Positions 1 to 64,000 of a stretch of 64,000 nt of DNA are shown here, in pieces. Where the stretch lies: the NCBI GenBank assembly GCA_030068525.1, contig JASJOS010000023.1, positions 1 to 64,000 on the forward strand. Direction: 5' to 3'. The notes beneath the pieces were generated by a model, which did no database searches, was not told where the DNA came from, and saw nothing but the letters and a program-made list of their open reading frames with translations. This DNA is from Xanthocytophaga flava. Lineage in GTDB: Bacteria > Bacteroidota > Bacteroidia > Cytophagales > 172606-1. The position numbers and the translations under genes were made by a program. How positions within the stretch are numbered: position 1 is the stretch's first letter; each line of letters begins with the position of its first letter.

Positions 1-117
1 ATTTATTATAATCGAATTAGGAGACATTCCGCTTTGGGCTATAAAAGTCCGGCAGAATTTGAACAACTTTATCAAATTAATCTCATTCACTCGCAAGTCG
101 TGTGTCCCGATTTTTAG
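1..117 (+). CDS. IS3-family transposase (OrfB), C-terminal fragment
   Basis: The reading frame is open from base 1 to a TAG at 115-117 and gives 38 residues containing YYNRIRRHSALGYKSPAEFE, the conserved C-terminal signature of the rve integrase domain in IS3/IS150-type transposases. The start is beyond the left edge, so whether the full enzyme is intact cannot be told. It is read toward the CRISPR array and is the likely cause of that array's distal truncation. Family assignment is firm; subgroup is not. Confidence 0.8.
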   Translation: MYYNRIRRHSALGYKSPAEFEQLYQINLIHSQVVCPDF

Positions 118-127
118 GACCACCTCA
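1..127 (+). mobile_element. Right end of an IS3-like insertion sequence
   Basis: The stretch holds the last 38 codons of a transposase followed by about ten bases ending in CCACCTCA at 127. A terminal CA and a transposase stop close to the end are usual for IS3-family right ends. The other terminus lies outside the window, so the inverted repeat pairing cannot be verified. The 23 bases from 128 to the first CRISPR repeat at 151 are shorter than the 35-39 base spacers of this locus, which fits an insertion inside a CRISPR spacer. The exact boundary is inferred. Confidence 0.6.
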
Positions 128-150
128 ACTATATCCTGATTGTAAGTCCC

Positions 151-1038
151 ATTTCAATTCCTTACTGGTACAATTAAGATAATCACGCACCTAACCAATG
201 GTAATGTGGGTAGTTAATTTCAATTCCTCTATGGTACAATTAAGATAGATAGATAAGTCGAATGAGGAACTGACTCACTATCATTTCAATTCCTCTATGG
301 TACAATTAAGATCAGATTCTTTCGATAAGTCCGAATGATCAAAAAGCAATTTCAATTCCTCTATGGTACAATTAAGATCGTTCGTAGTATACTGTATCGC
401 GCTTAACAACTTCATTTCAATTCCTCTATGGTACAATTAAGATCACTACATTGTCTGTGTAACTATTAGCCGCTGTACATTTCAATTCCTCTATGGTACA
501 ATTAAGATCTATCACTGTTAGGTTAGCTACCTTGCAGAAAATAAATTTCAATTCCTCTATGGTACAATTAAGATTGTAGCGGAAATTTCTTTCCAGGTGC
601 TACTCTCTGCATTTCAATTCCTCTATGGTACAATTAAGATAAGGTTTTTACCCGCTCAGCTTCCTCTTTTTCTCGTCATTTCAATTCCTCTATGGTACAA
701 TTAAGATCAGGCGTTCCACAAGTTGGCCAGCTTCACTCTAATCAATTTCAATTCCTCTATGGTACAATTAAGATCCCTGCAGAGAAGTCCAGTATAGCCA
801 TTTGGTCCAAATTTCAATTCCTCTATGGTACAATTAAGATCAAAGTCCAGCCAAGAAATAGGTTAAGTAAGGCAAATTTCAATTCCTCTATGGTACAATT
901 AAGATTTGATTTTGCTTTCGGGAAAGGTTATTAACCAGCTGAATTTCAATTCCTCTATGGTACAATTAAGATTTTGAGTTTTGCCGGCCTGCTGCAAAAC
1001 TGTATCAGATTTCAATTCCTCTATGGTACAATTAAGAT
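151..1038 (-). CRISPR. CRISPR array 1, 14 repeats and 13 spacers
   Basis: Fourteen 30-bp repeats begin at 151, 217, 283, 349, 414, 479, 545, 611, 678, 745, 811, 876, 943 and 1009, with spacers of 35-37 bp. On the minus strand the repeat begins ATCTTAATTGTACC and ends GGAATTGAAAT, so the crRNA 5' handle would be ATTGAAAT, normal for type I-B. Thirteen repeats carry the central allele ATAGAGG. The most distal repeat (151-180) carries AGTAAGG, the major allele of array 2. The two alleles differ at three adjacent bases, repeat positions 16-18. The leader is on the right, next to cas2, so transcription runs leftward away from the cas genes. The distal end abuts an insertion sequence. Confidence 0.98.
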
Positions 1039-1157
1039 CCGTTAGAAACGAAGCTAAAAATAGCGTTTTCAGCACAAAAACGCAGCTTTTGTAATTTGTT
1101 TTTTCGTGAAAAGTCGTCGATGTGTAATACTACGATTGACCCAGGGGTTCGACGACT
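1039..1157 (-). promoter_or_regulatory. Leader of CRISPR array 1
   Basis: The 94 bases next to the first repeat (1039-1132) are identical to the reverse complement of the leader of array 2 (12497-12590), and similarity continues to 1157 with two substitutions and one indel in a G run. Leader identity beside both arrays shows that both are fed by the same Cas1-Cas2 machinery. It holds AAGTCGTCGA at 1111-1120 and the inverted form TCGACGACTT at 1149-1158; a third copy, TCGACGACTT, lies at 1240-1249 just after the cas2 stop. I could not identify a clear promoter box for the array. Confidence 0.85.
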
Positions 1158-1250
1158 TGTTGATAGTGAGTGTGTTATGTGTATTTGTAAGGGGTTTGCG
1201 GCATGCAAGTACTTTAATTGTACATACCTAAACTACCGGTCGACGACTTT

Positions 1251-1514
1251 TTAGAGGAAATGGTCCGTATCGTTTTTCGTTAGGCCAATCACTTCCTTGT
1301 CCAGCCAGCGTTGTTCACGGCTTTTAAAGATAATCAGACTGTCGGTATCTTGGTCCATAATCAGGCTGGCTTTGGCTTTAAGTTCTTTTAGCTTTACCTC
1401 ACTAATCTCACCTTCAAACACTGAGTTCTGAATCCAGTTCAGATACTGGCGACATAACTTCAGCATTTTACCAACCCGTTTTTCGCCTACATCATATACC
1501 AGTACTATATACAT
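1251..1514 (-). CDS. cas2: CRISPR-associated endonuclease Cas2
   Basis: The 87-residue product starts MYIVLVYDVGEKRVGKML, the typical first beta strand of Cas2 with the conserved aspartate (YDV), and has the ferredoxin-like length expected. A longer frame opens at 1553, but the ATG at 1514 fits the family and lies 4 bp after the cas1 stop, so it is preferred. Cas2 dimerises between two Cas1 dimers to form the spacer integrase. It ends directly against a TCGACGACTT motif belonging to the leader of array 1. It is the last gene of the minus-strand cas series. Confidence 0.95.
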   Translation of the reverse strand: MYIVLVYDVGEKRVGKMLKLCRQYLNWIQNSVFEGEISEVKLKELKAKASLIMDQDTDSLIIFKSREQRWLDKEVIGLTKNDTDHFL

Positions 1515-1518
1515 TTGC

Positions 1519-2523
1519 TTACCACCAGGCTTTAAAGGGTTTATAAGGCTCAATACGCAGAATGTGTTTGGCTAGCTTATAACATTCCAGTTTGATGAGG
1601 TGTTTATAGCTGACACTTCGTCCCAGACTGCGGTGCTGGATCGTTTCGCGAAGCTTTTCATCCCAGGCTTTGACAAACGCTTGGCGGGCATGTGGTTTCA
1701 GGATACAACGGTTCAGGTTTATGTCAAAATCTTTGGCCTGTAGCTGCTTTTTGTTTAATACTGAAAATACCAGCCTGTCAACCAGTATCGGTTTAAACAC
1801 CTCTGCAATATCCAGTGCCAACGAATAACGGCGTGTACCCGGTTCGTGCAAAAAGCTTATGGTTGGATTAAGCTGGGTGTGATAGATCTGGTCGAGGCAG
1901 GCAGTATAACAGAGCATGTTACCTAATGAGATCAGGGCATTAATCTCGTTGGAAGGAGGCTGTTTGGTACGATTGCCCATTTCAAATCCATTGATGATGT
2001 TGTCAAATGCCGCATAGTAGTTCTGACGGATGTTACCCTCTGTACCCATTAGGGCCGCTACATCGGTAGCCAGTGGAATCTGGCTGATATGATTTTCGAT
2101 AGCTGTTAGTGGCAGATCCAGGTCACGTTGGCGGTTGTGGTAATAGCGCAGATTACGGAGCATATTGTTAGCTCCCCCTTCTACAAAAGCACGGGCTAAT
2201 TCCAGTCGGGCCGATTTGCGCAGGTACGCACGTGTTTGTTCAACCTGCATTTTGCCTGCCAGCAGGTAGTCTTTGGGCATAAACGAACCTGTATAGTGCT
2301 CATAGTAATCAAAGAAATGTACCGCTACATTCTGTTTGCCCAGAAAGGTAAAGAGGGCACTGTTGGCATCCAGGTTGCCGAATACATAAAACTGGCTGAC
2401 ATCCTCTACCGGAATGTATTTAGGAGGTGATTCGTTGCCATCCGCATCGATGGGAGTAAACTTCAGGGTGTTGTCTTTCCGGCTCAACCGTCCGGGGTTG
2501 AATAGGTAATAGGTTTTTGACAT
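1519..2523 (-). CDS. cas1: CRISPR-associated integrase Cas1 (type I-B)
   Basis: The 334-residue protein shows the metal-binding residues of Cas1: the glutamate in GTEGNIRQNYY (middle), the histidine in FLHEPGTRRYSLALDIAE and the aspartate in the same segment. It begins MSKTYYLFNPGRLSRKDNTL, as in I-B Cas1. With Cas2 it inserts new spacers at the leader ends of both arrays. It is separated from cas4 by about 760 bp that hold nested palindromic repeats and a small opposite-strand gene, so cas1-cas2 may have their own transcript. No key residue is missing. Confidence 0.96.
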   Translation of the reverse strand: MSKTYYLFNPGRLSRKDNTLKFTPIDADGNESPPKYIPVEDVSQFYVFGNLDANSALFTFLGKQNVAVHFFDYYEHYTGSFMPKDYLLAGKMQVEQTRAYLRKSARLELARAFVEGGANNMLRNLRYYHNRQRDLDLPLTAIENHISQIPLATDVAALMGTEGNIRQNYYAAFDNIINGFEMGNRTKQPPSNEINALISLGNMLCYTACLDQIYHTQLNPTISFLHEPGTRRYSLALDIAEVFKPILVDRLVFSVLNKKQLQAKDFDINLNRCILKPHARQAFVKAWDEKLRETIQHRSLGRSVSYKHLIKLECYKLAKHILRIEPYKPFKAWW

Positions 2524-2550
2524 GGGTGTATATGTTTAATATCCCAACAA

Positions 2551-2813
2551 TGTAGGGGCGCACCTGCGTGTGCGCCCAGATTCGTGCAGGGAATGTTCGG
2601 ATTTGTGAACAAACATCGGGAATGTAGGGGCAGGGCTTGCCCCTGCCCGTGTTTGGTACAGACCCTGTCTGTGACAGTCCGAAACTATTGTTCTGATAAA
2701 CCCAATCATTCGCGTACCGAAATCGGGCAGGGGCAAGCCCTGCCCCTACATTATCGGATTGTTACAGACAAGGTTTGCGGGAAACCGGGCGAACACGCAG
2801 GTTCGCCCCTACA
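2551..2813. repeat. Nested inverted repeats between cas1 and cas4
   Basis: Four GC-rich blocks lie here: A 2551-2577, B 2623-2649, C 2724-2750 and D 2786-2813. C is an exact 27-bp reverse complement of B. D is a near-exact reverse complement of A. Each begins or ends with TGTAGGGGC. Inner flanks (about 2661-2682 and 2755-2775) are also inverted copies with a few changes. The whole is a pair of palindromes inside a larger palindrome, and its GC content stands out from the cas genes. It resembles dispersed REP/MITE-type elements known in many bacteria. No protein is assigned to 2524-3054, although a spurious open frame crosses the palindromes. Confidence 0.8.
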
Positions 2814-3054
2814 GTATCAATACTTGAAACTACATTCTGTACCAGCTCTCAGTCTTTCTCTAACCGCCTTATCCTCAGTCAGAAAAATGAATTTTTATAG
2901 TACATGCTATATTCTTTTTCTTTACCTTCACTATACGATTCTTGCTGGTTCAATCAGAATATCCAAAAGGTTGTTTACTCAGCAACTGAAACAATGATTG
3001 TCTAAGCCGGATGTGATACAGTATTTTTCAACCTGTTTAATCCTGAATTAGCTT

Positions 3055-3306
3055 ATGGTGACTCCAAATCAAGCCGATCTGATCAAATTGATCTGCCGCA
3101 CGCTGGAACGGATTTCAGACGCGGAGCAGATGATTGGAAATCTGCAAATCGAAACCGAATCGGAAACCAATCTTTCTCTGAGGCAATACAAACACCTGAA
3201 GGCCCGTCTGACCAAAGATCTTCATGGACTGCTCCAAAAGTTTGATGGAAACCTGCATGTGCAATACATTGAACGAGTGGAGGCTTACTCAGCCTCTGCT
3301 ACATAA
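3055..3306 (+). CDS. Small hypothetical protein inside the cas locus
   Basis: This 83-residue frame starts MVTPNQADLIKLICRTLERI and appears wholly helical and hydrophilic (many Glu, Lys, Leu), with no signal or membrane segment. Codon choice looks coding, and no gene explains it on the other strand except the last 22 bp, where it overlaps the 3' end of cas4 tail to tail. I do not recognise the family. Its orientation against the cas genes, together with the neighbouring palindromes, suggests an inserted element rather than a Cas component. The alternative is a chance frame. Confidence 0.5.
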   Translation: MVTPNQADLIKLICRTLERISDAEQMIGNLQIETESETNLSLRQYKHLKARLTKDLHGLLQKFDGNLHVQYIERVEAYSASAT

Positions 3307-3797
3307 CAAAACTCGTAATACGAACATTTTTTGCATAGCGCCTTTTGAATACGGGGCGGACAGGTCTGTGACTCAATCAGGACTTGTACGCCCTTTTCCC
3401 ATTCCGCCACCTGTAGTCGGTCGGCCTGGGTGAGGGGAGGGATAAGCTCAGTCTTACGCAGCTTCGGATATTCCAGTATAGCCGATGTGCCTGCAATGCC
3501 GTTTCGTTCGAGTACATACTGGTAATACCGTACCTGTGCTATATGTGCATGCTCAGCCTTGTCCGACTTCTTGGTTTCATGAATTACCCTTGCCTTCGCA
3601 TCAAAAAAGTCAATCTTAATCCCTTCCATTTCCAGCTGTGTATACCGTTCCGCTCGCTGCTGATAGGTTGTCTCCCCAATCAGCTTGCCTTCATACACGG
3701 TATCTGATGTGTGCTCCATCTGGATGTTGTTATGAAACAACCAAAGCTTGCGATGGCAGAGGAGGTAGTAGCCTATGTGAGTGGCAGTGATAGACAT
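3285..3797 (-). CDS. cas4: CRISPR-associated exonuclease Cas4
   Basis: The 170-residue protein matches the Dna2/Cas4 family: MSITATHIGYYLLCHRKLWLF with the first Fe-S cysteine near residue 14, RecB-like nuclease segment around KIDFFDAKARVIHETKKSDK, and the C-terminal cysteine cluster CPPRIQKALCKKCSYYEFC. Cas4 trims prespacers and helps choose the PAM during adaptation. It begins 2 bp after the cas3 stop, so it is translationally linked to the interference genes rather than to cas1-cas2. Length is normal. Confidence 0.94.
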   Translation of the reverse strand: MSITATHIGYYLLCHRKLWLFHNNIQMEHTSDTVYEGKLIGETTYQQRAERYTQLEMEGIKIDFFDAKARVIHETKKSDKAEHAHIAQVRYYQYVLERNGIAGTSAILEYPKLRKTELIPPLTQADRLQVAEWEKGVQVLIESQTCPPRIQKALCKKCSYYEFCYVAEAE

Positions 3798-3799
3798 AG

Positions 3800-6157
3800 T
3801 TAAATGATTACACTAGGATCATTCCATTGTTCTTGTTCATCATACAATAGACCTAATTCAGGATCATATTTTTTCTGAATAGTCCAGTATTCAATAGTTA
3901 TTGGATCGCCTTTTTTAGTTTGAATAACAAATGCTTCTTTAGACAAATTGTCATCTCGTTCATTGTTCAGTTGTGCAAACTTGTTTTTTCTAATCTGGAC
4001 CTTCAGACTTTCTGCTTTAATGAAATTAAACTCACTCAGATAGCCGATAAATCTTTCTTTCAAACCGATAGGTAAAACCTTAATACCATCAAATTGTTTG
4101 TAAAACTCCTCTTCAGAACGATTTGAGTGAACTAAAGGCGCTAATTGACTAACTGAGGCTTTGAGGAAAAAATAGACGGAATCAAACTTCTCTTTACTCT
4201 TTGTATCCCAATCAGGATAAACTTCATCTATCAATCTTTGCAACTTCTGTTCTTTTACAATGCCATTATCTTCTTTGATAATAGTTTCAAACGCTGCAAT
4301 TGTTCTTTTTATATTTTCAGCAGAATAGATATAAAAGTCAGTAGAATTGCTTTGTTGAAACACATAAACAGGACAAATACCTTTTATTCTTCTTCTATTG
4401 ATACGCCCAAACCTTTGTACTAATGCATCTATTGGAGCAGGTTCAGTGTAGATAACATCATAGTCAATGTCCAAACTAACCTCAATTGCTTGAGTTCCAA
4501 CCAGAAGTTGAATAGGATCATTCTGATCTTGTTCTCCTTGTTTTAGTGTTTTTTCATGTTCAGTCCGGTTTTCACCGTTGAAAGCACTATGCAATAAAAC
4601 AGATCTTGTTGCATAGGGTTTGAGAGATGTATAAACAGACTGAGCTTGTTTGACTGTATTACATACAACCAATACTTTAGTCCCTTTCTGTAAGTCAAGC
4701 TGGATTTGTTCCAGATTGTCACTCAACAATCCATGTTGTAAGCGGATCTGATGCCGATCAAAACTATCGTATAATTCCTGAGTAGCTTTTATTTCAGTAT
4801 ATGATCCAATAGCTGTTTCAATTTCTTTCTTTAAGAAAGAAGGCAATGTCGCTGTCATCACCATAACTTTTACCTTCAGATATTGAGTCGCATATTCCAG
4901 CAATACTTTTATCTGGGCAAATGTCTCTGGCGCATAGGCATGTATCTCATCAAATATGAAATAGCTACCTACCATTTCAAACAATCCTTGCTCAAAGCCT
5001 TTTAATCCAAAGAGATTTTTTAAAAGCTGGAAAGGTGTGATGACTTTGAGAGGTGTATAAATAGTACGAAATTTATGTTTGAGTTCTTCTATTTTCTCTT
5101 TGCGTACATTATTGGCATACTGGAAATCATCAAAATAGTCATATAGATAGTCACTTAACTTTCCATGTAGCATTCCCACTTTCTCCTGATCTCCCAAACC
5201 CTTTTCCGTACTTCCCAATCGTTCAAACATAGCATTAATGGATGCAGTAAAAGGAAGTATATAAAAGACTCTTCCTTGACCAGATAAGTGCATTTGCTTT
5301 TTTAGCCAGAGCATTGCACTTTCGGTTTTCCCAGATCCAGTAGGAGCTGTTAATATCAGATTCCCTTGTATTTCTCCTGCTGCAATCTGATGTTGGTGAA
5401 AATCCCCATTCTTTATTTGAAGCTCCTTTTGTTGTTTATCCAGAAAGGCAAAATCATCAGGTACAATATTTTGAATAGATGTAAGTCTGGCAGATCCTAA
5501 ATGGTCGCAATGTTTTAGTGCTCCAAACAATAATAATAACTCAAAGTAATCCGCATCACTTACTTTGATCAAGCCAGTAGTTGCTTTATTGAGGTAATTT
5601 GTAATGAGTTTGCCTGGATGTTTGGCAACGGGTAAATTTAATTTGAATGTATATTCTTTCTCAACAAGTTCGTGAATCAGTTTTACAAGAACATTCTTCT
5701 TAAACTCATTCACAAAATCCAGCCTTTCAGACTCTTCCCAATCATCCTCATCACTATTTTCTTTCTTGTAGCTTTTAGAAATGTACTTTAAATTTAGCTT
5801 GTCAAAATCTTTGTGGTGACCTGCAATTACCAGACGCATCAATTTTTTCTGGCTTTCCTCTAGTTCAAAACCTTCAATAAAGGGTAATGAAAACAATTCA
5901 TGTCTTTGTCCGAGCCAGTTGTTAGGTGCTCCGGATAGAATATTCTGAAATTCCACATGTCCCTTTCCAAGATCATGAAAAATGATACACTTCCTCAATA
6001 ATTCCCAAAATGGAAAGCGGATAGTATCTAGATGATTAACCTGAGGAAAAGACCTTTCCAGAAATGAGGCAATTAACAGGCAATCATCAATATGTATCTT
6101 TAAGGTAATACGAGGCTCTCCTGATTTAGCCAAAATATCGGTATATGAGCTAGTCAT
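3800..6157 (-). CDS. cas3: CRISPR-associated nuclease-helicase Cas3
   Basis: The 785-residue protein has an N-terminal HD nuclease (IIFHDLGKGHVEFQN near residue 60; further His in RHELFSLPF and AGHHKD) followed by an SF2 helicase with Walker A APTGSGKTESA near residue 271, the DEIH box (FDEIHAYAPETF) near 404, the SAT-like motif MTATLP, and motif VI-like QRFGRINRRR. It is recruited by Cascade to unwind and degrade target DNA. HD and helicase are in one chain, as is common in type I-B. It overlaps the cas5 3' end by 8 bp. Nothing essential looks lost. Confidence 0.96.
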   Translation of the reverse strand: MTSSYTDILAKSGEPRITLKIHIDDCLLIASFLERSFPQVNHLDTIRFPFWELLRKCIIFHDLGKGHVEFQNILSGAPNNWLGQRHELFSLPFIEGFELEESQKKLMRLVIAGHHKDFDKLNLKYISKSYKKENSDEDDWEESERLDFVNEFKKNVLVKLIHELVEKEYTFKLNLPVAKHPGKLITNYLNKATTGLIKVSDADYFELLLLFGALKHCDHLGSARLTSIQNIVPDDFAFLDKQQKELQIKNGDFHQHQIAAGEIQGNLILTAPTGSGKTESAMLWLKKQMHLSGQGRVFYILPFTASINAMFERLGSTEKGLGDQEKVGMLHGKLSDYLYDYFDDFQYANNVRKEKIEELKHKFRTIYTPLKVITPFQLLKNLFGLKGFEQGLFEMVGSYFIFDEIHAYAPETFAQIKVLLEYATQYLKVKVMVMTATLPSFLKKEIETAIGSYTEIKATQELYDSFDRHQIRLQHGLLSDNLEQIQLDLQKGTKVLVVCNTVKQAQSVYTSLKPYATRSVLLHSAFNGENRTEHEKTLKQGEQDQNDPIQLLVGTQAIEVSLDIDYDVIYTEPAPIDALVQRFGRINRRRIKGICPVYVFQQSNSTDFYIYSAENIKRTIAAFETIIKEDNGIVKEQKLQRLIDEVYPDWDTKSKEKFDSVYFFLKASVSQLAPLVHSNRSEEEFYKQFDGIKVLPIGLKERFIGYLSEFNFIKAESLKVQIRKNKFAQLNNERDDNLSKEAFVIQTKKGDPITIEYWTIQKKYDPELGLLYDEQEQWNDPSVII

Positions 6158-6809
6158 AGACTGAAAAATCTAGATCATGAAAAAAGACATCCACATTTAG
6201 TTCTTCATCTCTAAAAGCAGTTAGTTGACCAACGATGTTAGAGTTGTGATTGATAATAGAAAAAGGTTGTGTACCCAGATTTTGTCTTGGAATAGTATCT
6301 GTGAAATAAGTGGGTAAGGCCTGCACTACACCCGGCAAACGATATTTTAGTAAGGGAACAATTTGTCCTTTTATATTTACATCTGTAGCGACTTCCTGTA
6401 GTTGAATCTTTTTGATACTTCTATTATCAACAGATGCCAAATCATTCATACGGCCTAATACAAGAGGATAATAGGGTTGTCGAAAATAATTGACAATTTG
6501 CTCATCCTCTACATATAGACGTAAAAAGGCATCAAATAAGAATTCACGACGAATGACATTGGATTTGGCATCACGTCGATTTTTATCAACCTGATAAATG
6601 GTTTCCAGATCTGTTGCTTTGGCTCCATACTGGAAGTAATAGCCAATTTTAAACTTCTGATGGTTTACATATGATCCAGCAGCAGCGTTGATCAGTCCTA
6701 AAATAGTACTTAGAGGAGGTACTTCTAAAGTAGGTTGTACTCCACTAATAAGATTAGGGTAACGGAAGCTGGCTGTCCAGCTCCGTATATCTATTTTGAA
6801 TACTTCCAT
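6150..6809 (-). CDS. cas5: Cascade subunit Cas5 (type I-B, Cas5t-like)
   Basis: The 219-residue protein begins MEVFKIDIRSWTASFRYPNL and carries the PPLSTILGLINAAAG segment typical of I-B Cas5 of the Tneap branch. Cas5 caps the 5' handle of the crRNA next to Cas8 in Cascade. Its start overlaps the last base of cas7, and its stop overlaps the start of cas3 by 8 bp, so the four interference genes are translationally coupled. Assignment rests on sequence pattern and gene order. Confidence 0.92.
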   Translation of the reverse strand: MEVFKIDIRSWTASFRYPNLISGVQPTLEVPPLSTILGLINAAAGSYVNHQKFKIGYYFQYGAKATDLETIYQVDKNRRDAKSNVIRREFLFDAFLRLYVEDEQIVNYFRQPYYPLVLGRMNDLASVDNRSIKKIQLQEVATDVNIKGQIVPLLKYRLPGVVQALPTYFTDTIPRQNLGTQPFSIINHNSNIVGQLTAFRDEELNVDVFFHDLDFSVYD

Positions 6810-7897
6810 CAGTTAAGTTGGGTTTCCAGTTGGGAGCAATACAAATCAATAGCTTCGTTGATAGAATGTAACTTGACATTAGAAAACTTCTCGGAAAGTT
6901 TTTCCAGATCTGACTTATACTCTTCCATAAACCCACTTCTTCGTCCTATAAACACTGTGCCTTCAAACTGGTCTTTATAGTCATTCAGTACTTCTTCTAT
7001 CCCTTCAACATTCAATAAAACCCGATCATTATTAACACCATCATTGATCGCAACATGAGAAAATGGATGGTTACCAGTTGTCATTGTTGCCAGGATAATA
7101 AATTTAGGTGTCACATCACCCATATTATCTGTTTGCATAGCACCACCTGAAATGGTTTTGAGCGCTTTAATTGTATCAGTTATACGCTTAACGCGTGTTT
7201 CTTTAGGTAGCTGTACCAGTTTCTGAGCATTGCCTTTACTATCCTTTACAAACAAATCATCTATCTCCGTACTGCCATTTTGTAAAGCTGTCTTTTTGAG
7301 ATCCTCTGTCAGATTTTTAAATCCGGTTTTATTATAGGTTGCGAAAGTGCCTACTTGTGCCAGATCCAACGAAAACATTCCTTTCATGATAGCACTATAT
7401 TCTTCCTTGCTATAGGGAACCGAATCACCTTCCTGCCGAGCCATACTAGACCAATTCTCCCTTGTTTGAACTGCGCCAACAGAGATAATTGCTGAGTTCT
7501 TTAAAGGTGAAACCCGTGTTACTGTGACATCCTCTTTTTTCTCTTTTCCTTTTGCATCTAAAACTGGATTACCTTGTTCATCTCGTACTAAATCTTTAGC
7601 TGCTTTCATAAATCCAAAGACATCATCATCTGCATATTGAACAGGATTTGCAGCAGTAAAAGCGATCTTATTCTCACGTGTAATAGGAGAGAGCAGCCAT
7701 TGATGGTTTTTTTGTAGCGTTTCTCTCCACCAATAACGCCATGCTTGCCCAGAAACATAAGTATACATTCTGTCCTGTTTTTTGATTTTCTTAGTAGCAA
7801 CTGCATTGTCGAAGTTGCTGTTAGTGCTTTTGCCTGCATTGTTAAGTGCAACGACATCAACATCCAATAAAATAAATCCTTGTGTTTTTAGATTCAT
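6809..7897 (-). CDS. cas7: Cascade backbone subunit Cas7 (Cst2/DevR type)
   Basis: The 362-residue protein starts MNLKTQGFILLDVDVVALNNAGKS and has the DevR/Cst2 hallmarks: an early RRM strand, SGQAWRYWWRETLQ, and a late segment SGGAMQTDNMGDVTPKF that fits the family's loop near the palm domain. Multiple copies form the helical backbone that holds the spacer part of the crRNA and flips out every sixth base of the target duplex. It overlaps cas8b by 4 bp and cas5 by 1 bp. Confidence 0.94.
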   Translation of the reverse strand: MNLKTQGFILLDVDVVALNNAGKSTNSNFDNAVATKKIKKQDRMYTYVSGQAWRYWWRETLQKNHQWLLSPITRENKIAFTAANPVQYADDDVFGFMKAAKDLVRDEQGNPVLDAKGKEKKEDVTVTRVSPLKNSAIISVGAVQTRENWSSMARQEGDSVPYSKEEYSAIMKGMFSLDLAQVGTFATYNKTGFKNLTEDLKKTALQNGSTEIDDLFVKDSKGNAQKLVQLPKETRVKRITDTIKALKTISGGAMQTDNMGDVTPKFIILATMTTGNHPFSHVAINDGVNNDRVLLNVEGIEEVLNDYKDQFEGTVFIGRRSGFMEEYKSDLEKLSEKFSNVKLHSINEAIDLYCSQLETQLN

Positions 7898-9312
7898 TGT
7901 TCATTAGGGTTTTGAGGTTCTGGTTCAGCTTCAGAAATTTCTAGTTCAAATTTGATATTTGTTTCATGAAGTTTCTGGTAAATGGCTATTAAGAGCAGGT
8001 CCCTTACATCTTTCCAACTTGTACCATCAGGGAATAGATAGTTTACAAAATCATCAATTGTGATAAGTGGATTCTTGGCTCCCCGATTATAATTATCGGC
8101 AATTTGCTTAACTATAAATTGCCGAAGACCTTGACTGAATTTTTCTCCGTTCAATCGAGTAATAGATTTTTTTATAAGATCTTCACTTTGATCAGTTACA
8201 ATAAAATCTGCGAGATCTTTAATTTTTTCAATTGCTTTTTTGTCCATATTCTTTAAGCGGATTTGATAGGTTTCAACAATCTTGAAATTGAATCTGTGTT
8301 TTATACTCCAGTTTAAAATCTCACGAAGGATAGACTGGTTAAACAGGAGTTTGTCATAGATGCTGTTGCGCCAGGTTTTAAACCTGTCATAGCTGAAAGA
8401 CTCTTTCTTGTCCTGCCATTCTCCTGTTTGCTCATTAAAATTGCCTTCTTTTACTTTAGAATTGCGATAATGAGCATATACAAAGTTTTTCCAGTCTGTT
8501 TGCAAAAAAGGACTTAAACAGTAGACGTAAAATTTAAAGACAGAAGCTGGAAGCTGGTATAACTGGACTTCCGGACTGGCTCCAAAGTTTGTAAAGTGAT
8601 AAAGGTTCAGCATGACATCTTTCTCTGAAATATCTTCTTCACCTATGGATTTGCCAATACTTTGAATACAACTATCTGCGAACCCGAAAAGTACATTTGC
8701 AGGATTGATAAAATCTGATTTTAAGACTCCTTCAGATTTATGTATGCCTAAATCCTGAGAATTTTTGTAGCAATTCTGAAAAACAAAAAACTCGGTTACT
8801 TTATCATAATTGCTATTAATCAAAGCTATTTTGTCTCCTAGCTGGACTAATCCAAATGGCACAAAGAATATTCGAATCAATACCTCTTTTGAGAGATAGA
8901 GCCCTGCTTCAAATGAACTATGAAAATTGATAAAGGTGCCTGATCCAGACAGAATATGATTGTCTCTGCCAGCTAAAAAAAGTTTTGTCTTCTTACCTGT
9001 AACCCGGCAATAACCTTCTTTATAAGGAAGAGTCTCGTTAATAAGGCTCTTGTAAAATTTCATAGTTTCTTCAAACTTCTTTTCTCCCTGAAAAGCTGGC
9101 TGAGTGATTGTTGAATTCAAAAAGAATGCATTTAGCTTTCCACTCCATGCGTTGACATAGATTTTAGCCATTAACTCAATTAAATCGACAATATCCTTAT
9201 CTGAATTCTGAACTGATAAGTATTTTATGACATACCCCCCCACATCAGCAAATGGATCACCAGTTGTTTCGATTAGCGATTGATAATCTATATTCGTTAT
9301 ACTTGTATTCAT
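7894..9312 (-). CDS. cas8b: Cascade large subunit Cas8b (Cst1-like)
   Basis: The 472-residue protein opens with TTGDPFADVGGYVIKYLS near residue 15, a pattern I associate with Cas8b1/Cst1 proteins, and is the first gene of the interference operon. A zinc-binding pair could be present (YCRVTGKKTKLFLAGRDNH) but looks degenerate. Cas8 recognises the PAM and recruits Cas3. It is followed by cas7 with a 4-bp overlap. A TTG-N16-TAnnTTTG promoter lies 57-83 bp upstream of the ATG and coincides with the pseudo-spacer match described at 9392-9413. Subtype call rests on order cas8-cas7-cas5-cas3 and on Cas7 type. Confidence 0.88.
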   Translation of the reverse strand: MNTSITNIDYQSLIETTGDPFADVGGYVIKYLSVQNSDKDIVDLIELMAKIYVNAWSGKLNAFFLNSTITQPAFQGEKKFEETMKFYKSLINETLPYKEGYCRVTGKKTKLFLAGRDNHILSGSGTFINFHSSFEAGLYLSKEVLIRIFFVPFGLVQLGDKIALINSNYDKVTEFFVFQNCYKNSQDLGIHKSEGVLKSDFINPANVLFGFADSCIQSIGKSIGEEDISEKDVMLNLYHFTNFGASPEVQLYQLPASVFKFYVYCLSPFLQTDWKNFVYAHYRNSKVKEGNFNEQTGEWQDKKESFSYDRFKTWRNSIYDKLLFNQSILREILNWSIKHRFNFKIVETYQIRLKNMDKKAIEKIKDLADFIVTDQSEDLIKKSITRLNGEKFSQGLRQFIVKQIADNYNRGAKNPLITIDDFVNYLFPDGTSWKDVRDLLLIAIYQKLHETNIKFELEISEAEPEPQNPNEQ

Positions 9313-9368
9313 ATTGATATTATTCTTGGAGTAAATGAGAACTGAATACTAGAAGATGGATTATTAAG

Positions 9369-9395
9369 CAAATCTATAAATATAAATTTATCCAA
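9369..9395 (-). promoter_or_regulatory. Promoter of the cas8b-cas7-cas5-cas3 operon
   Basis: Read on the minus strand, TTG (complement of CAA at 9393-9395) is followed after 16 bp by TAGATTTG (complement of 9369-9376), an exact match to the Bacteroidota -7 element TAnnTTTG. The spacing is at the short end of what is known for the phylum, but the same spacing is seen at 32757-32783. The cas8b ATG is 57 bp downstream. The -33 element is covered by the PAM-like CCA and the first base of the pseudo-spacer match. Confidence 0.65.
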
Positions 9396-9413
9396 GTATA
9401 TTGGTAGCTAAAT
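9392..9413 (+). promoter_or_regulatory. Predicted Cascade binding site for the crRNA-like RNA
   Basis: From 9395 the plus strand matches the pseudo-spacer that starts at 10185: positions 1-5, 7-11, 13-15 and 17-19 are identical, with mismatches at 6, 12 and 16 and little identity after 19. Type I Cascade does not pair every sixth spacer base, so mismatches at 6 and 12 should cost nothing. The three bases before it are CCA, in the PAM position and similar to PAMs known for some I-B systems. The flanks do not match the flanks of the pseudo-spacer, so this is not a simple duplication. It lies between two divergent promoters. Confidence 0.75.
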
Positions 9414-9428
9414 ATATTATAATATTAT

Positions 9429-9436
9429 TAAATTTG
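9429..9436 (+). promoter_or_regulatory. -7 box for the JAMM-protein cassette
   Basis: TAAATTTG is an exact TAnnTTTG match 21 bp upstream of the ATG at 9458. The nearest upstream TTG is 9402-9403 region inside the predicted Cascade site, 25 bp away, which is longer than usual, so the -33 element is doubtful. Cascade bound at 9392-9413 would lie just upstream or over the -33 region and could hinder this promoter as well as the divergent cas promoter. Confidence 0.5.
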
Positions 9437-9457
9437 TAAAAATATCTTTTAATCATT

Positions 9458-9979
9458 ATGACCTATCTCAATACTCATTTGCCCTTGTTTAAGGATGATG
9501 CTAATACCGTGGAAAAAGTCATCAGTAAAATTCGCTATGATACTCATGAGAATGTCTATATTCTTAAAAATGGCGAGCAAGTTTGGCGATTTCGTGGAGA
9601 AACAGACAGGGTCACTATTGATAATATCTATCTTGTAAATATGATTGATGCTAGTATTATACATAATCATCCTGGTGGTTTTTCTTTTTCTAAAGAGGAT
9701 GTTGAAGCTATTATACGATATAATGCTAAAGAGTTGATCCTTGTAACTCAGGAATACATCTATTCTATCACTAGGCCTAAGAATGGATGGAACATTAATT
9801 TTGATGATCCTCAAATTGATGTATTGTATAATACATGCCAGTTTCTTGCAAGGACTGCTTTGGATAAAAAAGCTCATGAACTTCTTTTTAATGAAAGGGA
9901 AATAAAACTTATTCATTATATTTGGGACATCTTTTTTCGTGAACTTGGAATAAGTTATGTCCAGAAAAAACACATATAA
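9458..9979 (+). CDS. JAMM/MPN-motif protein inserted in the cas locus
   Basis: The 173-residue product contains IIHNHPGGFSFSKEDVEA: His69, His71, Ser78 and Asp81 follow the HxHPxxxxxSxxD pattern of JAMM-type metalloproteins, in a version with the spacing seen in JAB-like domains of phage-head/MuF and polymorphic-toxin proteins rather than RadC. YSITRPKNGW follows. No signal peptide or membrane segment is seen. It is on the strand opposite to cas8b and cas6, which flank it, and is more AT-rich than its neighbours. Its stop overlaps the next small gene by 23 bp. A peptidase activity is inferred only from the motif; a role as the toxin of a CreTA-like pair is speculation. Confidence 0.7.
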   Translation: MTYLNTHLPLFKDDANTVEKVISKIRYDTHENVYILKNGEQVWRFRGETDRVTIDNIYLVNMIDASIIHNHPGGFSFSKEDVEAIIRYNAKELILVTQEYIYSITRPKNGWNINFDDPQIDVLYNTCQFLARTALDKKAHELLFNEREIKLIHYIWDIFFRELGISYVQKKHI

Positions 9980-10157
9980 CCCTGCTTCAGCCTTTGACGA
10001 TCGTAGTCTTCCTAATGAGAAATGTTCTATATCTACTGAAAGGTCTGATGAAATTGATGCATTCATGAAACCCATAATAGAGGAAGAAATCGAAAAACTC
10101 AGACGAGAAAATCCAGATATGTTTCCTTTTTCTAAAAAAGAAAAACTAACTCATTAA
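9957..10157 (+). CDS. Small hypothetical protein after the JAMM gene
   Basis: A 66-residue hydrophilic protein, MSRKNTYNPASAFDDRSLP at the start and a charged helix near the end (EEEIEKLRRENPDMF). It overlaps the end of the JAMM gene by 23 bp in another frame, which suggests translational coupling. No family is recognised. Its stop codon touches the first degenerate CRISPR repeat, so the RNA element is probably in the same transcript. It could be a partner or inhibitor of the JAMM protein, but nothing in the sequence proves that. Confidence 0.55.
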   Translation: MSRKNTYNPASAFDDRSLPNEKCSISTERSDEIDAFMKPIIEEEIEKLRRENPDMFPFSKKEKLTH

Positions 10158-10236
10158 TACGTGTTTCCTAATAGGAATTGAAATAGTATTTTGGTTGCTT
10201 AATTGAAACCTAATTGTACCATAAGGGAATTTATGT
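10155..10236 (+). ncRNA. CRISPR-like regulatory RNA (CreR/CreA type candidate)
   Basis: Two degenerate repeats enclose a 22-bp pseudo-spacer. The left one (10155-10184) keeps the repeat's 3' end, AGGAATTGAAAT, which supplies a complete crRNA 5' handle. The right one (10207-10236) matches the repeat at 23 of 30 positions, including TAATTGTACCATA. Both have the orientation of array 2. The pseudo-spacer (10185-10206) matches the cas8b promoter region at 9395-9413 at 16 of 19 positions. Known CreA/CreR RNAs in type I loci have this build: degenerate repeats, a spacer with partial, seed-centred match to a local promoter, and a place near cas6/cas8. It is followed by a strong terminator. Processing by Cas6 and repression by Cascade are inferred. 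Confidence 0.75.
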
Positions 10237-10249
10237 ATTAATATTTTTG

Positions 10250-10282
10250 ATCCTACTTTTTTAAAAAGTAGGATTTATTTTA
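10250..10282 (+). terminator. Rho-independent terminator after the crRNA-like element
   Basis: A 12-bp perfect stem (ATCCTACTTTTT at 10250-10261 with AAAAAGTAGGAT at 10263-10274) is followed by TTATTTTA on the plus strand. On the minus strand the stem would be followed by an A-rich stretch, so it serves the plus-strand cassette. It sets the 3' end of the JAMM gene, small gene and crRNA-like RNA transcript about 14 bp after the right pseudo-repeat. Confidence 0.75.
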
Positions 10283-10310
10283 GAGGCCCTTATTGTTACT
10301 TAATACTATA

Positions 10311-11087
10311 TTATTTCACCTCACAACACCCAAACCCCTCCGCATTATACCTGCCAAATCCTCCGAGTAAGCCGATTTCCAGTAGTTCACGAGGAGCGGT
10401 GAGTTCGAAGTCAAACAGGTAACCTTTTATCTTGGTCGCTTCTGGTGAATGGTCTTTCAATGTTACCAGTCGAGCTTTGGGTGCTGCACTCAGCAAGCGA
10501 AACTCCATAGGTGCATCCGTCCAACTGGCTTGTAAAGACTGTCCACTGGCAATGTATTTGTCGAGCAAGTTGGTGAACAGCAGCTCCTGATAGCCTTCCT
10601 GAAGAGGCGAAAAGTAGTCGTCATGTCTACGGTCGTTTTTGCGGCTTACTACCAGTGGTGACAACGTACGCAGGTGCACTGTTTCGGACGGTATCTGCCA
10701 GGCCAGACTTTCGACCTGCTTTACCCGGAAATCTACCTGCGACACTCTATCTCCCAACCGAAACTCCTGTTCGGCAAACAAACCCATTACAAAGTTCTCA
10801 GCCGCCTTGTCGGTATAAAAAGATACCATAAGACCTACTTCGTCTGAAAGCACCGCAATGCGATCACTTCCTTTTCGGATATCGAAACGTGGAATCTGCA
10901 AAGCGGAGAATGTAAAGAACTTGAACCGTTTCTGTCCGACAGAATAGCCACTATTATGCAGAAAATCAGCATATGTCTCATCCGCTTTGCCTATCACTTT
11001 GTATATCCATGACGACAACGGATAGGCATAGTTAATCGGCAATGTTGATTGGCTTCCGGTTTTTTGTAAGGTTAGTTTCAGTCGCAT
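10311..11087 (-). CDS. cas6: CRISPR RNA endoribonuclease Cas6
   Basis: The 258-residue protein has two RAMP-like halves and ends with the glycine-rich loop LLGGFGRYNAEGFGCCEVK, the signature of Cas6. An early histidine-free segment makes the catalytic residue hard to name; candidates are around YAYPLSSWIYKV. It cleaves the pre-crRNA 8 nt before each spacer. It lies apart from the rest of the effector genes, separated from cas8b by the plus-strand JAMM/crRNA-like cassette, and 98 bp after the WYL gene with which it may share a transcript. Confidence 0.93.
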   Translation of the reverse strand: MRLKLTLQKTGSQSTLPINYAYPLSSWIYKVIGKADETYADFLHNSGYSVGQKRFKFFTFSALQIPRFDIRKGSDRIAVLSDEVGLMVSFYTDKAAENFVMGLFAEQEFRLGDRVSQVDFRVKQVESLAWQIPSETVHLRTLSPLVVSRKNDRRHDDYFSPLQEGYQELLFTNLLDKYIASGQSLQASWTDAPMEFRLLSAAPKARLVTLKDHSPEATKIKGYLFDFELTAPRELLEIGLLGGFGRYNAEGFGCCEVK

Positions 11088-11185
11088 AGGTCAGATCAGA
11101 AGTTCGTTGGAAGTGCTTTTATGCGTTTGTTGATCACAAAGTTGTGAGAACATCCCGCCAAAACGTTGCGGAGTAGAAAAGTTTT

Positions 11186-12130
11186 TTATATTTTTTCATT
11201 GATAACCATTACAGCATACTTCGCAATGGCTTTTTGCAGGCGGGATTTTACCTTTTCCCGCAGTGTATCCGGAGCTAATACCTCAACCTCTTCACCATAG
11301 GCTAGAATTTCCCGCTCCAGTTCATGATTGGGCGTTACGATGAGTTTAATGATCAGGTGAGTAGGAGTATCTTCTACAATTTGCTGTGAAGAATGCATCG
11401 GAAGAGACTTGACATATTTTCCTTCATTAGCTGTAAATCGTAGCAGTACCTCCTTCTCTTCTTCATCCGATGGAGTCGTCACGCCAATAACATGATTGCG
11501 GTAATTGCGGCATTGATCTGCCCGATTGGTAGTAAAGGTCTGATCTGTAACCATAAGTTTACTCATACGGTCCAATCCAAATGTACGCAGGCTCTGTGCT
11601 GTATGACAATAGGCCGCCAGATACCATCTGTTTCGGTACTCAAACAACAAACCCGGTTCAACAATCCGATCTTTTGTTTCGTCACTGGTATAAGGACGGT
11701 ACGTAAACTGAATCACCCGACTGGCGAGCATGGCGTTCCATAGATCCGATAGCAACTCCAATCCTGAAAACTGACTATTCCCTTCCAGTTGCAGATAACG
11801 TGAGGCAGAGTGCTTGCCTCCAATCGACTCAGAAAGAAACTCCAATCGTTCGCGCCGTTCCAGCAGGTTTACAAATTTAGGAAATTCGCTGACATCTTCG
11901 TCTGGAGGAATATCCAGGTAGTACCCTTTTCGTTTAGTATTATACCGGATGTGTATCCCATATTCTTCCCGTAAATGTTTTCTATCCCATTCCAAGGTTC
12001 GTTCAGCTGCTGCATCGATGCCATATTCCCGAAGTCTGTCTTCTATAGTCTTTTGAGAAGGGTACGTATAGGGCTTCTCTACCATATGTATAAGACGAAG
12101 CTGTCGACGTAGAATAATCGATTTTTTCAT
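11186..12130 (-). CDS. WYL-domain transcriptional regulator of the cas locus
   Basis: The 314-residue protein has an N-terminal helix-turn-helix region (RQLRLIHMVEKPYTYPSQKTIEDRLREYG) followed by a WYL domain (residues about 135-220, with NRWYLAAYCHTAQSLRTFGLDRM) and a C-terminal WCX-like extension. WYL regulators are frequent in or beside CRISPR-Cas loci and often repress them in response to nucleic-acid ligands. It is the first minus-strand gene inside array 2's leader and precedes cas6. A perfect inverted repeat 80 bp upstream may be its own operator. Confidence 0.9.
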   Translation of the reverse strand: MKKSIILRRQLRLIHMVEKPYTYPSQKTIEDRLREYGIDAAAERTLEWDRKHLREEYGIHIRYNTKRKGYYLDIPPDEDVSEFPKFVNLLERRERLEFLSESIGGKHSASRYLQLEGNSQFSGLELLSDLWNAMLASRVIQFTYRPYTSDETKDRIVEPGLLFEYRNRWYLAAYCHTAQSLRTFGLDRMSKLMVTDQTFTTNRADQCRNYRNHVIGVTTPSDEEEKEVLLRFTANEGKYVKSLPMHSSQQIVEDTPTHLIIKLIVTPNHELEREILAYGEEVEVLAPDTLREKVKSRLQKAIAKYAVMVINEKI

Positions 12131-12209
12131 ACGAGTGAATGGGAATGGAAAGTGTATCCAGGTTACATTTTACTAATTAGCGTTAAATAACATATAGATC
12201 TACTTTGTT

Positions 12210-12231
12210 AAAAGGGTATTTTTACCCTTTT
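12210..12231. promoter_or_regulatory. Perfect inverted repeat upstream of the WYL gene
   Basis: AAAAGGGTA (12210-12218), a 4-base T loop and TACCCTTTT (12223-12231) form a perfect 9-bp dyad about 80 bp before the WYL start. No plus-strand gene ends here, so an operator is more likely than a terminator, though the T run would also allow termination of plus-strand RNA. The rest of 12131-12470 is AT-rich and shows no gene. Confidence 0.4.
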
Positions 12232-12381
12232 TTACTAGTAGCTTTGTAAGATTTTATATTTTCAGTTTATTGTGAATGAGTAATTACAGGATTTTACTCA
12301 GAAAGATCGTCTTACTACTTTCTTGCCTGCCTTTGAATAGGAGACCGAAGAGTTAAAAATGTGGAGAAAGTTTTGGGTAAT

Positions 12382-12590
12382 GTCGTCGACCGGCAAAAAA
12401 GTCTATGTTGATTCAACCAAGAAAGCATTCTAGCGTGCTATTTTTAAAGGTAATTGTCTGGTAGTCAGTGAGTCGTCGAACCCCCTGGGTCAATTATAGT
12501 ATTACACATCGACGACTTTTCACGAAAAAACAAATTACAAAAGCTGCGTTTTTGTGCTGAAAACGCTATTTTTAGCTTCGTTTCTAACGG
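12382..12590 (+). promoter_or_regulatory. Leader of CRISPR array 2 with upstream GTCGTCGACC site
   Basis: The 120 bases before the first repeat (12471-12590) are the reverse complement of the leader of array 1, identical over the 94 bases nearest the repeat. Motifs GTCGTCGACC (12382-12391), AGTCGTCGAA (12471-12480) and TCGACGACTT (12509-12518) mirror those at array 1, with conserved distances of about 73 bp to the first repeat, 38 bp, and 89-91 bp, although the sequence between the outer two has diverged. They are candidates for leader-binding factors used in integration or transcription. Confidence 0.8.
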
Positions 12591-14075
12591 ATCTTAATTG
12601 TACCAGTAAGGAATTGAAATGGGCTTAATCTGCTCCTCACGAGGTACAAACTCTAATCTTAATTGTACCAGTAAGGAATTGAAATTGCATATATTCGCTT
12701 TTTTGGCAACTGGCAATTGCCAATCTTAATTGTACCAGTAAGGAATTGAAATTTAAAATTTGCGTCTTCACTATAATAATCACTGTTTATCTTAATTGTA
12801 CCAGTAAGGAATTGAAATCTACGTACCGTTCTGGATCACGTGCCAGGTGTCGAAATCTTAATTGTACCAGTAAGGAATTGAAATTGAAGTGCTAATGAAG
12901 CGCTCCAAATTTCATTTCCAATCTTAATTGTACCAGTAAGGAATTGAAATCGGTGGAACAGGCTTGCTAACGGGTTTAGTTTTCTCTTGATCTTAATTGT
13001 ACCAGTAAGGAATTGAAATTGAGTTCTTGCTTTTATAAGCTCCCGATATTTCGCCTATCTTAATTGTACCAGTAAGGAATTGAAATCGCGCTTCCTAACA
13101 CGTAACCAAGCACAATCAGGAAATCTTAATTGTACTAGTAAGGAATTGAAATTTCGTGTGGAATGACAGTGGGCGGTCTGGCGGAAGAATCTTAATTGTA
13201 CCAGTAAGGAATTGAAATTGAGTTTAGATAGTTGGGTTTAGTTCTTAGGCTTGGATCTTAATTGTACCAGTAAGGAATTGAAATTACCTGATACAGATAG
13301 CCTGTTGAGTATAAAGTTTCATCTTAATTGTACCAGTAAGGAATTGAAATGGGGAGAATATAAAGATTGTTTTCCGATTAATATACCATCTTAATTGTAC
13401 CAGTAAGGAATTGAAATGGAAAAAATATTGTTAGGCGAGAATATCTGCAGACCATCTTAATTGTACCAGTAAGGAATTGAAATAGAAATGACAAAGAAAG
13501 AAGGGATTGCTTTTGCGGCATCTTAATTGTACCAGTAAGGAATTGAAATCACGAGAATAAGGCAGGTCTAATGTTTGGCAAGCTGCATCTTAATTGTACC
13601 ATAGAGGAATTGAAATATAATTGTAGGATCTACAGAGAGTGCATACAATATGATCTTAATTGTACCATAGAGGAATTGAAATTAGTAGAAAAACTATGAA
13701 CAGAACAAAGACTACCCTATCTTAATTGTACCATAGAGGAATTGAAATTGGTTAGTTCTTCGGGTCTAAATGTGATATGCTGATATCTTAATTGTACCAT
13801 AGAGGAATTGAAATAAAGGAACAATAGTCTTTTATATTGAAGCTCCACCCATCTTAATTGTACCATAGAGGAATTGAAATTGATCAGCGCGACCTGGTTA
13901 GGCTGGAGGCCTGGCTGATCTTAATTGTACCATAGAGGAATTGAAATTCCGGTTAAGCAACTCAAGCTTTGTCATTTCCAGACTATCTTAATTGTACCAT
14001 AGAGGAATTGAAATGCAGGAAAGGGTTTTTCTTAATCAGATCCAGATAATAATCTTAATTGTACCATAGAGGAAT
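12591..14075 (+). CRISPR. CRISPR array 2, 23 repeats and 22 spacers
   Basis: Thirty-bp repeats begin at 12591, 12656, 12723, 12789, 12855, 12921, 12990, 13057, 13123, 13189, 13255, 13321, 13388, 13454, 13520, 13587, 13653, 13719, 13785, 13851, 13918, 13985 and 14052; spacers are 35-39 bp. The first 15, next to the leader, carry AGTAAGG in the centre (the ninth has one extra change, TACTAGT). The last eight carry ATAGAGG, the allele of array 1. The final repeat is cut to 24 bases and runs into the start of the next gene. Array direction is rightward, away from cas. Confidence 0.98.
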
Positions 14076-14078
14076 CCT

Positions 14079-14426
14079 ATGCGAATTATAAAATCTATAC
14101 TCCTGATCAGCTTTCTGCTATTTTCTTTGCCCTCTTATTGTACAGTTGATGCCTTAGCAGTTAATCATCTCACAAAAGAAATATATGTGTTTGAAGAGTC
14201 TGAATATGCTGGAATAGGATGGGCGGTAGTAGCTGGAGAATCAGCTCTATGGGAAGAGCAGGAGAAGTATTTTTTAGCAAAGGGATATCGTTATACTACT
14301 ACTCCTAATACAGTAGACAATATTTTTTTCAGTGTTTTACTCAGCATTGTGGGATTTTTGATAATTATTTGGCTAAAGAGGATTCGATTTGGTACAAAGT
14401 ATAAAATGATCTTCAAACGAATTTAA
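14079..14426 (+). CDS. Small membrane protein beside CRISPR array 2
   Basis: A 115-residue protein with an N-terminal signal or membrane segment (RIIKSILLISFLLFSLPSY), a central soluble part and a second hydrophobic helix (residues about 83-99) followed by a basic tail. I do not recognise the family. Its ATG is 4 bases after the truncated last CRISPR repeat, whose GAGGAA could act as a ribosome-binding site. This makes an origin of the array's end by recombination upstream of an older gene plausible. It ends in the shared terminator at 14464. Confidence 0.6.
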   Translation: MRIIKSILLISFLLFSLPSYCTVDALAVNHLTKEIYVFEESEYAGIGWAVVAGESALWEEQEKYFLAKGYRYTTTPNTVDNIFFSVLLSIVGFLIIIWLKRIRFGTKYKMIFKRI

Positions 14427-14463
14427 ATGGGTTATACAATGTTATGCTATACTAATAAAGGCA

Positions 14464-14497
14464 AAAGCCTTGCAGGTAACCACTACTGCAAGGCTTT
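14464..14497. terminator. Bidirectional terminator
   Basis: A perfect 12-bp stem (AAAGCCTTGCAG, 14464-14475; CTGCAAGGCTTT, 14486-14497) with a 10-base loop lies between the converging genes ending at 14426 and 14515. T-rich tails are short on both sides. Confidence 0.7.
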
Positions 14498-14514
14498 CTC
14501 ATGTTTGATAAGAC

Positions 14515-15546
14515 CTATACCCGGTTTCTGAAAATAAAATAACCTGCCACAAGACTTGCTATTACTGCTCCTACTAACAGATAAAGATGTGATGAAGATT
14601 TATCTGATGCAGTATCTGAACCCGTTTTTAGTGAAGCTCCTTCCTGTGTGAGAGTATCTGCTACTGGCTGAGGTAAAACCGGAACGGGGTTGTCAATGAT
14701 GCCCTGTAGCTCCTTATCCGAAAGAGTATTGTGGGGTAATGGGGTATGTGACTTTACATGAATCTGCTTGAATTTGAGATACCTTTTGGCAAATAGTTCA
14801 CTTCTAAATCCATATTCATAAGCAGTGTTATAGGTAAGCAATGACTCTGTAATATCATCTGTGATGGCTTCAATATTGCCCAACTGAAATAACAGAAAGG
14901 CAACAATGGGTTCGGGAGACTTTACGAATACCTGACGTTCGTCAAGCTGATGAGTGATATGATAACGAAGTTTCGTAAGTTTTTCCAGAGGTAAGGAGGA
15001 TTTAGGAATAGTATCATTGCCTAAGTCTGTTCCTAACATAAACTGGCTCGTGAGATAGGACATGCCTTTCAACTTTACCTCCAGTATTTTCAGATGCAAC
15101 CATTCCGAACCGAAATGTGATTCCGGATTAAGTACAATACTTCTCTGTATCCAGAAGTAAGCCGAATCATTTTTTCCCAGCAATTCATAGGCTGTGCCTA
15201 GATTGGATGCAGTAGCATACAGGTTAGGTTGTATCTTTTCTATAGTAGAGAATATATCTCCTGCTTCCTTATATCGACCCAGATACAGCAGTGCAGCACC
15301 ATAGTCTGAATAGGCTTTTATATGATGTGTTTTTAACCAAATACTTTTTAGTTCTGCTGAATCTTTCTTTAATTGTTTTATCTGATTTTCTTCGTAATCT
15401 GGATCTTCATATGCAAGCAGTTCAGTTAGTTTAATTTTTTTGCCATTTAACAATACATGGCGTAGAACACGATACTCATTGACACATGCGTTTGTGGTGA
15501 GGTAAATACATAGGGTGAAGACAATGGATAGGTAGCTTTTTAGCAT
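14515..15546 (-). CDS. TPR-containing membrane-anchored protein
   Basis: The 343-residue protein has a signal-like start (LKSYLSIVFTLCIYLTTNAC), tetratricopeptide-like repeats around residues 70-140 (AYSDYGAALLYLGRYKEAGDIF, then ATASNLGTAYELLGKNDSAYFWIQRSI) and a C-terminal membrane helix (SSHLYLLVGAVIASLVAGYFIF). Such layout suggests an envelope protein exposing TPRs to the periplasm for protein contacts. No enzymatic motif is seen. It stands alone between two terminators. Confidence 0.75.
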   Translation of the reverse strand: MLKSYLSIVFTLCIYLTTNACVNEYRVLRHVLLNGKKIKLTELLAYEDPDYEENQIKQLKKDSAELKSIWLKTHHIKAYSDYGAALLYLGRYKEAGDIFSTIEKIQPNLYATASNLGTAYELLGKNDSAYFWIQRSIVLNPESHFGSEWLHLKILEVKLKGMSYLTSQFMLGTDLGNDTIPKSSLPLEKLTKLRYHITHQLDERQVFVKSPEPIVAFLLFQLGNIEAITDDITESLLTYNTAYEYGFRSELFAKRYLKFKQIHVKSHTPLPHNTLSDKELQGIIDNPVPVLPQPVADTLTQEGASLKTGSDTASDKSSSHLYLLVGAVIASLVAGYFIFRNRV

Positions 15547-15667
15547 AAAGGAATGAGGGAGCGTATGCTATTTATTCCAAAGAACAGGCAGAAGTAAATG
15601 TGTAGAAGTTTGTATAAGTGGAATAAGCAGATGAACTGTAGGATTTGGTCTGTAGTCTAAACTTTTA

Positions 15668-15713
15668 CAAATGCAGAACCCCAGTCGACTATCTGATTGG
15701 GGTTCTGCATTTG
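15668..15713 (-). terminator. Terminator after the GH43 gene
   Basis: A perfect 16-bp stem (CAAATGCAGAACCCCA, 15668-15683, with its complement at 15698-15713) sits 5 bp beyond the GH43 stop codon; loop of 14 bases. It ends the GH43 transcript. Confidence 0.75.
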
Positions 15714-15717
15714 TGAT

Positions 15718-16701
15718 TTACTTCTTCTTTACAAACGATTTAACACCAGTTGGAGTGATCTTGCGGATATTACCTTTGGTATCAAAATTCAAGCTGTCGA
15801 TACATAACTCCCGCAGTACATATTCTTTCTTTTGAGGAAAAATGCGATGATAGAGAATATAGTCCTGTCCCTTTTCCCTGAAAACTGTATGATGTCCCGG
15901 ACCATAGGTAGTGCTATCAGCAGAGGTAGCCAGAATGGGACTTTCAGGACCTTCTGTCCATGGGCCAAACGGCGTTTTGCTTGTTGAATAGCGAACCTTG
16001 TAGGTAGCATCAATGGCTTTGCCATCCGAGTACATCAGATAATACAGGCCTTTGCGTTTGATCATATGTGGACCTTCAAAGTAGTTGGGAGGAGTAATGT
16101 CTTTTGGTGTTCCGTCAAACGAGATCATGTCGGGTTTGAGCTTAACTGCCAGACAGTGTCCATTGACCCAGTTTAAACCAGATCCCCAGTATAGATAGGC
16201 TTTTCCATCCTCATCAATAAAACAATCCGAATCGATGATATGAACACCAGGGGTAGAGTTGCCTGCCAGCAGAGGAGTATTATCCGCCTTTGCGTTTTTC
16301 CATGGCCCTAACGGACTGTCACTCACACCTGCCCATATTTCACTTCCTACCGATACATACATATAAAACTTACCATTGGGCGCTTTCACTACGGATGGAG
16401 CCCATACCTTACTTCCATTGGATGTAGGACTGGTACACGCTTGTTTGGTAGGCCAGTTAATGTGTTTCTGCGTCCAGTTCACAAAGTCTGTTGACTCCCA
16501 TACCGCCAGTTCGTCCCCTCCCCAGGGATCTATGGTTGCATAGATATAATAGTTGCCCTGATGTTTGATAATGCTGGGATCTGCAAAATATCCCTTGATA
16601 ACCGGATTGGAAATAAAGTCTTTTTTAACCTGGCTCCAGGCAGTGCCTGTTAGAAAAACAAATGCAAATAGAACACGAAATACAGTGCGGCTTACGATCA
16701 T
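15718..16701 (-). CDS. Secreted glycoside hydrolase family 43
   Basis: The 327-residue protein carries a signal peptide (to about residue 23, TAWSQ) and one five-bladed GH43 domain: catalytic base Asp in GYFADPSIIKHQGNYYIYAT near residue 42, the second Asp in IIDSDCFIDEDGKAYLYWG near 159, and the general acid Glu in FEGPHMIKRKG near 209. Family members remove arabinofuranose or xylose from plant-type polysaccharides; which substrate applies cannot be read here. No carbohydrate-binding module and no SusCD pair is nearby, so it is a lone enzyme rather than a utilisation locus. Confidence 0.9.
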   Translation of the reverse strand: MIVSRTVFRVLFAFVFLTGTAWSQVKKDFISNPVIKGYFADPSIIKHQGNYYIYATIDPWGGDELAVWESTDFVNWTQKHINWPTKQACTSPTSNGSKVWAPSVVKAPNGKFYMYVSVGSEIWAGVSDSPLGPWKNAKADNTPLLAGNSTPGVHIIDSDCFIDEDGKAYLYWGSGLNWVNGHCLAVKLKPDMISFDGTPKDITPPNYFEGPHMIKRKGLYYLMYSDGKAIDATYKVRYSTSKTPFGPWTEGPESPILATSADSTTYGPGHHTVFREKGQDYILYHRIFPQKKEYVLRELCIDSLNFDTKGNIRKITPTGVKSFVKKK

Positions 16702-17007
16702 AAAGGATAGGTACTGAGTGAGAATACTATTTTGTGTTAATCATACACAATTCCCTGAAAAATACGTAAGACTTTTTATACTGTCAAATGGGACCGGCAA
16801 TAGATAGTCTATATATACGTAAAGGAAATATGTGGCAGCACTATATTTATTGGCTAGCAGGGTAGCATTGAAAAGATTATGTTTTTTTCTAAGAAAATTG
16901 ATTACTACTTCATAGAGAGTAGTATATATGTTCAGACAAAATAATCAGGGTGAAGGTTTAACACTCTGAAACAGGCTTTGAATAACTTTATCTTTGTAAT
17001 TCATTCT

Positions 17008-20000
17008 ATGATAAAAACTTTACCCCGTGTTATTTTATTTCTATTACTTTTTATAGGATTTACTTCAGAAGTATGGGCACAACAATATACATTTAAACGA
17101 ACAGTTGGTTCTGTTGCAATAAACAGACCTAACGATATTACTGTTGATGGTGATGGGTATATATATGTATCAAGCTATGAGAATGGTATTGCGAAGTTAA
17201 ATCCTGCTGGTGAACTCGTATTCTTCAAAAGTTTAAAAGAAGGGTTTGTAACAAGGGATATTACACTCGATCGTCAGGGGAATTTATGGGCAATAACTGA
17301 TTATGACAGTCGTGTGAAGAAGTTTGACTCAAAGGGTAATGTTGTGTTTGGATTTGGTGCAGCAAGTGCATCAGGTTCTGGTAATGGGTATTTTAAGAAC
17401 CCAATTGGTATTAGTGTAGATCCAAAAGGGAATGTTTGGGTTGCCGATGCAGGCAATAACCGTGTTCAAAAATTTGATCCAACAGGAAAGTTTCTGCTTA
17501 CGTTTGGCTCTCAGGGTAGTGGAGATGGGCAGTTTACTACAATGAATGACCTCTCTGCTGATAACCAAGGTAATATTTGGGTTGTGGATAAAGGAAACAA
17601 TCGTCTCCAGAAGTTTGACTCAAACGGTAATTTTTTGCTAAAAATAGGAGCGTATGGTAGTGCCAATGGACAATTTAATTCTCCTGAAGATGTAAAGATT
17701 GATAATCAAGGCAATGTGTGGGTGGCAGACAAAGATAATTACCGCATTCAGAAGTTTGATTCCACTGGCAGATTTCTGTCAAAATTTGGGGCTCAGGGTG
17801 GAAATTTTGATCAATTATCTTCTCCTGGCAATATATGCCTGGACAAACAGAATAATCTCTACATACTGGATGGTAGTTTGGGGATTAAAAAATATGATCC
17901 TACTATGCATTTGCTACAAACGTTTCCATTTTTAAGCTCAGACAATGGAAAATTTGCCCTTCCAGCAGATGTACAGGTAGATAGTCAGGGTAATGTTTGG
18001 GTAGTAGATAGAGGAAATTTTCGTGTTCAGAAGTTTGATTCTAATGGAAAGTTTTTACTAAAAGTGGGAGGATATGGTACGACTAATGGACTATTCGATA
18101 CGCCTGGTAACATCGCAGTAGATAATCTGGGGAACTTGTGGGTAATCGATGGAGGAACCTACCGCGTTCAGAAATTCAATGCTAATGGTACATTTCTACT
18201 TAAATTTGGTTCTCAGGGAACCTCCAATGGACAATTTGTTGATCTGAGGGACATTGCAACTGACAAGCAGGGGAATGTTTGGATTTGGGATGCTGGCAAT
18301 GGACGTATTCAGAAATTTAATTCGAGTGGAAAATTTCTATTATCATTTGGCTCACTTGGAGCTGGAGATAGTGAGTTTAGCAATTCTTCTTTCATCTCAA
18401 CAGATCTGAATGGGAACTTATGGGTAATGGATTCGGGTAACTCCTCTCTGAAAAAATTTGATTCTACAGGTAAGTTTCTCTTTAAGGTTGGGATGCAAGG
18501 TTCTGGTAATGGACAGTTTTATAATCCGATTGACATAACTGCCGATGTACAAGGTAATATCTGGATAGGAGATCGGGATAACAATCGCTTCCAGAGGTTT
18601 GATTCCAATGGAAAGTTTTTATCACAAACGGATTCCCCAAATGTAATCCCTCTTTATTTTTGCTTTGACTCCTATGGGGCTATGTATTGCACTACGATGG
18701 CAGGCGTTCTGGTATATACCCCTAATTCATCTGTAAATCCTATCTATTCTTTTATAAAAGGTCGGATCTATTCAGACCTGAATCAGAACTGTACCTTTGA
18801 TGGTACTGATAAGCCTGTTTCGGATGTGGTAGTATTGGCAAATCCAGGCAGTTATTATGGCATTACAGATAAAAACGGGAATTATCGTATTGCAGTTGAT
18901 ACTGGATCATATACTGTAAGTCAGGTATTAAATAATACCATTGGTAGTGTGTTGCATCCTATCTGCCCAGCAAATAATATTTCATCATTGGTTTCTATTA
19001 AGACCAAAGGTGATAGTATCTCTAACATCAATTTTGGAAATACAGTCACGGCGATTCCTCACCTTGATATTGCAGTAAGCTCTGATCGCAGGCGCAGATG
19101 CTTTTCTAGTCAGACTGTTGTCACTTTCTCTAATACAGGCTATGCAGATGCTCAGGGTGTGAAAGTGTATGTAAAAATGCCTGAAAATGTGATTCTGCAA
19201 ACTGCTGACAAGCCATTTACAATAACTCCGGACTCTAGTTATGTGTTTTCTATAGGAACACTTGGTGCTAATCAAACAAGTACTATTCAAATCACTGATT
19301 CAGTAGCTTGTATAGCTGATATTACAGGTCTGACAGCTTGTACCAAAGTATGGATTACTCCGGCTAATGATTATACTTTACCTGAGAGTTCCACCTGGGA
19401 TAAGTCAGATATTATGCTGACAGGAAAATGTGTAGAGAACGGACGTGTGCAAATGGTAATTAAGAACATCGGGCATGCAATGGCCGATAGTGCGGAGTTT
19501 CGTATATTGCTCAATGCCCAACTGGCGTTACGCAAAAACTATAAACTAGAGGCAGGGGATAGCCTGGTACTACGGATTCCTGCCAATGGTAAAACAGTCC
19601 GTCTGGAAGCCAATCAACGTCCTGACCATCCACGCAAATCACAAACCAACCTGACTATTGAAGGTTGTGTGGCTTCTACCAGTGATGTGGTCAGCAAGGG
19701 ATTTGTAGACGCCTTGCCACAAGATGACGCAGAACCCGAAGTAGCAGTCGAATGCTTACCTATCATTGACTCATTTGACCCTAATGATAAGTTGGTAAGT
19801 CCTGTAGGTACATCGAAAGACCATTATACACCGACAAATACGGAACTGAAATACACCATTCGCTTTCAGAATACAGGAACCGACTATGCCTACACAGTAA
19901 CTGTCGTTGATACTCTTTCAGAGAGTTTGGATATTTCCACTCTACAGATGGGATCTTCTTCACATATGTATTCCTTGAAGGTTACAGGTAAGGGCCGTCC

Positions 20001-20775
20001 GGTATTGACCTGGAAATTCAATACTATCAATCTACCTGATAGCACCCGTGATCAAGCTGGTAGTAATGGGTTTGTTCAGTTTACCATTAAACCCAAAGCC
20101 AACCTGGCAGAAAAAGCACTAATTGAAAACTTTGCTGATATCTTCTTCGATTACAATGATCCTGTTCGTACCAATACCACAGCCAATGTCCTATATGATG
20201 TACCACCAGTGATTGCCCCACAAAATCAGTTGTCTGAGAAAGGAGTCATATTCCTGCCTCCAACCATCAGCAGCTTTACTCCCGAAACTGCACAGATTGG
20301 TGAGCAGATCACGATTACCGGAACCAATTATCAGACCATACTGACTGACAACACGGTTACAATCAATGGGAAAAAGGCTACTGTGGTTTCTGCTACAGAA
20401 ACACAACTAGTTGTGACTATACCTACAGGAGTAACAGCTGGCAAGGTAAGTGTGACTACTCTGGGTGGAACTGCCACCAGTGAAACAGAATTTGTCATGA
20501 AGCCTACAGCTACCGAACAGCCAGAATGGAGCCGGTCGATTGTTATTTCACCAAATCCATCAGATGGCAGGTTTACGATTGACTTTTCTCAAGCCTCCAC
20601 TCGTATAGAAACCATTGACGTGTATAATAACCTGGGACAGAAAATATATACACAAGCTGTTTCGCAAAGTAGCTATCAGAAAGAACTGGATCTGTCGGGT
20701 AATGGTGTAGGGATTTATCTGGTCGTTTTCAAAACCGATAAAGGCAATGCCACTCGGAAAGTTATAGTGAAGTAA
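17008..20775 (+). CDS. Secreted NHL-propeller protein with T9SS sorting tail
   Basis: The 1255-residue protein starts at the ATG at 17008: a signal peptide follows at once (IKTLPRVILFLLLFIGFTSEVWAQ), while the longer frame from a TTG at 16978 would place it internally; a TAnnTTTG box at 16989-16996 also favours 17008. Residues 30-580 hold about twelve 47-residue NHL repeats (GNVWVADAGNNRVQKFD type), enough for two six-bladed propellers. An SdrD-B/carboxypeptidase-regulatory-like fold (GRIYSDLNQNCTFDGTDKPV), DUF11-like and gliding-type domain (SFDPNDKLVSP), an IPT/TIG domain (about 1084-1165) and a type A T9SS C-terminal domain (VISPNPSDGRF, to the end) follow. Probably cell-surface or released; ligand unknown. 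Confidence 0.88.
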   Translation: MIKTLPRVILFLLLFIGFTSEVWAQQYTFKRTVGSVAINRPNDITVDGDGYIYVSSYENGIAKLNPAGELVFFKSLKEGFVTRDITLDRQGNLWAITDYDSRVKKFDSKGNVVFGFGAASASGSGNGYFKNPIGISVDPKGNVWVADAGNNRVQKFDPTGKFLLTFGSQGSGDGQFTTMNDLSADNQGNIWVVDKGNNRLQKFDSNGNFLLKIGAYGSANGQFNSPEDVKIDNQGNVWVADKDNYRIQKFDSTGRFLSKFGAQGGNFDQLSSPGNICLDKQNNLYILDGSLGIKKYDPTMHLLQTFPFLSSDNGKFALPADVQVDSQGNVWVVDRGNFRVQKFDSNGKFLLKVGGYGTTNGLFDTPGNIAVDNLGNLWVIDGGTYRVQKFNANGTFLLKFGSQGTSNGQFVDLRDIATDKQGNVWIWDAGNGRIQKFNSSGKFLLSFGSLGAGDSEFSNSSFISTDLNGNLWVMDSGNSSLKKFDSTGKFLFKVGMQGSGNGQFYNPIDITADVQGNIWIGDRDNNRFQRFDSNGKFLSQTDSPNVIPLYFCFDSYGAMYCTTMAGVLVYTPNSSVNPIYSFIKGRIYSDLNQNCTFDGTDKPVSDVVVLANPGSYYGITDKNGNYRIAVDTGSYTVSQVLNNTIGSVLHPICPANNISSLVSIKTKGDSISNINFGNTVTAIPHLDIAVSSDRRRRCFSSQTVVTFSNTGYADAQGVKVYVKMPENVILQTADKPFTITPDSSYVFSIGTLGANQTSTIQITDSVACIADITGLTACTKVWITPANDYTLPESSTWDKSDIMLTGKCVENGRVQMVIKNIGHAMADSAEFRILLNAQLALRKNYKLEAGDSLVLRIPANGKTVRLEANQRPDHPRKSQTNLTIEGCVASTSDVVSKGFVDALPQDDAEPEVAVECLPIIDSFDPNDKLVSPVGTSKDHYTPTNTELKYTIRFQNTGTDYAYTVTVVDTLSESLDISTLQMGSSSHMYSLKVTGKGRPVLTWKFNTINLPDSTRDQAGSNGFVQFTIKPKANLAEKALIENFADIFFDYNDPVRTNTTANVLYDVPPVIAPQNQLSEKGVIFLPPTISSFTPETAQIGEQITITGTNYQTILTDNTVTINGKKATVVSATETQLVVTIPTGVTAGKVSVTTLGGTATSETEFVMKPTATEQPEWSRSIVISPNPSDGRFTIDFSQASTRIETIDVYNNLGQKIYTQAVSQSSYQKELDLSGNGVGIYLVVFKTDKGNATRKVIVK

Positions 20776-21822
20776 ACAACTATCTGCTATCCTATATAGT
20801 ATAGACATAATTCAACCCAAATATTGAGTAAAAGGATTTGACTTTGAAGCGGAATACATAGTAAAATAAATAAGCTACAAAGAGAGTTGCATTGACTTCA
20901 ATCATGTGTGGTGGTGTAGGTGCGTTGGCAATCTTTTTCCCGCGAGGTTGGCCTTTGGCCTTGCGGGCGGAAGGATCGGGAAAAAGTGCCTTTTTTTGCT
21001 TACTTTTTTGGGCAAGCAAAAAAGTAAGGAGCCGCAAGAAGAGTGATGTAAAGGATTATAAACTAATGTAGAAAGAGAGATTCCTCAAAAGTTACCCCAA
21101 GCCTACACTATTTTCAAAAATATAGGCTTGAGTTTTATCAAATCCAAAATTCGGGATGACTCATGTTTTTTATGTTATAGAATTAATCATGTAGATGGAT
21201 TTTTAGGTTTCTCAGCTTAAATTTTTTTCCTCTATTGCACTATTTATCTGGGTTTTGCGTTATAAGTATAGTGACTACAACTCTTTGTAGCGTAATTGAT
21301 AAGATTACCTGCTAGTGTTGTGCTATCTATACACACAGAGATCATCTTCATTTGTAAAATATGTGGATATACTTCTACAATTTGTAGAAAGTTTCTACAT
21401 CCGCATGTACATATTTCATCAAAATCAGTTCTCTTTAAGGTTAATTCTCCACTGAATGCATAATTTAGTATTGGCATGTATTTTGGTAAGGTGCTGGTAT
21501 TTGCCTCTTGATAACATACATTACAGATCTTTTTATTCGTATTATTGTTTTTGAAATGATCATTACACTATATTGAGTAATGATTTTTTTGCTATGTAAA
21601 TAGAAATATTTACACGGGTGTCTAGTATTGTTAGAAGCCTGCAGAAAACAGTTTCCACTCTAATGGGATATGGTACATAAAAGTGATAGTAATGCAAGGA
21701 AAGCAAGAGAAGAAAAAAATGTTTTTACATAAGTGAGAGATTTTCCAAAAAAGCGAATTACCACTTACTAAATATATATACAATAGTATAGCTACTTAAT
21801 CTATATACCACGTACCCAATGT
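20776..21822. other. Non-coding stretch with a double hairpin element
   Basis: No convincing gene is seen in this 1-kb gap. At 20939-20968 lies an imperfect GC-rich hairpin (GGCC-TTT-GGCC core), and at 20999-21028 a perfect 12-bp stem (CTTACTTTTTTG / CAAAAAAGTAAG) with a 6-base loop. Frames crossing it are low-complexity and look accidental. The element resembles dispersed hairpin repeats common in Bacteroidota genomes. A 77-codon minus-strand frame at 21244-21477 is cysteine-rich and unsupported. The last 250 bases are AT-rich and should include the kinase promoter, but no TAnnTTTG box was found. Confidence 0.5.
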
Positions 21823-24800
21823 ATGAACTCTAGAAAAAAATCCACGAATGGAACTTCGCAGGCATCACCTGTAGCAGAGACGGCTGAAGTAGATATGTCG
21901 CTTCATACACCAGACGGAACGAACGGGCATGCAAAGCCATTTGGTTCATCTGATGATGAACTGGATGCCAAAGCATTGCTTAGGGTACTCGCTGAAGTGA
22001 AGAATGGTAATTTCTCAGTCCGTATGCCTGTTGATCAGCTCGGACTTTCCGGAAAAATCTGTGATACATTAAATGACATTATAGCTCTCAATGAGAGCCT
22101 GGTTCTTGAGCTTACCACTGCCAGAAGCATTATCGGTAAGCAGGGAAAGCTCAATCACCGTGTAGAACTGCCACGTTATGCCAGAGGGTCGTGGAGTTCC
22201 AGTGTGGATTCAATCAATAGCCTGATTTCCGATCTGGTGCATCCTACCATTGAGATAGCACACGTGATTGGTTCGGTAGCAAAAGGGAACCTGTCGCAGG
22301 AAATGCCTCTCCAGATTGGCGATCACGTATTGCAGGGAGAGTTTGCCCGTATTGCTACTGAGGTAAATGATATGGTTAAACAGCTGAATCTATTCTCTAT
22401 GGAGGTAACGCGTGTGGCACGGGAAGTAGGTTCAGAAGGTAAACTTGGTGGTCAGGCAACGGTAAAAGGAGTAGGTGGGGTTTGGAAAGATTTGACGGAC
22501 TCAGTAAACCAGATGGCAGGTAATCTGACAGCCCAGGTACGAAATATTGCCGAGGTAACCACAGCGGTAGCGAAAGGGGACTTATCCAAAAAGATTACGG
22601 TGGACGTTCAGGGAGAGATCCTCGAATTAAAGAATACGATTAACACCATGGTGGATCAGCTCAACTCCTTCTCCTCAGAGGTAACTCGGGTAGCAAGAGA
22701 GGTGGGTACAGATGGTAAACTCGGTGGACAAGCAGAAGTACAAGGGGTAGCTGGTACCTGGAAAGACTTAACGGACTCGGTGAACCAGATGGCGTCTAAC
22801 CTGACTGGTCAGGTACGGAATATCGCCGAGGTAACCACAGCGGTGGCACGAGGGGATTTGTCGCGTAAGATCACGGTGGACGTAAAAGGAGAAATCCTTG
22901 AGCTGAAAAATACAATTAACACCATGGTGGATCAGTTGAACTCCTTCTCTGCTGAGGTAACGCGTGTGGCGAGAGAAGTAGGTTCAGAAGGAAAATTAGG
23001 TGGTCAGGCAACGGTAAAAGGAGTAGGTGGGGTTTGGAAAGATTTGACCGAGTCTGTAAACCAGATGGCATCAAACCTGACAGCCCAGGTGCGTAACATT
23101 GCTGAGGTAACAACCGCCGTGGCAAATGGTGACTTGTCGAAAAAGATTACGGTAGACGTTCAGGGAGAGATCCTCGAATTAAAGAATACGATTAACACCA
23201 TGGTGGATCAGCTCAACTCGTTTGCCTCAGAGGTAACACGTGTGGCGCTGGAAGTAGGTACGGAAGGTAAACTCGGTGGTCAAGCGAAAGTACAAGGGGT
23301 TGGTGGAACCTGGAAAGATTTAACGGACTCAGTAAACCAGATGGGTTCAAACCTGACAGCTCAGGTACGGAACATTGCTGAGGTAACAACCGCCGTGGCA
23401 AATGGTGACTTGTCGAAGAAAATTACGGTGGATGTTGCAGGGGAGATTTTGGAATTAAAGAAAACCATCAATACGATGGTGGATCAGCTCAACTCGTTTG
23501 CCTCAGAGGTAACGCGTGTGGCGCTGGAAGTAGGTACAGAGGGTAAACTCGGTGGGCAAGCGAAAGTACAAGGAGTTGGAGGTACCTGGAAAGACTTAAC
23601 CGAGTCTGTAAACCAGATGGGTTCAAACCTGACAGCTCAGGTACGGAACATTGCTGAGGTAACAACCGCCGTGGCCCGAGGGGATTTGTCGCGTAAGATT
23701 ACAGTAGACGTAAAAGGAGAGATCCTCGAGTTGAAGAATACGATTAACACCATGGTGGATCAGCTCAACTCGTTTGGTTCGGAAGTAACAAGGGTAGCAA
23801 GAGAGGTAGGTTCAGAAGGAAAATTAGGTGGTCAGGCAAACGTGCCAGGTGTGGGTGGAACCTGGAAAGATTTGACCGATTCAGTAAATAAAATGGCGTC
23901 AAACCTGACAGCTCAGGTACGTAACATTGCTGAGGTAACAACCGCCGTGGCAAATGGTGACTTGTCGCGTAAGATTGAGGTGGATGTTCAGGGAGAGATC
24001 CTTGAGTTGAAGAATACGATTAACACCATGGTGGAGCAGCTTCGGGCCTTTGCATCTGAAGTAACACGGGTAGCGAGGGAAGTAGGTACGGAAGGTAAAC
24101 TCGGTGGTCAGGCAAACGTGCCAGGTGTGGGTGGAACCTGGAAAGATTTGACCGATTCAGTAAACCAGATGGCAGGTAACCTGACCGCTCAGGTACGGAA
24201 TATTGCCGATGTGGCGATTGCCGTGGCGAACGGGGATATGTCACGTAAGATTACAGTGGACGTGCGGGGAGAAATCCTTCAGCTGAAAGAAACGCTGAAT
24301 ACGATGGTGGATCAGCTTCGGGCGTTTGCATCCGAAGTAACACGGGTAGCGAGGGAAGTAGGTACAGATGGTAAACTTGGTGGACAGGCATTCGTACCAG
24401 GGGTAGCTGGAACCTGGAAAGATTTGACAGACTCCGTAAACCAGATGACGGGTAACCTGACTTCACAGGTACGAAATATTGCCGAGGTGACAAAAGCGGT
24501 GGCATCGGGTGACTTGTCTAAAAAGGTAACTATCGACGTAAAAGGGGAGATCTTTGATTTGAAAAATACCATCAATACGATGGTGGATCAGCTCAACTCG
24601 TTTGCGTATGAGGTAACACGTGTGGCACGGGAAGTAGGTACAGAAGGAAAGCTCGGTGGACAAGCAGAAGTACAGGGGGTAGCCGGTACCTGGAAAGATT
24701 TGACTGACTCGGTAAACATGATGGCGTCCAACCTGACAAACCAGGTACGGGGCATTGCAAAGGTTGTGACTGCTGTAGCAACAGGTAACCTGAAGCAAAA

Positions 24801-27800
24801 GTTATCCATCGTATCACGTGGTGAGGTAGCACAGTTGACAGATACCATCAACGAAATGATTGACACATTGGCGTTGTTTGCCGATCAGGTAACAACGGTG
24901 GCTCGTGAGGTAGGGGTTGAAGGACGATTGGGTGGACAGGCCAGTGTGCCGGGTGCATCAGGTATCTGGAAAAACCTGACGGAAAACGTAAACCAGCTGG
25001 CAGAAAACCTGACTACTCAGGTACGGGCAATTTCGGAAGTTGCTTCTGCGGTAACGAAAGGGGATCTGACTCAGATGATTCGGGTAGAGGCGAAAGGGGA
25101 AGTGGAAGAGTTGAAGGATACTATCAACCAGATGATTGCCAACCTGAAAGAAACTACCTTACGAAATCAGGAGCAGGACTGGCTGAAATCCAACCTGGCT
25201 AAGTTTACGCAAATGTTACAGGGTCAGAAGGATCTGAATACAGTAACACGACGAATTCTTTCTGAGTTGGCTCAGGTGGTAAATGCACAACAGGGTATGT
25301 TCTATATTCTGGAACAGGATGAAAACCTGCAGAATAAAAAACTGAAGCTATTCTCCTCCTATGCGTTTAAGAATGATCTACATATCAGCAGGGAGTTTGC
25401 ATTGGGAGAAGGGTTGGTCGGACAATGTGCCCTGGACAAAGAACGTATTCTATTGACCAATGTACCAAAAGATTATATCAAGATTGCTTCCGGTTTAGGA
25501 GACTCGTCACCTGTGAACCTGATTGTATTGCCTGTATTGTTTGAAAAAGAAATCAAGGCGGTAATTGAGCTGGCATCATTTGAAACCTTCAGTGAAATTC
25601 ACCTGGACTTCCTGAGTCAGCTGACAGAAAGTATTGGTATCGTATTGAACACCATTGAAACCAATACCCGTACAGAAGAGTTGCTGGCACAGTCTCAATC
25701 TCTGACCGATGAGTTGCGTCGTACCAACGAGGAGCTACAGGACAAAGCACACCTGCTGGTAAAACAGAAAGAAGAAGTGGAAGGCAAAAACAAGGAGGTA
25801 GAAGAAGCCCGCAAATCACTGGAAGAAAAAGCAGAACAGTTGCAGCTTACTTCCAAGTATAAGTCTGAGTTCCTTGCCAACATGTCGCATGAGTTGCGTA
25901 CACCATTGAACTCTCTCCTTATCTTGGCTCAGCAGCTCTTTGAAAACAGAGAAGGTAATCTTACTGAAAAGCAGGTACGATATGCCAAAACCATTCACAG
26001 TTGCGGAGATGACCTGATTCAATTGATTAATGATATTCTGGATCTTTCTAAAATTGAATCCGGATATATCTCAACTGACTTTATCAAGGTGCGTTTCAAT
26101 GAAATTACCTCTTTCGTTGAAACAACGTTTAAACACATTTCTGAGAACAAGAACCTGCGCTTTAGCATTGAAATTGATGAAAAACTGCCGGATACACTGG
26201 AGACAGATATTCAGCGTTTGAATCAGATCCTGAAGAATCTCTTGTCCAACGCATTTAAGTTTACAGAAAAAGGAGAGGTCAGATTCCGGATCTATCATGC
26301 ACAACGCAACTGGAAGCCTGGTAATGTCAGTCTGGATAAGGCACCGTTTACCGTTGCCTTTGAAATCAGAGATACAGGTATTGGTATTTCCAAAGACAAG
26401 CAGAATATTATCTTCGAGGCGTTCCAGCAGGCAGAAGGATCTACCAGCCGTAAATATGGTGGAACAGGTCTGGGATTGTCTATCAGCCGGGGATTGGCTG
26501 AATTGCTGGGTGGATCCATCGAATTGGAAAGCGAACCAGGTAGAGGAAGTACGTTTACCTTGTTCCTGCCTATTGACTACAATCCAAACCTGATCAAAAA
26601 GGAAAAACAAAGCAGCTTGACCGTCAGTGAATACAAGTTGTCAGAAAGCGATGAACTCGCTATCAAGTCTGTTCCAACGGTAAAAGTAACCGAAACAAAA
26701 GATCTGGAAGGATTGAATGAGATCATCAACGAAACCGGAGATGATCGAAACAATATTGTTCTGAACGACAAAGTGGTACTGGTGGTAGAGGACGATCTGC
26801 GTTTTGCCAAGATCATGATTGAGAAGGCACACGATATGGATCTGAAAGTAGTAGTGGCTACAGGATTTGGGGATGTATTTGATCTGGCTAATAAATACAA
26901 TCCTATTGCAGTGACACTGGATGTAAAACTACCGGATGCCAGTGGCTGGAGAGTGTTGGATCTGTTTAAAAATGACATCAACTTCCGGCATATACCTGTC
27001 CATCTGATCTCTGGAGAAGAAAACAGGTTGCTGGCTATGCAAAGAGGGGCTCGCAGCTTCCAGCAAAAGCCACTGAAAAACGAAGCCCTGACAATATTGT
27101 TCAAGGACATCCTAGATTTTCATAACCGGAACCCTAAGAAGCTTCTGATCGTAGAAGATAACGAATTGGATTCTTCTCAAATGGTAAAGATGCTGGATAA
27201 TGGAGATCTGATAGATATTGAAATTGCTACCACTGGTGAAGAAGGACTGGAAAAGATCCGGAATAATATGTATGATTGCATCAGTGTAGATTTTATGCTG
27301 CCTGATATCAGTGGAATGGATTTTATTACAGAAGTAAACTCCATTAAAAAGAATCACATCACACCTGTACTGATTTATTCAGCCAAAGACTTTTCTCCAA
27401 AAGAGAAGATACAGCTGAAGCAATACGCCAATCGGGTATTATTAAAAGATGTGAAGTCACTGGATCGGTTACTGGAAGAGACCGTGCTGCATTTACATCT
27501 GGATCATAAGGACTTATTGCCTGAAAAACAAAAGATTATTGAGAATCTTCGTTCGAAAGAAGATATTCTGGCTGCTAAAAATGTATTGGTGGTAGATGAT
27601 GATGTACGTAATCTGTTTGCACTAACTACAGCATTTGAGCGTTTTAATATCAATACCATTACTGCTGAGAGTGGTCAGGAAGCTATCAATATTCTAATGG
27701 AGAATAATAAGATTGATATTGTACTGATGGATATTATGATGCCTGAGATGGATGGGTATGAAACGACACAGAAAATCAGACGTGAACACAAAAATACCAA

Positions 27801-27942
27801 TCTGCCTATTATAGCTGTAACAGCTAAGGCGATGAAGGGTGACCGGGAAAAATGTATTGAAGCGGGAGCCTCTGACTATATCACCAAACCTGTTAAAATT
27901 GATCAGCTTTTATCATTGATGAGAGTATGGCTCTATAAATAA
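21823..27942 (+). CDS. Giant soluble HAMP-repeat hybrid histidine kinase
   Basis: The 2039-residue protein has no signal peptide or membrane helix. Residues 188-1107 are ten 92-residue units, each a pair of HAMP-like halves ([28 protein letters not shown]), after further HAMP-like sequence at 50-187. A GAF domain (about 1120-1285), a coiled coil, HisKA with His1356 ([11 protein letters not shown]), HATPase (N box near 1462, DTGIGIS near 1517) and three receivers with Asp1700, Asp1823 and Asp1970 follow. The layout recalls fungal group III (Nik1/Os-1) osmosensing kinases and related bacterial kinases. The stimulus is unknown; HAMP stacks relay signals. The receiver-kinase gene 6 bp downstream is the likely partner. 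Confidence 0.93.
22384..25143 (+). repeat. Ten tandem 276-bp units encoding HAMP pairs
   Basis: The region is exactly 10 x 276 bp and stays in frame. Several units share long identical DNA runs (for example those starting at 23212 and 23488, which encode nearly the same 92 residues with LEVG in place of REVG). The last two units are the most diverged. This shows recent internal duplication or gene conversion and makes copy-number change likely among related strains. Confidence 0.9.
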
Positions 27943-27948
27943 ACGAGA

Positions 27949-29259
27949 ATGCAACTTAGTCAAAAAGAAGATTTACCGGGTAAACGTGATATTAAGATAC
28001 TGGTTGTTGATGACCGGGAAGATAATTTATTCTCGATTGAAACGATACTGGAACATGAAGGCTATACAATTGTCAAAGCCAATTCGGGTAGGGCTGCTCT
28101 GAAAATGTTGTTACAGCAACAGGATTTTACACTAATCCTGATGGATGTGCAGATGCCGGATATGAATGGGTTTGAAACTGCCAACATGATCTATGAACGT
28201 GAACGGCTGAGAAATATTCCGATCATTTTTATTACAGCCCATAACTACGAGTCTGAATATATCTTTAAAGGATATCAGTTAGGTGGAGTAGACTATATAT
28301 CCAAACCAATCAATCCGGATTTATTACGGGTGAAGGTAAGTGTATTTACGGAGTTGTATCAGAAAACACATCAGCTTCTTGCTCAGGAAAAGAAGCTGAT
28401 GTCTATCAATAAAAATCTGGAAAAAGAGGTTGAGGAACGCCGGGTAAATGAAGAGAAAATTCGTTTGCTGAATCAGCAGCTGGTTGAAAACAACACCAAC
28501 CTTCGGCTAGCCAATGAAGAACTGAATCGGTTTGCGTATGTTGCTTCACATGATTTGCAGGAACCTTTGCGTAAAATCAAACTTTTCAGCAATACGCTGG
28601 CTATCAAGTTTAGAGAACGCATTGATCAGGATATGGAAGTGTATCTGCAAAAAATTGTGAGTGCCTCTGATCGTATGCAGACACTGATACGGGACTTGCT
28701 GGAATTTTCAAGACAGATAGGTCAGGAAGAGGAATTTAGTACAATAGACCTGAATAAGGTGCTGGCAGAAGTACTTTCAGATATGGAATCGGAGATAGAA
28801 GCCAAGAAGGCAATTATTTCTGTCGGAGATTTGCCGGTTGCATCAGTTATTTCAAGCCAGATCTATCAGCTTTTTCAAAATCTGATAAGTAATGCCCTGA
28901 AATACAGCAAACATGACGCTGTGCCTCAGATTCAGATTTATGCCGAATCTGCAACAAAAAATGGGTCTGGAAAACTGCACAGAATTTATGTGAAAGACAA
29001 TGGAATCGGATTTGATGCTTCCTATGCAGAAGAAATATTTGTTGTATTTAAACGATTGCATAGCTATCACGAAGTAGAAGGAACAGGGGTAGGACTGGCT
29101 ATCTGTAAGAAAATCGTAGAGTATCATAAAGGTACGATCCGGGCAGAAAGCATAATTGGGCATGGGTCTACTTTTATCATTGATCTTCCTGATGTAACAG
29201 TTTCTTTGCCTGCAAATCCGGTAAATACAATCCCTATTCATTTGCCTAAAGAAAATTAA
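27949..29259 (+). CDS. Receiver-histidine kinase, partner of the HAMP kinase
   Basis: The 436-residue protein joins an N-terminal receiver (acceptor Asp66 in LILMDVQMPDMNGFE; DDRED near 22), a coiled coil (about 140-185), a HisKA of the SHDLQEPLRKI type with His201, and a HATPase (DNGIGFD, GTGVGLAICKKI). It lacks sensor and membrane segments, so its input must be phosphotransfer or binding through the receiver. It starts 6 bp after the hybrid kinase, which makes a phosphorelay between the two very likely. No DNA-binding output is present; the final target is elsewhere. A terminator follows. Confidence 0.92.
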   Translation: MQLSQKEDLPGKRDIKILVVDDREDNLFSIETILEHEGYTIVKANSGRAALKMLLQQQDFTLILMDVQMPDMNGFETANMIYERERLRNIPIIFITAHNYESEYIFKGYQLGGVDYISKPINPDLLRVKVSVFTELYQKTHQLLAQEKKLMSINKNLEKEVEERRVNEEKIRLLNQQLVENNTNLRLANEELNRFAYVASHDLQEPLRKIKLFSNTLAIKFRERIDQDMEVYLQKIVSASDRMQTLIRDLLEFSRQIGQEEEFSTIDLNKVLAEVLSDMESEIEAKKAIISVGDLPVASVISSQIYQLFQNLISNALKYSKHDAVPQIQIYAESATKNGSGKLHRIYVKDNGIGFDASYAEEIFVVFKRLHSYHEVEGTGVGLAICKKIVEYHKGTIRAESIIGHGSTFIIDLPDVTVSLPANPVNTIPIHLPKEN

Positions 29260-29282
29260 TGAGGTAACTCTCTAACATTCAG

Positions 29283-29308
29283 GCCTTCTTTTCGGAGAGG
29301 GCTTTTTT
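29283..29308 (+). terminator. Terminator after the kinase operon
   Basis: A 7-bp stem with one G-T pair (GCCTTCT / AGAGGGC, 29283-29302) is followed by TTTTTT at 29303-29308, 24 bp after the receiver-kinase stop. The following 260 bp (29309-29572) are AT-rich upstream sequence of the next gene. Confidence 0.6.
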
Positions 29309-29468
29309 ATTATAATCCTCCATCAGACATACTATTATGTAAGCAGAAAAGTGAAAAATATTTAGATGCTTTTCATTTTAACATGAATAAGAAGATAATC
29401 TCTTGTTTTATGTTAATATAGGTGAAGGATATGCTAAAATTGAAAAAGTATACCTTACTTTTTTTGTC

Positions 29469-29476
29469 TAGTTTTG
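29469..29476 (+). promoter_or_regulatory. Possible -7 box of the DUF885 gene
   Basis: TAGTTTTG matches TAnnTTTG about 97 bp before the ATG at 29573. A TTG at 29440-29442 is 26 bp upstream, longer than the usual gap, so this is a weak call in an AT-rich region. Confidence 0.3.
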
Positions 29477-29572
29477 TTTATGATTGCTATGGAATATAGG
29501 AGCCGCATATTTCTATAATACTATTGTCTCTGTTCTTTTCATTATCAACTGTTTAACACACAACCTATCCAG

Positions 29573-31291
29573 ATGCAACTGTTTTTACTCAGAATTAGTA
29601 GTTTTCTTATTTTACTATGTTTCCTGATTAGTCCACAGGTAAGGGCACAGGGAACAAACTCTTCGGCAGAAGTAGAGGCTTTAATCACTGTTTATAGAGA
29701 AGATCTGGGTAGTCTGAACCGAACCTATACCATTACTTGTTCACCAGAACGGGTATCCCGCTTACAACAATTCCATCAACAAACTTTACAAAAATTAGAA
29801 GCACTAGACTTTGATAAACTTAGTCAGAGTGGAAAAGTAGATTATATTATCTTTAAACGTGACCTGAAGCAGGAACTTGATGACCTGAAAACACTGGAAA
29901 AAGACCTGGTGACACTGCAGCCTGTATTTGCTTTCAGGGATAAAATACTGACCTTCGAAAAATCTCGTCGCAAAGGAGAAGTTTTGAATCCCAAAGAAAC
30001 GGCTAGTTTGATCAACAGTCTGAAAACAGATATTCAGAACACCCAGAAAGAAATTGAGAAGTCTGCCAAGCTGACCTCCCGTCTGAATCGAATGGCCTCT
30101 TCGCTGGCCGAAAATCTGCAGAGACGTTTTCAGGAGTCCTATCATTTTTATGAAGGATATGACCCTTTGTTTACCTGGTGGGTAAGTAAACCATTCACTG
30201 ATGCAGATTCAGTATTCAGCAACTATGTCGGCTTTTTATCCAAGCGGTTATCAGCAGATAATCAGGCTAAGGATGATGGAAGTGGAATTATCGGCAATCC
30301 TATAGGCAGAGAGAAGCTGATAGAACAGCTACGTTTTGAAATGATTCCTTATACACCTGACGAGCTGGTAACGATAGCCAATCGGGAGTTTGCCTGGTGT
30401 GAAACCGAAATGAAGAAAGCATCCCGCGAGATGGGATTTGGTGATGACTGGAAAAAAGCACTGGAGAAAGTAAAGAATACCTATGTAGAGCCAGGAAAAC
30501 AACCTGAATTGATTTATGCACTGGCAGTAGAGGCGATTGATTTTGTAGAGAAGAACCAGTTGGTTACGGTTCCTGAACTGGCTAAGGAAACCTGGCATAT
30601 GCGTATGATGTCACCACAACGTCAGTTGGTAAGTCCGTTCTTTTTGGGAGGAGAAGACATTCTGATCTCTTATCCCACCAATACCATGACCCACGAGGCC
30701 AAGCTGATGAGTATGCGGGGTAATAACCCACATTTCTCCAGAGCTACAGTGCAACACGAACTGATTCCGGGACACCATTTGCAAGGCTTTATGAATGACC
30801 GGTATCGTCCGTATCGTTCTATGTTCTACACTCCGTTCTGGATCGAAGGTTGGTCATTGTATTGGGAAATGTTACTGTGGGATAAGAAGTTTCCCCGCAA
30901 TGCTGAAGATCGGGTAGGGATGCTGTTCTGGAGAATGCACCGTTGTGCCCGTATCATTTTCTCACTTAGCTACCATCTGGAAAAAATGACTCCTCAGCAA
31001 TGTATTGATTTTCTGGTAGATCGTGTAGGACATGAGAGAGCTAATGCGGAAGGAGAAGTGCGTCGTTCGTTTACAGGAGGCTATGGACCACTTTATCAGC
31101 TTGCCTATATGATTGGTGGCCTTCAGTTCCGGGCATTGCACAAAGAACTGGTAGATTCTGGCAAGATGACAGATAAAGAGTTTCACGATGCCATTCTGAA
31201 AGAAAATACTTTACCGGTTGAGCTGGTACGAGCCATATTAACAAAGCAACCTTTAACTAAAAACTTCCAGACATCCTGGCGGTTTGATTAA
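29573..31291 (+). CDS. Exported DUF885 metallopeptidase-like protein
   Basis: The 572-residue protein has a signal peptide (QLFLLRISSFLILLCFLISPQVRAQ) and a DUF885 domain with the conserved zinc-type motif HELIPGHHLQGF (His395, Glu396, His401, His402) and downstream GWSLYWEMLLW with the likely third ligand. Proteins of this family are related to M32/M3-like gluzincins and are thought to be periplasmic or lipoprotein peptidases; activity on a defined substrate is seldom shown. It precedes the hydroxyproline genes and might help degrade peptides that feed them, an inference from position. Confidence 0.85.
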   Translation: MQLFLLRISSFLILLCFLISPQVRAQGTNSSAEVEALITVYREDLGSLNRTYTITCSPERVSRLQQFHQQTLQKLEALDFDKLSQSGKVDYIIFKRDLKQELDDLKTLEKDLVTLQPVFAFRDKILTFEKSRRKGEVLNPKETASLINSLKTDIQNTQKEIEKSAKLTSRLNRMASSLAENLQRRFQESYHFYEGYDPLFTWWVSKPFTDADSVFSNYVGFLSKRLSADNQAKDDGSGIIGNPIGREKLIEQLRFEMIPYTPDELVTIANREFAWCETEMKKASREMGFGDDWKKALEKVKNTYVEPGKQPELIYALAVEAIDFVEKNQLVTVPELAKETWHMRMMSPQRQLVSPFFLGGEDILISYPTNTMTHEAKLMSMRGNNPHFSRATVQHELIPGHHLQGFMNDRYRPYRSMFYTPFWIEGWSLYWEMLLWDKKFPRNAEDRVGMLFWRMHRCARIIFSLSYHLEKMTPQQCIDFLVDRVGHERANAEGEVRRSFTGGYGPLYQLAYMIGGLQFRALHKELVDSGKMTDKEFHDAILKENTLPVELVRAILTKQPLTKNFQTSWRFD

Positions 31292-31370
31292 TCAAAATTA
31301 TATTCCAACTCATACTACATGTCCTGGCAGATAGATCTGCTGAATCTTTAAACCTTAATCTTTATTATTT

Positions 31371-32300
31371 ATGAGACCTGATTGGATTGGTGTTTACCCA
31401 GCTGTTACCACAAACTTTCATGCAGATGAATCACTGGATCTTGACACTTTCAATAAAAACATCGAAGCACAATTGAGTGCTGGTGTACATGGAATTATTA
31501 TTTGTGGTTCATTGGGTGAAAACAGTACTCTTTCATTTGATGAAAAACAAACATTGCTAAAAAATACAGTAAAGGTAGTAGCAGGAAGAGTGCCTGTCGT
31601 AATCTGTGTCGCAGAAAGCATTACCCGTGAAGCTATCCGGTTTGTGCAGGAGTCAGAGAAAAATGGCGCTGACGGATTTATGTTACTACCTCCCATGCGC
31701 TATCCTTCGGATGATCGCGAAACTGTGCATTTCCTGAAAAAAGTAGCTGCTCATACAAGCTTGCCAATCATGTTGTACAACAACCCGCTTGCGTATAAGA
31801 CCTTTATCTCGCTGGAAATGTTTGAAGAACTGGCTTCTGAACCTAAGTTTGAAGCCATGAAGGAGTCAACAGGAGATGTTCGTTACATGACAGATATCAT
31901 CAATAAGTTTGGTGATCGCTACAAGATTATGAGTGGTGTGGATGACCTTGCTCTGGAAAGCTTGCTGATGGGAGCACATGGTTGGGTAGCAGGTCTGGTA
32001 GATGCATTCCCAGCTGAAACCGTAGCTATCTATGAACTGGCAAAAACAGGACGTGTAGAAGAAGCCCGTGTTATCTACCGCTGGTTCTTCCCATTGTTGC
32101 ACCTGGACGTTTCTACCAAATTCATCCAGAATATCAAACTGGCTGAAGTATATACAGGCATCGGAACAGAATACGTACGCGAACCTCGTTTACCGCTGGC
32201 AGGTGCAGAAAGAGCAAAGGTTGTCAAAATCATTGAAGACGCTCTGGCTACCCGCCCTGTATTACCAGCATTCCAAAAGACTAGCCTGGTAGCTGAATAA
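31371..32300 (+). CDS. DHDPS-family lyase, probable hydroxypyrroline-carboxylate deaminase
   Basis: The 309-residue protein has the TIM-barrel features of the DapA/NAL family: GSLGENSTLS near residue 43, Tyr136 (LYNNP) and Schiff-base Lys164 (EAMKESTGD). It begins MRPDWIGVYPAVTTNF. Because a 4-hydroxyproline epimerase and a D-hydroxyproline dehydrogenase gene follow within 4.5 kb, the likely reaction is conversion of 1-pyrroline-4-hydroxy-2-carboxylate to 2-oxoglutarate semialdehyde, rather than lysine synthesis. The succeeding aldehyde dehydrogenase is not in the window. A strong terminator follows, so the downstream pathway genes have a separate promoter. Confidence 0.82.
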   Translation: MRPDWIGVYPAVTTNFHADESLDLDTFNKNIEAQLSAGVHGIIICGSLGENSTLSFDEKQTLLKNTVKVVAGRVPVVICVAESITREAIRFVQESEKNGADGFMLLPPMRYPSDDRETVHFLKKVAAHTSLPIMLYNNPLAYKTFISLEMFEELASEPKFEAMKESTGDVRYMTDIINKFGDRYKIMSGVDDLALESLLMGAHGWVAGLVDAFPAETVAIYELAKTGRVEEARVIYRWFFPLLHLDVSTKFIQNIKLAEVYTGIGTEYVREPRLPLAGAERAKVVKIIEDALATRPVLPAFQKTSLVAE

Positions 32301-32308
32301 ATAATTTG

Positions 32309-32360
32309 AACCTACCTGTTTCTGCTGACTCAGTTTTCCAGAAACAGGTAGGTTCTCTTT
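32309..32360 (+). terminator. Terminator after the DHDPS-family gene
   Basis: A 16-bp perfect stem (AACCTACCTGTTTCTG, 32309-32324; complement 32339-32354) with a 14-base loop is followed by CTCTTTTTG. It begins 9 bp beyond the stop codon. Confidence 0.85.
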
Positions 32361-32756
32361 TTGTCTCCCAAAAGGATCAAGCTCTTCTTTCGATCTTTTT
32401 TCAGGCCTTCCGAAAGGATTATTTCCTCTTCTGTTCTCCTGAAAGATTTCCTTATCTGTCCTTCTGAAAGAATCTCGTGACAAATAGAGTTGCGTTTACT
32501 TTCTGAGAGAAAGAATACTCTCCAGTTGGAAAGGCCGCCGGTCTTGCCACAAGATTCTTACAGGAGGACAAAAAAGGGGAGACGAGGACAGGGAAGATAG
32601 TGTGTTCTTTTCCGGAGAGTAAAAGAAGATAAGGAAAGAGATGAAATTGCTTAAGTTGACTAAGTTGAACGGATTTTCAAATTAATACCTTGAGCTTACA
32701 ATTGTGATAATAACTCTGAAACAAAAAAGATACGGAACAAGATAATAGTTTAGGGC
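32361..32756. other. Non-coding gap with short degenerate repeats
   Basis: Between the terminator and the next promoter I see no gene. From 32367 to 32475 four loosely related 14-15 base pieces of the pattern CTyCnnAAAGGAT recur about 25-35 bases apart. They may be remnants of a small repeat element. The remainder is purine-rich on the plus strand with no recognisable structure. Confidence 0.3.
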
Positions 32757-32783
32757 TTGGGTTTCCCATATTTTATAAATTTG
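32757..32783 (+). promoter_or_regulatory. Promoter of the M1 peptidase/hydroxyproline genes
   Basis: TTG at 32757-32759, 16 bp, then TAAATTTG at 32776-32783 gives an exact Bacteroidota -33/-7 pair with the same spacing as the cas8b promoter. The GTG start of the peptidase gene lies 37 bp downstream. Confidence 0.6.
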
Positions 32784-32820
32784 TCAGAGTCTTTTAATCG
32801 TATACAAACCCCAATCACCC

Positions 32821-34455
32821 GTGACAAAATTCATTTTCTTCATCAGCACACTACTTATTAGTTGTTCTCTATTCGCTCAGGAAACTAACAAACCGTTTAC
32901 ACATGCAGACACACTTCGGGGCACCCTGACACCCGAACGCAGTTGTTATGATGTAACCTATTATCATCTGGATATAAAAGTTGATACCGCCGCTAAATCC
33001 ATTGCCGGGAAAAACACGATTCAGTTCAAAGTAGTCTCTGCTTTCAATCGGATGCAGGTCGATCTGTTTTCCAACCTGAACGTAGACAAGATTGTTTACG
33101 GAGGCAAAGAACTGAAATACAGTCGTGATGGCAACGCAGTATTTATCGACTTTCCTCAAAAACTGCCTGCTAAGTCCGTACAATCAATCGATTTCTTCTA
33201 TTCGGGAGTTCCTGTTGTTGCTGCACGTCCGCCTTGGTCGGGAGGATTTACCTGGGCGCACGATGAACAGGGAAAACCCTGGATCAATACTACCTGTCAG
33301 GAAATGGGAGCCAGTGTATGGTGGCCTAACAAAGACCATCAGACTGAAAAGCCCGATAGTATGCTGATTAGTATTGCCGTTCCCAGTAACCTGATGGATG
33401 TTTCCAACGGACAGTATCGGGGCAAAAAAGAGTTGGGTGATGGCTACACCCGGTATGACTGGTTTGTCAGCTATCCTATCAATAATTATTGTGTAGCACT
33501 GAACATTGGGAACTATGTTCATTTTGATGATAAGTATGGCACAATGCCACTGGATTATTATGTGCTGCCTTACAATCTGGAAAAAGCAAAGAAACAGTTT
33601 GCACAGGTAAAACCCATGCTGGGCTGCTTTGAAAAGTATTTTGGTGAATATCCTTTCAAACGGGATGGATACAAAATAATTGAAACTACTCACTCGGGTA
33701 TGGAGCATCAAAGTGCTGTTGGATATGGAAACTACTACGAAAATGGCTACCGTCGCCGTGACTGGACAGGTGTAGGTGTAAGTATGTGGTTTGACTTCAT
33801 CATTATTCACGAAAGTGGTCATGAGTGGTTTGGGAACAGCATTACTTCCAAAGACATTGCCGACATGTGGCTGCACGAAGGTTTTACAACCTATGCAGAA
33901 GCCGTATATGTAGAGTGCCTGTTTGGATATGACAATGCACTGAAATATATCAATGGGTATCGTGGTAAAGTAGCCAATGACAAACCCATTCTGGGGCCTT
34001 ATGGTGTCAATACTCCTGGTTCTAAGGATATGTATTTCAAAGGTGCGTTGTTTCTGCATACACTGCGTAACATCATTAACGATGATACCAAATGGTGGGC
34101 ATTGATCAAGGATTATTACAATACCTTTAAGCATCAGATTATTGACAATAAACAAACTGTAGCCTTCTTTACTAAGAAGTCTGGCAAAGACCTGACACCC
34201 TTGTTTGAACAATATCTGAACTATAAAGACATTCCTGTGCTGGAACTACAGGTAAAAGGAGGGAAGCTGATGTATCGCTGGAAGGCTGATGTCAAGGCAT
34301 TCAATATGCCTGTAAAGATTGCTCTGAAAGACAAAGCTCTTGCCTTTATCTATCCAACTACAACCTGGAAAGAGATGAAACTTACTGAAGCACTCACACA
34401 GGAGAATATCAAGGTTGCTACAGATCTGTTTTTTGTAAATGTAGCGTGGTTATAA
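32821..34455 (+). CDS. Exported M1-family zinc aminopeptidase-like protein
   Basis: The 544-residue protein has a GTG start, a signal peptide (FIFFISTLLISCSLFAQ), an N-terminal beta saddle, GMEHQSAVGYGN in place of the GAMEN exopeptidase motif, and the gluzincin motif HESGHEWFGNS (His330, Glu331, His334) followed by LHEGFTTY with the third ligand. M1 enzymes remove N-terminal residues from peptides; the signal peptide places it in the envelope. It is shorter than the 850-residue E. coli PepN type but usual for Bacteroidota secreted M1 proteins. It directly precedes the epimerase gene, so it probably supplies hydroxyproline-containing peptides. Confidence 0.9.
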   Translation: MTKFIFFISTLLISCSLFAQETNKPFTHADTLRGTLTPERSCYDVTYYHLDIKVDTAAKSIAGKNTIQFKVVSAFNRMQVDLFSNLNVDKIVYGGKELKYSRDGNAVFIDFPQKLPAKSVQSIDFFYSGVPVVAARPPWSGGFTWAHDEQGKPWINTTCQEMGASVWWPNKDHQTEKPDSMLISIAVPSNLMDVSNGQYRGKKELGDGYTRYDWFVSYPINNYCVALNIGNYVHFDDKYGTMPLDYYVLPYNLEKAKKQFAQVKPMLGCFEKYFGEYPFKRDGYKIIETTHSGMEHQSAVGYGNYYENGYRRRDWTGVGVSMWFDFIIIHESGHEWFGNSITSKDIADMWLHEGFTTYAEAVYVECLFGYDNALKYINGYRGKVANDKPILGPYGVNTPGSKDMYFKGALFLHTLRNIINDDTKWWALIKDYYNTFKHQIIDNKQTVAFFTKKSGKDLTPLFEQYLNYKDIPVLELQVKGGKLMYRWKADVKAFNMPVKIALKDKALAFIYPTTTWKEMKLTEALTQENIKVATDLFFVNVAWL

Positions 34456-34507
34456 GTCTTGTTTTAACTAGTATTTTGTTTGTATAGTAACAATAAATTC
34501 TATCCCA

Positions 34508-35512
34508 TTGGCAAGTAAAACATTCTTCTGCATAGATGCCCATACCTGTGGCAATCCCGTTCGGTTGGTAGCTGGCGGTGGCCCTTTACTGAAAGGCAAT
34601 AACATGAGTGAAAAGCGCCAGCATTTTCTACAGGAATTTGACTGGATACGCAAAGGGTTGATGTTCGAACCAAGAGGTCATGATATGATGTCAGGTAGCA
34701 TACTGTATCCACCTCATGATCCGGAAAATGATATTGGCGTACTGTTTATCGAAACCAGCGGATGTCTGCCTATGTGTGGACATGGCACCATTGGTACAGT
34801 AACCATCATGATAGAAGAAGGCCTGGTGATTCCGAAAGTACCTGGACAGTTGAGGCTGGAGACACCTGCCGGACTGGTAAAAGTGACTTATACCCAGGAA
34901 GGTAAAAAAGTAAAATCCGTAAAGCTGGTTAATGTACCATCCTATCTTGCTGCTGAAAACATACAGGTAGAATGTCCGGATTTAGGATTGATTACTGTAG
35001 ATGTAGCGTATGGTGGCAACTTCTATGCAATTGTAGATGTACAGTCTAACTTCAAAGGGTTAGAGCACTATACAGCAGCAGACCTGATTCGCTGGAGCCC
35101 TGTAGTTCGTGAGCGCATCAATGCTGCTCACACTTTTGTGCATCCGGAAAACCCAACCATCAAAGGCCTGAGCCACCTGCTGTGGACAGGAGCTACGATT
35201 AGTCCGGAGGCTACTGCCCGCAATGCCGTATTCTATGGTGACAAAGCTATTGATCGGTCACCTTGTGGTACAGGGACTTCTGCACGTATGGCACAATGGC
35301 ATGCGAAAGGTAAGCTTAAAAAAGGTGATCGTTTTGTGCATGAAAGCATTATTGGAAGCCAGTTTATTGGAACTGTAGAAGATGAAGTAACACTGGGAGG
35401 ACACAAGGCAATGATCCCTGGTATTGAAGGCTGGGCTAAAATCTATGGTCACAATACCATTACTATTGATCCCGAAGACGATCCGTATGCATACGGATTC
35501 CTGGTAAAATAA
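34508..35512 (+). CDS. 4-hydroxyproline epimerase (proline racemase family)
   Basis: The 334-residue protein shows both active-site cysteines of the family: Cys90 in LPMCGHGTIGT and Cys253 in DRSPCGTGTSAR. Two cysteines mark epimerases/racemases; dehydratases have Thr at the second place. It begins ASKTFFCIDAHTCGNPVRLV. It starts with TTG, as no ATG exists before the conserved start segment. It interconverts trans-4-hydroxy-L-proline and cis-4-hydroxy-D-proline, the first step of hydroxyproline catabolism, and is followed after 42 bp by the matching dehydrogenase. Confidence 0.92.
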   Translation: MASKTFFCIDAHTCGNPVRLVAGGGPLLKGNNMSEKRQHFLQEFDWIRKGLMFEPRGHDMMSGSILYPPHDPENDIGVLFIETSGCLPMCGHGTIGTVTIMIEEGLVIPKVPGQLRLETPAGLVKVTYTQEGKKVKSVKLVNVPSYLAAENIQVECPDLGLITVDVAYGGNFYAIVDVQSNFKGLEHYTAADLIRWSPVVRERINAAHTFVHPENPTIKGLSHLLWTGATISPEATARNAVFYGDKAIDRSPCGTGTSARMAQWHAKGKLKKGDRFVHESIIGSQFIGTVEDEVTLGGHKAMIPGIEGWAKIYGHNTITIDPEDDPYAYGFLVK

Positions 35513-35554
35513 TCACAACCGCAATTTTCTGAGTATAAAAGATAATAGTTTGCA

Positions 35555-36811
35555 ATGGCAACTCAAAAAGAAATAGTAATCGTAGGGGGTGGAGTAATAG
35601 GTTTATGTTCTGCCTACTATCTGAGTCAGGCAGGCCATCAGGTAACTGTACTGGACAAAGGAGATCTGGGGGATGGATGTTCCTTTGGTAATGCAGGTAT
35701 GATTGTACCTAGCCACTTTATTCCATTGGCGGCACCCGGTATGGTAGCACAAGGCATCAAGTGGATGTTTAATTCCGAAAGTCCGTTTTATGTAAAACCA
35801 CGTCTGAATCTGGATCTGATTCAGTGGGGGCTGAAGTTTTATAAGATGGCGAATGATACCCATGTAAAACGTTCGATGCCTGTATTACGGGACCTGAATA
35901 CTATAAGCCGGAACTTGTATGCGGAAATGGCGAAACAAAATGAGTTTGCCTTTGCTTTTGAATCCAAAGGGTTGCTGATGTTGTGTAAAACAGACCATAT
36001 GCTGGAAGAGGAAGCACATGTGGCTGAAACCGCACATGGATTAGGTATGGAAGCTAAGGTACTTACGAAGAAAGAAGTAGATGAACTGGAGCCTGAAGTA
36101 AAACCTGATGTCCTGGGAGGAATATTTTATCCGGGTGATGCGCATCTCCATCCGAATCAGTTAATGAAAGGCCTGAAAGCATATCTGACAAAGAAAGGAG
36201 TACGTTTGCAGTCCAATACGATTGTGTCAGGGTTTGTTTCACAGAAAGATCATATTACGGAAGTAGTTACCAATAAAGGTAATATAAAGGCAGATGAAGT
36301 GATCATTGCCGGCGGTTCCTGGTCGCAGGAGATTGTACAGCAGCTTGGCTTCCGAATGCCGATTCAGGCAGGGAAAGGCTATAGCATCACTATCCCGTTG
36401 CCTGCTAAAAAGTTGCATACTCCTTCCATTCTTACAGAAGCACGGGTTGCTATTACTCCTATGGATAATCAGTTGCGTGTAGGGGGAACAATGGAGATTG
36501 GGGGCATCAACCAGGATATTGACCTGCGCCGATTTGGGGGGATTATCAAGTCACTACCTAAATACCTGCCTGATTACCAGTTTGATATTCCAGATAAGAA
36601 ACAGATATGGTCCGGTTTACGACCTTGCTCACCTGATGGACTACCATACATTGGCCGTATTCAGAAGTTTGCCAATGCCGTTGTCGCTAGTGGACATGCT
36701 ATGATGGGATTAAGTCTGGCTCCTGTAACAGGACAGCTGGTAAAAGAAATCGTAGCAGGAGAAAAAACAAGTGTTGATACAACATTATTATCACCAGAGC
36801 GTTACAGATAA
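35555..36811 (+). CDS. FAD-dependent D-hydroxyproline/D-amino acid dehydrogenase
   Basis: The 418-residue protein has an N-terminal FAD-binding Rossmann motif (IVIVGGGVIGLCSAYYLSQAG, ending in ...LDKGD), a DAO-type core, and GLRPCSPDGLPYIGR near the end, as in DadA-like enzymes. The D-isomer made by the upstream epimerase would be oxidised to 1-pyrroline-4-hydroxy-2-carboxylate, substrate of the DHDPS-family enzyme at 31371. No membrane segment is evident. A terminator follows at 36822, closing the operon that begins with the M1 peptidase. Confidence 0.88.
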   Translation: MATQKEIVIVGGGVIGLCSAYYLSQAGHQVTVLDKGDLGDGCSFGNAGMIVPSHFIPLAAPGMVAQGIKWMFNSESPFYVKPRLNLDLIQWGLKFYKMANDTHVKRSMPVLRDLNTISRNLYAEMAKQNEFAFAFESKGLLMLCKTDHMLEEEAHVAETAHGLGMEAKVLTKKEVDELEPEVKPDVLGGIFYPGDAHLHPNQLMKGLKAYLTKKGVRLQSNTIVSGFVSQKDHITEVVTNKGNIKADEVIIAGGSWSQEIVQQLGFRMPIQAGKGYSITIPLPAKKLHTPSILTEARVAITPMDNQLRVGGTMEIGGINQDIDLRRFGGIIKSLPKYLPDYQFDIPDKKQIWSGLRPCSPDGLPYIGRIQKFANAVVASGHAMMGLSLAPVTGQLVKEIVAGEKTSVDTTLLSPERYR

Positions 36812-36821
36812 GTAGCACATG

Positions 36822-36849
36822 GAGCCAGAATATATTCTGGCTCTTTTTG
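36822..36849 (+). terminator. Terminator after the hydroxyproline operon
   Basis: The palindrome GAGCCAGAATA/TATTCTGGCTC at 36822-36843 is followed by TTTTTG, 11 bp after the dehydrogenase stop. Confidence 0.8.
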
Positions 36850-36965
36850 TTTCTATATAGAAGATATAAGACTACTACTTTTTTATAAACAGATCCTTGT
36901 TCTCCATTCCGGATTTAGGTATTTTGATTTGTTGATTAAATTTTTTCTCTCTAACAACAAATCTT

Positions 36966-37337
36966 ATGGTTACGACTAATGCTACCACTATCGATGAATA
37001 TATTGCCGGATTTCCTGACAATATTCAACAGATTCTGAATCAGATACGGGCAACCATCAAAGAAGCAGCCCCGGAAGCACAGGAAGCCATCAAATATGCC
37101 ATGCCTACCTTTGTTCTGAATGGCAATCTGGTTCATTTTGCTGCCTTCAAAAATCATATTGGTTTCTATCCTGCTCCTGTAGGTATTGAAGCATTCAAAG
37201 AACAACTTTCCGGCTACAAAGGCGCTAAGGGATCAGTCCAATTTCCGTTGGATAAGCCTATGCCTCTGAAGTTGATTACAGATATTGTGAAGTTCAGAGT
37301 AAAGGATGCATTAGCTCAAGCGAAGAAAAAAAAATAG
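36966..37337 (+). CDS. DUF1801 (YdhG-like) small protein
   Basis: The 123-residue protein has the DUF1801 pattern: TIDEYIAGFPDNIQQILNQIRATIKEAAPEAQEAIKYAMPTF, then HFAAFKNHIGFYP and a C-terminal KFRVKDALAQAKKKK tail. The fold is a small alpha/beta domain found widely in bacteria as a single-domain cytosolic protein; its function is not known. It stands alone with AT-rich flanks. Confidence 0.85.
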   Translation: MVTTNATTIDEYIAGFPDNIQQILNQIRATIKEAAPEAQEAIKYAMPTFVLNGNLVHFAAFKNHIGFYPAPVGIEAFKEQLSGYKGAKGSVQFPLDKPMPLKLITDIVKFRVKDALAQAKKKK

Positions 37338-37526
37338 CATAGCAGATAACTTTAAGGTTGCCCTATTCAACAAAATAATACAGTAAATATCCAGATATAG
37401 TACATGTATTTATCCAGTTGATTGCCGAATAATTGTGAAACTACTAGCTCATCAGAGGTAGAAACGATATATTGTCTCATGAAGTATTGTTTATAAAACA
37501 ACATATTATTGTTTCTCTATATCCCT

Positions 37527-38112
37527 ATGAGTGCATTTCATTATCTTCAGATTGCCCCTAAGAGTAATACCATTATTACTTTGACAGACATCGATACCTT
37601 AGTATCCCGTCTCCAGGAAAATAAATTGATTGAGAGCCACTTTGATTACAGGCCAACAGAAGAATATACGAGGTATCAGTTTCTGGGATTTTCAGGATGA
37701 GACTCCACAGAGTAAATTAGTATCCGGTAGTAGTCTTTCTATTCTTGATACAACATCTATTGCCAGCTTAGATCCGGGACAAAATTATGCCTTTAAAGTA
37801 CATCTTTCCAAAACAAATGGAGTGTTTGCTGGGCTGGAGGTGTTTAGTAGTACAGACCGTAAAGATTTTCCGCTATTTATCATTTATGTAAGTGATCCTA
37901 TTTCTTTTACTCTATATAGACAAGATGAAGAGGATGAAGACGAAAACCTTTTGAGCACTAAAGTCCAAAATATCAATTGCATAATTACCAGTAGTGGAAA
38001 TGATATGGAGTCATTGCTTGAACTTGGTGAAGAACCTGAAAAGTATGCACTGTTTTATAACCAAATCAAATCTACTTTGGGTGAACTGGAGATAGGAAGT
38101 TACATAGAATGA
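37527..38112 (+). pseudogene. Hypothetical gene split by an apparent frameshift
   Basis: An N-terminal frame (37527-37700, MSAFHYLQIAPKSNTIITL at the start) and a C-terminal frame (37630-38112, ending GELEIGSYIE) overlap around 37670-37700. The first stops at a TGA soon after YQFLGFSG while the second reads WDFQDETPQSK across the same bases. Together they would make about 195 residues of an alpha/beta protein with an acidic stretch (RQDEEDEDEN). Neither half has a plausible start of its own besides the first. A frameshift mutation, sequencing error or programmed slip could explain it. Family not recognised. Confidence 0.5.
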
Positions 38113-38187
38113 ATAACTTTATCTACTGTCACAAGTAGGTTGATTATAAAGTCCCCTTATAAAATCATCCAAAATATTACGTATAGC

Positions 38188-38244
38188 AACATTTTAGGTT
38201 ACTGTTGATAGTTTATTCTCATCAATAGCCATACCTAAAATGTT
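38188..38244 (+). promoter_or_regulatory. Stem-loop just before prsW
   Basis: AACATTTTAGGT (38188-38199) and its perfect complement ACCTAAAATGTT (38233-38244) enclose an inner TTGAT...ATCAA pair, making a long hairpin that ends 3 bases before the ATG at 38248. In an mRNA it would sequester the ribosome entry area. It could be a regulatory leader or the terminator-like end of the preceding gene, but no T run follows. Confidence 0.4.
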
Positions 38245-38247
38245 ACT

Positions 38248-39954
38248 ATGCTTCGCATATATACCTATCTGTTCTGGATTGTTTTTTCCTGTGCTTCCAT
38301 TCTGGGATATAATTACTGGAAAAGCCGAAACAAGCATTTGTTCTTTAAAACCGGTTCTACCCGTTCCTTACTTTGGGTCTTCTTTATCCTGGTGCTTTCA
38401 CCTGTTGCTGTTAACTATTGGTTTCCAGATATGACAGTAGATCTGAAAGCAGATACTATTATACACCTTGATGAAGTTCAGCAACGGAATTTGTTGCGTG
38501 ATGGTGAAATTGGAGAATACTACAAGAACATTGTTTCTGTAATCTGGCATAACATGAACTGGGTTGGTTTTGTGTCAGCACTGCTGATAATGGTAACCTG
38601 GTTCATTTATATTCACAGGATAGATGTTTTTCATAAAGAAAAACTACGTTACCAGATTGGGACATTGTTGTTGGGTATGATCTGTTCTTTACTGGTAGCT
38701 GTGATTACAGATGGAATAGACCTTTACTACCCTATTACCTACACAGGCCATTTCTGGTATGATTTGTTCGTATTCTCCTTTCTGGATATTGGTGTAATCG
38801 AAGAATTTGTAAAGCTGATACCCTTCTTCATCATTCTGAAGTTTACAAAAGAGATAGATGAACCTTACGACTATATTCTGTATGCCTGTTTGTCTGCATT
38901 GGGTTTTGCCTTTATTGAAAACCTGATTTATTTCAAGAATATTACCGGAACGATCATTCAGGGGAGGGCCATGCTGTCTGTAGTGGGTCATATGCTGGAG
39001 TCTTCGTTTGCTGTATATGGATTGGTTATCTCCCGATATCAGCATAGCTCCTCCAAGATAGTCTACTTTGGTATGTCATTTCTGATTGCGTCATTTTTGC
39101 ATGGGTTGTATGACTATCTTTTATTTGAGCATATGCTTATTCTTGTAATCGGAATTTTTATTTTCGAGATTCAGGCATGGACTATTATGGTCAATAATAC
39201 CATTAATAACAGCCAGTTCTTTCATTTTAAAACTGCCCATAGGGATGAGAAACTTCGTTTCTTCTTGGCTGTAATGCTTTCTGGAATTCTGGTGCTCAAT
39301 TATTTTGTTGATGCATTTCAGTATGGCAAGCAGGGCGCTAATACCAACTACCTTCAATCCTGTTTGTACAGCGGGCTACTGATTATTTTCTATGTTACTC
39401 ATCTGAGCAATTATGATCTGGTAAAAGGTTACTGGCGTCCTATTGAATTTCGAATATCACCACCTGATTATGATCATGTACCTGTAAATAGAGGTCTGGC
39501 TAGTTTACTGAGTGTGTTCAAGTACAACTTTATTCACCCTGTCAATATTGTTAACTACATTGTAACCATTCAACCTCCACATTATAATCAGCTGGTATAT
39601 GGCTACATGAGTCTGAATAAAGGAAAGATTGTTGACCGCATTTGTCTTCTGTCTGTATCTGATAACGGAAAAGAGAGTATAGACCCAGATTGGTTTGTGG
39701 TAAAGTTACGTGATGACCTGGATTTGGAGGATTGTCTTGACGATCAGTATGTACATTCTTTTCTGCTGATAAAGCTGGAGACAAAAAGTGACTCCCTGAT
39801 TCATGATGAGGACATTCGTGTGTTTATGCGGCTCATACCTGATATGCAGATGGTAAGAAGCAAACAACCTATCCGAAAAGATGCATTTCCTCCAATAGGG
39901 TATGGTTTGGTTAACAGTGTTTTTGTGCCAGGATATACAGTAAAGGCAGGTTAA
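38248..39954 (+). CDS. prsW: PrsW-family intramembrane metalloprotease
   Basis: The 568-residue protein has about nine membrane helices and the PrsW/CAAX-like motifs in order: IEEFVKLIP (EExxK type) near residue 185, AFIENLIYF near 229, GHMLESSFAVYG near 251 and LHGLYDYLL near 285. These residues build a zinc site in the membrane. The C-terminal 200 residues are soluble and not typical of the short PrsW of Bacillus, where it cleaves an anti-sigma factor. Substrate here is unknown; no anti-sigma gene is adjacent. Confidence 0.85.
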   Translation: MLRIYTYLFWIVFSCASILGYNYWKSRNKHLFFKTGSTRSLLWVFFILVLSPVAVNYWFPDMTVDLKADTIIHLDEVQQRNLLRDGEIGEYYKNIVSVIWHNMNWVGFVSALLIMVTWFIYIHRIDVFHKEKLRYQIGTLLLGMICSLLVAVITDGIDLYYPITYTGHFWYDLFVFSFLDIGVIEEFVKLIPFFIILKFTKEIDEPYDYILYACLSALGFAFIENLIYFKNITGTIIQGRAMLSVVGHMLESSFAVYGLVISRYQHSSSKIVYFGMSFLIASFLHGLYDYLLFEHMLILVIGIFIFEIQAWTIMVNNTINNSQFFHFKTAHRDEKLRFFLAVMLSGILVLNYFVDAFQYGKQGANTNYLQSCLYSGLLIIFYVTHLSNYDLVKGYWRPIEFRISPPDYDHVPVNRGLASLLSVFKYNFIHPVNIVNYIVTIQPPHYNQLVYGYMSLNKGKIVDRICLLSVSDNGKESIDPDWFVVKLRDDLDLEDCLDDQYVHSFLLIKLETKSDSLIHDEDIRVFMRLIPDMQMVRSKQPIRKDAFPPIGYGLVNSVFVPGYTVKAG

Positions 39955-40045
39955 AGAGGCTTTTAAAGGATCAAGGCTGCCATAAATCATTGTTTATTTA
40001 ACAATGTCTTCGGTTATTGCATGGTAATAAACACAATTACCGATT

Positions 40046-40243
40046 ATGTATACATTTCTAAAATATTTCTTTGGATTATTAACACTTGGGGCTCTTTCTG
40101 AAACGTATAGAATCTCTACTTATGATTCTACTAAAAGAATAGAGTTACTACCTATGTCTATTGCGTTTACTTTATTGCTTGCCTACTTATCTGTTCGCTT
40201 TCATTATAAACATAAAAATGAACAGAAAAAGCTTAAATTCTAA
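40046..40243 (+). CDS. Small two-helix membrane protein
   Basis: A 65-residue protein with hydrophobic segments at residues 4-18 and 37-52 and a basic tail (HYKHKNEQKKLKF). No family is recognised; the frame is short and supported only by its membrane pattern and isolated position 80 bp before the next gene. Confidence 0.45.
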   Translation: MYTFLKYFFGLLTLGALSETYRISTYDSTKRIELLPMSIAFTLLLAYLSVRFHYKHKNEQKKLKF

Positions 40244-40322
40244 AAAAGCAACCTGTTAGCTGACTTATGCGAAATACAAGAAGGCACAAACCAAATTCAA
40301 CTATAAACTAACCCTAAAATAC

Positions 40323-41000
40323 ATGCCCAAACCATTTACAAAATACCATTTATTATTTCTATTTAGTGTTGCTTACATTACGACTTATGCACAAAGTTTT
40401 GAAGGATGGATTACTTATAAAGTAGAGATGCCCAATCCAAATCCTAAAATGATTCCGGATAGTTTATGGCAGAAGAGCCTAAAAGAAAAGCTTGGAGAGA
40501 GGGGATATATTGTGCAGAAGTATTATTACAAAGAAGGAAACTACATTTCTGAAATAGACGCCGGAAAGGAACGTGGGTATCAGTTATATAATCCCAAAGA
40601 TGGATTATTATATTCCTGGCGTGTGGGGTCTGATTCGGCAGTGACCGTAGATAGTCGAAAAACCATAGATACATTTGTAGAATGTATTGACCAGAAAGAG
40701 ACAGCTACAGTTATGGGAATTGTCTGTAAAAGTATGATTGTAAAGTCAGAAATGGGAGAGATGAAAGTCTGGTACAACAAAGAGTATTTAAAGATGGATG
40801 CCAGATTTTACAAAGGACATCTCTATGGACATTGGGATCAGATATTGAACAAAATAGGTTGTATGCCTCTCAAAATAGAGCAAATGGGATTTATGGCATC
40901 AGCAGTTCAGGAGGTTACTGATTTTAAACAAGTACCTGTAGATAATAAGAAGTTTGAGTTACCCAAGTTTAAAAAGGTACTAAAGAACCCTATAAATTGA
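40323..41000 (+). CDS. GLPGLI/DUF4412-like exported protein
   Basis: The 225-residue protein has a signal peptide (to YAQS near residue 23) and begins its mature part with FEGWITYKVEM, then carries GYQLYNPKDGLLYSW, KSMIVKSEMGEMKVWYN and a final block CMPLKIEQMGFMASAVQEVTDF. This is the pattern of GLPGLI/DUF4412 periplasmic proteins that are frequent in Bacteroidota and of unknown function. No catalytic motif is visible. It faces the next gene across a shared terminator. Confidence 0.65.
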   Translation: MPKPFTKYHLLFLFSVAYITTYAQSFEGWITYKVEMPNPNPKMIPDSLWQKSLKEKLGERGYIVQKYYYKEGNYISEIDAGKERGYQLYNPKDGLLYSWRVGSDSAVTVDSRKTIDTFVECIDQKETATVMGIVCKSMIVKSEMGEMKVWYNKEYLKMDARFYKGHLYGHWDQILNKIGCMPLKIEQMGFMASAVQEVTDFKQVPVDNKKFELPKFKKVLKNPIN

Positions 41001-41022
41001 ATTCTTTCTTCATCAAAATATT

Positions 41023-41067
41023 TCACAAACAGGTGTACTTGTATGAATACACCTGTTTGTGAGGCTT
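41023..41067. terminator. Bidirectional terminator
   Basis: A perfect 15-bp stem (TCACAAACAGGTGTA, 41023-41037; complement 41048-41062) followed by GGCTTTTTA lies between the converging genes that end at 41000 and 41069. Confidence 0.8.
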
Positions 41068-41068
41068 T

Positions 41069-42313
41069 TTATTGAGTTGTCTTAACTTTACTCTTAAGTT
41101 TTACAAAACGATAGCCTAGCACAATTGTTAATCTTTGGTAAGAAGTGCCAAAATAAATATAGTTATTCAGTAAATCCTGCTTCATATAATATCTGGCCTC
41201 AAGGCTCAGATTACCTAATGCATAGCCAGCGCCAAACGCTGCAGTTCCTCCTGTTTTTAGTTTATAGGGATACGTCAATCCGTTCCGGTCTGAGCTATAT
41301 GTAATTGTTGAGTTTGACAAATGTATAACAGCGCCAGGCACATACATTGCGTTAACAAAGATTTTGGAAGTTGTCTTGAGAAATATAGCATATCGGACAC
41401 CAATCGGGAACTCCAGGCTCTGATAATCTATGGCTGCTTTGTAATCTATATTGTATTTTTGATCTGCTTTGTAATATTGATACGTAGGTTCAGCAAATAC
41501 ACTCCACTTATTTTTGTTAAAAGGAAGAATATACTCAATTTCCAATCCTGCTCTGAAAAACAGGTGATTGTCAAATGTGACATTTATAAGTCTGTCTACA
41601 TCTGAATTTACAGAAAGCGATGAGTAATTAATTCCTGGTGTTACTCTGAAATTAAGAAGATCTCGTGTGGCAAAGATTTTTGGTTTTACTACTTCTTGCC
41701 CCATACAGGCATTATAGCGCATGAAATGCTTTGTAAGTTCAGATTTGCTATAGCGAATCCGTTCCAGATAGGTTCTGGATACATTTCCACAGTTTACCTC
41801 GTTATTAAGTTGTTGTCTGAAGTATGCATTTTCGCCTACGGTTGAATTGGATATGGTATATTCTTTGTAAACTAATTGCCGTATAGAGGTGTCTGTAGGA
41901 GTACTAAAAAAGAACTTTACCAAATCGGTAGCTTCATAATAATAAAGCGTCGCTTTACCTTCAGCAAGTACTTTCAGAAAGAGAGTAGCTGATGTCCATT
42001 CTGGTGCATGGTTCCTGCTAAACTTGCTTAATACACGACTTTTTGAGGTATCCAGTTGCACAGAGGCTCTGACAAACTTTGCATAATTTTCAATGGCAAA
42101 TTCTTTAATGTTTGAGATATGGGCACTTTGAGGGCTATCATTTTCGGTGAGTTTATACCGGAATGTCTCAGGATTCTTGACCCAGTCTTTATTTTCAATC
42201 AGACATTCGATTTTCTTTCCAGAATTGTCTAGTATGTATCCTTTGTCAAAGCTAACCTGACAAAATGCAGGAAACGCTGAGATGAATAACAGGAAACTTA
42301 AAATAATTTTCAT
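41069..42313 (-). CDS. Exported protein with probable outer-membrane beta-barrel
   Basis: The 414-residue protein has a signal peptide (to FCQVSF near residue 19). The N-terminal part (YILDNSGKKIECLIENKDWVKNP) resembles a domain often found before PorT-like barrels. From about residue 215 amphipathic strands alternate (FRVTPGINYSSLSV, FFRAGLEIEYILPF, WSVFAEPTYQYYK, SLEARYYMKQ), ending RLTIVLGYRFVKL, as in outer-membrane barrels. Four cysteines are scattered. Ligand or role is unknown. The call rests on strand pattern. Confidence 0.6.
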   Translation of the reverse strand: MKIILSFLLFISAFPAFCQVSFDKGYILDNSGKKIECLIENKDWVKNPETFRYKLTENDSPQSAHISNIKEFAIENYAKFVRASVQLDTSKSRVLSKFSRNHAPEWTSATLFLKVLAEGKATLYYYEATDLVKFFFSTPTDTSIRQLVYKEYTISNSTVGENAYFRQQLNNEVNCGNVSRTYLERIRYSKSELTKHFMRYNACMGQEVVKPKIFATRDLLNFRVTPGINYSSLSVNSDVDRLINVTFDNHLFFRAGLEIEYILPFNKNKWSVFAEPTYQYYKADQKYNIDYKAAIDYQSLEFPIGVRYAIFLKTTSKIFVNAMYVPGAVIHLSNSTITYSSDRNGLTYPYKLKTGGTAAFGAGYALGNLSLEARYYMKQDLLNNYIYFGTSYQRLTIVLGYRFVKLKSKVKTTQ

Positions 42314-42858
42314 TAAAAGAGTAGAAAGATTAGTTAATTGACATGTGGTGATTTTGCTGACGGATAAACAAGGTGCTATTTACCTAAGGTTTAGGTATTT
42401 TAATAGGAATAGAGGATGGTAATTATTTTTGCAGGGTATTGTTTTGGGCAAGTATCGCACAATTTCTCTGGATTTTTAATACAAAGTAGCTTATTCTGAT
42501 TGTTATTTCTGTTTAACAAAAGTAAACTATCTTTCTGGATTTTTACTCTCAAAGTTTGTAATTTGATCGTAGTTTTTATCCTGTAAAAATCTGTATTTAT
42601 TAATTTCTGTAAAATGTTTGTAGGATAATATGTAATTGGTCAGATCAGAAATAGATAAGGTATAGCGTTGTTTGAAATTTATGAGTTTGATAGACAGATT
42701 TAAACCTCGGACAGAAATTTTTGATGTATACTTTAGATCTTTATCTTTATTTATATGTATATTTATATAAATTCTTGCTGAACGTCAATTCATAGTGCTG
42801 TATCAAGTTGATCTTTGGCAGGTATTGATACTTAATGTCAAACATAACTATAACGATC
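42314..42858. other. Intergenic stretch without a recognised gene
   Basis: The 545 bases are strongly AT-rich. A TATTTTTG at 42424-42431 fits the plus-strand -7 consensus but is 430 bp from the next start, so its meaning is unclear. No stable hairpin or coding frame stands out. Confidence 0.4.
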
Positions 42859-43086
42859 ATGGGAGTAGAATGGATAGTTCCTGTAATATTCTTTGTCGGA
42901 TTTGTTATTTGGGCGTTACTTTTTGGTGGATATGCCAAAGGTAAAAATGGAAGTGTAACAAGAGGACCAATTACACTTCATACAGATGGTTTCCCGTCAA
43001 CTATGGATGGCACCTTAGGAGATAAGGCTGTCAGTAACACTACGCAAACAGAACCCTCGGGTTCGACAGTTCAGAAGAATACTTAG
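42859..43086 (+). CDS. Small membrane-anchored protein, first paralogue
   Basis: A 75-residue protein with a single N-terminal membrane helix (VPVIFFVGFVIWALLFGGYA) followed by a hydrophilic, proline- and threonine-rich tail. The ATG at 42859 (MGVEW) is chosen because the paralogue at 44003 starts the same way (MGVEL). The two share KGSVT/NGSVT, P(I/V)TLHT, a short G-P-x-G-E/D-K segment and a final SNT...EP(S/T)GS. Family not recognised. A terminator follows. Confidence 0.65.
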   Translation: MGVEWIVPVIFFVGFVIWALLFGGYAKGKNGSVTRGPITLHTDGFPSTMDGTLGDKAVSNTTQTEPSGSTVQKNT

Positions 43087-43152
43087 TAACAGGCACGAGT
43101 GTGAATTTTCTGGACAACAGAATATTTCAGGTATAATTTATTGTAAGTGTTG

Positions 43153-43187
43153 AAGCATCATGTTAGTATTACATGATGCTTTTTTTA
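43153..43187 (+). terminator. Terminator after the first small paralogue
   Basis: A perfect 11-bp stem (AAGCATCATGT / ACATGATGCTT, 43153-43181) followed by TTTTTT. Confidence 0.85.
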
Positions 43188-43254
43188 TACAATAACAGAG
43201 ATGGATGTGAACTTTTTAGTATATCTGATTACCTATTGTTACTAACCTAATCAT

Positions 43255-43833
43255 ATGAAACGAATAATATATCTTTTTGTATTTGAGGGATTTGCTGATT
43301 GGGAACCTTCTTATGCAACAGCAGAAATTCAAAAGTCTTCCCGTTATCAGATTCGTACCGTTGGCTTGACAAGTGACCCTATCCGATCTATGGGAGGACT
43401 TACTATCCTGCCAGATTATACAGTAGAAGAGGTAGAAACCGGGAATGCGGCTATGCTTATCTTACCAGGAGGCGAAGCTTGGGAACAAAAGAAGCTGAAT
43501 GATATACAAACACTGGTATTACAGTTTCATAAAAGTAATCTACCTATAGCGGCTATTTGTGCCGCAACCACGTTTTTGGGTGATATAGGCTTACTTAATG
43601 CCATCTCACATACCAGCAATGCCAAATTTTATCTGGAATCAATAAGTCCTAATTATAAGGGTCAAAACTATTATGCAGAAGAATCGGCAGTGACAGACCA
43701 ACGAATAATTACAGCCAATGGAATTTCTCCGATTGAATTTGCCAGAGAAATCATGCGCATATTGGGGATATATGATGAACAGAAACTGGAACAATGGTAT
43801 CAGGTATTTAAGTACGGAGTCTGGACAGAATGA
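43255..43833 (+). CDS. DJ-1/PfpI family glutamine-amidotransferase-like protein
   Basis: The 192-residue protein has the family features: an early acidic residue region (FVFEGFADWEPSY), LILPGGEAWE in the middle, and the nucleophile elbow AAICAATTFLGDIGLL with Cys near residue 101. The Glu near residue 15 fits the usual Glu-Cys pair. It is closest to the small YdeA-like amidotransferase group; activity (protease, chaperone, deglycase) cannot be chosen from sequence. It lies between two paralogous small membrane proteins. Confidence 0.85.
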   Translation: MKRIIYLFVFEGFADWEPSYATAEIQKSSRYQIRTVGLTSDPIRSMGGLTILPDYTVEEVETGNAAMLILPGGEAWEQKKLNDIQTLVLQFHKSNLPIAAICAATTFLGDIGLLNAISHTSNAKFYLESISPNYKGQNYYAEESAVTDQRIITANGISPIEFAREIMRILGIYDEQKLEQWYQVFKYGVWTE

Positions 43834-44002
43834 ATATCTGAATGAGTTATTGCACAAATTCCAAAATGTTGGAGTTACTGCTTGACAAAGGGCATGGATT
43901 TTTACCTTTTCATTATACTAATCTGCTGAGTGTAAGTGTAAAGATCGAAAAGTAGCTTCAGCAGATTGTATAAACTAATGTTATATCTAACTAGATACGA
44001 TC

Positions 44003-44233
44003 ATGGGAGTTGAATTGCTGATTATCCCTGCCATATTTGTCGGATTTATTCTCTGGGCATTGTTATCCGGAAGATTTACCAAAGGCAGAAAAGGAAGTGT
44101 TACAAAAGAACCAGTAACGCTACATACAGAGCCAGGTTACCGACCTGATCAGGAAGGCCCTATTGGAGAGAAGCCTCTTTCCAATACTGTTCATTCAGAA
44201 CCGACAGGCTCAAATGCACAGAATATGCCATAA
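44003..44233 (+). CDS. Small membrane-anchored protein, second paralogue
   Basis: A 76-residue protein with an N-terminal membrane helix (LLIIPAIFVGFILWALLSG) and a polar tail containing KGSVTKEPVTLHTEPGYRP. It is clearly related to the protein at 42859. The duplicate pair surrounds the DJ-1 gene on the same strand. Function is unknown; the tail could bind partners at the cytoplasmic or periplasmic face. Confidence 0.65.
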   Translation: MGVELLIIPAIFVGFILWALLSGRFTKGRKGSVTKEPVTLHTEPGYRPDQEGPIGEKPLSNTVHSEPTGSNAQNMP

Positions 44234-44241
44234 GACATAAA

Positions 44242-44277
44242 CAAAAATGCCTCTCACTAGAATGAGAGGCATTTTTG
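44242..44277. terminator. Bidirectional terminator
   Basis: A perfect 15-bp stem (CAAAAATGCCTCTCA, 44242-44256; complement 44263-44277) with T runs on both strands separates converging genes ending at 44233 and 44279. Confidence 0.9.
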
Positions 44278-44278
44278 T

Positions 44279-46438
44279 TTATAGCATACTCAGTTGCTGG
44301 GCATATTTTACAATTTTGTATACATGGCCATTTGTATCAAATATAGGATTGTAGCTTCCTTTGATTCGAACTTGTTTACCCATTTTAGTCTGACGTACAA
44401 ATTCCCCACTGATAAACTCACCTTGTCTTAGCTTTTCCCAGAATTGAAGGTATTCTTCTGTATTCTCTTGCCCTTCCAGTACAAAGATGCTATGATGGAT
44501 ACCTTGAATTTCTGATAGAGAGTATTCCATCAGCTCCAGAAAGTTTTCATTAGCGGTTAGAATTTCTCCTTTTGTATTGAATTCAATGACTGCAAAGGAT
44601 TTATTAATCGCAGTCAGTTGGTTTTCAAAATCCAGTGTAAGACGTTTTTGAGCAGTAATATCCTGGGCAAATTTAATAATCTTAATAACTCGTCTCTCCT
44701 GATCAAATACAGGTGTGTAACTGGCACTTAACCAGATTTCCCTTCCTTTGCTATTGAAGCGTTTAACTTCCCCAATCTGTGATTTCCCTTGACGTAGCGA
44801 GGTCCAAAAGTCTCTGTATGAATCACTATTCCCATAAATCGGATCTACAAAAATCCGGTGATGTTTTCCAAAAATATCAGCTAATGGATAACCCATAGTT
44901 TTAAGAAAGTTATCGTTTGCTGTAAGTATATGGCCGTCAGGATCAAACTCAATGGTTGCCAGTGTACTATTGATTGCGGTTCGTAAACCTTCCAACTCTA
45001 TATTCTGTCTTTCTATTTCTTCCTGAGTAGCCTCCATCTCTTCCATGCTCTGCCGAAGTTCCTCTTCCTGTGCCCGCAGTTCTTCGTATTGTTGTTGAGT
45101 CGCAAATTCAAGTTCTTTTTGGGCCGTGATATCTGTGGCTAACTTGATTACCTTAGCATATCGACCTTCTCTGTTTTTAACAGGTGCATAAGAAACCTGC
45201 ATCCAGACTTTTTGTCTGTTCTTTGAATAACGTAGTACTTCTCCTGTAAACACATTACCTGCCTGTAGATTTCGCCAGAACTCAATATAGTCAGGTGTTT
45301 GAACGTATATAGGGTCTACAAAAAGTCTATGGTGTTTGCCTTTTAGCTCTTCAGATGTATACCCCATGGTATTGAGAAAGTTCTGATTAGCGTCAAGAAT
45401 GTTTCCCTCCATATCAAACTCAATACTTGCAAAGGTATTCATGATAGTCTGGAAGGCTATCAATAGGTTTTGCCCGTCTGTCTCTCTGCGTTTGATCTCT
45501 TCCTGAGTAGCTGCCATTTCTTCCAGATTCTGACGCATTACTTCTTCCTGAGACTTTAATTCCATTGCTTGTTTCTGAGACATTTCCAGCAGCTGGCGAG
45601 TCTGAAGGCTTGCCCGTGTATTGGAGATGGTAGAAGCAATGCTTTCGCCCAGCTTTTCAATAAACTCAATCTGATAGGTTTCAAATTTATTGAATGAGGC
45701 CAGTTCCAGAACCCCTTGTACTTTCTCATCCAGTTTTAAGGGAACAATCAGTACTGAACTGGGACTTGCCGTACCTAGCCCGGAAGTAATATTCAAGTAG
45801 TCAGCTGGAATATCCGTAAGATAGATAGTCTCCGCCTCCAGATAACATTGACCTGTTAATCCTTCACCAATACCTATCTTTTTGTGAATATATTTCTTTC
45901 TATCATAAGCATAACATGCCACCATTTCCAGTTCAACAGACTCTGTTGTCGCAAGAGTTGTATTGGATTTATGTGTGGTTTTATGAGAATTGTTACTGTG
46001 CAATTGGCTTACGGCTTCCTGTTCTGTATGTATTGTCTGACTGATGTCTGAAGTGTTAACAATGAATAGCCCCCCCTGATTGGCCTTTACATACTTAACA
46101 AGAGTTGTAAGAATATTGTCATATAGTTTATCTATATCTGTTTGATGAGAACGGAGGATTTCTGCAAAGTTGGCAAGTCCTTCAGTCGTCCAGGTGCGTT
46201 CGGATTCTTTTTTAGCGATAATCTTCATCTGATCACGCATAGTAATCAGCGAGGTTGCCAGAGGATTGTTTAGAACTGTGTCTGTCATATCAGTTCCCGG
46301 ATAAGGAGCAGCGAGATCACCTGCCTGTATCAATTGGATAAATTGTTGTGCATGGGTGATATCAGATTCCAGCGTTTTAAGTGATTGTTCTTGTTGATGT
46401 AAATATTTCCATTTCCGGGAAGTAATAACCTTAAGCAT
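44279..46438 (-). CDS. GAF-PAS-PAS-PAS sensor without output domain
   Basis: The 719-residue soluble protein has an N-terminal helical segment, a GAF domain (about 110-280, with GIGEGLTGQCYLE and ITSGLGTASPSSVLIVPL), a coiled coil (MRQNLEEMAATQEEIKR), and three PAS/PAC repeats near 335-450, 485-595 and 608-717, each with the pattern GY...GKHHR.FVDP.Y and DITAQK. The PAS type resembles those of BdlA/Aer-like chemoreceptor proteins. No kinase, cyclase or methyl-accepting domain follows, so it must act through partners. Its GAF is related to that of the giant kinase at 21823. Confidence 0.85.
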   Translation of the reverse strand: MLKVITSRKWKYLHQQEQSLKTLESDITHAQQFIQLIQAGDLAAPYPGTDMTDTVLNNPLATSLITMRDQMKIIAKKESERTWTTEGLANFAEILRSHQTDIDKLYDNILTTLVKYVKANQGGLFIVNTSDISQTIHTEQEAVSQLHSNNSHKTTHKSNTTLATTESVELEMVACYAYDRKKYIHKKIGIGEGLTGQCYLEAETIYLTDIPADYLNITSGLGTASPSSVLIVPLKLDEKVQGVLELASFNKFETYQIEFIEKLGESIASTISNTRASLQTRQLLEMSQKQAMELKSQEEVMRQNLEEMAATQEEIKRRETDGQNLLIAFQTIMNTFASIEFDMEGNILDANQNFLNTMGYTSEELKGKHHRLFVDPIYVQTPDYIEFWRNLQAGNVFTGEVLRYSKNRQKVWMQVSYAPVKNREGRYAKVIKLATDITAQKELEFATQQQYEELRAQEEELRQSMEEMEATQEEIERQNIELEGLRTAINSTLATIEFDPDGHILTANDNFLKTMGYPLADIFGKHHRIFVDPIYGNSDSYRDFWTSLRQGKSQIGEVKRFNSKGREIWLSASYTPVFDQERRVIKIIKFAQDITAQKRLTLDFENQLTAINKSFAVIEFNTKGEILTANENFLELMEYSLSEIQGIHHSIFVLEGQENTEEYLQFWEKLRQGEFISGEFVRQTKMGKQVRIKGSYNPIFDTNGHVYKIVKYAQQLSML

Positions 46439-47115
46439 ATTTTCAGTAGTTGTTGATGGGTAGTTTTGTTCTTTTCAGATGCCAGTAAAAGTTATTTCTA
46501 ACAACTATGGCTAGTTATTGATTTATTTAGAAGTAAAGTAAATTAATAATATAGACTATCTATTACTTAAAGTAATACAAAACATAGATATGTCTTGTTG
46601 AGCGTAAATTGCTTCATTATTTAGCCCCATATTTGATAAAAGCAGTGTTTACTTCTACATTCTGTTGTCTTTTCTATGGGGACTATGATCAAAGGTTTCA
46701 ACATGATGAATGTTTAAATCCCTTTTGAAGCCTTCTGTATATTCTTTATGTAAATACGGGATTAACAGATTAGCGGATTTTGAGTATAGATAGTTTATAT
46801 AAAACAGATGTAAGTTTTTGAGGAAAAGCAAATAATTGACGGCTAAAAATAGACGGTTTTATTTTTTAAACGACCAAACAGACTCTGGAGAAGAAAAAGT
46901 CACAGATGATAGTTAGATCTTTTATATCGTTCTAACTGATTGTAAATCTTGACTTTGGTAATGTAATCGCGTATATGGTAAAATGTGGATTTTCGAATTA
47001 GGTACAGAAAGAGTAGTAGTTCTGTAATAGAATTTAGGATGAGTGAAAAGTCATAAACAAATAGATCGAATTAGGTTTTTGCCAGACTGTTAGCTAATGG
47101 TACATTGTAAAAAAG
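46439..47115. other. Long intergenic stretch upstream of the PAS sensor
   Basis: Nearly 700 AT-rich bases separate the sensor gene start from the terminator of the propeller gene. I found no gene, no convincing TAnnTTTG box in the minus-strand direction, and no strong dyad. It probably holds the sensor's promoter. Confidence 0.4.
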
Positions 47116-47169
47116 AAAAACAGCCATACTTTAAAAAATCGGATTGGGGGTTTTTGTATGACTGTTTTT
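47116..47169 (-). terminator. Terminator after the propeller lipoprotein gene
   Basis: AAAAACAGCCATAC (47116-47129) pairs with GTATGACTGTTTTT (47156-47169) with one G-U pair on the minus strand; the transcript then ends in a U run, 70 bp beyond the stop. Confidence 0.65.
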
Positions 47170-47237
47170 CCAATAGGCAAAGTCTTTGTACCAGATCGTT
47201 TAGCTTTTAGAGGGAGGAGTTAATCGAATAGGTGAGG

Positions 47238-48371
47238 TTACTGATTCTTATAAAGTACTAATCTGGCTTTCTTTAGTATATCATCCTTAATAAGGATAGC
47301 AGGATAAGAATCCGTTGCAATAATATCTCTCACCTGCGGTTCCGTCATACCTAACTTATCAGAAATGTGAGCAACTGTTTTGCCTTCATCTTGTGTCTCA
47401 TAAAGTGAAAGTGTAGTTTGTTCCCCATTGACTGCTCCTCCAAACAGAATATGTTTGGTATTGGCTGGATCTACCCATATACCCTCAATATAAGAATAAG
47501 GGAATGTGGATTTTTCATCTGATTTATAAATAAACACAGATTGGTTCCCTGTTACCTTAGACAATGCGCCTTCCTGTCCTACATATAAAGTATTAGGCGT
47601 ATAGGGAAATGTTGCCAGTTCATTGGGACGGCGATTTTCCCAGACATCCATATCTATTACTTTCTGAAAATTTGAAAGCATAACCGGATCTGTAGTGTTA
47701 ATATCATAGGTCGCTAGCCATGCATCATCCAAAGGAGCCTCTGCTCCCTGATATATTTTTCCAGTGTTACCAGGAATAACTGCAATAGGGCAAGGGTATG
47801 AAAAATTCGAGTCCTCTGCATAATTATTTCTATGCCATGTATTACCTCCATCTTTGGATACGGCAATGGTAGTACCACCCATTAGATTGGCAAATACAAT
47901 ATTGGGTTTAGCGGGATGAATGGTCATACAAACATAGATTTCATATGTAGACTCCAATGAACTGTACACAGGACTTTCTACAGCTGTCCATGTTTGACCT
48001 TCATCTGTTGATACATAGAGACTTTTCTCGTTAGAGTCAGGAGATATCCCAGCAAAGAATTTTTTATCAATGGTTGGATGTTTGTAAATAAATGTGATGC
48101 GTTTACCTTCTAATCCCGAACGACTCCATGCTTTTGTGGTGAGATCGTTTTTCCATATTCCATCAGATGTTGCAACAAATACTTTATTGGTAGAATAGAT
48201 AGCCTCCTGAATATCCGCACTTGGATTGATTTCAACCGCTACCGGAATAAATCCATGATCAATGAATACTCCTTTTCCTGGTTGAGGTATATGGGAGTCA
48301 TCTTCTTTCTTACAGGACAGTAAGAACATAGCTAGCACTAGGCTTGAAAGAATGGCAATTTTTGAATACAT
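47238..48371 (-). CDS. Beta-propeller (BNR-repeat) lipoprotein
   Basis: The 377-residue protein starts at the ATG at 48371, because MYSKIAILSSLVLAMFLLSC is a classic lipoprotein signal (lipobox LLSC) that the longer frame would bury. Asp-box repeats of the sialidase type occur at VSTDEGQTWTAV and VSKDGGNTWHRN, and further blades follow, as in YCF48/Vps10-like propellers. It is an envelope lipoprotein with likely binding function; no sialidase active-site residues are evident. It follows the pigment operon on the same strand after 174 bp and may be separately transcribed. Confidence 0.75.
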   Translation of the reverse strand: MYSKIAILSSLVLAMFLLSCKKEDDSHIPQPGKGVFIDHGFIPVAVEINPSADIQEAIYSTNKVFVATSDGIWKNDLTTKAWSRSGLEGKRITFIYKHPTIDKKFFAGISPDSNEKSLYVSTDEGQTWTAVESPVYSSLESTYEIYVCMTIHPAKPNIVFANLMGGTTIAVSKDGGNTWHRNNYAEDSNFSYPCPIAVIPGNTGKIYQGAEAPLDDAWLATYDINTTDPVMLSNFQKVIDMDVWENRRPNELATFPYTPNTLYVGQEGALSKVTGNQSVFIYKSDEKSTFPYSYIEGIWVDPANTKHILFGGAVNGEQTTLSLYETQDEGKTVAHISDKLGMTEPQVRDIIATDSYPAILIKDDILKKARLVLYKNQ

Positions 48372-48545
48372 GAGGTTGTAAAATGAGTATGATGTAAGTA
48401 CAAAGACTTTGCATATCAGTGACACTTCAAGTAATCAAAAGGTTGCACATACTGGATACACCAGACTATGACAGAGGGGAAATAGAGTGTTTCCTATGCA
48501 ATTGTTAGGAAAATCCTATATATGGCTGTCTGATAGTTTTATTTT

Positions 48546-50087
48546 TCAGACTGTTGATGGGTCAACTTTACAGGCTTTTATCTGATCCATCAGATAGGAT
48601 CTTCCAAAGACTTCAGCACAGGTTTTAATAGCAGATACGGTAACTCCATATATGCCATGCATATGCATATTTTGTCCGGTAATCAGTACATTACGGACGC
48701 GGGTGCGTGGTGCAATAAACGTTCGGATCGGATCATGGTAATCTTTAAGAATACCATAAATAGAGCCTTCTTTGGTCCCAATGTAATCCCGGTAAGTAAG
48801 AGGTGTAGAGGCGTAATAACCTATAATTGCCTCTTTCAGACCTGGGATATTCTCACTAAGTTTCCGGATCAGTTGTTTTGATTTTTTTTCTTTGAACTGC
48901 TCATAGCTTTCGCCTCTGGAGCCTTTCTGATAAATGGTATTAAATGTGTTTTCCCACGGCTTTACTTCGTCGTAGCGCATGTATGCCATTACAGTAAGAG
49001 AGTCTACGAAGGGGTTTTCTTGTTTGTGGACAGGATAAAAGGCAGCATAGGACAAAGGCCATTCATGCTCCTCATACTGGAATGTATCCCATACATTCCA
49101 ATGGTCGTAATGATAAATATTATAGTTTTGATAGGGAATGGTATGCTTTTTCAGAATCAGGTTAAGAATGAAGATAGAAGTGGTATTTTCAAGTGTTTTA
49201 ATCCGGTTTTTGTATACATTTCGGATTTTAGGTGTATCCAGCATATCCATTAAGGAGGCAGGATGAATGCCTGAAATGAAATAGTTTCCGTAAAACTGTC
49301 TGCCATCTTTTGTCTGAACATACAGTGCTTCCTCCTCGTTGGTGATGATTTTTTCTGCCTCTGCATATTTGACAATTACACCTCCTTGGGCTCTGATTGA
49401 TCGTGCCAATAAATTAGCAATCTGCCCACCACCATTAATAAACCGATAGGCACTTTCCATATAGGAATTGACTACCAGAGCATGTACATAAAAAGGTGTT
49501 TTATCAGATACACCCGCATATAATAAGTTGGTAGCTGCGAGTACATTCTGAAGTTCAGTATTGGAGGTGAGGTTTTTGAAATAATCAATTGCACTGAGTT
49601 GGAGAAGTTCAGTAGTGACAGAGTCATCTGCATCATCTGCATTATACATTGGGAATACTGCACAGGTTGATTGTAAATCAAGACAGTACTTGTCTATCGC
49701 ATCTGCTTCGTTTGGGAAATACCCTTTCATGGTTTGACTAAAATTTTCATACCCCATCCCATAAAAGAATGCCTTTTTTTCTTTTCCAAAGGTGATTTTC
49801 TCAAATCCATTCTCATCCATTCGGACAATTTTGAGCTTATCCATTAACTCAAAGTAAGAGAAGAATGTATGCAGAGGCTGGCCTTTATCCAGCCCACCTA
49901 CATAATGAACACCCGTATCAAATATTTGTTTATCTCGTACAAAGGTCTGTAAACTTCCTCCAATCTGATTATTTTTCTCCAGCACGCATACTTTGTATCC
50001 TTCTTTTCCAAATATGTATGCACATAACAAGCCTCCAAGCCCGCTCCCAATAACAACCAGATCGTATTTTTTTGTGGTATCACTCAT
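48546..50087 (-). CDS. CrtI/phytoene-desaturase-like FAD oxidoreductase
   Basis: The 513-residue protein has an N-terminal dinucleotide motif (LVVIGSGLGGLLCAYIFGKEG) and the C-terminal TGQNMHMHGIYGVTVSAI segment found in phytoene desaturase/retinol saturase relatives. In flexirubin-type clusters an enzyme of this kind is often the last gene and is thought to act on the polyene or on its aromatic head; the reaction is not settled here. Its ATG overlaps the preceding stop by 4 bp, so it is part of the pigment operon. Confidence 0.85.
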   Translation of the reverse strand: MSDTTKKYDLVVIGSGLGGLLCAYIFGKEGYKVCVLEKNNQIGGSLQTFVRDKQIFDTGVHYVGGLDKGQPLHTFFSYFELMDKLKIVRMDENGFEKITFGKEKKAFFYGMGYENFSQTMKGYFPNEADAIDKYCLDLQSTCAVFPMYNADDADDSVTTELLQLSAIDYFKNLTSNTELQNVLAATNLLYAGVSDKTPFYVHALVVNSYMESAYRFINGGGQIANLLARSIRAQGGVIVKYAEAEKIITNEEEALYVQTKDGRQFYGNYFISGIHPASLMDMLDTPKIRNVYKNRIKTLENTTSIFILNLILKKHTIPYQNYNIYHYDHWNVWDTFQYEEHEWPLSYAAFYPVHKQENPFVDSLTVMAYMRYDEVKPWENTFNTIYQKGSRGESYEQFKEKKSKQLIRKLSENIPGLKEAIIGYYASTPLTYRDYIGTKEGSIYGILKDYHDPIRTFIAPRTRVRNVLITGQNMHMHGIYGVTVSAIKTCAEVFGRSYLMDQIKACKVDPSTV

Positions 50088-53000
50088 CTTTTGATAATCT
50101 TATAAATCACATTGGAGGTATGATCAGAATCCTTTACTATTTGTATGTCTACATTTTCTGTAGCTAACATTGTTTGAATATCTGTTGCCGACAAAAAGTG
50201 TACCTCCTTATGTACACTTTTGTTAAATCGGAATATCTTGATTGAGAATATTTCTGTTAGCTGAGTATTCTTGTGTTTGGCTACATCTTCTTTATTGCCA
50301 TCCCGTATCACAAGCATACCTCCCGGAGATAATTTTTGTATACAGCGTAAAATCAATGTTTGCTGATCTGTTGGAGGAAGATAGTGGAGTACATCCAGCA
50401 GCAAAATAATATCTGTATCTGGTAAGTTATAGGTCAGTACGTCCTGAGTAATAAAGGATAGTCTGTCATTTTTAAGGTAGGAGTGGGTAGCTATGCTGAT
50501 TTTATCTTCATCATAATCCACGCCTATGATTTTTCTTTCTTCAGAACGGAGGGATAAGTAATAATCCAGAAATCCATATCCACATCCCAGATCCAGGATA
50601 GTTGCCTGATCTGGAATCAGTTTATCAAATTGAGAGTAATGATGTTCCAGTGACGTTTTTATGCGACAATACCATTCCAGTACAGGACCTTTGTACAAAT
50701 AGGAAGATAGTATTTTGCCAGATAATACGGTGGTAGGCTGGGCTTTGTAGAGCATTGTGTAATGCTGAGACATATACCGTCGTACTTGTTTTGTTTTTTC
50801 CTGATATGTGTCGCCATAAGTCACGTTGGCGGGGGTAATGCGAGGGAGTATGGAAATCGTTAATGGATATACCTCAAGAATGAAATCTTTTTTATGGATG
50901 GCTTCTCCTGTGCCATGTAGTACAACAGGCACTATGTCAAGTTCCAGTTTTTCGGCCAGGTAAAATGCTCCTTTATGGAATCGATGCATAGTATGATCCT
51001 CAGAACGGGTGCCTTCCGGAAATATAGCAATCGAATATCCATCATCCACCAGCTCTCTGACATGGTCTATACTAGACTCAATCCCATGACTGGCATTGTA
51101 AAAACCTGCCATTTTTACAATGCTTCCAAAAAACGGAGAATTCCATACCCAGTCATTGGTAAATAAAATAATCTTAGGGTACAGGATAAGTAGTAACAGG
51201 ATATCCAGAAAAGACTGATGGTTGGCAATAATAATGGCGGGCTTTTTGAATGTTTCCTGGGTCGGATTGATTGTGTTTTTAGGAATAAAGAAGGCCCCAT
51301 ATATTAAGGATCTGACAAAGTACATAAGCAGGCTATGATAGCCTGTCATAACAGATTTGTTCTTTTGCAGCCTGAATAATGTAAATAATAAGTGCCCTAT
51401 TGCTACAAGCAACAGACATCCAGCCAGAAAATAGATATATACAATCAATGTGCGTATCAGTGCCAGCAAGGTAAGCGGACGTAAGCCTTTACTGGTGCGA
51501 TCCGTAATGATCCATTTAAATAACAAAGGGATCATTGTATACGAAATAACCAGCACACACAGAATACCGATGATTGAAATGAGGGCGATGGATTGGAGAG
51601 CTGGGTGTTTGGCAAAAATAAGTACACCCATACCCACAATTGTGGTAAAGGCTGAAAGAAAGACCGAGATCTTATAAGAAGGTAGGTTTTCTTTGTTTTC
51701 TGCATAGTGCGATTTCAATCCATCCGTAAAAAATATGGCATAGTCGTCTCCCAAACCAAATACAAAGGTTGAAATGATGATATTGACAATATTAAAGCGT
51801 ATATCAAAAATACCCATAAAGCCTAGTATCCATACCCAACTGATAAGCATAGGTATAAATGTAACCATTGTAAGTTCAATGCGACCATATGAGACCAGAA
51901 GGATTACGAATACCAGTAGTGAGCAGGAGAGAAGAATCTGATCAAAATCCTGCTTGATAATTTCTACAAACTTGTTGTAAAGCAGTTGACGATCAATAAC
52001 CGTGAGATACTTTTTATTATCCAGTACTTGAGAAATTTTATTCAGATTCTGATTTTTTATTTGTATGGAAGCCAGTGTGTATACTCCTGTAGAATCCTGA
52101 TACATATAATCAGATAGTAAATTTCTGGTTAAAAAGTTTAGATCACCTTCCGAAATGTTTGTATACTGTGTATCCAGTACTTTATAAAATTCCTGAAAGG
52201 TTTCAGGTTTAAAGCCTATCTGTGCAGAGCTGCTCAGAATGCGCTTCTTAACAAATGCGATCTTTTCGGGTGTCCAGAACGCCTCCCATTTTTGGATACG
52301 TTGTTTTTGGAGTGTCTGAGAAGGAATTAATCCGGTAATGCCTGAATAATGTGAGATAAGCCCTGCTTTCTGAAGGCTATCTACTTTGGCATAGGTTTGT
52401 TCCTGAAAGGCAATTGCTTCATTCATGTCTTCTCCCTGAACAATCAGATAGATATTTTTTTCTGTTTTGTTCGCGGTATGATAAAGATCCTGTTCTGCCT
52501 TTCGCAATTCTTCTGGCATATAATTCAAAGCTGCCAGATTACTTTCAAAGCCTACATTATTGGAATAGTAAAAAAGAATACACGTGAGTAGTATAATACC
52601 TCCGGCAATGTATTTATTCCGCTCAGGTTTATACAATATCCAATCAAGTAAAGGGATCTTATTCAGAAACGAGAGACTTTTAATGTTATACTGCCATCCG
52701 GATGTTTTCTCAATGAGGAATGGCAAAAAGATAAGAGAATATAAAGCAGCTCCGATCAGACTGAAACCTGAAAAAAGGCCGAAGTCCTTCAGAACTTCTG
52801 ATTTTACAAAATACAGACTGAAGAAGGCTCCCACAGTAGACAAACTACCAATCAGCATAGGAAAGGTGATGTCTTTGATCACGTCTTTTACCGAATGAGT
52901 ATGCTGATAATGAGCAATAACATGGAATGCATAATCAATCGCAATACCCAATATAACTGCACCTGCTCCCAAGGCTACTGCTGACAGCGACCCCTGGATG

Positions 53001-53944
53001 AAATAAACCATTGTCAGTGAGAATAATACACCAAAAACAACGGGTGCCAATACCAGAATAGGGGTAAGGTAGTTACGATAAAATAAAAAGAGCGTAACCA
53101 TTATAACTACAACAGCAATAGATACGGTAAGCTTTATGTCTTTTTGTATCTGGGTTGCATTGGCTACAGCCACAGCTGTAGCTCCAAAATATTGAATATC
53201 AACTTGGGGATGTTGACTGGATACTTTACTGATACTATGTTTAATTTGCTCAACCATCTGATGGTTGAGGCGGGTTTCCGAAGGCGGATTTTTCGGAGAA
53301 ATAAAAACCAGCGTTGTTTTTAAGTCTTTTTTAAAAATGTAGCCTTTATGTAATACAAAGTTTTCATCTGCCTGTAAAACCCGAAGCTTGGATAGAGCTG
53401 AATAGGTTATACCTAAAGGATCTTTCAGGATAGTATTCTTGAGTGCAAAGCTGGAGGGTGAGATTAATCTGTGGTAATCGGCTTCTATCGCTTTTTGAAT
53501 ACCTTGTTCAGTTGTCACGCTATCCAGTGATAGATAATCCTGATCTGACAGATACATGGGCAGATTACGGTACAACAGATCATACACTTTTGTAAGTCTG
53601 GTATCATCAATAGACGCTTTGATATCGGCTATCAGAGAATCCTTTTGATTGGTGGCCTGCAGTTCTGCAATAAGCTGGTCAACACATTGAATCAGGGTAT
53701 CCTGTGAAGTGTTGTTCTGCATGGAAAGACTAATAACTATCTTATCCAGAAACCGGGACTTGGATAAGGTAGCATGGTAATTGTTAATCTTGCCATCATT
53801 GGGAATCATTTTGGAAATATCTTCTTCCAGATGAATTCTAGACGCAAAAAAGGCAAGTACTATAAAGGAGGAGATGAGTATAAAGAAATAAATGGATTTT
53901 CTTTTTCTGAAGAACTCATATATCCACACAAAAATTCTATCCAT
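50084..53944 (-). CDS. MMPL exporter-acyltransferase-methyltransferase fusion
   Basis: This 1286-residue protein joins three units. Residues 1-830 are an RND/MMPL-type exporter with two sets of six membrane helices around large periplasmic loops. Residues about 880-1060 are a PlsC-type acyltransferase with NHQSFLD near 907 and FPEGTRS. Residues about 1085-1286 are a class I SAM methyltransferase (ILDLGCGYGFLDYY near 1117). Such three-part proteins occur in flexirubin/aryl-polyene clusters, where they probably move and modify the polyene lipid at the membrane. It lies between the glycosyltransferase and the FAD enzyme in one operon. Confidence 0.9.
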   Translation of the reverse strand: MDRIFVWIYEFFRKRKSIYFFILISSFIVLAFFASRIHLEEDISKMIPNDGKINNYHATLSKSRFLDKIVISLSMQNNTSQDTLIQCVDQLIAELQATNQKDSLIADIKASIDDTRLTKVYDLLYRNLPMYLSDQDYLSLDSVTTEQGIQKAIEADYHRLISPSSFALKNTILKDPLGITYSALSKLRVLQADENFVLHKGYIFKKDLKTTLVFISPKNPPSETRLNHQMVEQIKHSISKVSSQHPQVDIQYFGATAVAVANATQIQKDIKLTVSIAVVVIMVTLFLFYRNYLTPILVLAPVVFGVLFSLTMVYFIQGSLSAVALGAGAVILGIAIDYAFHVIAHYQHTHSVKDVIKDITFPMLIGSLSTVGAFFSLYFVKSEVLKDFGLFSGFSLIGAALYSLIFLPFLIEKTSGWQYNIKSLSFLNKIPLLDWILYKPERNKYIAGGIILLTCILFYYSNNVGFESNLAALNYMPEELRKAEQDLYHTANKTEKNIYLIVQGEDMNEAIAFQEQTYAKVDSLQKAGLISHYSGITGLIPSQTLQKQRIQKWEAFWTPEKIAFVKKRILSSSAQIGFKPETFQEFYKVLDTQYTNISEGDLNFLTRNLLSDYMYQDSTGVYTLASIQIKNQNLNKISQVLDNKKYLTVIDRQLLYNKFVEIIKQDFDQILLSCSLLVFVILLVSYGRIELTMVTFIPMLISWVWILGFMGIFDIRFNIVNIIISTFVFGLGDDYAIFFTDGLKSHYAENKENLPSYKISVFLSAFTTIVGMGVLIFAKHPALQSIALISIIGILCVLVISYTMIPLLFKWIITDRTSKGLRPLTLLALIRTLIVYIYFLAGCLLLVAIGHLLFTLFRLQKNKSVMTGYHSLLMYFVRSLIYGAFFIPKNTINPTQETFKKPAIIIANHQSFLDILLLLILYPKIILFTNDWVWNSPFFGSIVKMAGFYNASHGIESSIDHVRELVDDGYSIAIFPEGTRSEDHTMHRFHKGAFYLAEKLELDIVPVVLHGTGEAIHKKDFILEVYPLTISILPRITPANVTYGDTYQEKTKQVRRYMSQHYTMLYKAQPTTVLSGKILSSYLYKGPVLEWYCRIKTSLEHHYSQFDKLIPDQATILDLGCGYGFLDYYLSLRSEERKIIGVDYDEDKISIATHSYLKNDRLSFITQDVLTYNLPDTDIILLLDVLHYLPPTDQQTLILRCIQKLSPGGMLVIRDGNKEDVAKHKNTQLTEIFSIKIFRFNKSVHKEVHFLSATDIQTMLATENVDIQIVKDSDHTSNVIYKIIKR

Positions 53945-53957
53945 GCATTAGATCCTT

Positions 53958-55145
53958 TCAGGCAAATGTTTGCTTGTTGATTCGTTTGAAGATTCCTACT
54001 GACAGAATATATCCCAATGCGCCTGCCAGAACGGCAATGAGCACACTTCCTAAAAGATATTGATAGAGATACCGACTTACTTCTGCCAGTGTAATGTTTG
54101 TTGAGAAGATAAGTCTGGTAGAATTACCCAAAACCAGAGCACCTGCCAAATTACTTAAATATAAAATAACAGGAATCATGGGAGGAATACTGATGTTGGA
54201 AGCCAGAAGTACTAGTATTTTATTAAGTCGAAACAACCTTGCCAGAATAACTGCCAGCAACATCTGATAGCCCCAGGCAGGAATAATTCCCATAAACAAG
54301 CCAAACCCAACAGATAATGCTTTTGTATGGGCTGATTCATGAGAGGATAATGTTGCCTCAATTATTTTTTTTTTTAGGCCGCCTAGCGAGAAGTTTTTAA
54401 TGAATGAGTACGGATGGTACCAAAGTAGGGCAATCGTAACCAGCACGGTGTTCAATACACTGATCCTGCTAAAGTCCTTAAAAGGGCGAAAATGAGAAAC
54501 TCGTTCACCTGCAGGTGGATAATAGACACTGACAGGAGCAGGAATAACACTGATACCATTCCATACTGCCCGTACCATCACTTCTATTTCAAATTCAAAT
54601 TTACGGGTAACGAAGCGGATTTTTTGCAAGTCCTGAATTGGGTAAAGTCGATAACCAGATTGTGTATCCGGAAGCTGTAGTCCTGTTTCTACATAAAACC
54701 AGAAGTTGGAAAATTTATTGCCGAAGCTACTTTTACTTGGTATACCTGGCTGATCCATGTTGCGAGCACCTATAATAATGCTGTGTGGATGTGTTTCGAG
54801 CTTTTCCAGAAATATACCTAAATCGGAAGGCATATGTTGTCCATCCGAATCAATAGTGATTGCATACTTATATCCAGAGGCAACTGCTGCTGCAAACCCT
54901 GTACGTAGTGCTTTTCCCTTACCTTGATTGGTGGCATGCCTGACTACCTGAATCTGAGAAAAAGACGAGAGGATGGAGGATGTACTATCAGTAGACCCAT
55001 CATCTACAACAATGACATGTGTGGTATAGTCGAGTACACCACTAACTACTTCAGCAAGTGTTTTTTCGTTATTATATGTAGGAATAATCACACAGCACTG
55101 GTGCTGATCAAACTGTAACGATATGTTTTCACTGGTAGAATGCAT
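53958..55145 (-). CDS. Family 2 glycosyltransferase with DUF2062 tail
   Basis: The 395-residue protein starts with a GT-A domain (CVIIPTYNNEKTL, VVDDGSTDST, ITIDSDGQHMPSDL with the DxD-like DSDGQH) of the dolichol-phosphate-mannose-synthase type. From about residue 240 there are membrane helices and a DUF2062 segment (SVGFGLFMGIIPAWGYQMLLAV). It might glycosylate the pigment or a carrier lipid. Its ATG overlaps the preceding hotdog gene's stop (ATGA), so the two are coupled. Confidence 0.87.
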   Translation of the reverse strand: MHSTSENISLQFDQHQCCVIIPTYNNEKTLAEVVSGVLDYTTHVIVVDDGSTDSTSSILSSFSQIQVVRHATNQGKGKALRTGFAAAVASGYKYAITIDSDGQHMPSDLGIFLEKLETHPHSIIIGARNMDQPGIPSKSSFGNKFSNFWFYVETGLQLPDTQSGYRLYPIQDLQKIRFVTRKFEFEIEVMVRAVWNGISVIPAPVSVYYPPAGERVSHFRPFKDFSRISVLNTVLVTIALLWYHPYSFIKNFSLGGLKKKIIEATLSSHESAHTKALSVGFGLFMGIIPAWGYQMLLAVILARLFRLNKILVLLASNISIPPMIPVILYLSNLAGALVLGNSTRLIFSTNITLAEVSRYLYQYLLGSVLIAVLAGALGYILSVGIFKRINKQTFA

Positions 55146-55510
55146 CAGATGTTTTGCAATTGGCCTGTAAACTTAAAAACAATTGTTTGATCCTGACTAA
55201 TAGACGATGTAAAAGTAATGGTATTTGTATCTGAATTCCTGATTTCAATTGTAACTTTTACTTTATCATTTATTTCCGGATTGATAACAGACAAAAATTT
55301 AATGTTTCCGGCATGGGTGAGAAGGGTCTGATGTGGGTGTACTTCTTCAATCAGTTCTTTTACCAGTTGAACCATACATACACCAGGCAATATGGGCATA
55401 GACGGAAAATGCCCTTTGAAAATAGGATGGGAGACATTGATTTGGGCAGATACTTCTATTTTTTCCTGATGTTCAAACTGAAGAATAGTATATAAATTGT
55501 TAATCAACAT
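55145..55510 (-). CDS. FabZ/FabA-like hotdog dehydratase
   Basis: The 121-residue protein has the hotdog helix HPIFKGHFPSMPILPGVCMVQLVKE with the FabZ-like catalytic His (GHFP) and the hydrophobic helix after LPG. It probably removes water from 3-hydroxyacyl-ACP intermediates during polyene growth. It is shorter than FabZ (about 145 residues), missing part of the C-terminal region where the catalytic Glu/Asp usually sits, so reaction detail is uncertain. Confidence 0.82.
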   Translation of the reverse strand: MLINNLYTILQFEHQEKIEVSAQINVSHPIFKGHFPSMPILPGVCMVQLVKELIEEVHPHQTLLTHAGNIKFLSVINPEINDKVKVTIEIRNSDTNTITFTSSISQDQTIVFKFTGQLQNI

Positions 55511-55516
55511 GAAGTG

Positions 55517-56152
55517 TTAAGTAAATTTGAATAGAGATAAGCGAATCTCCAAATTGAAGTTAGCATGTTTAATCAGAATCTGACGAGCATATATGCCTGC
55601 ATAGTCTGTATAGTGGATGGTATATTTTAGTTTATACTTCCTACCATACGTATAAGCAATACTTGCCAAAGTGTTGTCTGACCCAGGTTCTGCAAAGATC
55701 CAGTCGTTTTGGTATGTAAACCGAATAATGGGTCTTTTGTTTTGATAAAATAGGGTTTTATGAGTATATAAGTCCGTATCCCACAAAAAAGCAGTTCTAA
55801 GGTCTGATACAATAGTCTGAATGACCGCTCTGGAACGTAGTTGTGGCAGACAATCTTTCACTTCAAAGGTATCTTTGGAAATGCTGATATCAAAAAAGCG
55901 TAATCCCATTTCTGAAAAGAAGGTTACCAGCAATGTATCATTCTTTTTTCGTAGCCCTAAGATTCCGCTTAGTGATTTGCCATAGGTATGTACACTGGTT
56001 TTGTAAAAAACAGCTGTATCCTGAACAATGCCATCTGGAAGGGTAAAAGAGCTTTGCTCTGATGACTGAATACTATTTTTATAAGGATGCCTTCCACAAC
56101 CACATATGATCAGGCAAAGGACTATGATACTATTTAATAATAAACCCTTCAT
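55517..56152 (-). CDS. Hypothetical envelope lipoprotein in pigment operon
   Basis: The 211-residue protein from the ATG at 56152 starts MKGLLLNSIIVLCLIICGCG, a probable lipoprotein or signal segment; the longer frame from 56206 would hide it. The rest is beta-rich with no known motif (ILGLRKKNDTLLVTFFSEMG, IRFTYQNDWIFAEPG). It overlaps the LolA gene's end by 23 bp. Position next to LolA suggests a periplasmic helper for pigment transfer, which is inference. Confidence 0.65.
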   Translation of the reverse strand: MKGLLLNSIIVLCLIICGCGRHPYKNSIQSSEQSSFTLPDGIVQDTAVFYKTSVHTYGKSLSGILGLRKKNDTLLVTFFSEMGLRFFDISISKDTFEVKDCLPQLRSRAVIQTIVSDLRTAFLWDTDLYTHKTLFYQNKRPIIRFTYQNDWIFAEPGSDNTLASIAYTYGRKYKLKYTIHYTDYAGIYARQILIKHANFNLEIRLSLFKFT

Positions 56153-56768
56153 CTGGCAAGTTGCTGTTATAAATTCGATTGATAAAGTTAATACGGGTAT
56201 AATCACCCCCTTTTTCGCTTATTTCAACAGCTACTACCTGATAACTGGACTTCTGAACAAATATCTTCACTTTATCAAGATATTCCTGGATGGATTTATC
56301 TTTTGGAGTCATGTCAACCAGAAAAAGAGATTTGTTTTCCTGATAATTGATAACAAAATCCGGATTGTCTAAGATATTGCCCTGTACAGACTGAATCATC
56401 AGATCATTGATATATTTAAATAGTTTGTTGCTGCGTGTATCAAACTTGCTCACCTTATCATTGTCTTTTACATAGGCTTTGCCGTTGTATAATGACATGC
56501 TATATACAAATGGGGTAGTGTATTCAATTTTCATCTTATCCGGCTTTTTATAGCTCAGATTGCCTTTGGATATAACCTTTTGTGCCAGGAAAGAGAGTTG
56601 TTTTTCCTGAACAAAGTTGCACTTCATGGAGGATATAGACTGATTGGCCTGATTGAGTTTGGTTTTAAACGTCTGTATCTCCTTCATGGGTTGGTAAGGA
56701 TCATCTTGTGATACAAAAGAGAAACAGTTAATAATAACAGAAAGGAGAAGGCTTGAGAATATGTTCAT
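56130..56768 (-). CDS. LolA-family outer-membrane lipid carrier protein
   Basis: The 212-residue protein has a signal peptide (NIFSSLLLSVIINCFSFVSQ) and a LolA-like half-barrel: SMKCNFVQEKQLSFLAQKVISKGNLSYKKPDKMKIEYTTPF, then NPDFVINYQENKSLF and a C-terminal VEISEKGGDYTRINF. In aryl-polyene clusters a LolA-type protein (ApeM class) is thought to carry the pigment lipid across the periplasm. It overlaps the deacetylase gene by 4 bp. Confidence 0.85.
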   Translation of the reverse strand: MNIFSSLLLSVIINCFSFVSQDDPYQPMKEIQTFKTKLNQANQSISSMKCNFVQEKQLSFLAQKVISKGNLSYKKPDKMKIEYTTPFVYSMSLYNGKAYVKDNDKVSKFDTRSNKLFKYINDLMIQSVQGNILDNPDFVINYQENKSLFLVDMTPKDKSIQEYLDKVKIFVQKSSYQVVAVEISEKGGDYTRINFINRIYNSNLPDEGFIIK

Positions 56769-57523
56769 TCGTGAATAAGTTCAGGTATAATATCTGCTTG
56801 TAAACCTTTGGCTGTGGTTATTTTTAGAAAATCGTCCAGAACAGTAGCTGTGTGTGCAATGGTATCATGTAATAGCACTATATCTCCTGCCTGCACATTT
56901 TGTATTCGTTGCATAATGGACATGGGGTCTTTAGCCACAGTATCAAAAGACCGGATATTCCATCCTACAAGTTTCAGGCCATACCTTTTTATAGCACCTG
57001 CTATTCGTGGATTTGTGACTCCAAAGGGAGGACGATATAACTTGCTAGAATGACCTGTGGTTATTTTAATAAGATTTTCTGTCCGTTGAATTTCAGCTTC
57101 TATAGCTTCTACACTCAAAAAGCCATGTTTTGTAGTATGGCTGTAACTGTGATTTCCAATGAGATGGCCTTTGTTTCTGATCTCGTTTAGTATATCTGGA
57201 TGCTTTTCTATTTTATGTCCAATACAAAAGAAGATAGCCCGAGCTTTGTGTTTTTCCAGTATATCTAAAATTTGTAAGGTATAAATAGGATCTGGTCCAT
57301 CGTCAAAGCTTAATGTAAATATAGTAGAAGGACGATTAGCTTTACATATTGCCTTTGCATACAAACCGGCATCCATTCTGAAAGATCCATAGATAATAAC
57401 TGCCACATAAAATATACTTACTAAAACTCCTGCCCACAGTATTCTTAGGTCATAGAACAGGGATAACCCAAGAATGCCGCCAAGCACTATCAGATACCCA
57501 AGTTGAACTTTCCGAAATAGCAT
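56765..57523 (-). CDS. Membrane-anchored polysaccharide deacetylase (NodB domain)
   Basis: The 252-residue protein has one or two N-terminal membrane helices and a carbohydrate esterase 4 domain: FTLSFDDGPDPIYTLQ (catalytic Asp pair), HLIGNHSYSH (zinc His pair), LYRPPFG and a late LLHD. Family members remove acetyl groups from chitin, peptidoglycan or surface sugars. It sits in the pigment operon with a 4-bp overlap to lolA, yet pigment chemistry needs no sugar deacetylation that I know of, except possibly on a glycosylated product. Confidence 0.88.
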   Translation of the reverse strand: MLFRKVQLGYLIVLGGILGLSLFYDLRILWAGVLVSIFYVAVIIYGSFRMDAGLYAKAICKANRPSTIFTLSFDDGPDPIYTLQILDILEKHKARAIFFCIGHKIEKHPDILNEIRNKGHLIGNHSYSHTTKHGFLSVEAIEAEIQRTENLIKITTGHSSKLYRPPFGVTNPRIAGAIKRYGLKLVGWNIRSFDTVAKDPMSIMQRIQNVQAGDIVLLHDTIAHTATVLDDFLKITTAKGLQADIIPELIHE

Positions 57524-57668
57524 AAATGAAATAATCAGAAGGCAAAGGAGCTAAGAAAATAGCTATCAGACAAGTAGATTAGAATAAGAAGGATAATTCT
57601 TATAGCAAAGATAAATGTATTGGTCTGTCTGAAAAATAAAATAAGCAGGTATCTATTACATCCTCAGT

Positions 57669-58679
57669 TTATTCTTGTGTGGACTCTGGTTGTACCAATA
57701 AGGCTAGCGAATGGTATTTTTGGTCAATCTGATTATAAATCAACACTGTTCTGACAGAAGTTTTTTTTCCTTGTGTTTTGATGCAATGTGCTGAAATCTG
57801 TTGATTTTTTATGCTATGTGCACCTAGCCAATAGGCAAACGCGGAAGCTGTAAAGTATTCACCTATATAATTTTTGTATTGAACATAGGTAGCATCAGGT
57901 ATCAGGGATGATAGTGAAACGCTGTAATTACCCTGAATAACAACATCTATGGAATCTGGAGTTATTTCGTGAAGCGCCAAACAATCTTGTATCCAGTGAA
58001 GTATTGAAGTCGCATCTATCTTGCCATAGTGCAGTTTGATAAACTCAATAGCTGCATAGGAGTGAGAAGACTGTTGTGATGAAAGTAATAAACTGCTTAC
58101 ACCTTCTCCAATAGGTGCAGGCCAGATATTCATTCTATGTATAATTTCATAAATGTTAGGAGTCATTTCATCTGCTGAGTGGAGAAGAATAGTTGTAGAA
58201 CTCTGATCTTTTATCATCAGTATACTATCCAACAAAGCAGACTCAAACGAGAAATGTCGCTGAGAGTATGTATAGTTAGGACCCGTACATTTTAAATGAA
58301 TGGCAATCTGACTACTTACCGTATTATGAGTAGACTGAATAAAAGAGGTAGGTGAGAGTAGAGCGTGCTCTGTATTTTCTATGATGGAAGTGAGAAACTG
58401 TTCAGACTCTTCCAGACAGCCTAGTCCCGTTCCTGTTACAATCGCGTCAGGCATATCAATACCTGCATCTTTAAGGCAATGGATGGCTGTAACCAGTGAC
58501 ATTTTCTGTAAACGCCCCATACGGCGGATAGCTGTAGGAGAGAGAAGTGTCTTATATACAGGTTCCTGACATTGAAGATAGGGCGTTGTAGAATTGGTTA
58601 CATTCCCCGTCAGAAAGCTGGTATCTAAGGTAGGTTGTGGCGATATACAGGAAAGGCCATTAATATAGATTTTGCTCAT
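57669..58679 (-). CDS. Ketosynthase-like chain length factor, no active Cys
   Basis: The 336-residue protein begins MSKIYINGLSCISPQPT at the ATG at 58679; the longer frame from 58796 overlaps the preceding gene and lacks homology. It keeps thiolase-fold KS features (IVTGTGLGCLEESEQFL) but at the place of the nucleophile elbow reads TYSQRHFSFESALLDS, with no cysteine. That fits a chain length factor that pairs with the active KS encoded just upstream. About 145 bp separate it from the deacetylase gene. Confidence 0.78.
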   Translation of the reverse strand: MSKIYINGLSCISPQPTLDTSFLTGNVTNSTTPYLQCQEPVYKTLLSPTAIRRMGRLQKMSLVTAIHCLKDAGIDMPDAIVTGTGLGCLEESEQFLTSIIENTEHALLSPTSFIQSTHNTVSSQIAIHLKCTGPNYTYSQRHFSFESALLDSILMIKDQSSTTILLHSADEMTPNIYEIIHRMNIWPAPIGEGVSSLLLSSQQSSHSYAAIEFIKLHYGKIDATSILHWIQDCLALHEITPDSIDVVIQGNYSVSLSSLIPDATYVQYKNYIGEYFTASAFAYWLGAHSIKNQQISAHCIKTQGKKTSVRTVLIYNQIDQKYHSLALLVQPESTQE

Positions 58680-58731
58680 GAATATCAGATTTACCCAGAT
58701 AGAAGTCTTGTGAGAATAGATCAGAGAATAA

Positions 58732-59940
58732 TTAACATCTGGAAAATACAAGAGAAGAATTATTGCCGCCAAATCCAAACGAATTGGAAAGCACATGCTT
58801 TATAGTCTGAGAAGAACCTAAGGCAACTTCAGGTTTGATCGTTAGTTCATCCATCGGATCTGAAAAGTTCAGATTAGGATAAATGAGGCTATGGTTGATC
58901 GATAAAATGGATAAAACCGCTTCAAGACCGCCAGCAGCTGCTAATGTATGACCTGTCAGGGCTTTGGTTGAACTGAATGGAGGTGCATTTTTACCAAATA
59001 ACTTTTCAATAGCTCTACCTTCTGAAAGATCGTTGGTAGGAGTGGCTGTACCATGTGTGTTAATATAACTGATATCTGCTGGTGTGAGTTTACTTCGTTG
59101 CAAGGCCTGTACCATCGCGGAATAAGCTCCTGACCCATCAGGTGCAGAAGCTGTCTGGTGATAAGCCTCACAGGTATTGGCATAACCAGTAATCTGACAT
59201 AGTGGCTTGCGTCCGGATTTTGTTAATGACCGCTTAGATTCCAGGACTAGAAATGCTGCTCCTTCGCCCAGGTTAAGTCCCTTACGATTTTTATCAAAAG
59301 GTCTGCAAGGTTCATCTGATAATATCATCAGAGAGTGAAATCCATTGAGTGTGAAGTTACAAAGAGCATCGGCTCCTCCTGCAATCACCATATCATATAT
59401 GCCATGCTGAATTAGACGTATAGCATGGATAATGGCATTGGCAGCTGATGAACAGGCGGTGCTACTGGTTGCTATATATGACTGAATGCCTGCCTGTTCA
59501 GCTAGTTCTTCCGTAATACTTCCACAATCATGTACCCGAGCATAGCGGTAATTTGCTTTTTCCGGATTCTTGAGAAAATCTGCATAGAAGATTTCCCCTT
59601 TATCCATACCTCCAATGCTTGTAGCTGAAATCAGTGCTGCCCGACTACGTTCGATAGAACCTAGCTCTGCCATCTGTGTTGCCTCCTGCATGGCCTGTAT
59701 AGCAAGCAATGTTGTTCGGGAATAGGTTCTTTTTGAGGAAGCATTGTGTAGGTGATTCTTTAACTGCGGGTCTGTATATTTGATTTCCCCAACAGGAAGT
59801 GTATCAGCCAGATGTGTATCCAGTATAGAAATAGCACCAATTCCACTTTTCGATTGATAAAGTGATTGTAGTGTTTCAGGAATATTCATTCCTATGGCAG
59901 ACACCATCCCAATACCTGATACAAAGACTTCTCCCTCCAT
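58732..59940 (-). CDS. Beta-ketoacyl-ACP synthase (FabF-like)
   Basis: The 402-residue protein shows Cys near residue 160 in SSTACSSAAN, His in NTHGTATPTND and His in KALTGHTLAAAGG, the full Cys-His-His triad of elongating ketosynthases. The ATG at 59940 is preferred over a TTG three bases earlier. It extends the acyl chain on the ACP encoded directly upstream, probably as the active half of a heterodimer with the chain-length-factor-like protein that follows. Confidence 0.92.
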   Translation of the reverse strand: MEGEVFVSGIGMVSAIGMNIPETLQSLYQSKSGIGAISILDTHLADTLPVGEIKYTDPQLKNHLHNASSKRTYSRTTLLAIQAMQEATQMAELGSIERSRAALISATSIGGMDKGEIFYADFLKNPEKANYRYARVHDCGSITEELAEQAGIQSYIATSSTACSSAANAIIHAIRLIQHGIYDMVIAGGADALCNFTLNGFHSLMILSDEPCRPFDKNRKGLNLGEGAAFLVLESKRSLTKSGRKPLCQITGYANTCEAYHQTASAPDGSGAYSAMVQALQRSKLTPADISYINTHGTATPTNDLSEGRAIEKLFGKNAPPFSSTKALTGHTLAAAGGLEAVLSILSINHSLIYPNLNFSDPMDELTIKPEVALGSSQTIKHVLSNSFGFGGNNSSLVFSRC

Positions 59941-59943
59941 CAA

Positions 59944-60207
59944 TTATGAATTTGCTGTCTGTTTGGCTTGAATAAATTCTGCTATACTGCGTACAGACTT
60001 GAAAACTTCTTTGCCTTCATCTGCATTATTAACCTTCGTTTTGTATTTCTTCTGTAGCAGCACTATTAATTCCAGCGCATCAATTGAATCCAGTCCCAGG
60101 CCTTCTCCAAACAAAGGTGCATTTTCATCAATATCGGCAGGAGTCATATCCTGTAGATTCAACTGTTCAATGATATCATTCTTTAACTCTTCAATCAGGT
60201 TATTCAT
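59944..60207 (-). CDS. Acyl carrier protein
   Basis: An 87-residue acidic helical protein with the phosphopantetheine attachment motif GLGLDSIDALEL (Ser near residue 40). It carries the growing polyene chain for the ketosynthases and dehydratases around it. It overlaps the preceding gene by 4 bp and ends 3 bp before the next. Confidence 0.94.
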   Translation of the reverse strand: MNNLIEELKNDIIEQLNLQDMTPADIDENAPLFGEGLGLDSIDALELIVLLQKKYKTKVNNADEGKEVFKSVRSIAEFIQAKQTANS

Positions 60208-60812
60208 ATATATAGACTAGTTAATGTATTGTAATTAAACGGCAAAGCATTTGTGTCTGATGTAGTTTCCACCCACACCAGCAAAATATCGGGTTGTCTT
60301 TGGTAATAATCTATCCAGCCTACCAAACAGGCATTGATTCTCTTCTGAAGAAACAGTGCTGTTGTGTATTGGCAAAGTAAATCATAATCTGGTGTTGCTG
60401 ATACAGTAAATAGATTCTCTCCCTTGATTTTGTAGCGGATACACAATTCACCCATTACAATATTAGACAGTGTATATACAAACAGTGCAGGGCTTGGGAA
60501 AAAATTATCTGGTTGTAAGGTCTGCTGAAACTGTTCATCTGTATCCAGAGATCCATGTTGTCCGGAAAGAATAATCCCAATCTCTGATGACGTATACGAA
60601 AGCGGATTTCTTTCAAATAGACATTCACCTGCCAGAATACCATACTTACATAAGGTATCCATTTTAAAAAACTTAGGATAGCTTAGTTGTAATAGAGTAT
60701 AGAGTGCTTGTGGATCATACACCATATCATTCAAAGGCAAATTAACACCCCCTTTATGGGTATTAATTCCTTTGGATGACAGGCGACAGTATTTGGTTAC
60801 AAAGAGATCCAT
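60204..60812 (-). CDS. Ketosynthase-N-terminal-like protein (PF13723 type)
   Basis: From the ATG at 60812 the product has 202 residues (MDLFVTKYCRLSSKGINTH). It contains NFFPSPALFVYTLSNIVMGELCIRYKIKGEN, the pattern of the short KS-like proteins found in aryl-polyene clusters. It lacks a catalytic Cys and the C-terminal half of a ketosynthase, so it is probably a structural or accessory subunit. The longer frame from 60893 would overlap the preceding KS gene by 50 bp and is not supported. Confidence 0.75.
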   Translation of the reverse strand: MDLFVTKYCRLSSKGINTHKGGVNLPLNDMVYDPQALYTLLQLSYPKFFKMDTLCKYGILAGECLFERNPLSYTSSEIGIILSGQHGSLDTDEQFQQTLQPDNFFPSPALFVYTLSNIVMGELCIRYKIKGENLFTVSATPDYDLLCQYTTALFLQKRINACLVGWIDYYQRQPDILLVWVETTSDTNALPFNYNTLTSLYI

Positions 60813-60843
60813 TTCACAAGATAGATGCAAATATACTATTTGA

Positions 60844-61962
60844 TTAAGATGATACCTGTTTTTCCAGAAGTAAGACTGCATTACCTCCTCCAAACCCTGA
60901 TGCTGTTTTTAGTGCGCAGGTATAATTTCCTGTGTGATTTTCTGTAATCACTGGCAACGGAACACTGGTACCTGTTTCTTGGAATCCAGCTGAAGTGAGT
61001 AATTGGTTATGTTGCAGGCTGCGTGCTGTCAGAATGGTTTCTATAATGCCCGCTGCTCCCAATGTATGTCCGATATAGCCTTTGAGACTATTTACAGGTG
61101 TTTGTGCAAGTCCGCAGTGTTGAAACGCCAGTGACTCCATTTCATCATTATAGATGGTTCCAGTACCATGTGCATTGATAAACTGAATGTCCTCCGGATC
61201 TTTGCCTGTGGTCTGTAATACAGACTGAATGGCTAATGCCAGTCCGTCACCAGTACGTGAGGGGCCGGAAATATGATTGGCATCATTGGATGATGCTACC
61301 GTTGTAATCTGAATAGATGTGAGCTTAGGTTCCCGTGTAAGGATTATTGTTCCACATCCTTCTCCCAGAGAAATGCCTGCTCTCTTTTTATCAAATGGCG
61401 TACAAGGAAATGGACTGATTGCCTGCAAAGAATAGAAACCAGCCAAGACAAAGAACGAAAACAAATCTCCACCTGTTACAATAGCCCGTTTATACTTTCC
61501 TTGTTGTAATAGAGTATAAGCCATCCCGATTGCTTGTACACCCGAAATACAGGCATTGGAAACGATAAGGGGTGTACCTGTATAACGTAAATGCGTAGTT
61601 ACAGCTTTTGCCATCTGATCCAGGTGTAGGAATGCAGATAGTTTTGCCTGTTTTTGGAGTAACTCAATGTTTCCTTTAGTGGAAGAGAAAATGTATAAAT
61701 TGTCCGAATCTGTTGCATCAATACCTGCTGATTGACAGGCCTGCTGAATAGATCGGATAAACAGACTTTCCAGATGAGTAAGTGACTCATCAGGTAAGAA
61801 CATGTCTTTGTCCAGAACGGATGCATAGAAATCACCTATAGGATTATTGGTATGCATCCTGATTCCACTGACTCCATTGCTTATAGCCTCAAAATTCTCT
61901 TCTGTGGTTGTTCCCAGAGGAGTAATAATGTTATCACCAATGATGTAAACAGGTGCAGGCAT
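60844..61962 (-). CDS. Beta-ketoacyl-ACP synthase, second active copy
   Basis: The 372-residue protein has Cys in SNACISGVQAIG, His in NAHGTGTIYND and His in KGYIGHTLGAAG, thus a complete triad. It is shorter and diverged from the KS at 58732, suggesting a role at another step such as priming or the dialkylresorcinol-type branch. It is followed after 31 bp by the short KS-like gene. Confidence 0.9.
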   Translation of the reverse strand: MPAPVYIIGDNIITPLGTTTEENFEAISNGVSGIRMHTNNPIGDFYASVLDKDMFLPDESLTHLESLFIRSIQQACQSAGIDATDSDNLYIFSSTKGNIELLQKQAKLSAFLHLDQMAKAVTTHLRYTGTPLIVSNACISGVQAIGMAYTLLQQGKYKRAIVTGGDLFSFFVLAGFYSLQAISPFPCTPFDKKRAGISLGEGCGTIILTREPKLTSIQITTVASSNDANHISGPSRTGDGLALAIQSVLQTTGKDPEDIQFINAHGTGTIYNDEMESLAFQHCGLAQTPVNSLKGYIGHTLGAAGIIETILTARSLQHNQLLTSAGFQETGTSVPLPVITENHTGNYTCALKTASGFGGGNAVLLLEKQVSS

Positions 61963-62004
61963 AAAGAGTCAGATAATGACAAAGATTATATGTAGGAATA
62001 ATTC

Positions 62005-62418
62005 TTATTTAAGTTGATAATAGGTTTTCCAGTCAGCCAGGAAGTCTGGAACGGTAATGCACAGATTTCGGTTTGTATCCAGAAATACCTGTATGGTTTC
62101 TCCTGTTGCAATTAATTCCTGAGTATCCTTCTTTTTGATTTCGTATTGGAAAATAACTTTTGCTGCTTCTGTTTCTACATAGGTAATCTTTACAAGGGCG
62201 ATATCTCCATACACCAGGGGTCTTTTGTAATCACAGTTCAACTTCACAATTGGCATGACAAATCCCTTTTGGTAAACTTCCAGATAATGCAGGCCATATT
62301 TTTTTCCAAAGCCCTCACGCGCATCTTCGAAATAACGGATATAATGTCCATGCCATACAATATGAAGAGAGTCTACTTCGCTAAACTTAACCTCTACTTC
62401 TGTTTCAAAAGAAAGCAT
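62005..62418 (-). CDS. 4HBT-type acyl thioesterase
   Basis: The 137-residue hotdog protein has the YbgC/4-hydroxybenzoyl-CoA thioesterase motif DSLHIVWHGHYIRYFEDAREGFGKKYG, with the usual Asp replaced in context VDSLHIVWHGHY. It likely releases or proofreads acyl-ACP/CoA intermediates. It lies 6 bp after the preceding hotdog gene. Confidence 0.87.
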   Translation of the reverse strand: MLSFETEVEVKFSEVDSLHIVWHGHYIRYFEDAREGFGKKYGLHYLEVYQKGFVMPIVKLNCDYKRPLVYGDIALVKITYVETEAAKVIFQYEIKKKDTQELIATGETIQVFLDTNRNLCITVPDFLADWKTYYQLK

Positions 62419-62424
62419 ACAAAC

Positions 62425-62856
62425 TTATTTTTTCAGAACAATTTTCATTTCACAGCTGGCAATGATTGTATTGTTCAGCTGAATTTCTCCTTTGATTAAC
62501 GTAATATCCAATACAGTATCCAGAACGGTGACCTGAGTAATAATTATATCACCTGCTTCAGGAAGTTGGAAAATTTGTAAATGTTTGATAGCTCCAATAA
62601 ACCCTACAGGTATTGGCTCTTTTTGTTTTACAAACTGATATCCCGTTCCGGCAGCTGCTGTCTGGGCAATGTTTTCAATCAAACCTGGTTCTTTTAACTG
62701 ATTCTCCTCTACAAATAATCCGTCTGCCTTAACCAGAAACTTGGTAACTGTGGTGACTCCATCCGATTCATGCAACTCATCCACCATGACAATTGGAGGT
62801 TGCTGAGGAATAAATCGGGTAATATCACGAACAGGTAATGTTATTTCTTCTTGCAT
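62425..62856 (-). CDS. ApeP-like hotdog dehydratase
   Basis: The 143-residue protein carries FIPQQPPIVMVDELHESDGVTTVTKF, then ENQLKEPGLIENIAQTAAAGTGY, the pattern of ApeP/FabA-like dehydratases of aryl-polyene clusters (with no canonical GHFP). It overlaps the methyltransferase gene by 16 bp. Together with the FabZ-like protein at 55145 it probably forms the dehydratase pair needed for all-trans double bonds. Confidence 0.83.
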   Translation of the reverse strand: MQEEITLPVRDITRFIPQQPPIVMVDELHESDGVTTVTKFLVKADGLFVEENQLKEPGLIENIAQTAAAGTGYQFVKQKEPIPVGFIGAIKHLQIFQLPEAGDIIITQVTVLDTVLDITLIKGEIQLNNTIIASCEMKIVLKK

Positions 62857-63941
62857 TGTAATAATGTGTGACTGATGCCAATATTATCGGTTTGTTCTAC
62901 AACTGTAAATCCAGCTTTTTCTATGCAGGCGATAAATATATCCGAACGATACATCTGGCTATTTCCATTAGCCATACAGGTAAAATACAAGGAGGTTTGT
63001 TGCAGACAGAATGCTGATGTCGGATACTTTTGTCGATCCCAGAATGTCTCCATGATAAACAGCGTACCATCTTCTTTTAATGCCTTGTGGGCCTTAGTAG
63101 CTATATCTGTAATTTCTTCATCAGAAAAGCAATCCAGAAACTGACTCATCCAGATGGCATCAAATCCAGTGGGAAGAGTGGCTTCTGGCTGGAGAATATT
63201 GACAGGATAAAAAGAGATCCGGTTTTTATCAGGATGCTGAGAAGTTTCCTCTTTCGCCATTGCTATCTGTTGTGGCAGATCTGCAATGGTAACCTGTACT
63301 TCTTTGTTGAAATCTATACATTGTCTGGCCCACTTGCCTGTATTACCTCCGACATCCAGTAATGTAGAGGGTGTATGACTAAACACAATGGGAAGAACTT
63401 TGGAAAAAGAGTCGTCTGAATAGAAATGGTCAAAGGCAAACCAGCTTTCCTTGGCCTGTAATGGTAGGGAAGACAATGCCTGATAGATGGTGGACCATTG
63501 CTCTCCAAAGTGTTTTAGGCCTATGGGTTTTCCTTCCTGAATAGACTCTGTAAGGTGAAAGAATCCCTGATAGTTTATATCATTGACAAAATCCATATTG
63601 GCTCTTGTCATAGGATCATGCAGAATAAAGAATCCTGTTTTGGTCAGGACATATTTTTCGCTCTGCCACAATAGCAAACCTATACCCAAACCAGCTTCAA
63701 CCAGTACTCGTACACCATATGCTGAGATCTGAGTAACAGATACGATTTCTGGTAGTGTTAGCCCATCTGTACTATTGTCAATTACTTCCAATATCTTCAG
63801 ATCTCTCAATGCTTTTGTTGCCTGAAAGACCATTGGACCAAATGCTATTTTTTGTGCCTCATGTTTGGCTTCAATTGCTGAAAGTTTCTCTTTCTGATAA
63901 AATGATAGTGATGAAAAAGAATCTGGATCTTGAATATTCAT
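62841..63941 (-). CDS. SAM-dependent O-methyltransferase-like protein
   Basis: The 366-residue protein starts at the ATG at 63941 (MNIQDPDSFSSLSF), which overlaps the stop of the upstream gene (ATGA); a TTG start six codons earlier is less likely. It has an N-terminal dimerisation/winged-helix part and a Rossmann methyltransferase with TLLDVGGNTGKWARQCIDF, followed by FDAIWMSQFLDCFSDEE. It fits plant/bacterial O-methyltransferases acting on phenols, so methylation of the pigment's aryl head is plausible. Confidence 0.85.
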   Translation of the reverse strand: MNIQDPDSFSSLSFYQKEKLSAIEAKHEAQKIAFGPMVFQATKALRDLKILEVIDNSTDGLTLPEIVSVTQISAYGVRVLVEAGLGIGLLLWQSEKYVLTKTGFFILHDPMTRANMDFVNDINYQGFFHLTESIQEGKPIGLKHFGEQWSTIYQALSSLPLQAKESWFAFDHFYSDDSFSKVLPIVFSHTPSTLLDVGGNTGKWARQCIDFNKEVQVTIADLPQQIAMAKEETSQHPDKNRISFYPVNILQPEATLPTGFDAIWMSQFLDCFSDEEITDIATKAHKALKEDGTLFIMETFWDRQKYPTSAFCLQQTSLYFTCMANGNSQMYRSDIFIACIEKAGFTVVEQTDNIGISHTLLQCKKK

Positions 63942-64000
63942 GGGCGGTCTACTTTCCAAAAATCATAATAATTAAACCATTGATAGGGATACAAACGAAT
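63938..64000 (-). CDS. Acyltransferase C-terminal fragment (lipid A acyltransferase-like)
   Basis: The frame is open from the right edge to a TGA at 63938-63940 and ends LYPYQWFNYYDFWKVDRP. The PYQWFNYYDFW tail is typical of LpxL/HtrB-like acyltransferases in Bacteroidota pigment clusters. Only 20 residues are visible, so the identity is tentative. It shows that the operon continues beyond the window. Confidence 0.55.
   Translation of the reverse strand: MRLYPYQWFNYYDFWKVDRP

Follow-up and report, generated by a model that had tools for sequence, protein, structure and literature searches.

Between cas8b and cas6 of a type I-B CRISPR system in Xanthocytophaga flava, at positions 10155-10236 of the window (the whole stretch of 64,000 nucleotides analysed here), two degenerate repeats enclose a single short pseudo-spacer, and we consider it highly probable (about 0.85), judging by sequence comparison, that this element is a CreR-type gene whose product is a cas-regulating, crRNA-like RNA of the resident system that represses the cas8b operon. 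That a short crRNA-like RNA of partial match guides Cascade to the promoter of cas8b, as the earlier note had proposed, is supported by the same design in 20/63 distinct cas8b loci, by mismatches that gather at guide positions 6 and 12, by the CCA beside the site and by a -7 box directed at cas8b in 15/19 loci. The same note had left the neighbourhood incomplete, having overlooked a JAB-like ORF and a 66-aa ORF between target and guide, the former with a predicted promoter that shares the target.

The mini-array within its type I-B locus

The CRISPR system beside the mini-array is of type I-B, with Cas8b1/Cst1, Cas7 (Cst2), Cas5t, Cas3, Cas4 and Cas6 (Table 1), and the segment 1251-2523 presumably encodes Cas1 and Cas2. 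Running leftward from 9312 are cas8b, cas7, cas5, cas3 and cas4, presumed to form one operon; the plus strand between cas8b and cas6 carries the 173-aa JAB-like ORF, the 66-aa ORF, the mini-array and a terminator-like hairpin. Both CRISPR arrays are mixtures of two repeat variants, ACCAGTAAGG and ACCATAGAGG, one giving way to the other at about 13587 in array 2, and the first appearing once, at the far end, in array 1. Repeats of another sort, about 141 nt long, occupy 17275-18621 within a large ORF (16978-20775) that appears beta-propeller-like by eye.

Our inspection agrees with the earlier description of the mini-array in its coordinates, its intact left handle, the 23/30 identity of its right repeat and the 22-nt length of its pseudo-spacer. 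The left repeat (psi-R1) keeps its last 11 nt intact, handle included, and folding gives weak hairpins for the pseudo-repeats. The element displays the following features of CreR genes: 1) it is a crRNA-like gene outside the arrays, with degenerate repeats and a retained handle; 2) its guide, at 22 nt, is below the 24- and 26-nt interference thresholds published for other I-B systems; 3) this guide is partly complementary to the predicted cognate cas promoter, with the 16/19 match lying beside a cas8b-directed -7 box; and 4) the PAM of the resident system is present at the target. It differs from an ordinary immune mini-array in its guide length, its self target and its lack of a full-length foreign spacer; spacers in the two real arrays measure 35-39 nt (n=35 spacers).

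Table 1. Features of the mini-array, its target and the surrounding type I-B locus (window coordinates)
Feature	Position	Strand	Basis or remark
CRISPR array 1	147..1059	-	
cas4	3285..3797	-	
cas3	3800..6157	-	
cas5 (Cas5t)	6150..6809	-	
cas7 (Cst2/DevR)	6809..7897	-	
cas8b (Cas8b1/Cst1)	7894..9312	-	first gene of presumed target operon
-7 box TAGATTTG (TAnnTTTG) toward cas8b	9369..9376	-	motif; target at about -31 to -49 from predicted start
CCA PAM of target (TCCA at site)	9392..9394	+	equals PAM at both array-spacer protospacers found
Target, 16/19 match to guide, mismatches 6, 12, 16	9395..9413	+	sequence comparison
-7 box TAAATTTG toward JAB-like ORF	9429..9436	+	motif; target at about -46 to -28 from predicted start
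173-aa ORF, HNHPxGxSFSxxDV motif, JAB-fold-like	9458..9979	+	predicted fold weakly RadC/JAMM (JAB)-like
66-aa ORF overlapping end of JAB-like ORF	9957..10157	+	
Left degenerate repeat psi-R1	10155..10184	+	18/30 identical to array repeat ATCTTAATTGTACCATAGAGGAATTGAAAT; sequence, hand count
Intact 8-nt 5' handle ATTGAAAT	10177..10184	+	sequence
Pseudo-spacer (guide), 22 nt	10185..10206	+	sequence; shorter than array spacers
Right degenerate repeat psi-R2	10207..10236	+	23/30 to array repeat; sequence, hand count
Terminator-like hairpin, then TTTATTTT	10249..10275	+	-12.6 kcal/mol, z -2.7; 3' of psi-R2
cas6	10311..11087	-	presumed processing enzyme; 3' end faces guide gene
CRISPR array 2	12591..14081	+	source of intact repeat and of both PAM-test spacers

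Target site and predicted promoters

The match of the pseudo-spacer to the target, with its three mismatches and the CCA before it, was confirmed exactly as first described. It also exceeds chance, as had been claimed, since dinucleotide shuffles of 9313-9457 reached at least 16/19 on either strand in 5/20000 cases and in 0/20000 with a CCN PAM; this is far less extreme than the 1e-7 per offset originally attached to it, yet still clear. Within the 64 kb the guide itself and the target are the only sites reaching 16/19, and in the whole 9.49-Mb genome, with the skip positions left free, the target is the sole mismatch-free occurrence of CCN-AGTAT-N-TTGGT-N-GCT. With up to 2 mismatches this pattern occurs at 27 places in the genome, versus 14 for the reversed pattern. 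As for the PAM, the array 2 spacers at 12951-12989 and 13617-13652 match the sister species (G002) at 38/39 and 35/36 positions, and CCA precedes both protospacers. Comparison of array 1 with 8 relatives, and of the G002 array with the genome that contains the window, returned repeats only and no protospacer, and no array spacer matched the phage records.

The Bacteroidota -7 box, TAnnTTTG (PMC7366714, PMC9723704), lies at -12 to -5 (PMC9723704), according to the parts of these sources available to us. Because the 173-aa and 66-aa plus-strand ORFs stand between the target and the mini-array, the target falls between two divergent starts, and counting from the two boxes in Table 1, which predict starts near 9364 for cas8b and near 9441 for the JAB-like ORF, it covers the -33 region of both predicted promoters.

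Recurrence of guide and target among cas8b loci

Orthologues of cas8b were found in 11/390 genomes of the order, own genome included; 54/56 further loci were taken from genome contigs (excluding L065 and L080, whose contigs begin inside cas8b) and 3 more came from a phylum search in which 10/395 genomes matched, own included and 6 of them weakly. Each guide following a handle-like motif was compared with sites in the region preceding cas8b, to a distance of at most 3.5 kb. With CCN required and a threshold of at least 13/17, 22/65 regions gave a match, versus 1-3/65 in six guide-target swaps among loci; with a looser handle and sites within 1.2 kb the figures were 24/68 versus 0-2/68 in eight swaps; and with no PAM required, at least 14/17 and 700 nt, they were 21/63 distinct loci versus 0-1/63 in six swaps and 1/63 with a decoy handle. 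The last scan omits L021, L022, L025 and L026, which are the same contigs as L043, L066, L047 and L077, and also L024, a near relative of L045. From the 22/65 we obtained 20 loci, the window included, by setting aside L033, in which the guide turned out to be a regular array spacer, as well as L021, a duplicate of L043. From the 24/68, we judged L063, L087, L018 and the extra matches in L043/L021 and L058 to be chance, being without surrounding repeat-like sequence, and L020 (PAM TCA) was handled separately. L038 has two sites, of which the one with CCA was counted; in L064 the target is on the opposite strand, over a leftward -7 box; and L070 belongs to the 22/65 set and fails the stricter scan that gives 24/68.

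The same design is thus present in 20/63 distinct cas8b loci, with guides that differ and each fit a site upstream of their own cas8b. These loci include Chryseobacterium, Sphingobacteriaceae, Saprospiraceae, Niastella, Flectobacillus, Arcicella, Bacteroides, Prevotella, several Bacteroidales and others, together with a MAG labelled Chlorobiota (L053) and an entry labelled Helicobacter cetorum (L072), the latter label probably wrong; a few of the 63 come from other phyla. By the scan criteria the other 43/63, the sister species among them, have no such element, three of these (L050, L052, L079) having less than 700 nt upstream and L020 having one placed otherwise. A psi-R2 motif starts 17-26 nt past the handle in 12/20 loci (26 in the window, where the guide is 22 nt in repeat register), and no second repeat was recognised in 8/20 (L034, L038, L039, L040, L042, L046, L056, L058). 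Several of these eight guide genes have a terminator-like stem soon after the guide. Guide and target are 790 nt apart in the window versus 60-243 nt in the other 19 loci.

Cascade leaves every sixth base unpaired. Across the 20 loci, whose sites were picked by total match (at least 13/17) with no weighting by position, mismatches number 0 at positions 1-5, 10 at position 6, 3 at 7-11, 12 at position 12 and 13 at 13-17, with 9 to 14 at each of positions 18-22. Positions 6 and 12 hold 22/38 of the mismatches within 1-17, against 4.5 expected and a maximum of 14 in 200000 random placements. Independent divergence of guide and promoter at seed positions, which the earlier note had named as evidence against its proposal, was looked for and is not seen in these counts for positions 1-5 and 7-11, an outcome that selection of sites at 13/17 or better itself favours. 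The co-variation that it had suggested seeking in relatives does occur, in joint changes at paired positions: between L039 and L042 guide and target change together at 13, 14, 15 and 17, the only other change being at 12. The skip-position mismatches and the joint changes point to purifying selection. CC[AGT] precedes 19/26 sites found without a PAM rule.

In 15/19 loci (L064, with its target on the other strand, being excluded) a leftward TAnnTTTG occurs at a distance of 1-25 nt from the PAM, versus a background of 8% and a largest value of 9 in 200000 simulations; the box is missing from the expected place in 4/19. The distance from target to cas8b ranges from 21 to 439 nt. Among the 9 loci in which it is 168-439 nt, 8 have an ORF of 40-137 codons in the cas8b direction within the gap and the ninth, L046, has an open frame running into cas8b; hence the target is mostly at the start of the unit that contains cas8b. 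In L043 and L059 the interval from target to cas8b contains small ORFs rich in cysteine, which by eye resemble zinc ribbons. A rightward TAnnTTTG occurs close to the beginning of psi-R1 in 13/20 loci, against a background of 23%, which suggests that the guide is a small gene with its own promoter. The window has no consensus -7 box just before psi-R1, so that the promoter of its own guide is uncertain.

Proposed mode of action, intervening genes and known systems

According to the proposed mechanism, Cas6 would cut the transcript at both degenerate repeats and an RNA made up of the handle and the 22-nt guide would be loaded into Cascade, which would then settle on the target adjacent to CCA, flipping out bases 6 and 12, at which no match is needed. 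Cascade so bound would occupy the -33 region of the predicted cas8b-cas7-cas5-cas3-cas4 promoter, and since a guide of this length would not allow cleavage by Cas3, the outcome would be repression. As in the published CreR model (PMC12737573, PMC13131331), the operon would be released if Cascade ran short, was taken up by crRNAs or was inhibited by an anti-CRISPR. In the available parts of two reports, 24-bp spacers of Haloarcula I-B repress without interference (PMC10989794) and spacers of up to 26 nt in Parageobacillus I-B repress without cleavage (PMC10551041); given such short-spacer repression in type I-B, repression of the cas8b operon by Cascade is the most likely action. Removal of the cas6-cas8 gap of H. 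hispanica lowered transcription from cas8 to cas2, and a strong promoter was placed there in the accessible portion of that study (PMC9458426), which fits the same gap as a control point here.

The JAB-like ORF has no match in Pfam or NCBIfam and a weak match to a PHROG of unknown function. Foldseek places RadC and JAMM/JAB1 chains near the top of the matches to its structure model (mean pLDDT 81), the best with E 2.3e-3, none at or below 0.001, TM about 0.3-0.4 and cytidine deaminases ranking close; by sequence, its matches to solved structures are weak and unconvincing. We found no relative in viral contigs, and in 345 genomes of the class only the own genome and one weak match. Relatives occur in G001 (three with a following ORF, one fragment) and G007 (one, partial), neither of which yielded a cas8b. 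Four of them (L028, L029, L030, L032) are followed by a small overlapping ORF, similar to the 66-aa family in L028 (E 8e-4) and weakly in L032 (0.007), and assigned by position and by an FDDR motif seen by eye in L029 and L030. The JAB-like gene and its small overlapping ORF thus possibly constitute a two-gene module that has no family name. In G002 and in Emticicia (L022/L066) a solitary relative of the 66-aa ORF is found beside cas8b. Between G002 and the window the flanks align at 93-96% and 9316-10314 has no blastn counterpart, so that the cas8b-cas6 gap differs as a block; in G002 (L125) nothing but a distant relative of the 66-aa ORF is present there, and this segment may undergo exchange as a cassette. 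Far from its cas genes G002 has a solitary repeat-like sequence (L123, G002:C1:792936), whose downstream bases have no convincing match near the G002 cas locus. Close to a contig end, L124 (G000:C16:112292-112383) consists of two repeats and a single spacer; it adjoins sequence that by eye resembles an IS end and is probably an array remnant.

This pair raises the alternative that the RNA mainly represses the JAB-like and 66-aa genes, as a CrePA-like guard, with loss of Cascade releasing them as a toxin-like response, possibly in conjunction with repression of cas8b. The two genes are situated between the target and the guide, are oriented like the guide and begin 45 nt past the target; their predicted promoter overlaps the target, and because its -33 region is covered a guarded module is possible. 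JAB-like genes with a small overlapping ORF also exist outside cas8b loci, in G001 and G007. An analogous arrangement is seen at L020:7501-8260, where a mini-array accompanies a gene pair between cas6 and cas8b that comprises a DUF5615 gene (Pfam) and a partner we take to be DUF433-like; the guide there matches, at 18/18 nt, a TCA-preceded site a short way 5' of the DUF5615 gene, which makes L020 a candidate for a CrePA-like unit that encodes a PIN-type protein. Taken together, the two pairs render a guarded gene pair plausible, if unproven. However, 19/20 loci have no ATG-started ORF of more than 39 codons in the guide direction between target and guide, so that the design can do without genes of this sort, and neither KilA-N nor a known toxin family is detected in the JAB-like ORF, its PADLOC match to AbiEii being weak (E 0.027). 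We regard this alternative as unlikely. A tentative combination, to which we likewise give low odds, is that Cascade at this one site shuts off the two divergent promoters together, so that the cas operon is silenced and the JAB-like/66-aa module guarded.

A CreTA arrangement, in which the stretch from target to guide would encode an RNA toxin with the guide as antitoxin, shares with haloarchaeal creTA the order of target, 60-243 nt and guide in 19 loci (PMC8501985, in part), and some of the gaps have ORFs of 10-39 codons. Nevertheless, the -7 box near psi-R1 makes the target unlikely to be the promoter of the guide in the loci that have it, in 15/19 the box next to the target is directed at cas8b, and the gap in the window consists of two protein-sized ORFs; a CreTA arrangement is very unlikely here, although a tiny RNA toxin might escape notice in the sequence. 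It is very improbable, too, that the element is what remains, now without function, of an immune mini-array carrying a self-spacer: its degenerate repeats and its absence from the sister species fit decay, but the signs of purifying selection across loci and a guide shorter than array spacers do not. Two similar short sequences near a promoter might also be operators for an ordinary DNA-binding repressor, yet one copy follows a handle in the counted loci (by selection), sites found without a PAM rule mostly come after CC[AGT], mismatches concentrate at 6 and 12, and the sequences differ between loci, leaving this the least credible account. On these points we rejected duplicate operators, a dead relic and CreTA.

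The preferred reading, repression of the cas8b operon, would extend RNA-guided Cascade self-control to Bacteroidota-type I-B loci, about a third of those examined (20/63) carrying the design, and it supplies a search signature: a handle, a short guide, CCN, mismatches at 6 and 12, and the -33 region of an operon promoter. The loci would be natural examples of short-guide repression, with cas control and a possible guarded pair on one target in the window. Were both promoters blocked, a cell whose Cascade is lost or inhibited would make more Cas proteins and at the same time set free an effector of a new, non-KilA-N type that Cascade had guarded, and the element would be a CreR that captured a CrePA-like module. 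The kind of regulator, CreR, is already known. The earlier note was aware of no such RNA in Bacteroidota I-B loci, and no account of this RNA in Bacteroidota was seen among the literature matches listed (titles and abstract starts), from a search that stopped short of the primary CreR paper and of a 2023 survey whose subject is reportedly CRISPR-derived regulatory RNAs. Its novelty was nonetheless overstated, because CreR autorepression in type I-B has been published (PMC13131331). In the available text, this and a second paper describe a crRNA-like RNA near cas genes, partly complementary to a cas promoter and bringing about autorepression (PMC13131331, PMC12737573), also termed mini-CRISPR RNA (PMC12948488). 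The string 'bacteroid' is absent from the texts of PMC12737573 and PMC8501985 as far as these were available, and the latter mentions bacterial CreTA modules in its supplement.

With CrePA, in which the protein toxin CreP is guarded by CreA, the window shares a protein gene right after the target and the orientation of the guide, and differs in that this gene is JAB-fold-like rather than KilA-N and is followed by a small ORF (PMC12737573, in part). It resembles CreTA in having two degenerate repeats, psi-R1 worse than psi-R2, a guide to a nearby promoter and a position between cas6 and cas8 (PMC9458426, PMC8501985, both in part), whereas its target is the predicted cas8b-operon promoter and no RNA toxin is apparent. 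With CreR of types I-B, I-E and V-A it has in common a crRNA-like RNA that is encoded close to cas genes and is partly complementary to a cas promoter, and it differs in belonging to a Bacteroidota I-B system with a TAnnTTTG promoter and, in the window, in having two extra genes between target and guide.
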